NCBI GenBank assembly: GCA_021234155.1
Contig: JAJEKV010000100.1
Coordinates: 3,014,116 to 3,078,115, forward strand
Direction: 5' to 3'
Origin: Isoetes taiwanensis
Lineage: Eukaryota > Streptophyta > Lycopodiopsida > Isoetales > Isoetaceae
DNA length: 64,000 nt
Position 1 is the first letter of the stretch. Every line of letters starts with the position of its first letter. Shown piece after piece: positions 1 through 64,000 of the stretch. Position numbers and translations under genes: made by a program. Under the pieces are notes generated by a model. That model was not told the DNA's origin. It did no database searches and saw only the letters and a program-made list of their open reading frames with translations.

Positions 1-2208
1 GAAAGTGTGGTCCATCCTAGATTGATCTTGAAATAAACAAGTCCAAAAGCACTCATAAGACAAAGAGAGATTTTTAGAGAGGCCATACCATATACAAGCT
101 TTGGCATCTTTTTGGAGAAGATTGAGAGTATCTCATACATCAACTAGCATGACAAGTTGGAGTCTAAATTATGGTTTCTTTAGTGTTTACTTCATTGTTT
201 ATCTAATACTATGCATGCGTACATCCATCTTTCTATACATGATCTTAGAATCTGATTTGGGTTGCATTTATATTGTAGGTTGTGATTGTCTTTTCTTAGA
301 GTACCTTAGATATGACTAGACCAAAACAACAATAACTTTCTACCATTAGTTTAATCTCTAAAGAACTTCATAGAAACTTTTTACTAGATTCCTCGACCTT
401 GGGATTAAGCCATAACCACATATCCATAAACATGCACACTATTGCATTAAATTGACCTTCACTATGCAAGATGAAATCCCAAAACACTTGACAGCCATGT
501 ACATGTCTTTCCCAAACCTCAAAAACACAAAGATATTTTAGAAGGGGAAAAAAAGGGTAACAAAAAAAGGAAAGAAATCAAAGAAACAAAGACCTTTGTA
601 CCTTGCTAATATCCAAATTACATGAGGATTATTGGTGCGTGCTTCGTTAGGTTTATTTCTGCAGTTGGGAGCCGGACTTGGCCTGATCATTTTCGGCCAC
701 CTCGGCCTCGATGGTGATGAGTATTTGGATACCAAGTCCTCGATTTCCAAGAAGTCACAAGGAGCTAATTTTATGTTGTGTGACAAATCTCTGGTGCAAG
801 AGGTCTTGATTCACGAAGGTATGGATCTCTATCATATTGATTTCCCTCAATTGCCATCTCGTGGAGTTCCTGGAAATGGTAATAGATAGTATTTTTTACG
901 ATGTCCCTATGTCTCCCATAGGTGCTCCTGATAAGAGAATCCAAAGTGATAATGCTTCTATCCCCCCATCTCCTTCTGCTGTGGTTCCATCCCTCGTGTT
1001 ACTATGGAGGTCTAGAAATTCAGTGAAAAGGGTAACAAGGAAATGTTCTAGTGATTGGATTAAGAAAGATTTGGCTTCTATTTCTCTTGTTTCAGGAGCT
1101 ATTGATTTGATGATTCATGAGAATAAGAAAAACATTGGTTCCCTTTTGGGTGAGCTTCTAGCATGAGAGGCTCAACTTGATTTTTAGTTACTACTAGTGG
1201 ATGTGTTTTATCAAGTTGAGTATGTAGAGACACCCTTAAAGTTTCTGGATATAATGTGGTAGAGAATTGATCATGATTTACATAAGAAGTGCATTGGTAA
1301 TTTGACATCATTTAAAGTTGTAGGCCACTATACTGGTAGGAAGCTTGGATGCGGGTTAGCATGCCAGCTTCGATCTTATCACACATTGAAAATGTTGGAT
1401 ACAAACTTTTTTCTTGATAATGTTTGATGATGATGTTGTAGCAAATCAGTTGGTGGCACATGGGATTGATCCTGTGTGGAGTGATTATATATTACACCAG
1501 TTTTATTCTCCTAGTTTTAATCCAACATGCTCAATGTTGTGAAAAAAGACTTGTTGCTTCTTAATCTCTAAACTTCCTTCCGACTTGTTGGTATTAGAGT
1601 TCCTCATTAATTTGCTAATCGATTAGGCACTCACTTGGCTCACTCTATCATTGATGGGGTAAAGATATATGTGTCACTTCCTTCTGGTGGTTGTGTTCTG
1701 TTAGAGTCTGTTGTGATTAGAAGTAGCCCCATGTTTCTCAAGTTTGCCTTGCAATTGCTTAACAGTCCCCAGCTTGCTATATTATTTACTCAACTAGCAA
1801 AGAGAGATCGTTTTGTTGCAGTCTTCTCCCACCTCCTACTTTTGTTTCTTATACTTCGATGCACCCTATTTTTTTTCCTTCTCAAATCTGTCTTGTGCGA
1901 TTGGTTATCCAGTTGCTCCTTTTCAAGGGTTTAAGAATGTTGTTTTTTCTTTTGGGCTAGCTTTCCCTTTGATTCAAATTGGTTGGGTGATCAGAAAGAA
2001 TATCCTCATGTTCATTCGCGTGGTGACTAGGGCAGTAATCAGTATTATTGAAGTTCAAGTTTGTAGATCCTTTTGATTTTCCAGATGGTTATTTAGAGGA
2101 GCATCCTGCTCATGTTCAAGAAAGTGATGCTAAGGTAGTTGAGATTGAGAGACCTGCGAACCAGTTTTGGTGCAATAATTTTTTCAGGTTTTGCAGTGCA
2201 TGTCCTGC
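1..2208. other. Left flank, no gene recognised
   Basis: The longest open stretches on the plus strand (632-889, 837-1166, 1635-1934) have no motif I can name. They overlap in different frames and end at stops with no convincing splice sites. The region could hold decayed transposon coding sequence. I see no tRNA, rRNA or promoter signature. Confidence 0.4.
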
Positions 2209-2705
2209 TAAGGGAGGGTGCCCGGTATCGGAACAGGGGCCCTAATATGGCGCACCTTTATGGCACACTTTAACGGCCAAGATCTTCCCATTTGAGCTTT
2301 CTTTTTGGACTTCTGATTTGGATGGCCAGGATCTTCCAGTTCTGCTATTTTCATATTTATTAAAAAAACTTTTTTCAGGGGAGGCATTTTGCAAACGCAC
2401 AAATGCCATTGCAAAGTGCTCCACAAGAGCTTTAAGCTGACTATTGACACGTCATATTTTGACCATGTTAGGATGAAAAACCACATGTAGGAGACCTAAT
2501 TGTGCCATCAGGGGCACCGGAGAGGGGTCACTTTAGGGCCTTATAACTTTTTGTGTAGGGCACCGGAGTGGGCGATTTTGGGGTTGTTAGAGAGAGCAAG
2601 TCTTAGGGATTCAAAAGAGCCATTGCTTGCCTAGATCCGAGCAATGAAGGCCCTCCATCGATCCCTTTTCCTGTTAAGTGTGCCGTCACCGGGCACCCTC
2701 TCTTA
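2209..2705. mobile_element. MITE-like element with terminal inverted repeats
   Basis: The left end reads TAAGGGAGGGTGCCCGGT at 2209-2226. The right end, on the opposite strand, reads TAAGAGAGGGTGCCCGGT at 2705-2688. The match continues for a few more bases (CGG), about 21 of 23 positions. The body is 497 bp with no transposase frame, so this is a non-autonomous DNA element. A short G-rich motif containing GGGCACCGGAG recurs inside near 2512 and 2556. No clean target-site duplication is visible: the flanks TAA and TTA read as part of the inverted repeat. The superfamily is therefore open. Confidence 0.6.
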
Positions 2706-4600
2706 ACCCTCTTGTTATTCAGCCTTTTTTGCAGTATGAGGTCATCCACATTGTAGTCAGGTAGTCTTTCGATCATTTGATTCCACCGATGGCCAAGGAA
2801 ACTTAAGGAAAATTAAATCGGTTATGCCTCATTTGGTGAATCAGCTTCATCGATTTAAACGACTACATATCCTGGGTCTATTTTTAAAATAATTAAATCT
2901 GTTAAAGTGAGAGCATAGACTTGGTAGCTTTCTTTTTCATTCGCTTCTTTGTCTTTTATAGTCGATTCCCTGCAAGTTTCATGTAAAGATCTGATCAATC
3001 CATTTGTTTGAAATTTGAGAGCTTTGAATTGTTTTTTGGATTGAAATAGTTCTGCATTTGAGTTTGGCTTCTGTGAGAAAAGGCATTTGGCCCTGGCCTG
3101 TTACTTTCTTTTGTCATCTATTATACTTCATGGTGTTTTGGATGTAGCAACAATGCAGTATGTTAGCTTAGGATAAAGAGCGCAATAGCGAACTCATGAT
3201 GCCATGATACTCTTCCTTATACTTCCCCTGTGATTGCACTGAAGAGTCTGGTGATTATGCACAAACTTATGCAAGATGGATCATCGGTCTCTTTGAGTTC
3301 ATGTTATGCTAGAATATCATTTTTAAAAGACATCCTCAATTCATGTTACTAGGTCTATACCAACTCAAACCGCTTCCATTGGGCAAAACTTTTGCAATAC
3401 ATGCATTTTTGTAGGCAATGTTTAAACCTGCCTTAGGACATGCAAGACCTGATTCAGTGCTTCAATGGCAGTTTCTTAAGCTTGCAGATCGAATTTCTTA
3501 ACCCAGATCGAGCTTGCATATCCGTCAAAGGTTCAATGCATGAAGTGGGCGGAGCTTCAGGTAGCAAAATAAGGGCGGTTTTTGAGCCCTTGTTCTTGAT
3601 CCCCTGTTCCTTAGATCCTCTACTTTTGAAGATTCCCATTCTGTCTTGAGCTGCTGTTCTTTAGATCCAGTGGAGCTTCAAGAACGATAGAGGACTTATC
3701 TTCTTGCTTAAATCGGGGAAGCTGTATTTTGGAAGCGTTATCTTGGAATGATGCTTTAAATCAGGGAAGCTTTGAGTAACCCAAAGGCATTTAACAACAT
3801 ACAAAAGAATGCTCGATCCCGAAAGCTTCATGTTGAGGAGCAAGAAGCTTCAACTATTTCTTGCTCAATTGGAGATTCAGCAGCGATTGAAGGCCAAAAT
3901 CGCAAGAATCCCCAGCCAAAAATACGCCGGAAACAAGCACAAAATTTCAACACCACAACAACTTATTGGTAGCCGGCCGATTTTTGTGGTTTCCGGCAGG
4001 TAAACCGCCAGGCGGCAGCGCTACTCGCGGCTAACGCCGCTCACAGCAGCGGCGCGCCTGCTGGTTTATCGGCCAGAAACCACTCCAACCGGCCTGTTAT
4101 CTAGCACATAAAGTTGAACTGACATAAGATAGTCCCCACAACAGAACAAAATGCAACCCACAGGCAAAAAGTCGTAGAAGTTGGCTTTTCAATGCAACAA
4201 ATTCGCAAAAAGCAACATAGAAGAATAATGCTTACTCAATTTTGTCTTCCATGTGGATAATGTTTAATCAGTTTTGTCTTGGATAATGTTTACTCAATTT
4301 TTTGCCTTCCATGCAATTTTGCCCATATATCGTGCATATGCAACCCCTCGACCATGCTTTTAGAGTGTAAGCCCTTCATTTTGATCTCTCAGCCCATCAG
4401 CCGTGCTCGATGACAAGAGCAACAAAATTGAAAGTGACATCATGCATGTGGTACAATGATAGCCTACATGCTCTCCTAGGAAAATAAAGACCCTCTGTAT
4501 TTGCTCATTATACATAGCATTTCTGCTTCTAGAATATACATCTAACTAGCTAGCATTAATATTTGCCATGCGTTTAATATTTGCTTTGTGGCATTGGCAA
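2706..4600. other. Intergenic, downstream of the TMN gene
   Basis: No supported gene. The only structure I see is the GC-rich foldback at 3986-4083, reported separately. The TMN gene is transcribed toward this region, so its 3' UTR and poly(A) site should lie just below 4600. Confidence 0.4.
3986..4083. repeat. GC-rich imperfect foldback
   Basis: GTGGTTTCCGGC at 3986-3997 is mirrored by GGCCAGAAACCAC at 4071-4083. The inner arms (TAAACC, then GC-rich stretches with GGCGGCAGCGC) also pair imperfectly. The segment is much richer in GC than its surroundings. It could be a tiny foldback element or the remains of a MITE. No product is expected. Confidence 0.45.
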
Positions 4601-7600
4601 CTACTCGCATTTGATTGCCCTGTAAATGTGGCGGACAAATAACAGTGATGCTCTATATCCAACTGCTCCAAGCATCAAGAAAAATCCATAACAGACACAG
4701 CCCATGTAACCAAAGAAGAATGATGTCTGCATCAAACCCGTCATATCGGATCTGGCATGATAATAATAGAAACAGTAGCCATAAATAAATAAGCCAGTCG
4801 AACCACCACAAAATACAGACCTGCAATCAAAATGGCAAATTAAATTTCTCAAACGCTCCTAATAAGATGTAGAGACTATAAAAATACTAACCGCCACCAC
4901 CAGGCATGATCTTCAACAGCCAGTTGAAAATAAGTGAGCGCAATGGTGATGAAGGCGGTAACTATTATGAGGATTATGAAAACAATAAAGAGAATACTGT
5001 ATATTGTATATATCTTATGTCCCCATACACTCGCAAAGATGTAATATAGCTCAATATAGATGGCACTAAACGGAAGAAAGCCAGCCATACACATCTGCAA
5101 CAAGACACTTTTAGTCAATATCACAAAAAAGCATTAAAGTTGAGTTCAGAAAAACAATCATGCAGATACCTGAGGAATGGTTTTACGATACCAAGGGAGT
5201 GCAGGTATTTCCCTAGGAAATTTGTTTGTCCTACAAGGAGCATAGAACTCGTTTTTATTGTTCTTTCCTGCTATGCCTCCAAGAACCTGTCACAATCAAT
5301 GGCGTAAAAAAAGCAAGATAAGATACATATTGATCCCTTTGTCTTCAAATTTGTGGCCAAGGATCTGAGAGGGAATCAGAACATGTTAAAAGCCATCTAT
5401 GCCATACCCGTGCCAATAAATTATTTAAATGGATAAGTGAATTAGTAAATTAGTATTCCAGTTTTCTTTGCTTCTCTCTTTCTGCTCTTGGATTTTTGAG
5501 ATTTTATACACTTTATGAGTAAGGCCTTAGCAATATTGGAAAATTTTATTTGACGAGCAACTGTATATCCATTGCTAGGGGGAAGGTTTTGAAGTTTATC
5601 TGGACAACTATATTATTCCTTGCACAAGCAATCTTAATGTAAAAAAACAGCAATACTTAGGTGTGTTTTAATTTGACTATATCTAACAACTCAAATCACA
5701 GCATTAGAATGAACATCTACTCCAGTTTTATTGCAGATTATATATTATGATATGTTACTAAATCGCCAAAGCTCACTTACAGTTAGAGGGAATGTGACAA
5801 GAGCCCAAATTATAGCGATGATGACAATCGTTCCAAAAGGTAATGCAGCTGTAGATCGGTAACCAATGGCAACAGTGTTGTTGAAGCAGAAGACCAAAAA
5901 TAAGGGTCCACAAAATAGTGAAGCTGTCAGCAATAGATTTCTTACCTGCATCCATATATTTCCCATTGAAAGCAAAAATACATTTGGATCCTTTTAGAAC
6001 AAAAGCCATAACATGATAAAAGATTTACCCAGTTTTCGCCACCCATCTGCCTATAAAGATGAGCAGAAACATATCCTGATATGCCAGCGGTAAGTGCATA
6101 TATGACAAGACATGCTGTATTCAATGCTCCTCTGTTATATGGATAAAATACGCCCACCAGCGAAAGGCCAAAGATGCACAGGACAAGAACAAGAAGTTGT
6201 GTCCCACTTCCAATAACTGCAGCAAACATGCTGCAAAAATGAAAGGATCCTGTCATCATCAAGCTTAGACGGCCGCAGAAGACTTGAAAACATGATGAAA
6301 AATCCTCAACTCTGTCCACTCTAAAGCACCCATTTAAAATTAATGCCATGATGCAACACACTACATTTTCCCAAATGCTTGGGAAACACCAATATTGTTA
6401 TGGCAAGTTAACATATAAAACCATGGAGAGAATGTGATGTCAAGAATGCAAGCAAACAGTTAAAAACTTAAAAGAGCCTGTGAAGATGAATGTAAAAGAC
6501 TATTTATGGGAAAATTATAGGACCAATCAAGTATTTAAAAGCTCCAAAACCTAGTATATCTTTTCAGATAATCTTACTTTGGATGAGGTGGGAATCGGAA
6601 TACATCTCCATGTATATATTTCCAACCTGTTTCCTCAGGATCCTCTTCTTCCTCTTTGGTGTATCTGAAATGATAAATGCAGCCAACTAAGTAACTCTCA
6701 GCCAACATATTGTCTCAAACATCATATTATGAGAATCAAAAAGACATAAAATGGACTTACTTAATAAAGTCATTTTTCAAGACACGCAGAAGGATTGTAG
6801 CCAAAAACCCTGTAAGCAGCAAGACTGTAACACAGGAGTTTATGATTGAAAACCAATGGATCTCCAAATGCTGCGGAAGGAAAGAGTATTTCTGATACTT
6901 TTCCATGCGCCGTTCAAATGGGATAGTTGTTTTCTGCCATTTTACAGAATAAGTGAAGTCCACCACCACAGGCTCGTCATCCGTAATGTCTACATGTTGT
7001 TCAGGATCTGTATGCCAAATGACCTCTATTACACGATCTTCATTATAATGCACTTCAAACACGGCATGAGTAAACAAGCGGTAATGATCTTCCTTTTGAT
7101 CCCTTACTACTTTGCCCACGAATCCCCAAAGAGGCAGGTCATCAAAAAACATCTGCAGGTTGTTCAAAGGTTCCATTATCATAATTGGGGAGAAATAGCT
7201 AACAGATAATATGAAATCTTAATTATGAAGACCATTTCTCTCTATCCAGAGATATCGACTAAGATGAGATAATTCATACTTCTGTAGCAGAAGCCAAATA
7301 CCCTTTTTTTGATGGATATCAGGATTAAATATGACAAATGTGCCACAAGCAGAAAAGAGTAAAGCTCTTAAGTGTCAAGTGAACTTAATATGGTGCTAAA
7401 TGGCAAGCTAGTTTTAGGCATCGCAGAAAATGGAAGACAACAGAAAATAAGACAACAATTCTAATTACTGTAAGCCCTTGGCCATACACGATATGCTGCT
7501 CCAAACCTCCCTCATTAACCAAAAACGCTAAAACAATTGAAAATGACTGGATCTGAATATGTTGAAGTTATCATAAAGATAGTATTTGCACTATTGAGGA

Positions 7601-9330
7601 GATGAGAGCTCCATACCATACACTGATCTCATTTTAAACTTTTTCCATTCGTGTAATGATCACTAATACTATGGATCAATGGCATCATTTTGACCTTCAC
7701 ACCTGAAAGTAATAATCTTGTTCAACCGCTTTACGAAATTTCCATTTTTGCTCTGGCTCAAGCTTCTTTGAGCATAGTTTCTCATTATCTTTGTCAAATT
7801 TAAAAGTTATATTGTATAATGTCGTCACCATCCGATCTCCTTCAAGAACTTCTCCAAGATCCTCGGTTTTGTGTTTTATGACGTCCGGTTCACAAAAGGG
7901 AAGGTCGTAATATTGATATGTTTCACTGTTACACAAGTATAAGACACGTTGTTACAATATAAAGTCATTTAGATAACTAAAATATGTTCTAACATCATGG
8001 AAAAATTACTAAACATACACAAATTAGTACAACATGACTAGATGCCAGATCATGATGATGACAGAGGTGAGCATACTTTTCAAGGATTCTTCTATTGTTT
8101 CAATTTTCTTTGGAAGACACAATCTTTTATGATAGAAAAATATTATTAAATATCCTACAGAGATGAGGTGTTTGCACGCAAAATCCAAAGTTCAGAAACT
8201 ATATGAAGTGCCCTGCAGTAGTGACATTGTCCAGTAGCATAATTGACTTCTTAAGAACAATATGACTTTTTTGCTGCCCAGATTCCTGTCAGAGGAAGAT
8301 CAAGACAAATCTCGTATACAAAAATGGTTTTCTATCCCAATGCCTACACCCATACTAGACCTTAGAACACCATATTCAGGAATATAATGGGCAATTCTTA
8401 AAATACAACGAGAGCGAGGAAAGCAGATGATTGCAACTTTAAAGTGACCAGCTAAATACTAGGACAGATTATGGTGCTAAAAAAATAAGAAGAAGGGTTT
8501 CTTCAGAATCTCTATCCAGAGTCCCCAGACCTCAGAGTACCACACGTCCATTTGGCATATTCTTTGGTTAGATTAAAAGGTGAAGAGGCACTATATATCC
8601 GCACAGCTAGCAACTCTACTTCATCATTTTAATACTCATAATGACTTCTTTGTTGCAAAAGGCCATAATTGACGTTTCCTGCATTACCAAAAATCTCTGC
8701 TCCTCCTCCACTCCACTGTTCGTTAGCAACCATACAGCTGAGCATGACTCAACATGATGGGGGTAGATAAGAACTGCTTCTCATTAGCTCTTAAATATTA
8801 AGCCATGTTGCAAACATTCCAGGGGTATTTCCTCTCCAGCCATTGACCCAAATATGTTTATTAACGTCTAAACACCTTGTTGCATCAAATATCGATCCTC
8901 AGTCATTGTCCTGTGCACTTTTTTTGTTTTGACATTTTGTAAAAATTCTCAACATATCCTGATCTCAGTCTGCAAAAGTTATTTCGCAAAATTATGGAAC
9001 TCCATTTAGACACAGGCTTCTATGATGTTTTGACTTTGGTAGCTAATTTAAGCTCTATTAATCAGAAGAGTCGACACGCAAATTACTCCAAGCCCTACTA
9101 AACCTCAAATCTTCTACATAAATTAAAACAGTGAGCTCTGCAAAATAGGAGCATACGTCTCACCTGGGATTATGAAAGGGACCAACTTTGTTTGCATAAA
9201 GAGGCACCTTATCATTCTTGTTGTACCTATGATCTCTAGCGCTCAGCAAAATGCGAGTTCCATTAGCCGCGATCGCCACAAAGCTGAGAAAGAAAAATGC
9301 CGAGAAAATGTCTATCTGAAGTCTGCCCAT
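4601..9330 (-). CDS. Transmembrane 9 superfamily member (TMN1-5 group, EMP70), complete nine-exon gene
   Basis: Exons in coding order: 9330-9164, 7925-7703, 7152-6761, 6664-6578, 6230-6029, 5945-5781, 5286-5170, 5094-4892, 4820-4601. All introns are GT-AG. Together they give 1,776 nt, a 591-aa protein, which is the usual family length. A hydrophobic signal peptide (about residues 5-23) leads into the lumenal domain, with family motifs [21 protein letters not shown] (about 47-67) and [16 protein letters not shown]. The first membrane span is at about residues 231-252, and eight more are expected from the family and consistent with the hydrophobic exons. The C terminus is AIKCE, fitting the KXD/E Golgi-retention signal known in plant TMN proteins. 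TM9SF proteins act in Golgi and endosome membranes and in sorting of membrane proteins. The tail [12 protein letters not shown] and the segment VLGGIAGKN place it with the plant TMN1-5 type. The start is the first ATG before the signal peptide. No defect seen. Confidence 0.95.
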
Positions 9331-9828
9331 GTCTGATGAATCCGTAAAAACCAGAGCCCAAGCGTGAACTTATGGATCATACAGGATCTTTCTGTTCTTT
9401 TTTCCTTTGGACTGAAAATACCTATACGGTCCTGTAGAAATACCTATGTGGTCTATACTATTAACAATGGTTGTTTTTCAAGTACTATATAATTCTCTAG
9501 AGGAGGCTCCCCATGAGCTTCCGGACCTCAAGTTTCCTGGCCACATACATAAGCAACACGTGTCATCCTCAGGCTTCGAAATCCCCAATAGCTCTAGCCA
9601 GATAATTTGCCGGTAAGTGTCTAGCACCACCGGATTTTGAATATAAACTCAAGATTATTCGCCGAATTTTGAAGGAAACCCCACAATTTGTTTGCCGGCA
9701 AATAAAAATTGGAACCGGAAAATAAGGATTATGACCGGAAATTTAGGAGACTAACTCCTAGTTTTTCGACGCTTGGTCATCCTGCTCTGAGTTCCAATGT
9801 GGTGATGACACATGGTGACTTTCATTGT

Positions 9829-9956
9829 CAGGAATGTTAAGTATTTTACTTGCATTCTGTTTCTACTTACATTCTGATTTTTTACAGACATTCCTAATTG
9901 CTTACTTGCATCCCTGATTTTTTACAGACATTCATGATTGCTTACTTGCATTCCAG
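9829..9956. repeat. Two-copy 40-bp tandem repeat
   Basis: The unit is roughly CATTCTGATTTTTTACAGACATTC.. followed by ATTGCTTACTTG, repeated at about 9873-9911 and 9912-9951 with few changes, then a third partial copy. The preceding TCAGGAATGT at 9829 recurs in the hairpin at 17.2 kb, on the other side of the recombinase remains. Confidence 0.5.
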
Positions 9957-11019
9957 ATTTACACTTTAAATACAAAGCTTGTTTGAAACAAATATAAAGT
10001 ATAATGAAATACAATACAGGATTACCATGTGGAACTTCAGCATTTTTTCCAAACTGCCCTTTATCGTAAGCATTAAGCTCATCCTTATAAACCTCTTCAA
10101 ACATCCTTCTAGATCCAGTTGCATCGAACGGCTTGCCAGCTATCTCCATTGCAGCCTTACTTGCAAATCTGCAGTTTTATCATACCTGAATATAGCAGAA
10201 CATGCAATTAATTGGGGAAGCTACACAAAAAAAGAAACATGACTAAAAATTTGTACAATAATTACCTTTGAAAGCCTCTACATTGCGATGTCCAGTAACA
10301 TTCATGCCAATATTAATGGGTACACCAGCTCGTGACAACATAGAAACTAGTGTTGTCCATCCACTCTTTCCACTGAAAGAGCCATCAACTCCTATAAGCT
10401 TTATCATGTACTTCAGCCATTGTGATATCTTTCGGCCACCAACCTTATGCTTTACATTATACCATGCCTGCAAAATTTAAAGAGTTTAAGTTTTAAAAAT
10501 TAAAGCTATATGAAATACAAAAAACAATTATTTACCGTTTTACGTGGTGAAATAATTGCCTACTTGAAATAGTTGCCTACTTGAAATACTTGCCTACTTG
10601 CTAGTAATGGCAAAAAAATTGTTTGAAGGTCACAATGCATCCGAAAGGATTCTTCTTGGTACCTGTCATCTGGCACCTTCAGACCTTCCAACTCCTCTTG
10701 ACCCCGAATCCCAAATCTAGATACGCAGTAAAACAATAGCCTCTTTTGCAGACCAACGGAATGTTGAATTCCATGGTCGACATCAGACAGAAGGGCCTGT
10801 TCGTTAGCGAATGTAATTTCATCTACTTTCTTCCTTTTTTTACACACCCCTGGTGTCATCCTCGATCTCCTCATAGAGGCAACACATGCAAGCCTTGCCC
10901 GCGTGAACACAACAGAATACTTAATATTGAAAGGAAATTCCTCTATGCCACTTTCTACAATCTTCTGCTCCTGCTCACGTAGAATCATGCATCCAAATCT
11001 TCTAAACAAGTCTTGAAGC
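9955..11019 (-). pseudogene. Tyrosine recombinase, Crypton/DUF3504 type, C-terminal catalytic part
   Basis: An exon with acceptor at 11020 runs to about 10610. It contains KKRKKVDEITFANEQALLSD and then RFGIRGQEELEGL, matching the first catalytic arginine box (LRG..EH..L) of Crypton-type recombinases. A second exon, 10467-10266, encodes 67 residues with WYNVKHKVGGRKISQWLK, a decayed HxxR box (FSGKSGWTTL), AGVP and TGHRNVEAFK. This is the same order as in KIAA1958, ZMYM and Crypton proteins, where tyrosine recombinases cut and rejoin DNA. In the HxxR box His and Arg appear as Lys and Trp. About 80 residues normally found between the boxes are missing. A further open piece (10149-9955; MEIAGKPFDATGSRR) follows, but its splice phase does not fit cleanly. 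The intron around 10556-10605 carries three copies of a roughly 20-bp repeat. It is most likely a decayed element or domesticated gene. Confidence 0.7.
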
Positions 11020-12527
11020 CTGCAAAAAAAATGTAAGAGATAATAAAAGAATGTCAAATGAATAAAAGAATGTCAAATGAATAAAGGAATGTAAACTAAA
11101 TAAAATAATATACTAAATAAACAAGGTGCTGCGCACGGAGGGTTGCCCTCCAGTTTCTTGAGGGTGAAGTGGCCTAAATCAAACCGTGAAGTCATGTTTT
11201 CACAATCTATATTTAAATTAAAGTAGACCCCTACCATGTTCTTACAATCAGTTTGTAGGTCCCCTACATTCATGTACAAGCCCGTCCAGTTCACTAGACG
11301 TTAATGAAAATACTATGAACCAAGAAAACCATGAACCACCACTTTACTTTGGAGCAGAGAAGACTATGCTAACTGCCACAAGAATATAGTTATCAAACAT
11401 GGCCATGTGGATGGTGGTAATTTCTTGCAAGCCTTTGCTTTGTAGTATTTTATGTTTAAGAAAATAAAGATTCCTTTCTTGGAGATGGCTTTTGATGACA
11501 ATCTGAAGATTTATTTGGCGAGCAGTAAAATCTTCCCTTCGGAAAATATAAAGCTAATGGCTAAATTCTCCACTCAATACTGGTCCTTCAATTCAGTTAT
11601 ACAACACCTTGACAGTGGTGCACAATTGAACATTGCATGAAAACCTTGGTAGAAATGGTTATGTCTAGATGCACGACTATTGCATTGCTTATTCAGGATT
11701 TGTTTGGGGAACTCAAACGAAGTAGCCACTACTCTCTTAAGTCCTACCCGATTAAAATGAAATATCGAGCCTATGGTAATCATAATAGAATCCAGGATTT
11801 GACTATCATTTGTATCTTGCACCAAGTCCTACAGGATTAAATAAAATATCAAGCTCATGGTAATCACAATAGAATCCAGGATTTGGCTATCATTTTGAAT
11901 CAAGTATTAAATATCAGCTCTCATTTCATAGAAGACGTTTTTGCATGTGTTTTTTCAATGCAGAAAGTGATAGCTAGATTACTAAGTGGCATAAAATTGA
12001 CCAACTTTCAGGACTATTAATGAGTGGATGTTTGTGCATGCAAATAACTGAGTGCTTGCAAGATCCAAATATAGGTTTCGCATTCAAAATACAAAGAATT
12101 ATCATGTAATAACCTAGAGAGAATTTTGGACTAGAATTATATAGCAAATAATTGTAATACTAGCTAACATATACATATATATATACATATGGACGAAATT
12201 TACTTCAAAGTAAGCATCTGTATTAGTCCTTTTCAAGCATATCATGAAAGATAAACACATATCCAGTGCCCTTTGCCTCCAATTCATCAAAACACATTAC
12301 AGTTAATACAAACAAACAAATGCAAAAGACAGGTATTATATTGGAGGTTAAACATCACATCTGGCAAGCTTTCTAGCATGATCCCATTTCTTAATCCAGA
12401 ACCATTGACAATGGGAACTCCATAGATGTTTTTGCTTCCGGCAGTATCTGCATCCCACAAAATATCTCAATAATAGCAACAAAATTCCTTTTTTTTTCAT
12501 TTTGCATTCTATTGCCTTCTCGGCCGA
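11020..12527. other. Intron-like or inserted DNA between recombinase halves
   Basis: 11045-11110 is a minisatellite-like tract of (AAAAGAATGTCAAATGAAT)-type units that resembles the tract at 15.5-15.97 kb. The rest holds only short open frames with no motif I recognise. A near-duplicate sentence, AATCCTACAGGATT-flanked with 'CAAATCCTGGATTC' type words, occurs around 11750-11900. No gene supported. Confidence 0.35.
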
Positions 12528-12698
12528 TAGGAATAGAAGCAAAAAGCCTCGCATGTGAACTAGGGTGACTGATAGTTTAAGAGCGCAAGTGGGTTTGGAT
12601 CAGTTTTTGAAATATCTCAAGCATATACCAGCATATCCAAGGAATATGCCAAAAACCCACATGGACTAAGGTTTGCCCCCCTAGGGGCAACCCAAAAA
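12528..12698 (+). repeat. 171-bp direct repeat, copy 1
   Basis: Begins TAGGAATAGAAGCAAAAAGC and ends TAGGGGCAACCCAAAAA. About 92% identical to 15321-15491, in the same orientation. The end carries a near-palindrome GCCCCCCTAGGGGC. There are no tRNA-type A/B boxes, so a SINE is not supported. The two copies enclose the receptor-kinase pseudogene. Confidence 0.75.
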
Positions 12699-13309
12699 AG
12701 GGATAAAGAAATGGCAGCAGGACAGAAAGAAAACAGATCTGACAGAAGGTGGCGGCAAGACAGAAATATTATATATGTGTCTCTTGGGCTAATGGCCTCT
12801 ATATTATTAGCAGTCCAAATGCGACAGCGCTAGATCATGTTTCCATTTTACATCTAAGTTAGTAAACTGGTCAAGCAATTATAGCATGTGGGGTCGGTGT
12901 GTTGAATATTGTCGATCCAAACGGATTTGCCAAATCCACTGCAGATCAAGCAAGAAATTTGAAAGGAACTTCTGGGCAGGTCACGAAAGAAAAACGAAGA
13001 TCTGATGCAGAAAACCAACAAGCAGATTCAAACTCTCTGGCAGAAAACCAACAGGGAAAATTCAAATTCTAAGATTTGTGGAGTCAGTAAAATTGGTCGT
13101 GTGCTTGTTGGTACATTATACCATAGATCCTAGAGTTATCTCGATACTGACATATAAGGATACACAATAACACAAGGAAAGCGTTTTGGATTTATAACAT
13201 TGGATTCGGATCCACTTTTGCTACTAGATCACTGCCTACCATAGCTACATGGTCTTAATAGTGAGGATACTCACAATCAGAATTTTGACACATTTCAAGT
13301 GCTTTCATT

Positions 13310-14810
13310 TTATTCCAATTCTTGTGGCAAATGTAGAAATGGAATGGAGCCCTTGAGCATTAGATAGACATCTTTCATTTTGGGCCTCAATGTAGGTGAA
13401 GCTTGGGTGCACATTATGGCAATTTTGGCCATGTCTGTTGCTTCTTGCTCACTATATTCGTTCCTTAGTCGTTTATCTATAATTTTATGTAGATTTATCA
13501 TTGTGAAAAACGTCTTGTACCCATATTGTTAGAATAATTTCTTCTGATGGCAGTTCCAATTGCATGGGCCGTCTTCCAGTCAGGAGCTCCAGCAAAACCA
13601 CCCCAAAGCTGTAGACATCCACCTTGTCTGATAGCCTAAAATGCATTGCATACTCTACATATGAAGTTCCAAATTCTTAGAAAATTTGCAACCATACCAT
13701 AACCTCTCACCAAGAAAAAGTACTCACCTGGAGCAAGATACCCTGTTGTGCCTCGAGTATTAGTTGCAGTAACATGGGATTTGTTGCCTTGGTGGAAGGT
13801 AGCAAGCCCGAAGTCACAAATTCGAGAATTGTAATCAGCATCAAGGAGAATATTTCCAGGTTTTATATCACAATGGATCACACAAACCTTTGACTCTTCA
13901 TGAAGGTATGCTAGGCCACAAGCAGCACCAATTGCAACATTTTTTCTCACTTCCCAGGACAGTATGGGACCATCCCGTTCTTTAACGAACAACTGCTCAG
14001 TTAAGCTTTCATTAGGCATATAATCACAAACCAACAGCTAAGCTTTTGAAGTGAGACAATATCCACGTATGTTAACAAGATTCTTGTGTTGCAACATGCA
14101 GAGAATAGTAACTTCTTTCGCAAAGTTTTGCATAGTACTCTTAGTTGTTTCAGATAGGCATTTGAAAGCCAGTATACTTCCATCGCACAACACGCCTCTA
14201 TACACCCCTCCATATCCCCCTTTGCCAAGCTTCTGCTTTTCGCTGAAGCCATTTGTGGCTTCATGAAGTTCTCTACAGGTATAGACTACAGGGCCAACCT
14301 TTGATAGAAGCCATAGATTGGCTGATGTGGGGATCTTTTAGATACAATGTGCCGCCACCACAACCATAACTCTATTAGAGCTAGCATTATAGCAGCAATA
14401 ATGCCTCCAACTATGCCTCCTATCATTGCTGTTTTATGTTGGTGTTTGTGTTTGGGGACATCAAAAAGGGAAATGGAAGAAATGCCTGAGATAACAGGTC
14501 CTGCCTTCTCACTCGAGGCGGTTACCCAAGTATCAATTGTACCTCCCCAGAGTTCGATTGAAAGAATGCCACTGCTTACTGCAACATTTGTCTCAAATGT
14601 ATAAGGAGAGTTTTTATTTTTTGCTTCAATAAACACATCTAGCTTTTGCTTTACTAATTTCCCTCGAGCATAAACATCAAAGGCTCTTGCTTCACTAGTA
14701 GAGAACACAGGTTCTAAGAAATGCAAAGTGATTCTATACATACCTGACTGCAGTTGAGTGCCATGGTATGCAAAAAGTTTAGCTGCTGCGTGAACCTTTA
14801 GAGAATAGTA
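13310..14810 (-). pseudogene. Malectin-domain receptor-like kinase pseudogene
   Basis: Reading on the minus strand: a partial malectin domain (about 14806-14480: YHGTQLQSGMYRITLHF, then RAFDVYARGKLV), a transmembrane helix (MIGGIVGGIIAAIMLALIE, about 14420-14365) and a Ser/Thr kinase domain. The kinase has a glycine loop GKGGYGGVY, a lysine in LAFK, a catalytic loop HCDIKPGNILLD (non-RD), DFGLA, and APE split by an intron (13728 to 13654), then the C-lobe to ELE at 13313. Family members sense cell-wall or other outside signals at the plasma membrane. Damage: an in-frame TAG at 14038-14040 (SKA*LLVCDYM), a one-base frame change near 13,500 (VQDVFHND to KIIDKRL), and a possible third frame change between transmembrane helix and kinase near 14,285. 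The extracellular N terminus is missing. With two or three lesions I call it a pseudogene. Confidence 0.8.
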
Positions 14811-15320
14811 TTGATATCAGCATAGGCTGTAAAGAAGGAGAGCAAGAAACATATCAATAAAATGTAAGGAAATTTCATTGCACTAAGAACAACTCAACAC
14901 TGAGGCCTTTATCTAAATAAATGAGACAGGCTGCCCTTGTGCCTTTGAAATACATTTCTAATGTGAGGTTTACATAGTCCAGATTCATGCGTGTTCCTGC
15001 TCTTCTTCTTCTTCTTCTTAGTTGTCAAATACTTTTCTAATGTGAGGTTTACTTAGTCCAGATTCATGCATGTTCGTGTTGTTCTTCTGCATATCAAAGA
15101 AGGAGCAAACATCAAATTCCAGCAAGCCTTCCAGCATCAAATCTATTTCCAATCCTCTCGAATATCTTGGCCAAAACCTTAAAGTATGAAGTCTTGAGGC
15201 GTGTATATGCATTGGTTTATTTCACAGAACATATGGCCGATGGAAAGGAAAGAAGCTCGATCTAAGAGCCTTCAAACTTCGTCAAACCAGCAGATCTGGA
15301 AGCCATGTTCCGGTCACCGG

Positions 15321-15491
15321 TAGGAATAGAAGCAAAAAGCCTCGCACATGAACTAGGGTAACCGACAGTTTAAGGGCGCTAGTGGGTTTTGAGCAGTTTT
15401 TGGAATATCTCAAGCATATACCAGCATATCCAAGGAACATGTCGAAAACCCACATGGACCAAGGTTTGCCCCCCTAGGGGCAACCCAAAAA
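15321..15491 (+). repeat. 171-bp direct repeat, copy 2
   Basis: Same unit and orientation as 12528-12698, differing at about 14 positions. It is followed at once by the AATGTAACTAAA-type minisatellite tract. Confidence 0.75.
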
Positions 15492-15980
15492 TGTAACTAA
15501 AGAATGTAGGTAAATAAAAGAATGCTAAAGAATGTAACTAAATAAATGAATGTAACTAAAGAAAAGCATATACTAGAAAATATAACTAAAGGAATGTAAG
15601 GGTAAAAGCATGCTACGGTGTACCACTTTTGGAACCCTCAAAAGTACCTACACTGGGTACTTTTAAAACTAGTACTTTTTGTTTTTTCTTTCCATTAAAA
15701 TCAATCGAAATTTTTTGAATTGAGGACATGTCAATCTATAGTACTAGAGGATATCAATACTATTAAAGACTAAAATAAATGAATTAACTCTCAAACTTAT
15801 TGTTTATTGCGGCATTTATGCCAGTTCCCAGTACCCAGTGCTGGGTACTTTTCTGGGTAGTTTTGCACTCCCTAAAAAGTACTTTAGATGGTACACCCTA
15901 GCATGCTTTCACCCGTAACTAAATAAAAGAATGTACTGAATAAACGTCAATGTCAACTAAAGAATATAATAAAACATCTA
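15492..15980. repeat. AATGTAACTAAA-rich minisatellite tract, split by a MITE
   Basis: Irregular repeats of GAATGTAACTAAATAAA run from 15492 to 15599, are interrupted by the MITE at 15600-15914, and resume to about 15980. A similar tract lies at 11045-11110 beside the other half of the recombinase gene. This suggests both tracts belonged to one intron. Confidence 0.5.
15600..15914 (-). mobile_element. MITE, 315 bp, 4-bp target duplication (copy 1)
   Basis: The ends are GGGTAAAAGCATGCTACGG (left) and the complement of TAGCATGCTTTCACCC (right), a terminal inverted repeat of about 25 bp. It is flanked by GTAA on both sides (15596-15599 and 15915-15918). No coding capacity. The copy at 31694-31993 is in the opposite orientation and has a different duplicated 4-mer, which confirms the borders. 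A 4-bp duplication fits few superfamilies (Sola or Chapaev among those known). I cannot assign one. Confidence 0.85.
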
Positions 15981-15984
15981 ACTA

Positions 15985-16345
15985 CAACATGTTAACTTTC
16001 GTTTCAGGAGGATACATCGATCCATCTAGCTTCACAACTTGAAGCATAAACAGCTCCAACATGCTGGCAAACTCTTTCAAATCGAGTTCCTCAATTTTCT
16101 TATCAACAAGAATATTCACATGAACCCTTCAACAGTCTCAGACTTGCTAATGCCTCCGCTACGAACTTCTTGCAGCAAATCATTATCGATTTCCAAAAAA
16201 AGAACTGCTGGCTGTTTTCCAAAATTCTCTTTCTTGCTTTCACATGGAACTAGCACACTTAGATGCCCATTACATTCTGTTTTTTCAATATATGTTGTAA
16301 TTGCATCATCAGAAAACTCAGCTTCAAAGCTAGCGTCTTCATCCT
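15985..16345 (-). pseudogene. Crypton-type recombinase, N-terminal SAM-like domain
   Basis: After an acceptor (CTGCAG at about 16346) the minus strand reads ...GKQPAVLFLEIDNDLLQEV.. and, one frame over, VDKKIEELDLKEFASMLELF followed by QVVKLDGSMYPPETK. The words 'fxxxVxxxDGxxYpPxT' are the hallmark of the helical domain that precedes the catalytic domain in DUF3504/Crypton proteins. The frame changes once near 16,120. The catalytic part lies at 11019 and below on the same strand, so the two pieces are collinear but about 5 kb apart. An open segment at 16567-16364 (RGWIMGFPLIFLVNALCYM) may be an upstream exon, but I do not recognise it. Confidence 0.55.
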
Positions 16346-17196
16346 GCAGGTTAGTTATATCACTTAAACAGAAATTTCAGAACTGCAAGCTGCTTGAGAG
16401 ATGTGTAGATCAAAGCTTGGAGTCGAATCCATGCCTGCAAGCCTCCAGGCAGCATTCTCAGCATCTCCAATCATATAACATAATGCATTAACAAGAAAAA
16501 TTAGAGGGAATCCCATGATCCAACCTCTACAATGTCTAAGCACTAGTTTCTTCACCCTGTGTAACAAAAAAGACGAGTAAGAACCTATACAAGCATATAA
16601 TGAATAAAAGAACAGAATATTAAGAAACTAGTTTTTGGAATGTTAAGCATTCACCTTGTAAATACAGAATATCGGACCTAAGAACCTAAGATCATATACA
16701 AGAACAAAAAATTAACACGCAGGAACATAAGATCTATGAAAGAAACATAACATCTAAAACAAATTGAACTTTTTATCTTCTAAAGCCTGAATGTGCCCTA
16801 AGATTTGTCTTCCCATCAATCTTTGGTAAAAAATACAAGCCACAGGATCTTCCAACGACTGAAAATACATAAGATTTGCAAGAATTACAAACAAGTGAGT
16901 TAATAGCAAAATTTAGGGGCCAGAATAGAATAAAAACCAAGAAAAGATCCAAGCAGTCAAACCTGAGCAAAATGTCCACAAAAAGCTTTGGAATGCTACA
17001 AAAATGATGGCGCCAGCAAAATAAATGCAAGCAAGATGCTTGCAGACCTCGAATGCCTTCGGCGCGCCATGAAAAGCTTTGGCAACAGTTCATCTTCGCA
17101 GCCAAAAGGAGGCAAGAGAAATTTTTGGCGAAAAGGAAAACAGAGCATTTTTTGGACGGCCACGTTGGATGACACGTCAGTGTCGTCCACGTTACG

Positions 17197-17273
17197 GGAA
17201 TGTCTTTTTAGTAGACATTCCTGAACACGTCGCCCTTTTTCCACTTCAGGAATGTCTACTAACAAGACATTCC
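17197..17273. repeat. 29-bp near-perfect inverted repeat (hairpin)
   Basis: Arms 17197-17225 and 17245-17273 pair with one mismatch around a 19-base loop. Each arm is itself a smaller palindrome (GAATGTC...GACATTC). It lies upstream of the recombinase remains. Its TTCAGGAATGT word is shared with 9829. It could be an element end, a recombinase-binding site or a small-RNA hairpin. Confidence 0.6.
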
Positions 17274-18599
17274 TGTATACAGAAGGTGCCCCATTCCGAT
17301 GAACCAAAGAGCTCATTCCTCTTGCATGAAGGGAAGACAAAATCCAATAAAGAGATAAAAGCATCTACTGCAGTAAGGGTGGATGTACATTGCTCTGTTG
17401 TTCTGAATTCTAGAGTTTGCCATGTTAGCCAAACCTAGACGCTAACTCGACAACCATCCCTATTACCAACCCAAAGCCCGAAATCTTGAAGACTGCAAGA
17501 CCAAATGGATGCAATTGCAAGCTATAAGATAAAGCCAGACAAACTTGAATTTTTAGATGCCTTCTACCCATCCAATTTTTTTGAGGTTGCCCATGCCATG
17601 CAGGATGAACTTTGACAGAGGGAAGGTAATGGGAATGTTCTTTTTCGTTCTTGCCTTGCCACATGGCAAGGTCAGAGAGAGATAATTGCCTAACAAAGAT
17701 GTGCCCCAACCAACAAGAAGGTAAGAAAAATGCAAGAAGAAACAGTTATAGGCTTGCAAGTACTTGTCTTGTATGTCAAAAACATGAGTTCCTCAAGGTG
17801 GGCCACTATAAGAGGATGGGGGTACCGTGTCAACCCTTGTGTCAAGACATTAGCGTAGTGACAACATTGTGATGGTTGCTACTTTCTTGACACAAAATGC
17901 TTCTCTTGTATCAGAATTGTGTCATAGGATACAGTGTCAAATATCTTGTCGAAATAATGACAACTTTTTGTCAAGGTTGTATTGCATTTTAAGTGCATTG
18001 TTACAACAACTTTTAAATAACATTGTAGCTAAGTTGTACAATTTTTTCTTAAGACTTATAACAAAATTTCATTTAGTTTTGTGTCTAATATTTAAACAAA
18101 TTTTTTTGTGGACCATTTGCATATCTTTATAATACCATTGTATTCAAATTTTATATAAATTTTGCATCTATGCTAGAGGGGGAAGGACACGCATTCCTTT
18201 TTTTGTCATTTTAGCTTAAAAAACGAAAGTGAAGGGTAAGATTTATTTTTATTTTTATTTTTTTGGTATGTATATGGATTAGTATATTACTAACGCTGGC
18301 AGGTCTGCTGTGGGCATGAGCTTTTCCTTTGAATTCCTTTAGCAGAAGCATGCATCATTCGTAATGTTTGTTTGCGGATGTCTCTTAGCGACTAAGGAGC
18401 AGGAGCCAGGCTCTTTTCTTTGGGATTTTTAAAACTTTCCACTCTACAAATAAGCAGTTCAAGATCCTGCCTGTTGGTGCTAAACTGGCAAACAACTGGC
18501 TCACAGGGCATAACCGGTAAACGAATACCTTTTGAGCTCCGGATCTACAAAATCGGCAAATAGTTGGTCAGAGGGGAGGGCTTTGGTGAGGCCGATCTG

Positions 18600-19600
18600 G
18601 CCTGGAGGTTTGAATCCTTCAGCCCACAAGACAAATAATTACTACTTCTTGCTTATTGCCATAACATGGATCTTGCCATGGAATACAGGCAAGCAACCTG
18701 GTTGATATTTTTGTGCCACCATTTACCGTCGGTTTGGCCTGTTCCATTTGTCTCCACACTAAATACCCGCCCTTGCTCTGACCTCGGCCCTTGCCCTTTC
18801 GGCTCCTGAACGCCTCCTCGCAGTTTGTTTGATCGGACCATGTCAAAGAACACTAGAGTATCTGGTGCCAAAAACTTGCAGGACAGAGCAAAAGAAAATG
18901 ACAAAATTGAAACCTTAATTTTAAAATGTAAGGATTCTATTTATAGGCTTGGCATTCTTTTAGGGTTTCTTTAGGAAAAAATCATATTATCTAATTATTG
19001 AAATAATTTATGTACATCGATCTTAAAGAAATTGTTCTTTCGAGCATTTTACCATGGAAATACTCTCATAGTGCGCCAGAGGGTAGTTTCAAATTTTTAA
19101 ACCCTAAATTTCAAATTTCTCATACGCAACTATGCATTACATGTATATTTGATCTTATTTTTCATGTTCCTTACATGAAAAAATTCTAGCTTAATTCGAG
19201 TTTTTAAGCTCATTTACCTTATCAGATTTTATGTTTGGTACTTAAAAAAATTCAAACTTGAGGTAAATACTCTCGTAGTGTGCCAGATAGCAGTTTTAAA
19301 TTTTTTAAACCTGTCAACGATGCACTACATGAGCATTTGGTCAATTTCTTGTCACAAATTTTTATTTTTTTCTTAAAAATTTTTACTAGCATTCTACTAA
19401 ATTACTTAAGTGTTTAGCTATTTATTTATCTAAAAACTGCTATTCCCTAACAATTCTAGCCTATGGGAAAAAAATTTCCATTTTGCTCGAGGTCATTGTT
19501 TGAAATTTCTCACAAACTTCAAGTTCTAACTATTAGGTTGCATCAGCCAGTGCTTTGATTTTGGTCTGCCAAAATCATCAGCTCTGATACCATTGTCACA
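18600..19600 (-). mobile_element. LTR retrotransposon fragment (5' internal region and LTR edge)
   Basis: GCTCTGATACCA at 19581-19592 is the complement of TGGTATCAGAGC, the primer-binding site for initiator methionine tRNA. It sits one base from TGTCACATCCCC at 19594, a typical LTR edge. The LTR would therefore extend above 19594 and the internal region below it, giving a minus-strand element. The opposite LTR edge is not apparent. Internal DNA holds a duplicated tract (about 19053 and 19262) and short broken frames (18619-18904). It looks like a fragment of an old, broken element. The superfamily is unproven. Confidence 0.55.
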
Positions 19601-22400
19601 TCCCCTAGTCCTCATATAGGATCAGGGGATTTCCCTTCGACAACTCCTCGAGTTGATGAGAGGCTGTCCATGCAACATCGGTTGCTGGCTGGTGTTCTAG
19701 AAGCAACCTGGAAGAAAGGACGTGTCATTCCCCGGGGTCGATCTGACTGCGGAAGCATGTAATGTTAGCACAAGCAACGTGTACATAAATTTCAATGAAT
19801 ACTCACCATGAAGGGTGAGGCACCAGCATCTCAATATCATCAATATCGGCATACATCAACATAGACAAATGGGGATCCTAACCCAAGATCTGACTCTGTG
19901 TGGTATGACTGATAGTCTAGGTCTCAAGATGTCAACAGAAAGAAGTTATAACAATGGAGTTGGCTGGCATAGAACAATGGCAAGGGTAGTCCGCTCCATC
20001 CACCTCTCTTGTACATACTTTGCAGATAGATCGAAGAGTTTCGGATCTCGACTGTAGCCTACCGGATACACAACACTAAGGCTACTCTGGGGTTTCATCT
20101 CCCCAGTCCAATGAGATAAGATAAGAGGCATCTTGCAAATTGCAGGCAGCTAGAGAGACGAGGTCGCCCTCGCTCATATTCAACCTAACTTCTTTGAAGT
20201 GACGCATCACCCAGGAGGGGTCAAATCCATATCTTGCCTGTATGCAAAAACAAGGTATTAGATCTAGCTAGCTATGAACCCTCGGTAGAACAAGCACATC
20301 GTGAATCCTTCTGCGGTCGAAACAAGTCCCCTATTCTAAGCCATTCAAGGCCCTAGACCCAAGATCAAGCGGGCTCTGTACACACAGGCTGGATACAATG
20401 GGAATTAATGAGGTCTAACTGCTAGAATTATACTAACATACCTTCTAGGTCTAGGTCTCTATCGGCCTTCCCTTACACACATCAGGTGCAAACCATGATC
20501 ACATAATATCGTAACAATAGAACAACAGTTCTAATCATATGTAATCCTAAGGAATACAAGGGTTAATGTTCTTTAAGTCTGGCTTTAGGGTTAATGAGTC
20601 AAGAAAACTTAACATTAAAAAGAAGAGGCAATTTAGCTTAACTATGATCGTAAAGCTGGAACTGACATGCTATTCAAAGACTAACTTGATCCTTGGGCCT
20701 AAATCGCCATTGTGTGACTCTGATATGGCCAATCTTTCTTAAGAACTAAGGCATTGGGGTAGCGCCTTATACATACTGGCACTGCTTAAGCTCTGAGGTT
20801 CGAATGATCCTAGAACTCCTCAAATCTCGCTCCAGAATCTCCTATGATGGCCTCTGAACCTAAAAGGTTTTTAGGATTTGGGGGCACGTCCTTAGATAGC
20901 CTTGAAGTAAGAGCCAAGCCATGGGATTGGCCCATGTGGCCCTAATCGAGTCTTGCCACTTGGCAAGTGGATCCCCGTGTTAGCTTTATCATAAATGCTT
21001 TGATTAAATGCATTTATGGTGGAAGTAACTAACTGACCAAAAGGCCCACACACTTAATATGTGAATACACATGTTAAGGGAGTTGCCCCTAGAGGAATAT
21101 GTTATGTATACAAGAAATTTATCGCGGCCGCCGTGAATATTTCTCTTTTTCAACCTCTCCACTTACTGGCTGAAATTTTGTGGAATTGAGAGTGTGCACC
21201 AATTCAAGAGTACTCAAGATTTGAACTCATTCAATTGCCTTATGTTCCTGTGCCCATATGTTAGATGGGTGCTATTGAAGCATCAATTTTTTATTGAATT
21301 GCATAATCTTTCCACCTAGATTAGCTACTACGAGTTGGAGTTAGAACCATATTATAGAATTGCAAATTAATCTATTTGAACCTATGGTTACATAGTTTGA
21401 TTAGAAACTACTATTATTTTAGAGTGCCTCCAAAGATGGGGGACAAATAATATCTTATTGACGATTTAAAGAAACACATGAGCCATTTGATACAGGTGCC
21501 TATCATGGTGATATCTAGAAAAGCTTGGAATTTAAAGATTGAAGTTTCAATGGTATGATTTTGAAGGGTTTTGATGACATGGCAATAATAATGAAAAAAA
21601 AAAAGGAAAAAAAAAATGAAGGTCGGTGAACAGAATGGTATATAAGAGCCAGATTGGATGTAATGAGTATATGATAAGGAAAGGAGTACAAGCGCACAGG
21701 GAGATTCAAAAAACCACGATTCGTCTGAAGTAGATTTCGGATTTGATTCAGTAAGGGAGGCGTCTGTGGTTATACGCCTACGCCTGATGAGGCGCGATCA
21801 ACAAAAACGGTGATTGTTGAATCCAATTCAGTTGAATTCGTATTCAGGCGCAAGCTAAATCACATATTGTTGCTGGTTAAGTCACTTTTGGATTGTTGGG
21901 TTACCAGAATTGGCATGTTCAAGTAGCTTTGTTGAACTCAGTGGGAATAGGAAGAAACTCAGATGGGCTGGCTTCCTTGAAAATTTGTGTGATAGAATTT
22001 GATATTCTGTACAGATATCTCTGGTACTTCTTCTGGTTACTTCTCTCTTTTTTAGGTTCAACTTTCTTATTCACAAGCATATATTTGCCTCTCATTCTTT
22101 TGAATGTTGTCTTCCACAGACTGTATCTCTCACATCCGGTGTCAGATTTTCAACGGTGTATGATACCTGCATGCTTGTCTTTGTTTCAGTGCTCAAATCT
22201 GCACTTTTCCGGGCTGTGTGCTAGGGTTTTTGTGGCAGCCGGTACACACCAGATATCCAGGAGTCTATTAGCCACTTTCCTTTTTTTGCCCCCTTTCAGC
22301 CCCTTTGCTCCCAACCCTAATTTGGGCAGTCAGAGCATACAAATTAATGTTGAGCTAGGCTCCAACATCTACCTGACATTGCCATAGCCCAACCAACTGC
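19601..22400. other. LTR body and AT-rich spacer, no gene supported
   Basis: The lower part (to perhaps 21 kb) is probably the LTR that starts at 19594. The 164-codon open frame at 21893-22387 is a run of hydrophobic residues from T-rich DNA and matches nothing I know. No RNA gene or promoter seen. Confidence 0.35.
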
Positions 22401-25400
22401 CTCTTGGCCTTGCCTAGCCAGGCCACAGCCCTGCCACAGCCTGCCTAGCCCTGCCAGACCTGATAAGCCCCTGCCATAGCCTACCTAAAACCCTGTTTGA
22501 CCTGTCGTGGCCCAAGTCATACCCCAAGTCATGGCCACAGACACAGTCCCGTGTGTGGACCCACACTTGGTTGGTGAGCTACCTCAGACCACACCAACCC
22601 ATCCTGGGAAGGCCCAAACACACCAACCACCGGTTGACCCCACGCAGGCAGAGCCCTCTGGGGAAGACCATGAAGCGGGGCCACCAAGGAAGAGGCCTCG
22701 GGCAGAGGGAGAGACGTCTTCCATGAAGAGGGAGGCCCGAGCCAAGGCCCAGTCGACCCGACAGGCGGGCCACACAGGCAATCCGCCAGTCGAACCTTGG
22801 AGCCGCATCCAGGCGAGGGTTGAGGCCAACAGTGCACGCCTTGCAGGCCTCCCGACAGAGGTGGAGAACATAACATCTCGGATGTTGCGCAGCGCTTGGT
22901 GCCGTAAAAAACGAATTTAATCACGTAATTGGAGGATTGGCGCATTTACATGCGATGATAGCATCCACTTGCTACAATTTGACAGAATACCGCCAGGAGC
23001 TTGCGATATGAGGGGGCGGTAGACACCGTGTTGGCAAATTGCGGAAGCCGGGACGCAGACAGAACCGGGTAGAGCAGAGACACTCAGAACCCTCGTCCCG
23101 GATCTAGGCCGAGGTTGAGGAGGCTAAGGCCATGGCACGAGGAGCACAGCCGCCTCCCGCCGAGGTTGCGAGGCCGCCATCGGTGGAGACAAGGAGTCCG
23201 TGCTGCTTTGGAAGCTAGCCAGCGTAATCGAAGCCGGAGTAAGGATTTAGCACGCAGATCGAGCTATAGGAGCTTCGGGCGCCAAGGGCCTCCGTGCCAA
23301 GGCACATGAGCAACTCTCGCCATTGCACGCGGGAGATGGCAAGACATGACAACGCCCCGCAAGAGTTGAGCTCCAAGCTCGAGAACGTAAACCACGCCTA
23401 AGAACACACCAACCCCGCGAACCCACCAACCTGGCACAGGCCAACTCCGCAACACCCGGCTGCGAACACATCGATCACGCCGCCACCACCACCCAAAGCC
23501 GCCACGCGACCTATGCCTCACCCACCTCAACCAACACACAGTGCGCCCCCCAACTCCGTGAACAGAGACGCAGAGCCACAATGTGGTAGTGCGAGGCCCG
23601 ACGGGGAGTCGGAGAACATCTCACTTCCCCGACTCCGCATACGCATCATGGATCGGATGATGTTCCCAAAGACTGCGACCATTGGAAAGGCGAAGTCGTC
23701 ATGGAATTCAAATGACGCCCCTGGGTGGTCATCTTCACAGTTGAGAGCGTGCCAGAGCGGGTGGCCATCATGCGTTAGGGCCGGAAGTTGAAGGGCACGG
23801 CTCTGTACGTTGACCGGGACTTGACCCCAAAGACGAAAGAGACCCGAAGGCGTGAGCTGGCCAAAGTCGTGGACCGCCGCAGACATGGAGGGGCAGCGGG
23901 GCTGGTCCGGGGAAGGATGCGGGAATTCAGGCAGCCAAACAGGGATGCAGGCACTCCGGCCCCTTGAGTCCCCTCTGAGGGGGCCCCAGCGGCATAGGCA
24001 TCCACATCTTCCACTCCCCCCTGGGACCACCACTACCACCGGACCTGAAGTGGCGATGCATGCCACTAAATAGGGATCGTGCCTCAAAGATGGTGTCCTG
24101 AATTGCCGCGGGCTTTCCATGGCAAAAGGGGACAGATCTCAATTCCGCCATGGACATGGACCTTATCTTCCTCATGGAAACATGGGAACATGCTTTCACA
24201 CAGCTACCTGATTTGCCCGGGATACCACCGCTACTCCGCTTTCAATGAGTGCACCGGAAACGAGGACACGGAGGAATTGCGTGTTACTACCGGACAACCT
24301 TTGGCCCAATCGGCCTCCCCACAGGCAAGGCGTGACAGCACATACACAGATAATAATACGAAAAGCGTAACATCGATGGCAGCCCTCTCTTTGTGGCGGC
24401 TTGCTACTTCCCACATGCCGAGAGCAACTTTTACCGCGACGCACTTGATGTGGACAAAGCAGGAGCCCTATGTCGATCTATATGATGACATACGCCAGCA
24501 TGCATAACACTTGGGCAAGGTCATGTTGCTTGGAGATTTCAATGCGCCGCGCCGTGGGCGAGCAGATCCCAAAATTCGCACCTCTAGCCGAGGATGTGTT
24601 GCAAATGGACCCCGCAGATGGTTTGGCCAAACGCCGATGACGCCAGTGACACGCGGTATGGCCGGGCACCGCCGCTGTTCGGGCAAAGATCTTTGACCTG
24701 GTCATTTGCAATGGGTCTGGCACAGGGTGGGTCGCCCTCCAGCCGCTTCACTTGTAGACGTGGAGAACCAGGGGGGGCACACCAGTGTGGTGGATTACGT
24801 GCTAGCAGACGAGCAATGCCTACACTTGATCACTGCCAGTGGTTCGGGACAGTGGCCGGACGAGGAAGTAGATTCCGACCATCACCCCTGTTCTTGCAGA
24901 TAGATTGGCGAGCCAACCGAAAGCACCCATTGCCCCAACACCCCATGTACCACGGTTAAGGCCCGGACTATGATCATGCGGCGGTCTATGCGAGGATGCT
25001 TGAGCATGAGGTGTCGGGAGTGCTCCAGCTCCCCACACTTCAACAAAGAGACGGCCCAAATTGAACCAGCTCTCCTTCGAGGGTAGGGGACAGATGCTTT
25101 GGGAGAGGCCGCCGACGATCCACAGGGGGCTGCAACCACCTTCCCCGCAATCACCGGGTTCGATGATGAATGTCGAGTTGAAACGATGGCTCCGCCAAGT
25201 GTTGGACCCCACCATTCGCCTCAAGCAGTCCGTCCTCAATACCGCCCCTTCCTCAAGACCAAGAAAGCCGTGTACCTTGCAGAGCACCAAAGAATGATGT
25301 TTGGTCTACTAGACCACCACCCTAGGACCTTCTAGAGAAAGGTATTGAGTAAGCCCTGCACAACCCACGGAAATATTACCCCGAACAATGGGTGAGATAC

Positions 25401-27573
25401 TTGCACCCGAACCGTATGACCCAATGGGAAGCCGCACCAAGCATTCCAGACAGCCTAGCAATCGGGTCATTACCGGAAGGGGATGTCATAATGGCCTGCA
25501 ACGCCGCTAATCCGGAAGGCGATGATTTTTGGATAGTATGCGTGCGCAGAGCTTCTCAAGTGGGCCGGGCCCCAATGGTGCCGGGTTCTCACAAAGACTC
25601 TTCAACGGGGGCATTGCAAGAAGGCTTCCCCGCGACCGACTATCGCGAGAGTTGTGCCCATATACAAAGCAGGGGACCCCACACCCAGCCAACTATCGCA
25701 CCATTATGGTCGGGCTTCGCCTTTGCCAAGTTGCTTGCCGATTCTTGAGCAAAATGACCGACACTTTAGGCAGAGGATGGAGAAGTGCGGGCTCTCACGC
25801 AGTAGCAAAGCTTCCGCCCGCAGGCATTCTACTATCGACCATATCTTCACTCATACAGGATAGCCGGAATCAACGCCAGAATGCATCTGTACTGTTGCTT
25901 TGTGGATTTCGCAAAGGCTTTTGACACGCTGCCTCTCGATAAGTTGTGGGACGATTGAGACACTAGGGACCCCCATCGACTTGCGTAATGCTATATACGC
26001 ACTATACGAGGCTTGATCCGGTCGTCTCACACTGTCGGGGGAGCCCGTTGTTAGTAGCATTGGGGTGCGCCAGGGCTGCCCTCTATCCCCGACGCTCTTC
26101 GGCTTGTACATTGACCAGCTAGAAGAATGGCTAGCCGAAAGCACGGGGGAGGCGCCATTGATGCACCACATAATCCGCAACTCATATATGCCGATGATGT
26201 TGACCTGCTCGAATATACCCCAGAGCACATGCAACACCACCTGGATGCTTTGGACACTTTCTGCCAATTCACTGACATGAGAGTTAACTTGGCCAAGACA
26301 AGGGTGCTGCTGGTCCCATCATCCCGGCACCCACGCCTTCCCTCATTCACTTACCAAAAGCGTGTAGTGGAGGTGGCTCGGTCTTATAAGTATTTGGGCA
26401 TTGAGTTTTCTACTACCACACACCGATGCATCCATCGTTACGAAGTCACTACAGTCGGAAAGCCCTCTATGCAATGCAAAACAACAATCCACAAGGCGAG
26501 CTATATGCATGGGGTCACCAGCACACTTGTTCAGTGGCCTTGGTTGAACCGGGTCCTCCCTCTATGGGGCGTATGTGGGGCCGGTGATATCCCTCACCAC
26601 TTGGAACGATCTAGAGCAGGTGTGTAAGGCCTTCTTGGCCCGCACCGGGAGTGAAGTCCACGGTCCCATATCGATCTTGCTCCAGAGACAAAGCCTTCCA
26701 TTCTGAGGGTCGCTACTGAACGTCACATTATTTACTTCCGTAAGGTGGTGGCTATGGATGAAGCCCGGCTGCCCAACCTTGCTTTGGCAAAGGGCGATGG
26801 GCCCGCTTGGCGACTCAAAGCCTGGCTGAAAGACAAGCAAGCCCAATAGTTCTCGCTATGGAATGTGCAGGCACACGATGTGGACCAAAGCATACACCGG
26901 CAAGAACGCTGCCTTTGAAGCAAAGATTGGATGCTTGCTTCACGCCAAAGCTTTGAGATGCAGAGGCCCCTGTCACATGTCAAGGTGGCAAATTATCGAC
27001 AACAAAGTTAATCCCATGCTCACGAGGGGCCCACACCACTACCTCGCGCACCCATCTACCCATGAAAAATCGCAGGTGATTGCTTCCATTTGCACAGTGC
27101 ACAACACCTCCGCATTGAGACAGGGAGATGGATTCGGGCCGCGTGAGGACAGAGTCCGTCGATCTTTGTCAACGAGCGCCATTGAGGATGAAAGTCACGC
27201 CCTCCGTGCCTGTCCGGCTGCATCCAAGATATCCGGGCTCGGTATGCTCTGGTTAGTTGTACCCCATCGCCTTGCATGAGCTAATGAGCACGGCCTCTCG
27301 TAGGCTTGTTGGGATCAGACCTCCGGAGGTAATGGATACGCGGACTCGCTTATGCCCCCTCGTCCCGACATTAACCTCACCAGTACTTGTGATTATGTAT
27401 ATAATCAGGCAAAGATGTTAGCATCCTTATTGCTACTAAGGTTTTTCCCCCGAAAACCCTTCGGGGCGGGGGTTTTTTAATCCTGGTAGTAATACGCCTG
27501 CTGCTCTCTCTTTGTACTTGGGTCCCATAGGCCAGTTGGTCTCCGTGGACGATAAAATCATATTCTATTCTAT
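22400..27573 (+). mobile_element. GC-rich LINE, decayed, with ATTCT-repeat tail
   Basis: A GC-rich island in AT-rich DNA. The 22507-22920 frame is a charged ORF1-like segment (GPPRKRPRAEGE). Endonuclease traces begin near 24097 (NCRGLSMAKGD). Reverse transcriptase follows: FVDFAKAFDTLPLDKLW (about 25900), RQGCPLSPTLFGLYIDQLEEWL (about 26066), YADDVDLLEYTPEHM (about 26187) and VNLAKTRVLLVPS. The coding region is broken by many frame changes and stops. The 3' end carries a C/G hairpin (27448-27473) and finishes with TATTCTATTCTAT. A second, truncated copy on the minus strand at 44.2-44.9 kb shares the hairpin and the tail. The clade is unassigned. Confidence 0.85.
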
Positions 27574-30500
27574 GAAGTCATTGCAGAAGAATTAAAGGGA
27601 GACTAGTTGTGGGAGAAGCAAAGGGAGAATAAGTGTAGGAGATTGTGAACTGGTTTATTCTCTGGGTTCAAATCCCGGACACAATTTGTAACAAACTATA
27701 TTCACTCACTTCTGCCACAAAAATGAAGCTGCATACCCTCTACATAAAAATGGGACATGGTAAAGGACAAAATCATGGGCTAAAATATAGCATCTCAAAG
27801 GGTTCAGAGGCTAAAAGAGGACACGACTATGGCTTGGATCATTTGCCATGGTAGAAGAAGCAGCTTGAGCTTACGATGCTGCTGTTCGAATTGGACAATA
27901 TCCAAATCTTCCACATGATGCCTCCATATCCGATTGTCATTCCATCACCATAGCCAAAATCTTTGTGCAGAAAGAGTTGGCACGTGTCAAGTTAATGTGC
28001 ATTTAAATTGTGACGGAGAAAAAATAGAACAGGAACTAGCAAAAAGGCGCAACAGTAGGCTTGGACAGTATTAGGCTTGAATTCAGTTTCTCATTAGGAA
28101 AGCATATAGAAGACAAAGCAAAAAGAATTAGGAAAGCATGTAAAAGACAAACAATTTAGCTAAGCGAATATTAAAAATAGGCATTTATATATATTAAAAC
28201 AACTTCTTATAGACAAAGCTAGCAATCAAATTGAAAGGCTAGATTAAAGCAATAACTAAATAGGTTAAACACATGATTAAATAGAACATGCATTTGTAGT
28301 AGGCAAATAAAATGTGCTTTTTTCTATTTTTTAACAAATAAATTAATAATAAAGCTATTGTATAGGTGAATGAGATATGTCATGTATAAATACTTCAGTT
28401 TTTTTTTTATGTTGTTAAATTTTGCTGCTTCTTTTAAGATATCAATACTTTCTTATTTTGGATGGGTTGTCTACTGGATTCTTATAGCCGATACTGGTGG
28501 CTTGACATTGTTGGATAACCTTTTTTTTTCTAATTGGTTTGGTTTTTTATTATCTTTGGCCAACAATTTTAACAGAAATTTATTCATGAACCAGAGACAA
28601 CAACATTTCAAAGACAAGCATCAACATGAACATAAACTCTAAATAAAGCGTTGTAGATTAAGGCAACATGCATAACAATTTAACAGAGTAATTGATTCAT
28701 GAGCTGGAGGCTGCCCTAAGATTGCTAAATACCAATTTTATCTGCCACAACGGTCTTGAAGAGCAGCAGAAGCATCAAATTTTTTTTCAAGAATGTGTAG
28801 CAAATGTAAATTGTAAGTGTACTTACTTTTAGAGTCAAACAGGATCATAAGGGTATGAGTTCGACTTAAGCGTGGCAATCTTGGCTTTCTGCCAAATGTT
28901 AGTTTGAATCTAGAGCTTCCTTTTTTAAATCAATGAATGTAGAGTTGCGAAAATATCTCTTGTTCTTAACATACACAGAAGTTCGAACCGAGTGTGGCAA
29001 CCTTGCTCTTCTGGCAAAAGGGGTCTAGAAGTTGTGCCCCTATTACCCTTAGGCTCTTTTATCTTTGTCAGATGCAAAATTGATGCAAAAAAGGGGATTG
29101 CGATGTTGAACTGATTTGGACCTGAGGTGATTATTATGCTCTTTGTGCTCTAAGAGTGGTGATAGGTCAATTAATTTTAGAGGGGCAGCTAAGGCATGCA
29201 CACATGTTGACATAACAAAAAAGTACATGTTCTTGTTGAATTCTAAAAAGTTGGGAGAACACATAGTTTGTAGAAGGGAAGAGGGGTAGATGAGATGTTT
29301 AAGCAGATGTTGAATATAAAGAAAGGAGAATACACTTTTGTTGAGCGTAGAAAAGTAGCATTTGTTGAAGGAAGACATTGTTATCGGTTTTTAAAAAGCA
29401 GGGGGCGATTCTATATAAGGTGGAAAATGTTGTCTTTTGAAGATGTTTTTCAAAGAATGCATATGTGCTACGCAAATTAAAGTATGTAACATAGATTTGA
29501 ATTGTTGCCTAGGCAAGGTGATGTTGCAATATGGATGGATAGTGTGTTGTGGATGGGGTAGCAAGTCATAATATAACAATGTGGGCATTGTCATCTATTT
29601 TCTTTCTTGTTTCTAACAACAAAATACTAAGTAGTCAACATGATTCTATGTTTGTGTAGGCATCTAGAACAATGCTAAATGTAACATCATCTGTAGAGGC
29701 TTTCAAGTGACTATATTTGGGTTGAATGCAACGTGTATTTAGTGAAGTGCTTGACTAGCTTGTTTGCCAAAAACTGGTGTCATGGTTGTCCATGAGAACT
29801 CACTGAGAATGACAAAATTGTATAATCTATCATTCCACACTGGCAATACGTTTTTGCAAGAGCTATTCAAGTAGATGACTACATATGCACCAAGTGGCTG
29901 GGATAACATCGACATCAATATACTGCATATGTAGCTAGTGGCTGAGATAATATTGGCATCAAACACGCGATGGGCAACATAGACATGCTTTTGCATTGGC
30001 TTGACATCTAACAAATTGGTTTTGTACATTGGAAAGACCTGGTTCTCACAAATGCCTTCAACAATAGCATGCACATTGAGCAATGTCATGTAATTTTTTA
30101 AGAAATGCTATATTCAAATAGACATGAAATAGAGTGAATTCTATTTTATCTGCGTGCTAATACTGCTAGTGCAAGTAGAAACTCATCAGCATGTGAGGTT
30201 GGTTTCTGCATGCAAGTAAACAATCAATTCTAAAATAGATTACATACCCCATGAAAAAAAGAGGGGCGTATTACATGTCCCAATGGTTGCATGAAGCCAA
30301 GATATATAAGAGCATGGAGTTCAAGAATAGAGGAATATAAGTTCTTGAAAGATAGAGCAGGGCCAATAATATAACACAATGAGAAACAAAGTTACAATTA
30401 TGCAACATCCCTAAGCTATAGAAAAAGGAAACAATGATTGACAAAGTAAAGCACCAAATACACAGACCTATGCTTTTGCATCCTTGAATATTTGCCAGAC

Positions 30501-31693
30501 CTATGCTTTTCAACAGATACGGTTGCGAAAAAAAGAAACAAAAGCAAAGGTTGGATTTGCTATAAGAAGCTTTTAATAGCAATTCTCAATCATAATTATG
30601 CTACAATCCAAGCTCTCTAGTACACATTATCGAAGATTGCTGCCTTGAGGGTCGGCAATGCTGATCAAGCAAAGACCCCCTATACTACCACAAAAGCGGA
30701 AGAATAAAACAATAGAAGGCCAATAATACTTTACGCATGGAATAAAATGGAATGATGTTTATCAGTACTTCTACTGCTGCAAGAATTGAATACATGCACC
30801 ACAGATTGCTTCCTTTCTGTGAAATCGGATAAGAAAAAAGAGGTTAAAAAGGATGAAAGAAAAATATCTACTTGTCATGTAACTCAATGCCTGTTTCAAA
30901 AATTTTATGGCAGCCTTTTCAGTTAAATCTAGAATAAGCCAATGTGTGACTGGTTACAGATCATCTTGAGCTGCAATTACGTTAACATGTTAGCAAAACC
31001 TAGGTTTTTAACAGCAAGCATTATGCATGTTAGATATTAGATTCTTACTTCCAGGAGAATGCAAATACCCAAGATTACTTATCACTGGGTGATTCTCAAC
31101 AAGCAAATGTGCAATGGGAACATACTTTCTAGCTTCTTTATCTGTTGTGACTATCTACAAAGAAACTCCAAGTATAATGTCAACGACCAGAAACTTGAAT
31201 TTGGATGCAAAATATTTTATCAACATGTGGGGCAAACCTAACCTGAGGATTATACCACTTGTATCCGCTAGTTGAGAGGAACTTAACAAGAATAACAGTG
31301 TGTGAGTCAATTCTTCCAAAATAAGCACCCTCCTAAATCCTCTGCAGTTTCTAGCATTGCTTAGCTATTACAGGTCAATCAGAAAAAAAATGCCAGCCCA
31401 TGAGTGTCGAGTTTGAAAAATAGAGAAAAGAAAATGCATATGGATGTATCAACACTAGTTGCAAATCAAAAGTCATCTACTAGTTTACATTTTCGGAAAA
31501 CAGATCATGCAAATCAACAAATCATAGCTCAAGAAATATCACCTTATTTTATGTTTCAAAGCTTCTCGTAAGCACCTCAAAAATGCTAGGCAAAGCTTCT
31601 CAAGACACAATAAACTCCTGCAGTATTGACAAAAATCCTCACTTAACCATAAACTTAAATCTAACAAGACGCTGCACAACACAACACATGCAA
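27574..31693. other. AT-rich intergenic, no gene supported
   Basis: Only short open frames, all without motifs. Around 28,850 and 28,980 two similar words (GTTCGACTTAAGCGTGGCAA and GTTCGAACCGAGTGTGGCAA) suggest an old repeat. A local duplication containing AGTGGCTG..GATAA recurs near 29,890 and 29,938. Confidence 0.35.
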
Positions 31694-31993
31694 GGGTGGA
31701 AGCATGCTAGGGTGTACCATCTAAAGTGCTTTTTAAGGAGTGCGAAACTGGGTACTGGGAACTTGTATACATGCGGCAATAAAAAATAAGTTTGAAAGTT
31801 AATTCATTTATTTTAGTCTCTAATAGTATTATTATCTTTTACTACTATAGGTTGGCATGTTATTGATCTTCAATTCAAACATTTCCGATTGATTTTAATG
31901 GAAAGAAAAGATAGAAAGTACCAGTTTTAAAAGTACCTAGTGTAGGTACATTTGAGGGTTCCAAAAGTGGTACACCGTAGCATGCTTTTACCC
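31694..31993 (+). mobile_element. MITE, 300 bp, 4-bp target duplication (copy 2)
   Basis: Same family as 15600-15914 in inverted orientation: GGGTGGAAGCATGCTAGGG at the left, complement of the GGGTAAAAGCATGCTACGG end at the right. It is flanked by GCAA on both sides (31690-31693 and 31994-31997). Non-coding. Confidence 0.85.
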
Positions 31994-32339
31994 GCAATAT
32001 ATTTTGGACAACTAGAGCACTCTAATTTAGGATGTTGATTGTACTTCCTAAATCAAGTTTATGTGTACTTCCATGGACAAATCTGTAAAGCATCACAATT
32101 AGCATGAGCATATGTAACATGCAGCATGCAAAACAATATTTTTTCTAGAGTCATTTTGTGAGAATCTAAGAAATTCAGAGAGGGATGCTTTGTTTAGGGA
32201 TGGCAAACAAATTTCAGCATCCGTGGGGTCAATGTGGCCCTTGCCAATATGTATTGTATGCAAGGACATGCATTGACACTCATCAATCATTCACATGGCC
32301 CGAAATTTTTGATATACAAAGGCCAACAAAACCAAAACC

Positions 32340-35300
32340 ATGTGTTAGTCCCGTGCAAAGAGACACTAGACTATTCTTTTGCACTATGCAGGCCAACACA
32401 CAAGAGCACAAAGGCAAGGGTCACGCAGGAGCATTAGACAGCAAACCCACGCCCACGCAGAAACCCACGCCCCCGTCAAAGAAGAGATCAAGGGGTGACA
32501 CGTGGCCGCACCCGTGAAGTGCGACCCTAACTTAGCAGGATTCGCGACATTCATGACGCTGCTGACAAGATTCTCTCGAATTAAGCAAGTGATCCAGGAA
32601 TCGTTGACCGAGATCACAAAGGCTTTACCATATGCCTATTTTGGGCCTGAGGCCGTTGTACTATATATATATATATCAGTAGAGTTAGACCTTAAGTTTT
32701 AGATGAGACTTAGTATTGTCTTGTTTCAGCTTTTTATCTCTGCGTCTCGCGAGACCTCATGTATTTCTTATGATATTCAAGAGATTCTTATCTTGGCATA
32801 CAATCTCCTTTGTTTCTTGTTTTGTTCTTTCTTTTCTTATCTCTTTTGCAAAATCCCGCGTGACACACTATACTACGGATTTGTCTATTTGATCCAAGGG
32901 TCCTCACAGAGGGCTGTCTTGTAGACGATCCCGAACCCAGAATCTAAATACTGTCGCCGCCGCCGGGTCTTCGTTCTTTTCTTCAGACTTCAAGATGTCT
33001 GTACGTGCTTTTACGAGGAAGAGCTTCTCTATCAAACTGCTCGAGATCCTTATGATGGAGACTATGACATAGAAGGAGGTCGATTTTTTTTGCGAGCTCA
33101 TTTAGCACCTCTTACTCCTCGAGTCTTTCAAGGCCGGGGTCACCTCCAAATTATCGACATTGCTTCCAATCTCAATCACCGCATCACACTCCCGTGCATT
33201 AGACACCTCAATATTTTCAAATGCCGGAGAGTACTTATATTGTATTCCTTCTGTGCAGATGTCGTTGCCTTCGCAACCCTCTTCACCATAACATGGTATA
33301 GGCTACTCTCATGTTTCTTTTGGTCCTGACCATGTTCATGAATTTCACCCATCATCGTCTTTTCAACCTTTTGTCAATGTGTACAACATTGGTGATCTCA
33401 CTTTGACAAAGGACCAAAATTTTTGGACCTCTTGGATTTACTGTTCCAACGCAGATACCTTGCTCATAGCTCTCTGCCGTGCCTCAAGGATCTGCCTATT
33501 ATTATGCACCACCATTTTACACCCAGGTTTCTGTGCCTCAGACTCATTATGTTTCTGGCAACCCCGTTGTTACTCAAGTTACCTCCACAACTCTACATCT
33601 CAAACTTCCATATCCTATTTTTAGCAATGCTAAAGGCAAGCCCATTCTCGAGAAAAGTGCTCAGGCACACATGGAGGAATTTCAAGCTCTCACTATTTTA
33701 AGCGGGCACTCTCAGCCACGCTACCTGGTGCACCCCATCAATGGCTCATGGCCAATAAAAGTCATTGGAAACAAAGTTGGCCAGAAATGGAAGTGGTATT
33801 CTTGTCTCACTATGGTACCACAGATGATGATCAACAACTCCTCAAACAGCTCAATGATCTCCAACAACTCAATCCACACGAGATTTCGATGATCATCTAC
33901 ATATCTTGGTTAGCAAGCTCAAGGAGTATCCCACTCAGAGTCAGATCTTGGTCTGGTTCTTGCAAGAACTACCTCCCGCTATTCATCTTATGACTGAATA
34001 TTGTCGACCAAAGACTCTGAATCAAGCATTGAGCTGGTCAATCACTCAGTCAATGTGTCTGTTAGTTTTGAGTTCTTGGCATACACCCTGCAGCAGCAGT
34101 CCATGACTGCCGGATGCTACAAAGCTGCCATGCTCATGATCATAAAACAAGAACAAGACAAGAAAATATGTACAAAGAATGAAGGGGAACGTGGCCAAAT
34201 GAGGCTCTCCAAATATGAGATCAAACCTGAGTACATCTGAAGAGGCTCCGGTCTAAATATAGTGTAGACCGCAAATCTGAGCCCTACATCTAGCTAATCT
34301 AATCCCTACACTTATGTTAACCTAATCATGCCAAGTGTCAGTCTGCCACCACTGACACCTAACATGTGCATGCACCTAACATGTGCATGCACAATGTTAA
34401 CCACTAGGTGGTTAACGGTGTCTATACGAGTGTTCCACTCACGGATCTCCCTTTCATACCTCATTTCATGGTTCTACAAACTGCGGTCCAACCTCATCAA
34501 TCCAATCCACCACAAAGAAGTCAAATCTAGTGCTATATTTGTAAGTATCCAAGCCATTTGACAAATGAATGCAATTCCACTAATGGTCCCCCTCACTGCA
34601 AGCATTGCAATATGTGCAATCATGCTACTAAAGAATGCACACGTTCTCATCCCATGCCTTTCAGACAGAAGATGGTCTTTCAAGTCCAGACCACGCCTCA
34701 GCAGTATCAACAGCCTCAGCAAAATCCGCAATCACAAGGACAAGGCTCACGTGCTCCTTTTGACCCAGCCAAAGCTCAATGTTATCATTGCAAGGAATGG
34801 GACTACACCACCATGGCGTGGTCACAGCTTTTCTAAGTTCAAGTACAACTATCGGGTACCAACCAGACTACTTTGGTGCGCCTCACGGCCTATCAACTCT
34901 GGGTGGCAAATGGGTAACAAGGCCCACGACCAACTTTGCTAAAACCCCCATGCGCTCCTCAGCATCAACAGAACCAACAAGCTCCTTAGCAAGCTGTGTT
35001 GAACCAACAAGCCCAAGAAGAGACCACATGTGCAGCAATCTAACTGGGTCGGTCTGGTATCACGCCAACAACTCGGCACTAGATCTTTGACGCTCACGCC
35101 ATAGGACATGTAGTCTGCTTTTGCTATGGCGGCTGTCCCTCACGAGCAACCCACCAAGACGATGCATTTTACCCCGGAACTTGACAAGCTCATGCCTCAT
35201 GTTATGCCCAAGGTACGTCAGAGTATCCTTAAACTTATGCAAGCTGCTGAGGGATGCCTGCTTGCCAATGTTCATGCTACCACACGCGCTCAACAACGTT

Positions 35301-38300
35301 CGGAGGCACCATCCACGTCCATGACTATTTCACGTGCTGAGCCATACCCAAACATAGCAGCTGAACTGGAGCTCCTCAAGGAAGTTTCGACCTCTATGCC
35401 CGGGAACCAACACCCTTAGATCCTGCAGATCCTTTAGCCCGTGTTCCCTTGGAGATGCAAGAAGAATTCGTGAATATTAAAACCCCCCTCAGTCTTCCTA
35501 CCATTCTGTTGTAAGTTGTGTCCTGCTCTTCGAAAATAGTTGCCCTTACCAACTGTTCTTGTTGGTGCTATGGCAACTTCCATGCCCACGGTTCATGCTA
35601 CTGTTGGGAATCAGCAAGTCAATCATGTACATATTGATGGGGGCAGTGCTGTCAATCTCATCACGGACAAACTCAAGAAACAACTCGGCATCAACCAACT
35701 GTATCGTGCACCTTATGATATCAAGCTGGCAAACGGTTACATCATGCGCCCTCAAGGTGTTACTCCGCCACTTCAAATCAACATTGGAGATCTCACATTC
35801 CCATTGGAATTTCTCGTCTGGAAAATAGGGGAAGATCCTGGTGACTATGAAATGCTGGTCGGACGATCTTTTCTTTGCCAATTGGGCCACTGATCAATTT
35901 GTCATTACTGATGGTCACTTGAATACCACCATGGATCTTGAAACTGGGCAACTCATTGCTGTTCAAAATGTTGAACCTTTGCTCTTTGATAGTGACTCTG
36001 AAGACATACAAAACATCTATCAAGTCCAAGCCCCCGATGTTGGTTTGCCACTGTCATTCTATCCTGAATATGTTGTTCCCTGGGGCGATATGAATCTAGA
36101 TATGACCACGGAGTTGCTGCCTTGATTAGTCCTGATCTCGCGCTTTGCAATCGGATTCAGCGTATTGATGCCTTTCATGATCCGACGCCCCTCACCCCAT
36201 TGTGGATGTCGCAGCTGTCATGACGCAACCCTTGCTTGACAAGGATGACTCAGAGTACCAATCCACCTGTTCTTCTGCATCCATCTGCTCACACTATAAT
36301 GGATACTGATGTTATTCCACACGTTCAAACTCCGAAAGTTGAAATCATTGACTTAGGAGACAACCAACCCATCCAGTTGACCGCAAATCTTCCAAAACCA
36401 TGTAAAACTCGTGCGCTAAGTCTTTTCAAGAAATTCACATATTTTCGCGTGGAGCTATAAAAATTTATGAGGCATTAAGAAGAAGTTGGAGGAACTCGTC
36501 ATTCTTACCAAACTTGACGCACGCCCGGCTAGCAACGACAATACAGGCACAATCCCAACTATCGTGATATGATCAAAGCAGAAATTGTTAAACTTTTTGC
36601 TGATGGTCTTATTTATGAGGTCAAACATTCTGAGTAGGTGAGCCCCATTGTTATTGCCCTTAAGCATAATGGGAAAATTTGTGTTTGCGTGTGGACTATC
36701 AAAAACTCAACTTGGCCACGGAACGTGATCATTTCTCGCTACCCTTCACGGATCAAGTCCTTGAAGAAATAGCAAGCCACGAAATGTACTCATTCATGGA
36801 TGGCTTTTCTGGCTACAATCAAATTCAATTTGCCCTAAAGGTCAATTGAAAACTATCTTCACCATGCCATGGGGCACTTTTGCTTATAAAATGGTGCCTT
36901 TTGGCTTGTCCAACTCACCTTCAACTTTCCAGCACATTATGCTTTCTATTTTCAGGATTACATGAAAGATAATACTTTTTTGCAAGTCTTTCAAGATGAC
37001 TTTTCTACCTTACAGCACCATTAACGATCATCTCTCCAAACTTGAGCTGGTCTTTCAAAAATGTGACGAATCGGGCATCAGTTTGAATCTAGATAAGTGT
37101 ACTTTTTGTGTCACTTCAAGAGTTCTTTTGGGCCATGTGGTCAGCAAATGCGGAATTACCACGAACCCTGCCAAGATCAGCTGTGATCTCAAGGCTCAGG
37201 CGCCTACCAATATTAAGGAGACACAATCCTTCCTTGGTAAAGTCAATTACAATGCTACTTTCATTCCAGGTTTGGCTGGCATTGCTGATCCCATTCACAA
37301 ACTCACGGGCGATGAATCCACTTGGGTTTGGAATCTCAAGGTAGATGAGGCCTTTCAAAAATTGAAAGTTTTGCTTACTGCGGAGATAACATGGCACGAA
37401 AAATCCTCTTGGCCAGATATTTTTGGCCCACGTTGTTCAAAGACGCTCACGCTCATGCACGCCAATGTGACATATGCCGGCGCGTTGGACGACCCACGCC
37501 ACGTGATGCTCTCCCATTAACTCCAGTTGCCACTCCTCTACATTTCAGCAAATGGGGGATGGATTTTGTTAGGTCCATTGACCCACCTGCTCGTACTCTT
37601 GTGCTCGCTACATTCTTATCCTCATAGATTATGCCACCAAGTGGGTTGAAGCTTGTGCGTTACCTGATAACATTGTAGCTAGCATGTCACGGGTGCTCTA
37701 CACGCAAGTCATTACACGTTTCGGCTGTCCCATGGAACTTGTGAGTGACCGGAGTGTTCATTTTGTCAATCACACGATCAAGGAACTTATGGAATACTTG
37801 TATATTCATCATCGAAAGAGCACGCCATACTATCCACAAGGCAATGGTCTTGTTGAGAATACCAACAAGACTCTAATCGACATTCTAAAGAAAATTTGTG
37901 ATGCTTCCAAAAAAGATTGGCAGGAAAAGTTACCAACTGTTTTGTGGGCCTATAACACCACTTACAAAATTGCCACAGGGCAGGCACCTTTCAGACTAGT
38001 TTATGGCCAAGAAGCCTTGATGCCTTTTGAGTTTATTCTGCCTACTCTAAGATTTCAACTAGCTATGTTCATGATCCTCTTGCTGCTTTACAGGAAAGGG
38101 TTTATCAGTTACAACTTGATGAACTTCATAAGAATGCCTATCTCTAGGTTCTTGCTAGCCAAAAATTGCAAAAATCATGACATGACATGACAACCAGATC
38201 CAAACAAAAACTTTCAACACAGAAGATTTAGTTCTTTTCTATGACTCGAGATACAAGAATTTTCCTGGCAAACTCAAATTCCATTAGCTTGGCCCTTACA

Positions 38301-38400
38301 AAATCATCAAGGTAGTCTAACCAAGTGTGTTCCAACTTGTTGAATTAGATGGCACCATATTACCTTCCTTGGTCAATGGCTCTCGCCTAGCGTATCATCA
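32340..38400 (+). mobile_element. Ty3/gypsy LTR retrotransposon, old and broken
   Basis: The parts run in order on the plus strand: a possible 5' LTR or leader with a TATATATATATA box (about 32,340-32,960); gag remains (about 33.3-34.85 kb) with a zinc knuckle CKHCNMCNHATKEC near 34,600; an aspartic protease (35,540-35,893, active site DGGS); reverse transcriptase and RNase H (about 36.5-37.4 kb); integrase with its HHCC zinc domain and core (37,391-38,190). The order protease-RT-RNaseH-integrase defines Ty3/gypsy. It carries many breaks throughout, so it is a fossil. I find no matching LTR pair, so the borders are approximate. A short block at about 34,240-34,440 with a duplicated CACCTAACATGTGCATG word looks like a small insertion in the gag region. 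Confidence 0.85.
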
Positions 38401-38900
38401 CACGAGAATATCAATGACACGGACACAACTGATTGAGCAAAAGCTTTATATATTACAAAAAGAAATTCTGTTACAAAATGGGCATAGCCCTTACTTAAAC
38501 GCAAAATCCTACTCTATTCTTCATTCTATTCGGGGTTCGGAGCGGCATAGGCTCACAGGATCATGTGACCCTACTGAGGATCCGAGTGTAGATACAGGAC
38601 CACGTCTATATATTTAGACTGTGGGTCGGGATTGTCTGTCGAAGCAGCCAACTAACCATCCATGGGAATTCCTCGGTTTTTCATTTTCCAGAGGTCCAGA
38701 TTATTCATGCAGCAAGTTAGCCATTCTAGGCAATTCTTCAGCATCATGTTGATCATCTTTATTGTTGCACTTGTTCTGTTTCTCGCATCAGTATTCCTTC
38801 GTCTTATATAGACCTATCACCTCTCGGATGCCACGGTGGCCCAATGCCTTTTGGCTGACATGTCCATATTCTGGAAATTCGATTGCAGATTCCCATATCA

Positions 38901-40410
38901 TGCTGCATATCTAGTAGCGGTACCTTCTTTCTGGCCTGCTGCCTCTGCCATCTTCTTTATTAAGACGTTCGCACTCTTGAGTTGCCCTTCTTAATTACGC
39001 CAAATCAAATCATGACTGTGTCAAATCCTTCACGTTCCACATCGCACCGTCGACCCTTTCAAATCTCCACCACTGATATTCCAGCAGTTGGCTTTCTAGG
39101 ACAGCCAAAATTTTGGCTCTTGATCCATCTTTTCCCCGATGCTGCCATCTATCATGATTAAGGGTCCAAATTCTGCTTTTCGGAATCGCCTATAAAAACT
39201 CTTTGTTGAACAGAAGAGAACCCTAAAGATCAAACTTTTTCTACAGTTCGTCTTCCGCCTGATGAAATTGAGAACAATCTATTTACCAAACAAGATCTTG
39301 AGACTAATCTAGCATTAACTCTTCTTCAATCACTACTTTAGCAATAATTTCTCTAGATAAAATGACCCCTATAGAATTATAAGATCATTTCACACTTGAA
39401 CCATTGGATAAATTAAGCAAATGTTACTGTTCATATGGTCATTGACTTAGTTACTGTAGCAGCATTGACCCGAAAGCCTTCTGCTCAAAATCGAACTTCG
39501 GCCGAAATTGCCTGAAATTCAATGTATATACAACGATTCGAGTGTTGGTTATATCTCATTGTCGGTTTTGCCTTGAAAATCGACCGACATTGAGCTGTGA
39601 AAATTTAAATGGTTTTGGCTCCATATCGGTAGCCTTAACCTCTTCAACAAATTTAGTAATAAATAAAAATGCAATGAACCATTGGACATGGTTCTTATTT
39701 GAGTTATATACATAATGCACTAGGTTATTTTACCTAGGTAATATGATGTCTTCAATGAGCATATCAATTTGCATGCAGCTTCCACAAATATATGATGAAC
39801 ATATTCATAAATCCCAACACCGCCAGCATTCTCTTTGCTCCAATCGCTATGGCTGCCGCACCAAAACTGGCCATGAATCCTGACCTTTTTTTATATGTAC
39901 ATTTCTCAACACCTAGTCTTCAGCTTGATCTTGAATGCACAAATCGCGAAGTTACCAAAAGGGCGGCTTTGCTTGATTTTGCCAGCCAAGAACTTCCTGT
40001 TCTGAATCTGGCGCAGCTTCGGCAATTTGTAGCTAGTTTGGTGAAGACTGATGTTGGATACCAGACTATCGATCATACCAGGATTGCCCGCAATCAAAGT
40101 CTTTTGGCCCATGTATTTCAATTACCCAGACGCACCTCTTCTTTGAATTGGACACCTTTACAAGATCATGATGTTGTCCTCTCGTACTAGGGTGGGCTTC
40201 CGGAAATTCTCTTTCTTCACCACGGTAAATAGAAATCGAACTGTCTCACGACGTTCTAAACCCAACTCACGTATTTGGATAGTATCTCCCAACCGACTAC
40301 TTGCATGGCGGCTATTATCTATAGAGAAAGCTGCATTGAGATAGAGAGATAGATATATGACTCTCTGGGCCAGACATGGAATGAATTTAACAATGCAATG
40401 GGCAACTCTT
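38901..40410. repeat. 1.5-kb repeat, copy C (no LINE insertion)
   Basis: Starts TGCTGCATATCTAGTAGCGG and ends GCAATGGGCAACTCTT. Near-identical copies lie at 50216-51745 and 57177-58702 in the same orientation. Copy C continues directly into AAATGTTAG.., while the others run into a LINE poly(A) tail at exactly this point, so copy C preserves the empty site. It contains a piece of mitochondrial LSU rRNA and is followed by other organelle DNA, so the whole unit is probably of organelle origin. Confidence 0.85.
40176..40273 (-). pseudogene. Mitochondrial-type LSU (26S) rRNA fragment, copy C
   Basis: On the minus strand it contains ACGTGAGTTGGGTTTAGAAC and CGTCGTGAGACAGTTCG, then CCCTAGTACGAGAGGAC, the sarcin-ricin loop region near the 3' end of bacterial-type 23S rRNA. 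The linker between them does not match the plastid sequence I know, so a mitochondrial origin is likelier. It is a fragment of about 100 bp and cannot be functional. Confidence 0.8.
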
Positions 40411-40524
40411 AAATGTTAGTTCCTATCAAAGCCCATCATCGTTTCCTTAATTATGTTTACTGCATATTCTGGACTCCTTATAGAGATCGGATTTCCATTA
40501 CTGTAACTGTCAAAGTTAGAAGTC

Positions 40525-40680
40525 CATCACCTGCCATTTGATGTAGCTGGTGTATTTGGTGGCTCTTTATTCAGTGCTATGCATGGTTCTCTAGTAACTT
40601 CAAGTTTGATCCAAGAGACCACGGAGAATGAATCTGCTAATGCAGGTTATAAGTTTGGTCAAGAGGTAGAAACTTATTTT
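40525..40680 (+). pseudogene. psbA: Plastid psbA fragment
   Basis: The plus strand encodes [20 protein letters not shown] followed by [20 protein letters not shown], an internal part of the photosystem II D1 protein. Only about 50 codons are present, with nothing of the gene before or after. This is plastid DNA transferred to the nucleus, either directly or through mitochondrial DNA that had taken up plastid sequence. The AGYKF form (rather than EGYRF) is what I recall from non-angiosperms. Confidence 0.9.
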
Positions 40681-40735
40681 GCATGTATTAAGCATATAGC
40701 TAGCGTTTGTTCTGAGCCAAGATCAAACCCCTCTT
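40674..40735 (-). pseudogene. Mitochondrial SSU (18S) rRNA 5' fragment
   Basis: The minus strand reads GTTTGATCTTGGCTCAGAAC followed by AAACGCTAGCTATATGC and TTAATACATGC. This is the start of bacterial-type small-subunit rRNA in its plant mitochondrial form (GCTAGCTATATGCTTAA). It abuts the psbA piece directly, which shows a mosaic. Confidence 0.8.
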
Positions 40736-41299
40736 TAACAACAGAGATTTGAACTGTTAGGTTATGAGAAGCGTAACGGGAGAAGGCAGAGATGGAAACA
40801 GAAAATGAGAGACGAGAGGCTCTGACATTCAAAACAATGTGCTCATTTGCTAAGCCGTGATAAAGGGCAAATACAAAGAATTTGTTGTTCATTTTTTATC
40901 AATCGTTCCAATTTAGTTTAGCTCAGCCTTATCTTTCTCCTGTTCATCGGTCATCTGAGATTCATCTCGTCATATCATACATAATAGAAGAGTCAGTATG
41001 AAGTAAGAACGGAAGCAGATATGTCTATCACACTCGTACAATCCTCGTTCACCTGCGGGATACGGAGATGGAACAAAGATAGATGAGATAGATGTTAACA
41101 AAAAGAATAATTTATCTTGGCTTGGAGTCCATCAGAATAATTTGCCACTATTTTGTCGATACCAGCGAAAAGAAATGAACAACACTAAAACAACCATTGT
41201 TTAAAGCAGTTGTGTTGTTGGGGGACTACCTTCTTATCTTTTGGCCTACTGAAACAGAATGCTAGCTCTCCGAAGCGAGCGAAGGCACGGTCCACCTTC

Positions 41300-41705
41300 C
41301 GCTGAATGTTATGTTGAAAGGGGGGATAGATGGGGCGATTCAAGTGAGATCCATGGGGATTTGACCTTCCATTCACTCGTGGGATCCGGGCGGTCCAGGG
41401 GGGGGCCAGTCATTTATGGCTCCTCTCTTCCTGAACCCTTATCAGTGTATGGATAGCTATCTCTCGAGCACAGGTTTCAACCAAGATGTGAAAAATGGAG
41501 CATCTAATAACGCATCGCATCTTCATGGACCAGGAACTACGAGATTACCCACGGAAGTCTTTCATTCCGGGGTGACGGAGGGATCGGATCGTATCATTTG
41601 AGCTATTTCCCGCTTCTTCCCCTGCCTGTCTGGGGGAAACAACAATCAATATTATCTTCCGGAGGGCCTAGAAGACCGGATCCAACCAAGGGCACACTCC
41701 CTGGT
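41300..41705 (+). pseudogene. Plastid trnI-GAU intron / ycf68 fragment
   Basis: Frames on the plus strand read FHSLVGSGRSRGG, GSSLPEPLSVYG, STGFNQDV, GPGTTRLPTEVFH and WGKQQSILSSGGPRRPDPTK. These match the ycf68 reading frame inside the plastid trnI-GAU intron (rRNA operon of the inverted repeat). The frames are not joined into one, as is common for ycf68. A nuclear plastid insertion within the organelle mosaic. Confidence 0.8.
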
Positions 41706-42336
41706 TGGTATGGTATTCAACTCTCTCAGTCACCACAAATGGTCTCTGGTGTATGGTCAAGTACCATATACAGCCACAACCCACAAGTTTACAACTATTG
41801 CCAAACCTTATGAGGCTTTTGTTAAGTTTTTTGGAGAATATTTTATGGTTACTCTGTTAAGAACACACACATCAACAAGCACTTCTTTCATACTGCCATT
41901 GCGGCTATTCATTTCACCAGCTTTGTCGATTGGCCACAAATTCTGTTCCAACGTCTTCTAGAAGAAGTCGACCGCATTCGCCAAGCTCCCGGCTCGGGCC
42001 CTGATTTGGCTATGGGTGCACATTTTCAGACTATTATTCAGCAATGCCTTCCAGAGCCTAGTAAGATCTCCACTCGGCAATTGGATGTCACCTCCCATGC
42101 TTTCAGTCGGACATATTCTGTCATTTATCATGTCCGAGAACTTCAAGCGGAAACCTCTCGCCCTCATCCCCAGACCTCTCGACCCCATGATGCTCACACT
42201 GAAGACCACAATTAGCATAGTCCATGTCTCCATCCTGCCGCTTTGAGGCCTTCTGGCCCTAAAACCGTTCAGCTTTTCTATCCATGCCCTCAATTCTGTC
42301 GCCCTTCTTCGAGGAAGAACACAAAAATCCAAATAG
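41706..42336 (+). other. Unassigned open region next to the organelle mosaic
   Basis: A plus frame is open from about 41,870 to 42,215 (words such as FVDWPQILFQRLLEEVDRI and AMGAHFQTIIQQCLPEP). It has no start or splice site I trust and matches no family I know. The LINE at 42.34 kb interrupts whatever followed. It may be a gag-like or host fragment. Confidence 0.25.
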
Positions 42337-43330
42337 TTTTTTTTTTTTGAAGGACTTGAGCCTTTATTATCCAGAGAAAGTTACAGAGTACAATGGGGAC
42401 TAATAACTCAGTGGAGAGAATGTCCACCAGAGCAAAACCACCCCACTCAAATACAACATCTAAACAATATGAAGAGTAAGCAAAAACTCATAAGTAAGTA
42501 TGAATCTGAAGATAATGCTCCCAAATACGGCTCTTCACCTCATTAGCAATTGATGAGCACCTGAATGCTTTGACAATTCGTTGTTGGGCATCAAGAAGGA
42601 TCTGTGCATCTGAACAAGCAAGACCTTTGAATATAAGAAGATTCCTTCTTTTCCAAATGGACCAAATGATCCATGCAGAAGCCAAATGAAATGCCCTTTT
42701 TGCCAAATTGTCCCAACTACTTGGATAGACTGCTAATAACACCTGTTGGCTATTCAAATTGCAATGAAAGAGGCCTTGAAGCCACAGCCAAGCATGTCTG
42801 ACATGTCTACATAGGAAGAAGTAATGCTCAATTGTCTCGTCCCTTTGTGCACATAAGGGACAAAGTGCAGATATCTCTGGACGAAATCTTTGCACCAGAA
42901 TATTAACGCGCAGACAACGATGAATGACTTTGGGATGGAGTAGTTTATCCCATACCCATTTCCATACTGCTTTCTGCCGATCCCTAGGAATGAACAAAGG
43001 CCACTTGGACGAAGGAGGCAAGACGTCCGCAACAAGCAAGACCTTGTACATGGAATTCACCAACTTATCAGCTTTGACATGCTCATGAACTACCCAAGGC
43101 TGGGGGTCATCCACTTGTGCTACTGGAGGAAGAATTGAAGACACCTTCTGCCAAATAGCTCGATCCCACCTTAAAAGGAGGAACTTAGCTCTAAACTCTT
43201 CCCATATCAGCAACTGCCTTTGATTATTATACCAATCAGATATGGTATACACACCTGCTGCTCTCCATTGACGCTGCGTCAATGGGTGAACTGAAGATAC
43301 CAGGGGACCACCGTCCAATGGAATCCACCA
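42337..43330 (-). mobile_element. L1-type LINE 3' end, 5'-truncated
   Basis: A poly(A) tail (T-run 42337-42348) is followed by a 276-codon frame, 43318-42488. It ends in a reverse-transcriptase zinc-binding domain: HPKVIHRCLRVNILVQRF, then CPLCAQRDETIEHYFFLC (CxxC..H..C intact) and IIWSIWKRRNLLIFKG. This is the C terminus of plant L1-clade ORF2. The endonuclease and reverse transcriptase are absent, so the copy was truncated at insertion. The surviving frame is uninterrupted, suggesting a fairly young copy. It differs from the LINE at 58.7-64 kb. Confidence 0.85.
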
Positions 43331-44235
43331 ACAACTTGCAGCAGTGCTAGTGTGCGCAAGATGGTGAAAATGAAACAGAGATTGTTACAGTCTCCCATGC
43401 AACTAGCAATCCTCTAAGAAATGGAGACGCATTAGGATATGCGGTCAGTGGATAGTTTGAAGCCTTCTGGTGTGACATTGAGTGCTTAGGCTTCATTTTT
43501 CGTTTGCTTATTACCTCCCATTTAACAAAACCACTCTGTCATGGGGCCAGCAGCAAGATTTTCATTTTATTTTCATCATTGGGTTTGACATCGTCTTTCT
43601 TGGCTCTTGAGAGTTTACTCCATGGGTTCTACTTGAATATTTATAATTCTCTTTTTCTAGGATCGGTCTATACTCTCACAATTAATTTTCTTTGTTCTTA
43701 TATTCGTGATTTCAGGACATTGAGTTACCTACTTTCAAATTTCGCCTTGCTGCATTAGCCTTGTTTCTAAATACTTGTAGCAACAAATTTTTGCCTCCTA
43801 AGCCATGTTTAGCTTGCTTTACCAAGTTTTTTGGCTTTCAATTAAGCAGTTTTTAGCATGATTTAGGATCAGATGTCAATTCTACAACTATATTTATCAA
43901 ATAATTTTCCAGATTCGGTTTTGCAGCTTTAAATGCATAGGTAGCTTTGCAGATGTCGTCTCTACAACCACATTTATCAGACAGTTTTCTAGATTTGGTT
44001 TTGTAGCATTGAGTTCTGGGGGATGCACTTAGTTATAAGGGGGTATGGACATCTGCGTTCGAAGGGTGGCCAAAAACATTCCTAGTATATCGATCTCTAG
44101 AAGCTAATTTAACCCCTAAAGTATGTATTTGGCCCCAGATAATAGTGAAATGAAATGGTAAAAAAAAAAAACCTTTTATTGCATGTACATGTCCCATACT
44201 GCAAACAATACTGAATCCCTCGGGCATTGAGTGCT
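43331..44235. other. Spacer between two truncated LINEs
   Basis: AT-rich. A short imperfect repeat (GATTTGGTTTTGTAGC and GATTCGGTTTTGCAGC) occurs near 43,910 and 43,993. The 84-codon frame at 43504-43758 is hydrophobic and unrecognised. No gene supported. Confidence 0.3.
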
Positions 44236-44905
44236 TAGAATAGAATAGAATAGAATAGAATAGAATAGAATAGAATAGAATAGAATAGGTTTTTAGCGTC
44301 CACGGAGACCAATTGGCCCATGGGACCCAAACAAAAAAAGAGAGCAGCAAGCATATTACTGACAGGATTAAAAAACCCCCGCCCCAAAGGGTTTTCGAGG
44401 GAAAAACCTTAGCAGTAATAAGCATGCTGGCACACTGTACAATTGCATAGGACAGTTCAATGCCGTCCCGCAGGACACAAACGAGCACGTGCATCCATAA
44501 CCTCCTGGAGGTACGACCCCAACAAACCCACTGACGCCGTAGTCAATAACTGATGCAACGGCTGGCCAGGCACTAGTAATCGAACATATCGCTCTCGGAT
44601 ATGGGCAAATCTTTGAAGCAGATCCGGAGGGCATGACATTCATCCTCAATCGCTACCGGGTGGCAACACCGCAAAACCTTTGCTCGTGCTTCCCGGCCCA
44701 ATGCCCCGCTTTCAATCGAGGCGATGTGCCCTCGTCGCGAATGGAAGCTATAAGTCCGGCTTCTTCATGGGTAGCCGGGTGTACAAAATCGTGTGGGCCT
44801 CTTGTGAGCCTAGGATTGACTTGCTCTTGATAGTGTGCCCACGACAACATGTGTCGAGCCTCTGCAACCAAAGCTGCGAAGGAAAGTAGCATCAAAGGTA
44901 TACTT
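44236..44905 (-). mobile_element. Truncated second copy of the GC-rich LINE
   Basis: The minus strand carries VNPRLTRGPHDFVHPATHEE, matching VNPMLTRGPHHYLAHPSTHE in the 22.4-27.6 kb LINE. It then has the same C/G hairpin (44372-44404) and the word GGTCTCCGTGGACG near the end. The 3' end is a perfect run of about ten GAATA units at 44238-44288. Only the last 0.65 kb is present (5'-truncated). Confidence 0.85.
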
Positions 44906-44954
44906 TAAGTGCCTCCGCGATCCTTCTTTGTCCTGACCTGGACGCATCTGTTTG

Positions 44955-46670
44955 CACTACAAAAAAATTGCCCTGTTACGACGTCTATTACGACGTCCAG
45001 ACATCGTTTGAACGTCGATGAACGACGCCAAAAAGTCGATGAACGGCGCTATAACTACGATACGCCGCGTCGTTTTACGGCGCCGGGCCGCGTCGCTATC
45101 ACAGCGTCGCCGCAACGCGTCATCTTAAAAAGCGGCGGCGTGGCGTCGTTCAACGGCGCCATGCACCGCGTGGCCACCTTGGCGGGCGCTGCCGGCGTGG
45201 CGCCGGGCGGCAGGAAAGGCGGCGTGGCGACCACGTGTTTGGCGTCGTTTAACGGCGTTACGCACACATGGCGACCACGCAGCCGGCGGCCAATGGCGTT
45301 ACCGGTAGCCTTGGATTCGGCGTAGCGACCACGTAAGCAACGTCGTTTAACGACGTTGCTTACGTGTATTAAATTTTTTTTTTTTTAATTTTTAATTTTT
45401 AATTTTTAATTTTTATTTTATTTTTATTTTTATTTTTTTTTTTATAAATTGAAAAAAATAATAGTAATACATTTATTATGAATGAAGTTAATACATTTAA
45501 TTTAAAGCCTATAAAATGAATTTAACCAATAAAGAAATATAAGATTTTAACGTCATTAAATGATGTCGCTTAAATATATTAAAAAAATACAAAAATAAAT
45601 GAAGCCCCAATTTTTTTAGCTAAATACATTAATCAATAAATTAAGCTAAATACATTAATCAATACATTAAGCATATTGAAAATTAAATGCTTACCTGGTA
45701 CAAGGTGGCAAAGTTGTTTTGCACAAACAACGCATTTGCTAGGAGTGTACATGCAAAACAATAAATTCAATGATTAGTAAAATATTAGTATAAATAAACA
45801 ACTTAAAGGAAAAAAAAATATGGAAAATCAATGGGGGAGGGGTGGTTTCAATGACGTCCCCTTCTTGGATAACAATTTAACCTAAATAAAGCATTAGTAT
45901 TTTATTAGCGTATTGAAAAAATTAAATCCTTACCTGGAAGAGGTGCCAACTTGTTTTGCAAGAACAACACATTTTGCTAGGAGTGTACATGCAAAACAAA
46001 AAATTCAATGATTAGAAAGAAATAGTATAAAACAACTAATAAGGAAAAATTTTGGAAAGAAGAAGGGTCTCGTCTTTTAACGACGTCTTCTTAGATGGGA
46101 AAAAATTAGAAGAAGAATGGAAGAATTCCGAAGAAGAAAAGGCTAAGAAGAAGAGGAGGAACCCGAAAATGGGGAGGAAGAATACGAAGAAGATGAAGCG
46201 CAAGAGGAGGATTAAGAGTAAGAATTTGAATAAGAGGAGGAAGAAGTAGTATAAGAGGAGGAATAATCGAAGAAGAAGATGACAAAGGGAATGGAAGAAT
46301 ATGTATGGAAGAAGGATGCAAGAATGGAAGAAGAAGAATGAAGGTTGAAGGAAGAACAAACAACAAATACAAAAAGCCCTAAATCTACCCAAAAACAAGT
46401 TTAGATTCAAAAAACGAGTTGGTTGATCCGTGCACATACCTTATGAAGCTTGTCTTACACTTAGAATAGACCCCAAAGTAGATCCGCGCCGAAAATCGCC
46501 TCAAAAAACGCTCCTCCATAAGCTTTGCTTGCTCGAAAATAAGCGGCGGGATTGCCGCCTGTTTTCGATTTAAATCACAGGTCGTCGTTTAACGACGCCG
46601 TGGACGCCGTTAAACGACGACAAAAAACGTCGTTGAACGACCGTTTGTAACGACGTTTTTTTTTTTTTAC
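44955..46670. mobile_element. CACTA-like non-autonomous element with CGTCGTT subterminal repeats
   Basis: It starts CACTACAAAAAAATTGCC, the classic CACTA (En/Spm) end. Both flanking zones (44990-45370 and about 46565-46660) are dense in CGTCGTT/AACGACG words in both orientations, e.g. CGTCGTTTAACGACG, as expected of subterminal transposase-binding repeats. The middle is AT-rich with a purine (GAA/GAG) tract at 46040-46360 and no transposase. The expected matching end (..TTTTTTGTAGTG) is not found. The right side dissolves into T-runs at 46650-46707, so the right border is approximate. Confidence 0.6.
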
Positions 46671-46676
46671 GACAAC

Positions 46677-46707
<31 letters not shown>

Positions 46708-47771
46708 GATCTGCTCATCAGAAGCGTATCTACTCTCCATTTTTACCAACTTAATTAACTTGACATGTTGATGCCCTAGGCTATATCCTTTTTCTTTTTC
46801 ACTTGAAACATGACCGAAGCTAGCCGATAAATAGTTTTGTAGAGCGTTTGATTTCACAGCTCTTGTAAAGGTCTTAAAATAATATAAACGCACTTCAATT
46901 CCTCAATGGTCCCGAGGACTAAACCTTCTTGAGAATAGATTGGACCTGAGAATAAATTTCCTCAATTTCTGAATTGTCCTGAGAGTAGATTTCCTAAGAA
47001 TAAATTTTCAAAGATATACCTTTAGCCTGTGCTAACTATAGAGTTGGCTATCTGCTCAGAAATATGTGTATTCAGCTCACCTCCGCTTTGACCAACTCAA
47101 ATAACTTGGCTTGCAAGGCGAAATTTCTTGATATTTCTTGGATGTCTAATTTTCCCCTATAGCCATAGGCAAAGGGGTTGATCATTTGGAGCGCATTCTT
47201 ATCCTATGTTAATGTATCAAAATTAATCTTAGCCATGTATGACCATATCTTGTTCATTTACATATGGGGAATATTGCTTTACTTCCCTTTTACCTATATC
47301 CACAACACTGATTATACAGCTTGGGGTCGGACCGAAGTTATATCCTTAGTATGCATTTTGAGCCTTTAATATGATTAACCATATATTTCGTTATTGGAAT
47401 TAATGTTTGAATTTTTGATCATTTTGCTGAGGATGAAAGTGCTTGAGAAAAAGATCGGACCCCTTAGACAGTTTGCACTATTCATTTTCCTAAGGTAGTG
47501 TGGCAAAATTGCGAAATATAACCTTTAGGGTTTCATGGCCTGACCTAACGGAGTTCACGATGCTATGAGATGTGGCCTTTTCCAATCTGTATGCCGTTTG
47601 CTGGCAGAATGCGACTCCTGCCTGGACGGATGGATGCTGTTTCTTGAATTGCATGCTTTCCCTTGCCTCTTTATAAGGTTTCTTTTCAGTTCATTTTACT
47701 CTATTTTTTGTGAAATCCGAGTCCGCCTGCCCTATGGACTCAGGCTTTTAGCCGTGTATATGGGTAAACAG
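46671..47771. other. Spacer or intron upstream of the duplicated exon
   Basis: Begins with T-homopolymers (46655-46707) that may be inaccurately sequenced. The remainder has no exon I can support. It may be the intron preceding the exon at 47772. Confidence 0.3.
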
Positions 47772-47973
47772 AAAGGGGGCTTCAGCACAGCAAAGCCATA
47801 CTGAACATGCATCAAAATTCGAATCTAGAAGGGCAAGGAAGTTTTGTCCAATTTGTGCAAACAGAACTGATAAGGATGTTGCAGAATCCGTCACAAATCC
47901 TGAGGGCGTAATTATTTCTGCGCTAGACCTTGTTACAACAATTCCTCAGCCTGGAGACACGAAGCATAATCAG
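47772..47973 (+). CDS. Exon of an unidentified host gene (CxxC motif)
   Basis: Between a plausible acceptor (GGTAAACAG) and donor (CAG|GTTCACC) a frame stays open for the full 202 nt. It reads RKGASAQQSHTEHASKFESR, then RRARKFCPICANRTDKDVAE and ending VTTIPQPGDTKHNQ. The second half is repeated at 54863-55006 with conservative replacements (V/I, V/L, P/S, D/G) and no stop, as expected if the exon was under selection. The CPIC pair could be half of a zinc site. I do not recognise the family and find no further exons with confidence. The tandem duplication begins inside this exon. Confidence 0.5.
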
Positions 47974-49339
47974 GTTCACCATAAATATTGATATATGTAT
48001 TCTTTCTTTTCCTTCTATTGTTATTATGTGGAGTTCTCTCAAATCTATTTGCATAAACTTCTATGTGCTTTAACATCCAAAATTTATCTATAAATAGTTT
48101 ATTATGGCAGGACTTCTGTGACAATTTCAGTTCCCTTACATTACATAAATTTGTTCTTATATCCTGTTCTGCCATGACGGACCTGGCTAGGTAATTGTTG
48201 GTTTGAGTGTTGATACATCTTGCAACCCCTTTCTTTATAGATCCAGCCTTAAAATCTTCTCTACATGTTGCCTATTCTTCAGCCAAGGTGTTATTTTCTT
48301 TCTTGCTCCTGCTTATTTCTTATTTCTGTAAGCCAAATTATGTGTCATATTCTAATTGGTCAATAATCCTATAAATTCCATAAGCGGTTTCTTCGTGTTA
48401 TTATAATTATAGGATATTCTTTTGAGATTTTTAGGTCACATGCTCTATTTTCTCCACTTGCTATTGTTGATCTACATGTTTTATTTCTTCTGTTACACAT
48501 ATATTGCTGCTGCTCATGGACAGAAGTAGTTGAACTTCTGGGTTTAAATAGTGACTGTAAGATAACCTGAAGCAGTGTGGTATGCTTAACTTGATATATG
48601 CCCTCGCATTATTCGTTGCCCCGTAATGGGATAGATCCAATTGCCTATGTTTATTAACGTAATTTCAGTTTTTGCATTGCTTAAATATGTTGAAGGGCAT
48701 TAAGCCGGATGGGTTCTTTGCTTACCTGTTTGTCCTTTTGAGGTTACCCTTCTTAGGCTAATTCTTGAATGGTTGACATGCAGGTAACCGAACTTATCCC
48801 TGCGTATGGTGATGTTATGGTTTGAAACTGAGCAAAATTATTGCTCAATCTGCAAGTGAATATTTGGTGAAATCATAAAACTCTATTTTTATGTTGGTCT
48901 GGTTTTATGGCCACAATGTCTATGTGGGTTATCTTAGCTATGTTAAGCAAGTTTACTGCTTTTTCTTGCTGTTTGACAATATGAAATAATTAAATGCCTT
49001 TTGGTTATGTTCTACTTGGAAATAGTAATTCAAATACGTTCATACAATAGCTTTTGCTTACAATAGCTTTTGCTTCTAGTTGTAATTTAGCTAAAAACCT
49101 TGATAGTTTATGCTGCAATAATTGTCTTGATTCTTGCTGTATTAAATCATTTTAAATCATATGCTGTTACTCAAATAACAAAATGTTTTTCTATCTTGGA
49201 ATCTTGTGTATTTTTATAGCTCTGTTCAAGGCCTATGATATGACAAACACCTAGTCATATGTAGGGCTGCAAGTTAAAGGCTATTAGATCCATACGGGCT
49301 AATAGGCTTAAGTCTGGTTGTCTTTAGGCAAACAGACCA

Positions 49340-49377
<38 letters not shown>

Positions 49378-49588
49378 AGTGTAGAATGCATGTACACTTG
49401 ATACATGGGTTTATTTAACTGGATAGGGGTTTATTTGACTTGCTACACCCGTTAAAGTTATGAAATATACCACCATGACCTGCTACGATAACTAATACCT
49501 TACCAACATGCAAAGATGTAGTTTATCTTAAAATTTTATTTTGTTAGATTTAAAAAGGTTAGGTTTCCACCAATAGTATATGTAGTTC

Positions 49589-49590
<2 letters not shown>

Positions 49591-49650
<60 letters not shown>
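49591..49650. repeat. (TA)n microsatellite in unit A
   Basis: About 60 bp of pure TA followed by a T-run. The counterpart in unit B is 56607-56638, only about half as long. Confidence 0.9.
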
Positions 49651-49659
<9 letters not shown>

Positions 49660-50215
49660 TAATTTTGTCCCCTGCTATGAGAACTAATACCCTACCAACA
49701 TGCGAAGATGTAGTTTATCTCAACAAGCTAGCTGACTTAGGAAGCTAGCTGACAAAAAATCAGAATTTAAGTCCGCATACTATGCATTAATTACGAATTT
49801 ACTTTAATGTCTTGCTACACGCAAAAGCTGGCCTTGACTTCTAACCGCCACAACGGAGGAGTACGGTGTCCAAACTCCATTCCGCCGGGTTCCCTTGCTT
49901 CGCTTCTCAATCAGCATGTGATTGGCCACGCCCCAAGTGCAAAAGACCAAAACTCGGCACCCAAAACGCAAAACCCCCGCTAGAACCCGCAACTCATAGG
50001 GTTTACGCTTTGAGGCTCTATGCTTGTCGATTTGACTAGGACCTTTATGCTCGCCTTGATGTAGTCGGGGTGTTGACGCCGGCGAGCACGGACCCTAAAA
50101 CCACCCGAAGCAGCTTTGCCCCAAAAGTCCTCTCCCCGGCCACCCGGCGACGCGACGGCAACTTCCCCTCCGAATCGCGGATTCTGCATCGCCAATGGAC
50201 TGAGAACGCCGACAT

Positions 50216-51745
50216 TGCTGCATATCTAGTAGCGGTACCTTCTTTCTGGCCTGCTGCCTCTGCCATCTTCTTTATTAAGACGTTCGCACTCTCAAGTTGC
50301 CCTTCTTAATTACGCCAAATCAAATCATGACTGTGTCAAATCCTTCACGCTCCACATCGCATCGTCGACCCTTTCAAATCTCCACCACCGATATTCCAAA
50401 TAGCTTGGCTTTCTAGGACAGCCAAAATTTTGGCTCTTGATCCATCTTTTCCCCGATGCTGCCATCTATCATGATTAAGGGTCCAAATTCTGCTTTTCGG
50501 AATCGCCTATAAAAACTCTTTGTTGAACGTAAGAGAACCCTAAAGATCAAACTTTTTCTACAGCTTCGCCTTCCTTTGATGAAATTGAGAACAATCTATT
50601 TATCAAACAAGATCTTGAGACTAATCTAGCATTAACTCTTCTTCAATCACTACTTTAGCAATAATTTCTCTAGATAAAATGACCCCTATAGAATTATAAG
50701 ATCATTTCACACTTGAACCATTGGATAAATTAAGCAAATGTTACTTGCTCATATGGTCATTGACTTAGTTATCAGAAAGCAAAGATTGACCCGGAAGCCT
50801 TTCGCTCAAAATCGAACTTCGCCTAAATTGCCCGAAATTCAATGTATATACAATGATTCGAAAGTGTTGGTTATATGTACGAATTCTCATTGTCGGTTTT
50901 GCCTTGAAAATCGAATCGACATTGAGTCGCGGAAAATTTAAATGGTTTTGGTTCCATATCGGTAGCCTTAACCTCTTCAACAAATTTAGTAATAAATAAA
51001 ATGCAATGAACCATTGGACATGGTTCTTATTTGAGTTATATACATAATGCACTAGGTTAGTTATTCTACCTAGGTAATATGATGTCTTCAATGAGCATAT
51101 CAATTTGCATGCAAACTTCCACAAATATATGATGAACATATTCATAAATCCCAACACCGCCAGCATTCTCTTTGCTCCAATCGCTATGGCTGCCGCACCA
51201 AACCTGGCCATGAATCCTGACCTTTTTTTATATGTACATTTCTCAACACCTAGTCTTCAGCTTGATCTTGAATGCACAAATCGCGAAGTTACCAAAAGGG
51301 CGGCTTTTCTTGATTTTGCCAGCCAAGAACTTCCCTCGCTCAATCCGGGCGCAGCCTTCGCAATTTGTAGCTAGTTTGGTGAAGACTAATGTTGATACCG
51401 ACTATCGATCATACCGTGATTGCCCGCAATCAAAGTCTTTTGGCCCATGTATTTCAATTACCCAGACGCACCTCTTCTTTGAATTGGACACCTTTACAAG
51501 ATCATGATGTTGTCCTCTCGTACTAGGGTGGGCTTCCGAAATTCTCTTTCTTCACCACGGTAAATAGAAATCGAACTGTCTCACGACGTTCTAAACCCAA
51601 CTCACGTATTTGGATAGTATCTCCCAACCGACTACTTGCATGGCGGCTATTATCTATAGAGAAAGCTGCATTGAGATAGAGAGATAGATATATGACTCTC
51701 TGGGCCAGACATGGAATGGATTTAACAATGCAATGGGCAACTCTT
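50216..51745. repeat. 1.5-kb repeat, copy A
   Basis: Same unit as 38901-40410 and 57177-58702, ended by the LINE tail. It includes the LSU rRNA fragment at about 51510-51608. Compared with the other two it carries many small changes at CTG/CAG, for example GAGTCGCGG for GAGCTGTG and TACCGACT for TACCAGACT. Confidence 0.85.
51510..51608 (-). pseudogene. Mitochondrial-type LSU rRNA fragment, copy A
   Basis: Same universal words as at 40176-40273 (GTTTAGAACGTCGTGAGACA; CTAGTACGAGAGGAC), inside the 1.5-kb repeat. Confidence 0.8.
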
Positions 51746-54700
51746 TTTTTTTAATTGAAGGCTTAGTATTTGTATTGATGTAAATATAAGCGTACATATT
51801 AACATATGTATATTTACATATGTTTACAAAAAGCAACCATTTGGGTAGGGTTGGTTGTGAGACCCTTGAACATAATATCTAGAGAAAATATTAAGGCCTA
51901 TTATAGACCTAAACCAGCGTCAAAAGAGGAATTCAGTTCTTTTTTGAAAACCAGAAACAGAGCTCTTGTGACCATAGCCCTCATTCTAAAAATCTTCTTT
52001 TCTTCGGTTCACCCTCAGCGTGATCCTTTCTCCCCATTCCTTTTGTAGCTACTATGAATAAACAGAATGGGCACTTGCATAAGTGAGCTTTTCCCGGATT
52101 AAATCTTCCTTTCTTATCCTTAGCTCCGCATAAGATTTCCCTTTTTGCATCATAGGTCAGGTTACAAAAGCGCAATCGCAGTGGCATCCATCTTCATGTG
52201 TCGTTTGGATCTCGACCCCAAACCGGGTAAGCCATAGCATTAGAGTGAAGGTCGATTCTTTTCCACTTCAAATTTTCTTTACCAAACACTGAATGTTTCC
52301 CGAGAAATTCAAAGTAAAGTTAGAGAAAGATGGAAAGAATTCAAATATGAATACCGAAAATCTCTTCAATCCAATTAATATCATATTTAGTTTGCTCGAT
52401 GATAGCCTGAGGCCATATAATCTCCTCTTTGAAAATCAGGGAGTTCCTTCCCTTCCACATTCTCCAGAGGAGAAGATAGATGCGCCAATTTGATGGGTTT
52501 TCAGGAAGAAAAAAATCCATGGGGCTCATAGTCCTAAGATTGGGCATATTTAGCTCAGTCTCTGCTAACTCCAGAGTCCATTCGGCCCATAAACAGTTTC
52601 TGAACAGATGATTCTCATCTTCCTGGGCCTGCATACATCGCACACAAATGTTAGAGTCCGCCATGTTCATCCTCCATCTCTTCATATTTGTTGCAAGAGC
52701 TTTATGCCATAGCTGCCACATAAAGGCTTTGACTTTTGGGTGGATAGGGCACTTCCATAGAAAGATAAGGTTCCTTTTGATCCTCAAGGGATCAGTATTC
52801 CACTTGGTATGGATCGTTATGTCTTGATCTTTATTCAGGAATTTATAGGCCAATTTAACTTTGTAACCAATGAACCCGCTTATGTGCCACGAAGTCTTCC
52901 TCGAATGGTGCCACCGACCACTAGCAAGTCTCTCGAAAGTAATACTATTGAAAAGTGTTTCGCACTCCTCTCCCGCATCACTTAGGACCGAGGTATGATA
53001 GTCTAAATTGTAAATAATGTCTCGATTAACACAATTCCCCTGTTAGTCCATTGCTTAGTAAGGGTAGGAAAATGAGAAGCTGGATCATCCGTAATAAGAG
53101 AAGGACTCCGAAGAAGATTGGTTGATCCCCGAAAGGCCCTCCTTCCAAGTATACATTCCTTGACCTTGAGCCACGCCCCCATCCACTTTTTATAATCGGG
53201 GTAGAATTCGATAGTGAAAGGAAAGAAAATACTATAGGAAGGTGCATCTTAAGCCCTCTCCATCCAAAAGGATGGCATCTCCCAATGTAATGTTTGATCG
53301 AAGCTTTGACCGATGGTTAACTGACTGACAGCCCCCGAGAAGTATTTAGCAGCTAGAGCAGTTGCTTGCTTCTCAATGTTAATAACTCCCAAACCTCCCA
53401 TGCCTTTGGTTTTACAACACTCATTCATGGAGACTGGAATCCAGCATCTTCTGTTAGTTCCTCCCGCAATGAATCTACCTATAATACTTTTGCATTTTAG
53501 AATAGACCTTTTAGGGGCCATAATAATAGATGACCGATAAACCCGAGAAGAGGAAATAACAGAGTTTGCCGTAATGGCCCTACCATTCTTAGAGAGGAAT
53601 TTAGAGTTGAGGGAGTCCACCTTCCTCGTAGAATTTGTCCAAGAGATCCCCCACAGTCACTCTTCACCCTAATAGCATAGGGGGATCCCCAAGATTTTGG
53701 TTTTGGTGGTAGGAGAGAGATACATACAACCAAGAGATACATCCGCTGCTCCCCCTTGGTCTGATCCCTTGAAATCAGCTTTGTCTTGGTCGGATTGATG
53801 TTGCAACCGAACACCTTCCAAAAATCCTCAAGAATCACAGTTTGAATAAATTGATTGTCCGTGATCCATAAAAAGAAAGGTATCATCTGCAAAATGAATA
53901 TTAAGAATATCCTCCATCTCTTGATTAGGAGGGAGTTTGAGTCCTTTAACCTCATTGAGATTCCTAAGTTTTTGAAATTACCGCGGCGCACCTTCCATGA
54001 ATATTAGAAACAAGAAGGGTGCCAGAGGGCATCCTTGCTTAACTCCTCTTTTTATATCAAAGAAGGGACTGCACTCTCCATTGATTAGGACAGCCGATCT
54101 TGAGTTTTTTAGAATAGCCATGAAAATAGAAATTACCTCTTCCGAGAATCCTAAGCTCCGGCTGCATTCTTGTAAAAAATTTCCAGCTTACCGTGTCGGG
54201 CTTTGGTGATGTCCACTCGTAAAGCCCTATGTTTTGTTTACTTTTTTTAGCCCAAATTGATCCCTAAAGATGTCAGCCGCAACATTGTCCAAGATATATC
54301 TCCCTTTCAAATAGGCACTTTGAGTTTTACTTATGATGTCATCAAGAATAGGCTTGACTCTATCTGAATTGAACCTGAAATAAGCTTATAGACCACATTA
54401 GACAATGAGATAGGCCTGTAATCTGAAAAAGAAATAGGCATGTCATTTTTTTGGATGAGAGCAATAAGGCTAGTGTTGATCCCGCAATCCAAACTTCCGT
54501 TAGTAGGAATTCATTAGCAATGGAAACCATAAAGTTACCCAAAAGCCCCATGCCTCTTGAAGAATTCAGCAGGAGGCCATCCCGTCCCGTGAGTTTTGCC
54601 ATTCTCCATTTCATTGAGCACTTTGAAAATCTCTTCATTGTTGAAAGGTCTAGACATGTCATTGCTCATGGCATTAGTAACTCGGCCCAATATCAATGAA

Positions 54701-54862
54701 GTTATATATGTCTTGAGAGTTTGTATCCCTGATAGTAACGTATACCTGACAAAGTGTTTTTAGCAGCCCTTTGAGTTGGATTATCTCTAACAATATATTT
54801 CTTCCCCAAAAGACACTATAAATGGATTCTTTAATCCTTCCTTTATCTACTGAAAGTATTTG
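51744..54862 (-). mobile_element. L1-type LINE, copy A, cut by the duplication junction
   Basis: Poly(A) tail as T-run 51744-51752, then the same 3' UTR and ORF2 3' part as copy B. The first 171 codons from the 3' side (52853-52341) are open and keep the zinc-site cysteine (HLFRNCLWAEW). Above 52,860 the frame breaks many times. Where it differs from copy B the changes are mostly small indels at CTG/CAG (for instance CCCGAGAAG for CCTGAGAAG and GCCGTAATG for GCCAGAATG), so some breaks may be sequence errors. ORF2 stops at 54862 where unit B begins, so this copy lacks the endonuclease and ORF1. Confidence 0.85.
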
Positions 54863-55006
54863 AGGGCAAGGAAGTTTTGTCCAATTTGTGCAAACAGAAC
54901 TGATAAGGATGTTGCAGAATCCGTCACAAATTCTGAGGGCTTAATTATTTCTGCGCTAGACCTTATTACAACTATTCCTCAGCCTGGAGGCACGAAGCAT
55001 AATCAG
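54863..55006 (+). pseudogene. Duplicated partial exon (CxxC gene)
   Basis: Second copy of the 3' two thirds of the exon at 47772-47973: KFCPICANRTDKDVAESVTN, then LIISALDLITTIPQPGGTK and the same CAG|GT donor. It lacks its acceptor and 5' part because the duplication starts inside the exon. Upstream is LINE sequence, so it cannot splice as the original does. Confidence 0.6.
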
Positions 55007-56604
55007 GTTCACCATTAATATTGATATGTGTATTCTTTCTTTTCCTTCTATTTCTATTATGTGGAGTTCTCGTTTAAACCTATTTGCATAAACTTCTATG
55101 TGCTTTAACATCCAAAATTTATCTATAAATAGTTTATTATGGCAGGACTTCTATGACTATTTCAGTTCCCTTACATCACATTCATTTGTTCTTATATCCT
55201 GTTCTCCCATGGCTGACCTGGCTGGGTAATTGTTGGTTTGAGTGTTGATACATCTTGCAACCCCATTCTTTATAGATCCGCCTTAAAATCTTCTCTACAT
55301 GTTGCCTATTCTTCAGCCAATGCTTTATTTTCTTTCTTGCTCCTGCTTATTTCTGTAAGCCAAATTATGTGTTATATTTTAACTGGTCAATAATCCTATA
55401 AATTCTATAGGTGGTTTCTTCGTTTTATTATAATTAGGATATTCTTTCGAGATTTTTGGGTCACATGCTCTATTGTTGATCTACATGTTTTATTTCTGCC
55501 GTTTCACATATATTGCTGCTGCTCATGGGCCGAAGTAGTTGAACTTCTGGGTTTAAATAGTGACTGTAAGATAACCTAAAGCAGTGTGGTATGCTTAACT
55601 TGATATATGCCCTCGCATTATTCGTTGCCCCGTAATGGGATAGATCCAATTGCCTATGTTTATTAACGTAATTTCGGTTTTTGCATTGCTTAAATATGTT
55701 GAAGGGCATTAAAGCGGGATGGGTTCTTTGCTTACCTGTTTGTCCTTTTGAGGTTACCCTTCTTAGGCTAATTCTTGAATGGTTGACATGCAGGTAACCG
55801 AACTTATCCCTGCGTATGGTGATGTTATGGTTTGGAACTGAGCAAAATTATTGCTCAATCTGCAAGTGAATATTTGGTGAAATCATAAAACTCTATTTTT
55901 ATGTTGGTCTGGTTTTATGGCCACAATGTCTATGTGGGTTATCTTAGCTATGTTAAGCAAGTTCTTGCTTTTTTCTTCTTTGTTTGACAATATGAAATAA
56001 TTAAATGCCTTTTTGGTTATGTTCTACTTGGAAATAGTAATTCAAATACGTTCATACAATAGCTTTTGCTTACAATAGCTTTTGCTTCTAGTTGTAATTT
56101 AGCTAAAAACCTTGATAGTTTATCTTTTGCAATAATTGTCTTGATTCTTCTTTGTATTAAATCATTTTAAATCATATCTTTGTTACTCAAATAACAAAAT
56201 GTTTTTCTATCTTGGAATCTTGTGTATTTTTATAGCTCTGTTCAAGGCCTATGATATGACAAACACCTAGTCATATGTAGGGGCTGCAAGTTAAAGGCTA
56301 TTAGATCCATACGGGCTAATAGGCTTAAGTCTGGTTGTCTTTAGGCAAACAGACCAAAAGGTTTTTTTTTTTTTTTTTTTAGTGTAGAATGCATGTACAC
56401 TTGATACATGGGTTTATTTAAGCGGATAGGGGTTTATTTGACTTGCTACACCCGTTAAAGTTATGAAATATACCACCATGACACCTTTCGATAACTAATA
56501 CCTTACCAACATGCAAAGATGTAGTTTATCTTAAAATTTTATTTTTTGTTAGATTTAAAAAGGTTAGGTTTCCACCAATATATGTAGCTACATGTTTAGC
56601 TTGT

Positions 56605-56642
<38 letters not shown>

Positions 56643-57176
56643 CCCCTTTATGAGAACTAATACCCTACCAACATGCGAAGATGTAGTTTATCTCAACAAG
56701 CTAGGCTGACTTAGGAAGCTAGGCGACAAAAAAAATCAGAATTTAAGTCCGTACTATGCATTAATTACAATTTACGAATGTCTTGCTCTTTGCAAAAGGG
56801 GCCTTGACTTCTAAGCGCCACAACGGGGAGAGTACAGGTTCAAACTCCATTCCGTCCGTTCCCCTTGCTTCGTTCTCAACTGCATGTGATTGGCCACGTC
56901 CCAAGTGCAAAAGACCAAAACTTCGGCACCCAAAAACGCCAAACCACCGCTAGAACACGGCAACTCATAGGGTTTACGTTTGAGGCTCTATGCTTGTCGG
57001 TTGGACTAGGACCTTGCGCCTGTCTTGATGTAGTCGGGGTGTTGGCCTTGAACGGGACCCTAAAAACCACCGGGCGGCTTGCCCCAAAAGTCCTCTCCCA
57101 AAGGCCACAGCGACGGACGGGCAACTTCCCCTCTCGGGCAGGTGATGCGTCTCGCCAATGGATTTGAACGTCGACA

Positions 57177-58702
57177 TTCTTTGCATATCTAGTAGCGGTA
57201 CCTTCTTTACGGCTTCTTTGCCTCGCCATCTTCTTTATTAAGGCGTTAGCACTCTCAAGTTGCCCTTCTTAATTACGCCAAATCAAATCATGGTGTGTCA
57301 AATCCTTCCACGTTCCACATCGCATGCGTCGACCCTTTCAAATCTCCACCACCGATATTCCAGCAGTTGGCTTTCTAGGACAGCCAAAATTTTGGCTCTT
57401 GATCCATCTTTTCCCCGATCTTTGCCATCTATCATGATTAAGGGTCCAAATTCTGCTTTTCGGAATCGCCTATAAAAACTCTTTGTTGAACAGAAGAGAA
57501 CCCTAAAGATCAAACTTTTTCTACAGTTCGTCTTCCGCCTGATGAAATTGAGAACAATCTATTTATCAAACAAGATCTTGAGACTAATCTAGCATTAACT
57601 CTTCTTCAATCACTACTTTAGCAATAATTTCTCTAGATAAAATGACCCCTATAGAATTATAAGATCATTTCACACTTGAACCATTGGATAAATTAAGCAA
57701 ATGTTACTGTTCATATGGTCATTGACTTAGTTACTGTAGCAGCATTGACCCGAAAGCCTTCTGCTCAAAATCGAACTTCGGCCGAAATTGCCTGAAATTC
57801 AATGTATATACAATGATTCGAGTGTTGGTTATATGTACAGAATTCTCATTGTCGGTTTTGCCTTGAAAATCGACCGACATTGAGCTGTGAAAATTTAAAT
57901 GGTTTTGGTTCCATATCGGTAGCCTTAACCTCTTCAACAAATTTAGTAATAAATAAAAATGCAATGAACCATTGGACATGGTTCTTATTTGAGTTATATA
58001 CATAATGCACTAGGTTAGTTATTCTACCTAGGTAATATGATGTCTTCAATGAGCATATCAATTTGCATGCAGCTTCCACAAATATATGATGAACATATTC
58101 ATAAATCCCAACACCGCCAGCATTCTCTTTGCTCCAATCGCTATGGCTGCCGCACCAAAACTGGCCATGAATCCTGACCTTTTTTTATATGTACATTTCT
58201 CAACACCTAGTCTTCAGCTTGATCTTGAATGCACAAATCGCGAAGTTACCAAAAGGGCGGCTTTTCTTGATTTTGCCAGCCAAGAACTTCCTGTTCTGAA
58301 TCTGGCGCAGCTTCGGCAATTTGTAGCTAGTTTGGTGAAGACTAATGTTGGATACCAGACTATCGATCATACCAGGATTGCCCGCAATCAAAGTCTTTTG
58401 GCCCATGTATTTCAATTACCCAGACGCACCTCTTCTTTGAATTGGACACCTTTACAAGATCATGATGTTGTCCTCTCGTACTAGGGTGGGCTTCCGGAAA
58501 TTCTCTTTCTTCACCACGGTAAATAGAAATCGAACTGTCTCACGACGTTCTAAACCCAACTCACGTATTTGGATAGTATCTCCCAACCGACTACTTGCAT
58601 GGCGGCTATTATCTATAGAGAAAGCTGCATTGAGATAGAGAGATATATATATGACTCTCGGGCGGACATGGAATGGATTTAACAATGCAATGGGCAACTC
58701 TT
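57177..58702. repeat. 1.5-kb repeat, copy B
   Basis: Same unit as 38901-40410. From about 57,440 on it is nearly identical to copy C. Before that, and in the DNA upstream of the repeat, GCTG is repeatedly read as CTTTG (e.g. GATCTTTGCCATC for GATGCTGCCATC). Confidence 0.85.
58467..58567 (-). pseudogene. Mitochondrial-type LSU rRNA fragment, copy B
   Basis: Third occurrence of the LSU rRNA piece (sarcin-ricin loop region), inside the 1.5-kb repeat. Confidence 0.8.
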
Positions 58703-59296
58703 TTTTTTTAATTGAAGGCTTAGTATTTGTATTGATGTAAATATAAGCGTACATATTAACATATGTATATTTACATATGTTTACAAAAAGCAACCATTTG
58801 GGTAGGGTTGGTTGTGAGACCCTTGAACATAATATCTAGAGAAAATATTAAGGCCTATTATAGACCTAAACCAGCGTCAAAAGAGGAATTCAGTTCTTTT
58901 TTGAAAACCAGAAACAGAGCTCTTGTGACCATAGCCCTCATTCTAAAAATCTTCTTTTCTTCGGTTCACCCTCAGCGTGATCCTTTCTCCCCATTCCTTT
59001 TTGTAGCTACTATGAATAAACAGAATGGGCACTTGCATAAGTGAGCTTTTCCCGGATTAAATCTTCCTTTCTTATCCTTAGCTCCGCATAAGATTTACCT
59101 TTTTGCATCATAGGCTGTGTTACAGGCGCAATCGCAGTGGCATCCATCTTCATGTGCTGTCGGGATCTCGACCCCAAACTGGGTAAGCCATAGCGCATTA
59201 GAGTGAAGGTCGATTCTTTTCCACTTCAGCTTCTTTACCAGCACCAGAATGTTTCCTGAGAAATTCAAAGTAAAGTTAGAGAAAGATGGAAAGAAT

Positions 59297-62200
59297 TCAA
59301 ATATGAATACCGAAAATCTCTTCAATCCAATTAATATCATATTTAGTTTGCTCGATGATAGCCTGAGGCCATATAATCTCCTCTTTGAAAATCAGGGAGT
59401 TCCTTCCCTTCCACATTCTCCAGAGGAGAAGATAGATGCGCCAATTTGATGGGTTTTCAGGAAGAAAAAAATCCATGGGGCTCATAGTCCTAAGATTGGG
59501 CATATTTAGCTCAGTCTCTGCTAACTCCAGAGTCCATTCGGCCCATAAATAGTTTCTGAACAGATGATTCTCATCTTCCTGGGCCTGCATACATCGCACA
59601 CAAATGTTAGAGTCCGCCATGTTCATCCTCCATCTCTTCATATTTGTTGCAAGAGCTTTATGCCATAGCTGCCACATAAAGGCTTTGACTTTTGGGTGGA
59701 TAGGGCACTTCCATAGAAAGATAAGGTTCCTTTTGATCCTCAAGGGATCAGTATTCCACTTGGTATGGATCGTTATGTCTTGATCTTTATTCAGGAATTT
59801 ATAGGCCAATTTAACTTTGTAACCAATGAACCCGTTTATGTGCCACGAGTCTTCTGAATGGTGCCACTGACCACTAGCAAGTCTCTGAGTAATACTATTG
59901 AAAAGTGTTTCAGACTCCTCTCCCAGATCACTTAGGACCGAGGTATGATAGTCGAAATTGTAAATAATGTCTCTGATTAACACAATTCCCCTGTTAGTCC
60001 ATTGCTTAGTAAGGGTAGGAAAATGAGAAGCGGGATCATCCAGAATAAGAGAAGGACTCCAGAAGATTGGTTGATCCTGAGAAAGGCCCTCCTTCCAAGT
60101 ATACATTCCTTTGACCTTGAGCCACGCCCTGATCCACTTTTTTATAATCAGTGGGGTAGAATTCGGGATAGTGAAAGGAAAGAAAATACTATAGGGAAGG
60201 TGCATCTTAAGCCCTCTCCATCCAAAAGGATGGCATCTCCCAATGTAATGTTTGATCAGAGCTTTGACCGGATGGTTAATCTGATCTGTACAGGCCCTGT
60301 AGAAGTATTTAGCAGCTAGAGCAGTTGCTTGCTTCTCAATGTTAATAACTCCCAAACCTCCCATGCCTTTGGTTTTACAACACTCATTCATGGAGACTGG
60401 AATCCAGCATCTTCTGTTAGTTCCTCCTGCAATGAATCTACCTATAATACTTTGCATTTTAGAATAGACCTTTTTAGGGGCCATAATAATAGATGACTGA
60501 TAAACCTGAGAAGAGGAAATAACAGAGTTTGCCAGAATGGCCCTACCATTCTTAGAGAGGAATTTAGAGTTGAGGGAGTCCACCTTCCTGTAGAATTTGT
60601 CCAAGAGATCCCCCCACAGGTCACTCGCGTTCACCCTAATAGCATAGGGGATCCCCAAGATTTTGGTTTTGGTGGTAGGAGAGAGATACATACAACCAAG
60701 AGATACATCTGCTTGCTCCCCTTTGGTCTGATCCCTTGAAATCAGCTTTGTCTTGGTCGGATTGATGTTGCAACCGGAACACCTTCCAAAATCCTCAAGA
60801 ATCTGCTGTGTAGTTTGAATAAATTGATTGTCCAGATCCATAAAAAGAAAGGTATCATCTGCAAAATGAATATTAAGAATATCCTCCATCTCTTGATTAG
60901 GAGGGAGTTTGAGTCCTTTAACCTCATTGAGATTCCTAAGTTTTTGGAAATTACTGTGCAGACCTTCCATGAATATTAGAAACAAGAAGGGTGCCAGAGG
61001 GCATCCTTGCTTAACTCCTCTTTTTATATCAAAGAAGGGACTGCACTCTCCATTGATTAGGACAGCCGATCTTGAGTTTTTTAGAATAGCCATGAAAATA
61101 GAAATTACCTCTTCCGAGAATCCTAAGCTCCGGCTGCATTCTTGTAAAAATTTCCAGCTTACCGTGTCGAAGGCTTTGGTGATGTCCAATTTCAGAAGCC
61201 CTATGTTTTGTTTACTTTCTTTAGCCCAGCTGATCCCTAAAGATGCTGCTGCAACATTGTCCAAGATATATCTCCCTTTCAAATAGGCACTTTGAGTTTT
61301 ACTTATGATGTCATCAAGAATAGGCTTGACTCTATCTGCAATTGAACCTGAAATAAGCTTATAGACCACATTAGACAGTGAGATAGGCCTGTAATCTGAA
61401 AAAGAAATAGGCATGTCATTTTTTGGGATGAGAGCAATAAGGCTAGTGTTGATCCTGCAATCCAAACTTCTGGTTAGTAGGAATTCATTAGCAATGGAAA
61501 CCATAAAGTTACCCAAAAGCCCCCATGCCTTCTTGAAGAATTCAGCAGGGAGGCCATCCGGTCCAGGAGTTTTGCCATTCTCCATTTCATTGAGCACTTT
61601 GAAAATCTCTTCATTGTTGAAAGGTCTAGACATGCTGCTGTTCATGGCATTAGTAACTCGGGCCTGAATATCAATGAAGTTATATATGTCTTGAGAGTTT
61701 GTATCCCTGATAGTACCCATAATTCTGACAAAGTGCTCTTTAGCAGCCTCTTTGAGTTGATTATCTTCAACAATATTATTTCCTTCCCAAAGGACACTAT
61801 AAATGTGATTTTTCTTAATCCTTCCTTTGGCCTTAATGAAAAAGTATTTGGAGTTAGCCCTCTCATCTTCCTTAAGCTCTTTAACTTTGGCTTTAATCTT
61901 CCAACCCTTTGCAATCTTGATTTCTTCCCTTTCAATCTGAATTTTAAGATCCTCCTTATTCTGACCTTGAGCTGTCCCGTACTGATTTCTCAACTCTTGT
62001 AGGTAAATAGTCTCTTTCTGATAGATCTCCTTCCCCCATACTTTTAACCAATTCTTTATATTTATCGAGGTCCTAACCCACCAATCCATCCACCCGATAT
62101 CATTACTAGGCTTATCTTCCATGTCCAGTATCTGAGCTAACTTGGCAAGGAAATCCTCATGATCCAACAGATTAGTATTAAGCTTAAAATAGGAATTCCT

Positions 62201-62941
62201 TTTCCTCTGATTATTGTTGGCATTGATGGTAATAAGCTGAGGATAGTGATCAGAGATAGTGTAATTCGAGAGATTGGATACCCTAGAGCTGCTGTTCCAT
62301 AAGGATTCACTAAGGTAAAACCTGTCATGGAGACAACAGATAGGCTGAATTCTGTGATTATTCCAGCTATAGGAATGAGGGACCACTCTTGCCAAATTTA
62401 AGTGGTGGCCTGTCAGCAAAGTCATCCACTTATCATTCTCTTCCCCACTAAGGGCTCTGAAATTAGCACTCCTCATATAGTCATGAGTAACCATATTAAA
62501 GTCTCCCCCCATTATAATCTCATCATAAGGGATACTATTCAAACTGTTAGAAATAATATTCCATAGCTGGGCCCTCTCAGCCGGCTGATGATAGGCATAA
62601 ATATTCACCAGAGCAATCCTATTGTTCCCTATATTGCCATGCAAAATCTGCCACCTCTTACTATCATCATGCATCATTTGAATATCACTTAAATTAATCC
62701 TATTATGCCATGCAATAGAAATACCTGCCGAAGAATTGTTTGCTTTCAGAGACCACTGATTAAAGTTAGTAGGCAACACTTCTCTAATTATATTATCAAT
62801 ACTGTCATCATGGATCTTGTGCTCTTGGAAAAGAATGAAATCTAAATTCATGGACACAAGACAAACCTTCAACCTCCCTCTTTTCAGATTAGAATTAATT
62901 CCCTGCAAGTTCCAGGTAATTCCCTTGAGATTTATGTCCAT
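59297..62941 (-). CDS. LINE ORF2 protein: endonuclease, reverse transcriptase, zinc domain (1,214 aa)
   Basis: Residues 1-240 are an apurinic-type endonuclease: N11 in TWNLQG, E40 in QEHK, GGDFNMV, and SDHYP at its end. Reverse transcriptase follows (about 470-760) with YRPISLSNVVYKLI, LLKLDITKAFDTVSW, GVKQGCPLAPFLF and catalytic FADD at about 692. The C terminus has the zf-RVT domain: HPKVKAFMWQLWHKAL, then CVRCMQAQEDENHLFRN followed by Tyr1131 where the fourth ligand Cys is expected. Copy A still encodes Cys there. The protein would nick target DNA and copy the LINE RNA at the nick. The length is normal for plant L1 ORF2 and no stop is present. ORF2 starts 10 bases inside the end of ORF1 (overlap 62932-62941). 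Confidence 0.95.
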   Translation of the reverse strand: MDINLKGITWNLQGINSNLKRGRLKVCLVSMNLDFILFQEHKIHDDSIDNIIREVLPTNFNQWSLKANNSSAGISIAWHNRINLSDIQMMHDDSKRWQILHGNIGNNRIALVNIYAYHQPAERAQLWNIISNSLNSIPYDEIIMGGDFNMVTHDYMRSANFRALSGEENDKWMTLLTGHHLNLARVVPHSYSWNNHRIQPICCLHDRFYLSESLWNSSSRVSNLSNYTISDHYPQLITINANNNQRKRNSYFKLNTNLLDHEDFLAKLAQILDMEDKPSNDIGWMDWWVRTSINIKNWLKVWGKEIYQKETIYLQELRNQYGTAQGQNKEDLKIQIEREEIKIAKGWKIKAKVKELKEDERANSKYFFIKAKGRIKKNHIYSVLWEGNNIVEDNQLKEAAKEHFVRIMGTIRDTNSQDIYNFIDIQARVTNAMNSSMSRPFNNEEIFKVLNEMENGKTPGPDGLPAEFFKKAWGLLGNFMVSIANEFLLTRSLDCRINTSLIALIPKNDMPISFSDYRPISLSNVVYKLISGSIADRVKPILDDIISKTQSAYLKGRYILDNVAAASLGISWAKESKQNIGLLKLDITKAFDTVSWKFLQECSRSLGFSEEVISIFMAILKNSRSAVLINGECSPFFDIKRGVKQGCPLAPFLFLIFMEGLHSNFQKLRNLNEVKGLKLPPNQEMEDILNIHFADDTFLFMDLDNQFIQTTQQILEDFGRCSGCNINPTKTKLISRDQTKGEQADVSLGCMYLSPTTKTKILGIPYAIRVNASDLWGDLLDKFYRKVDSLNSKFLSKNGRAILANSVISSSQVYQSSIIMAPKKVYSKMQSIIGRFIAGGTNRRCWIPVSMNECCKTKGMGGLGVINIEKQATALAAKYFYRACTDQINHPVKALIKHYIGRCHPFGWRGLKMHLPYSIFFPFTIPNSTPLIIKKWIRAWLKVKGMYTWKEGLSQDQPIFWSPSLILDDPASHFPTLTKQWTNRGIVLIRDIIYNFDYHTSVLSDLGEESETLFNSITQRLASGQWHHSEDSWHINGFIGYKVKLAYKFLNKDQDITIHTKWNTDPLRIKRNLIFLWKCPIHPKVKAFMWQLWHKALATNMKRWRMNMADSNICVRCMQAQEDENHLFRNYLWAEWTLELAETELNMPNLRTMSPMDFFLPENPSNWRIYLLLWRMWKGRNSLIFKEEIIWPQAIIEQTKYDINWIEEIFGIHI

Positions 62942-63965
62942 TTAACTGGGGGTCTGGTTTTCCTAGGGGACCTTCTGGGTGGTCCCGTGATCATATTCTT
63001 CTCGTTTCCTTTTCCCTTCTTCCTTCTTCTTGTAACAAGGTGCCATTCCAGGCTCTGAAATTGATCCTGATCCAGTTCCTGATCAGAATTTTCAGAGTCC
63101 TCATTCATATCTATGAGCCAAGAGTTGGGCACCACCTGCCCGCTAGTACTTATGGAGGAAACCACAAAGTTAGTGGGATCAATACAAATAAGAAGCTTGG
63201 GAGGAAATTGCACAATAATTCTGCCTTCTTGGTCGATCCCCTGAAGATTGGGGATAGGTAGAGAAGGAGGAGTGGGGTCTTGGATAACCATGATTTCCTT
63301 GCTACTACCACTTCCTTCCTCTTTTTCCTCAACAATTCTGTTTTTGGGTTTCCAGACCTGATGCTTCTGATCAGGGATTTTTCCCTGACTTTCTCCTTAC
63401 CCTTATTGTTTATAGTCTCCCTCTGAAAATTAGCCACGGGCTCTTTAGAGTAGGATATTTGGAGATCAATAAATTTAGAGCTGCTAATTTTGCAGGGAAT
63501 TTTATCTACCCAGGGGGAGTGAATTTTTTTCTGAATACACACTGCCGGGATGCTGGTTTGAGGGATGGAGATTTGAATGACCTCTCCTAATTTACTAGCA
63601 ATGGCATTCAAATGGGAAACAGTCCAAAAACCAGGAGGGAGATTAGTACTGGAGATCCAAGTGGTAGTTGCAACTGTCGAAAAATCCCCAGGAACATAAT
63701 TCGGGTCCCATTTCATCAGATACACCATCATACCAAGAATAGAATGGATTTTTCTGGAATGGATATGGTTCACATTCCTCTCCTCCCTACATATGATTTG
63801 GAAAGTTTTTTGATCCAATTTAAGAATGGATAGAATAGGGATGGCCTGAGATTTTGTTATCCAATACTTAACCTCCCCGATAGAAGGGCACTTTTGAGGG
63901 AAGTGGATCAGAATACCATGCTTAGAATTTCTAATAATAGCAGAGTTGTCATTAATAGCATCCAA
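62932..63965 (-). CDS. LINE ORF1 (DUF4283-like), one frame change
   Basis: The first frame, from 63965, reads GILIHFPQKCPSIGEVKYWI, then WISSTNLPPGFWTVSHLNAI and SPWVDKIPCKI. This is the DUF4283 arrangement of plant LINE ORF1 proteins, which bind the element's RNA. From about 63,400 downward the sensible sequence is in another frame (VWKPKNRIVEEKEEGSGSSK, then IMVIQDPT to RKTRPPVKWT at 62935). One indel, real or sequencing, therefore separates the two parts. It may begin above 63965. No CCHC knuckle is seen. Confidence 0.7.
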
Positions 63966-64000
63966 ATCAAGAAGGTCCTCACAATCCTTATTAGAAATAG

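Follow-up and report, generated by a model that had tools for sequence, protein, structure and literature searches.

A putative multi-copy Crypton-like tyrosine recombinase transposon in the quillwort Isoetes taiwanensis, represented by a decayed copy

Elements of the kind moved by a tyrosine recombinase (YR) occur in fungi, animals, oomycetes and a diatom. The YR retroelements DIRS, Ngaro and VIPER have repeated ends, and inverted repeats are not known from Cryptons. In Kojima and Jurka 2011 (PMC3212892), Cryptons are described as having terminal direct repeats of 5-6 bp, and the animal DUF3504 genes as lacking most catalytic residues. The ALOG domain is derived from DIRS1-type elements (PMC3537659). 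An open-literature search, based mostly on top-ranked matches, returned no description of such an element in a land plant. In the portions of the Crypton literature covered, the only green organisms were Chlamydomonas, in a tree legend, and one candidate from a green-alga mitochondrion. Crypton receives a general mention in a plant-genome review (PMC11630846), and a Dracaena repeat table lists 24 fragments as 'Crypton', together 1,719 bases (PMC6294377), which are most likely automatic labels. The Isoetes genome paper reports 37% transposable elements, and the word Crypton is absent from its main text.

The window analysed here is a 64,000-nucleotide stretch of the I. taiwanensis contig JAJEKV010000100.1. 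An initial annotation, made from the letters alone, had placed a Crypton/DUF3504-type tyrosine recombinase at 9955..16345 on the minus strand. We estimate at roughly 80%, from sequence comparison, that the window contains a decayed copy of a multi-copy Crypton-like DNA transposon whose only recognised protein would be a DUF3504-type YR.

All of the motifs looked for were present on the minus strand as claimed: KLDGSM (16032-16015) and YPPETK (16014-15997) in exon 1, RFGIRG (10718-10701) in exon 2, and VKHKVGG (10455-10435), AGVPIN (10329-10312) and TGHRN (10296-10282) in exon 3. When the 2068 stop-to-stop pieces of at least 20 aa in the window were searched, unfiltered, with a profile built from two DUF3504 sequences, the same three motif-bearing pieces were ranked at the top (E 1.3e-6, 0.0016 and 0.0029; next best 7.2). 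For an in-genome relative that had been found independently with the PF12012 profile, all window matches at E <= 0.01 fell on two of the motif places. Family exons from the same genome (X1, exon 1 of L051; X2 and X3, the core and tail from L047) also matched the window in the right order. By these three sequence comparisons, a chance origin of the motifs is judged excluded.

The insertion, a whole element copy of 7.5 kb on the minus strand, was delimited by DNA matches to L028, L033, L027, L030 and L031 together with the end motifs; it starts with its 5' palindromic end at about 17285, and on the 3' side the shared sequence stops at about 9776 (9776..17285, later insertions counted), which makes the range first proposed too narrow. 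It carries one gene of four exons, all on the minus strand. Exon 1 (15986..16343; X1, E 7e-14), with inferred exact limits and one frame break within, would encode an acidic N-terminal region and an N-terminal SAM-like part (..KKIEELDL..DGSMYPPET). Exon 2 (10590..11018; X2 positions 1-156, E 2e-45) contains the end of the N-terminal domain and the box I Arg (RFGIRGQEEL), and a 26-residue gap in the X2 alignment marks a deleted portion of the catalytic core. Exon 3 (10267..10467; E 8e-20) carries WYNVKHKVGG, box II (KSGW; KSGR in the family), AGVP and TGHR; it had been taken for the last exon and proved to be the last but one, being followed at about 10185-10027 by exon 4 (10027..10185; X3, E 2e-8), which holds the catalytic Tyr position (YDKT in the family) and a conserved tail, and in which the frame is broken close to the exon start. 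The window copy is a pseudogene that can no longer make the enzyme.

Two sequences in intron 1 do not belong to the element: a 4.4-kb later insert on the minus strand (11122..15486, limits approximate) with malectin/kinase receptor pieces at 13310-14816, and a MITE-like repeat (15597..15917, given without strand) with 29-bp inverted ends. In L027, L028, L030, L031, L041 and L051, by comparison with the window copy and its 4.4-kb insert, intron 1 is about 0.1-0.2 kb long. The reading of exon 1 and exons 2-4 as separate fragments was ruled out, as exon set and exon order recur in other copies, where intron 1 is short. Beside the malectin-kinase receptor, the window also carries an EMP70 piece.

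The window copy is decayed, with part of its core missing, and its pieces gave no DUF3504 or phage integrase match when compared with Pfam, single or joined; weak matches of the exon pieces to DUF3960 and Sec63 are unrelated and were taken as chance. Neither the joined window protein nor the family profile found a relative in a PDB sequence search, and structures modelled for exons 2 and 3 from single sequences (mean pLDDT 35 and 52) were too poor for use. The recombinase identity of the window element is assigned on the basis of its in-genome relatives, not of the window copy itself.

The genome contains 940 candidates, and all 150 that were scored with a 67-aa exon matched at E <= 1.6e-16, with 129 of these 150 rows stop-free in the exon when counted by eye. 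The copy number of the family in this genome is well above one hundred. In L028, a near relative of the window copy, the four exons are all open, and exons 2 and 3 match PF12012 (exon 2; 14.9 bits, E 0.028) and PF00589 (18.5 bits, E 0.0018), both below threshold. Seven main-family pieces behaved similarly against the curated PF12012 (DUF3504) cut-off of 29.7 bits: four (L046, L047, L048 and the L051 core) scored 14.1-16.5 bits, and the other three (L049, L050 and exon 1 of L051) had no PF12012 match, one of them matching PF00589 at 15.4 bits and two matching neither profile. The main family thus lies below the cut-off, whereas a separate second lineage, on contigs C31 and C606, lies above it (33.4 and 31 bits); these were the only two places found genome-wide with the PF12012 profile, neither of them in the window or the main family. 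Joined exons 1-5 of C606 scored 31.0 bits with PF12012 and E 2.5e-5 with PF00589. The family profile aligned with the joined C606 protein (hhalign E 8e-12) and, over 224 columns, with a DUF3504 yardstick (E 9e-9), which itself matches PF12012 at 8.7e-40. Both alignments end before the Tyr, and the family can be aligned with a DUF3504 member over most of the core. The initial annotation, a land-plant tyrosine recombinase of the DUF3504/Crypton type, is upheld by the in-genome relatives, and the profile matches expected of it are absent from the window copy, sub-threshold in the main family and above the cut-off at C31 and C606.

The active site was assessed in 26 loci (L026-L051), comprising the 20 best matches and six picked for long frames. 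Where box I was located, its Arg was present in 21 of 22 loci, and the hairpin Lys was found in 20 of 22. Box II has Lys in place of His in every locus (26/26; KxxR) and retains its Arg in 24 of 26; the active-site His is present in 20 of 26, with Gln in the remaining six, and the catalytic Tyr in 24 of 26. In most of these chosen loci the tyrosine recombinase set of R, hairpin K, KxxR, H and Y is retained, Lys standing where box II would have His. Several plant copies with an intact R..HxxR..Y had been named as supporting evidence; the residues were mostly there, with the exception that box II has Lys, not His. Lys is tolerated at this position in some YRs. Degeneration of box II by ancestry was ruled out, with the Arg kept in 24 of 26 loci and Lys being the family state. 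The median dN/dS over 63 pairs, the window copy left out, was 0.084, a sign of strong constraint on the YR exon.

Dispersed copies are about 3.3-3.4 kb long, with sharp and partly palindromic ends beyond which the flanks are unrelated. Three of them (L036, L038 and L045, on contigs C179, C1051 and C1086) share 94-97% identity over 3.4 kb and have sharp ends. Six dispersed copies have their 3' limit at nearly the same base, as do three of these six for the 5' limit, and the 3' end motif is intact in nine of the 12 copies inspected. Several copy ends are incomplete, and L037, L039 and L040 have only the 3' half in common with L036. In the window, the 5' foldback (17193..17280, minus strand) is an inverted repeat in which two palindromes of the form AGGAATGTC-N9-GACATTCC face each other over a short spacer; the pattern has four matches there (two sites, each on both strands, at up to two mismatches) compared with 0.02 expected, and the same layout is found at the 5' ends of L028, L033 and L038. 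The 5' inner palindromic site ACGACACTGACGTGTCATCC (17167..17186, minus strand), an inverted counterpart of the family 3' end, has one match in the window and was present in 3 of 100 shuffles. The family 5' end motif, ACGTGGACGACACTNANGTGTCATCC, has a 3' counterpart. At the 3' terminal region of the window copy (9776..9860, minus strand), the shared sequence ends at 9776, before the intact end found in other copies.

A 26-bp imperfect inverted repeat (about 85-92%) at both ends and the foldback 5' end give the element a TIR-like look, and the YR gene could accordingly be a captured passenger of a DDE-kind TIR or foldback transposon, the YR not being the mover. We regard this as unlikely. A fixed-length target-site duplication was absent at the junctions of all three copies with both ends, a small sample in which the 15-bp flanks (L028, L033 and L036) had a longest common string of 3-4 bp; no DDE domain and no reverse transcriptase was found in seven family pieces or in 10 of the 22 L028 pieces of at least 60 aa; the YR exon is strongly constrained, with the active site mostly kept; and the palindromes at the ends would fit recombinase sites as well. 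In the selection of window ORFs scanned, all reverse transcriptase matches lay outside 9776-17285. In the same three copies a clear terminal direct repeat of 5-6 bp was lacking at the junctions, where just GT or CGT recurred, CGT adjoining both junctions in L036 and not elsewhere.

The introns, the low dN/dS and the long acidic N-terminal region would also suit a large host gene family descended from an ancient YR, with many pseudogenes, like ZMYM, QRICH1 and KIAA1958 of animals, and Gln for His in six of 26 loci would agree with some of its members having a non-catalytic role. Such an origin seems quite improbable, given dispersed copies with sharp ends, unrelated flanks and up to 97% identity across contigs, and given that most loci keep the active-site residues mostly absent in DUF3504 genes (PMC3212892, as cited above). 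Among the plant Crypton lineage, the transferred element and the domesticated gene allowed at the outset, the 150 scored copies, their sharp-ended dispersal and the mostly kept active site favour a multi-copy mobile lineage. Contamination by non-plant sequence or chance similarity, which the lack of a Pfam recombinase match in the window copy might suggest, can practically be dismissed, as copies sit on long contigs such as C1018 (44.6 Mb) and C1034 (34.7 Mb), the receptor and EMP70 pieces lie in the same window, and pattern-seeded searches of limited reach found no relative among viral contigs (with the window protein) or among viral and prokaryote genome contigs (with the family profile). 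Seventeen viral-contig loci retrieved with three DNA patterns for DUF3504 motifs were rejected, none being DUF3504-like by eye.

For a Crypton-like transposon, we propose that the YR would be made from spliced mRNA, bind the palindromic sites at the element ends, and cut and rejoin DNA via a phosphotyrosine link; the element would thereby move, probably through an excised circle, and without target-site duplication. The window copy would have inserted in this way in the past, and its intron 1 would later have taken the receptor-kinase-bearing insert and the MITE. More tentatively, and at somewhat less than even odds, the family may represent a large, recently mobile land-plant superfamily of YR DNA transposons apart from CryptonF, S, A and I. 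Its active site would be of the KxxR type, its ends, as paired palindromes or foldbacks, would serve as recombination sites, and it would number hundreds of copies in a lycophyte genome, with side lineages, marked by Gln for His and by long open frames, heading to host use. Given its size, the retention of most active-site residues and its defined ends, the family would bring this transposon class into the vascular plants and could be a plant source of YR-derived DNA-binding proteins; its end sites would make the transposition mechanism testable.

Compared with the Cryptons (CryptonF, S, A and I; PMC3212892), the quillwort family would likewise be a DNA element whose recognised protein is a YR, with a DUF3504-related core and no reverse transcriptase seen in the pieces scanned. 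It differs in its land-plant host, in the box II Lys for His at all 26 loci, and in its ends, which have a 5' foldback and inverted palindromes in place of clear 5-6 bp terminal direct repeats. The animal DUF3504 genes (ZMYM2/3/4, QRICH1, KIAA1958 and WOC) share with it a two-part layout, an N-terminal part followed by a YR-like core, as judged on the DUF3504 yardstick; PF25561 (QRICH1) matches the N-terminal part of that yardstick and has no match in the family pieces, L028 included. Unlike those genes, the quillwort family mostly keeps its catalytic residues, and its copies are numerous and look mobile. ALOG (PMC3537659) is just the N-terminal DNA-binding part of a different YR lineage. DIRS, Ngaro and VIPER belong with the family to the tyrosine recombinase lineage, whereas the quillwort family pieces scanned contain no reverse transcriptase.

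The decayed four-exon element of the window (the window copy) runs from ~17285 to 9776 on the minus strand, and the motifs from which the initial annotation had proposed a Crypton/DUF3504-type tyrosine recombinase (YR) were confirmed there, in place and on that strand, by motif look-up in the window. Exon 1 contains one frame break, two stretches of the core are gone, one of ~26 residues after active-site box I and another ahead of exon 3, and exon 4 has a frame break adjoining the active-site Tyr. A MITE-like repeat lies in intron 1, together with an insert of 4.4 kb (11122-15486) that contains pieces of a malectin-kinase receptor (13310-14816, minus strand); the two copies of a direct repeat of 190 bp (12524-12713 and 15317-15506, 88%) bracket these pieces. 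The MITE-like repeat (~0.3 kb, 29-bp inverted ends; 15597-15917 and 31694-31993) was also found inside L031, another copy of the transposon. Elsewhere, the window carries a LINE (59300-62941, minus strand) with endonuclease, reverse transcriptase and zf-RVT in a single open frame of >1200 aa, a piece of an EMP70 gene (6760-7218, minus strand) and a retroelement integrase piece (37582-38187, plus strand).

Searched singly and joined, the window pieces gave no recombinase match in Pfam, and no match was obtained in PDB. Homology was assessed without a Pfam cut-off using two yardsticks, K and Z, DUF3504-like sequences written for the purpose and not taken from a database, that behave as genuine DUF3504 members (PF12012, the DUF3504 profile, 3.5e-18 and 8.7e-40; PF00589, phage integrase, and PF25561, QRICH1, also match). 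When an unfiltered profile of K and Z was searched against the 2068 stop-to-stop window pieces of at least 20 aa, the three pieces of the initial annotation ranked at the top (E 1.3e-6, 0.0016 and 0.0029), followed by a fourth at E 7.2. The window exons were then compared with each yardstick against 2000 shuffles per comparison: exon 3 alone scored 81 against Z (top shuffle 49) and 66 against K (top shuffle 52), and exon 3 with the first residues of exon 4, which lie in another frame, scored 103 against Z (top shuffle 45). The N-terminal piece, joined over its frame break, reached 66 against Z (top shuffle 47) but only 41 against K (equalled by 12/2000 shuffles), and exon 2 was significant against K (1/2000) and not against Z (177/2000). 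Because K and Z are not database sequences, this comparison is a lead to DUF3504 homology and not yet proof.

Across the genome (1,658,258,908 bases, 1110 contigs), the PF12012 profile exceeded its curated cut-off of 29.7 bits at two places, on contigs C31 and C606, and nowhere in the window; the profile match envisaged in the initial annotation thus holds for relatives in the same genome and fails for the window copy. The C606 gene consists of eight open pieces, read as exons, the first five of which, when joined, match PF12012 (31.0 bits) and PF00589. At E <= 0.01 its exons matched the window twice, with E 0.002 in exon 1 and E 6e-5 at box I, and the joined C606 protein aligned with the main family, that is, the relatives of the window copy, at an hhalign E of 8e-12. 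On sequence grounds, the DUF3504 homology of the window copy is independently proven through these genomic relatives. The C606 and C31 genes make up another, more distant DUF3504 lineage, in which the intron positions differ and the tail is glycine/asparagine-rich. On C606, two copies (L020 and L022; 37216-40377 and 41295-44486), of which one is open and one broken, form a convergent inverted duplication; the C31 gene (L021, 88.9-91.9 kb) lies beside a tandem array (77014-87277) of a ~2.95-kb unit, the copies of which are 93% identical.

With the 67-aa exon 3 as a query, the genome yielded 940 candidates, and all 150 that were scored matched (48-100% identity, E <= 1.6e-16); exon 3 contained a stop in 21 of these 150 rows (counted by eye), and some matches sit within long open frames of up to 531 aa. 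L028, a near relative of the window copy, has four exons, all open, within a single 3.4-kb copy. Among the 10 of its 22 pieces of at least 60 aa that were scanned, exon 2 matched PF12012 (E 0.028) and exon 3 matched PF00589 (E 0.0018), both under the cut-offs, with no other match at E <= 1; the main family scores under the PF12012 cut-off with the Pfam profile itself. Two further loci matched the window collinearly: exon 1 of L051, which also has the core and, in a further open piece, the tail (E 7e-14), and the core (2e-45 and 8e-20) and tail (2e-8) of L047. The main family aligned with Z at E 9e-9 over 224 columns; the alignment starts where the N-terminal domain ends, takes in boxes I and II as well as the hairpin Lys, and extends as far as GH(R), ending before the Tyr.

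The active site was read in 26 loci (L026-L051), comprising the 20 best matches and six picked because their frames are long. Of the 22 loci in which box I could be located, 21 have its Arg, and the hairpin Lys is present in 20/22; the last residue of box II is Arg in 24/26 (gone in the window copy and L027), the active-site His is kept in 20/26, and Tyr opens the last exon in 24/26. The R..HxxR..Y arrangement that the initial annotation looked for in plant copies was mostly kept, except that the first residue of box II, the expected His, is Lys in all 26. The six loci with Gln in place of the active-site His (L046-L051) form a branch with TGQR instead of TGHR and long open frames, which is possibly altered or non-catalytic. 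The median dN/dS of exon 3 was 0.084 (63 pairs, window copy excluded) and 0.19 (11 pairs including it), from 74 of 171 non-independent pairs among 19 of 20 loci, the others having been dropped for a dS outside 0.05-2 or no value; by this measure, exon 3 is under strong constraint in the main family.

Six copies on six contigs (L036, L037, L038, L039, L040 and L045) are 86-98% alike in matching stretches, and five of them have the common 3' end GGATGACACCTAAGTGTC(G/A)TTTACG(T), with unrelated flanks beyond; L038 ends slightly before it. The 5' end is also sharp in L036, L038 and L045 (the last starting two bases later), with 94-97% identity over ~3.4 kb. L037, L039 and L040 have only the 3' half in common with L036, and their upstream sequence is unrelated to the full-length copies, with insertion, truncation or recombination as options. 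The same 3' end marks the window's own subfamily: four copies keep it intact (L027, L028, L030 and L033), L031 falls short of it, and that of the window copy is damaged. With both groups pooled, it is intact in 9/12 copies inspected. At the 5' end, the palindrome AGGAATG-spacer-CATTCCT occurs twice as a foldback in four of the seven copies inspected (L028, L033, L038 and the window) and once in L036; the 5' ends of L027 and L045 are incomplete. Next after the foldback comes an inner palindrome that corresponds, in inverted orientation, to 26 bases of the 3' end, and the outer palindromic site occurs twice in the window versus 0.02 matches expected. At ~970-1100 of the joined L028 copy, the 5' flank and part of the foldback are tandemly repeated, which may be the trace of a failed or repeated recombination event.

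A DDE transposon carrying the YR gene as a passenger is a possible alternative that would account for the inverted ends; however, no fixed-length target-site duplication was seen in L028, L033 or L036, the three that retain both ends (junctions placed by hand), and no DDE gene was seen among the family pieces and the ten L028 pieces scanned. The longest string common to the 15-base flanks of these copies is 3-4 bases: CGT adjoins both junctions in L036, the matches in L028 and L033 lie at unmatched offsets or distant places, and a GT is common to the 5' sides of all three. Cryptons are not known to duplicate their target when they move. On the reading favoured here, the element is moved by its own YR: the enzyme would bind the palindromic ends as paired arms around a spacer and, by analogy with Cryptons, would then join the ends and move the element without target duplication. 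Alongside the observed copies, ends and active site, we infer expression of this YR element, binding and cutting by its enzyme, and circles.

Reported hosts of Cryptons are animals, fungi, oomycetes and a diatom; the elements have terminal direct repeats of 5-6 bp, and in the portion of that work considered here the green lineage appears as Chlamydomonas in a tree legend and one green-alga mitochondrial candidate (PMC3212892). No land-plant description of such an element was found among the leading matches in openly licensed literature. Like Cryptons, the Isoetes family has a YR and, in the pieces scanned, no reverse transcriptase; unlike them, it resides in a land-plant host, has Lys for His in box II and has different ends. 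Because of these common features, and given the differences in host, box II and ends, we place the family among DUF3504-type YR transposons and term it Crypton-like rather than Crypton.
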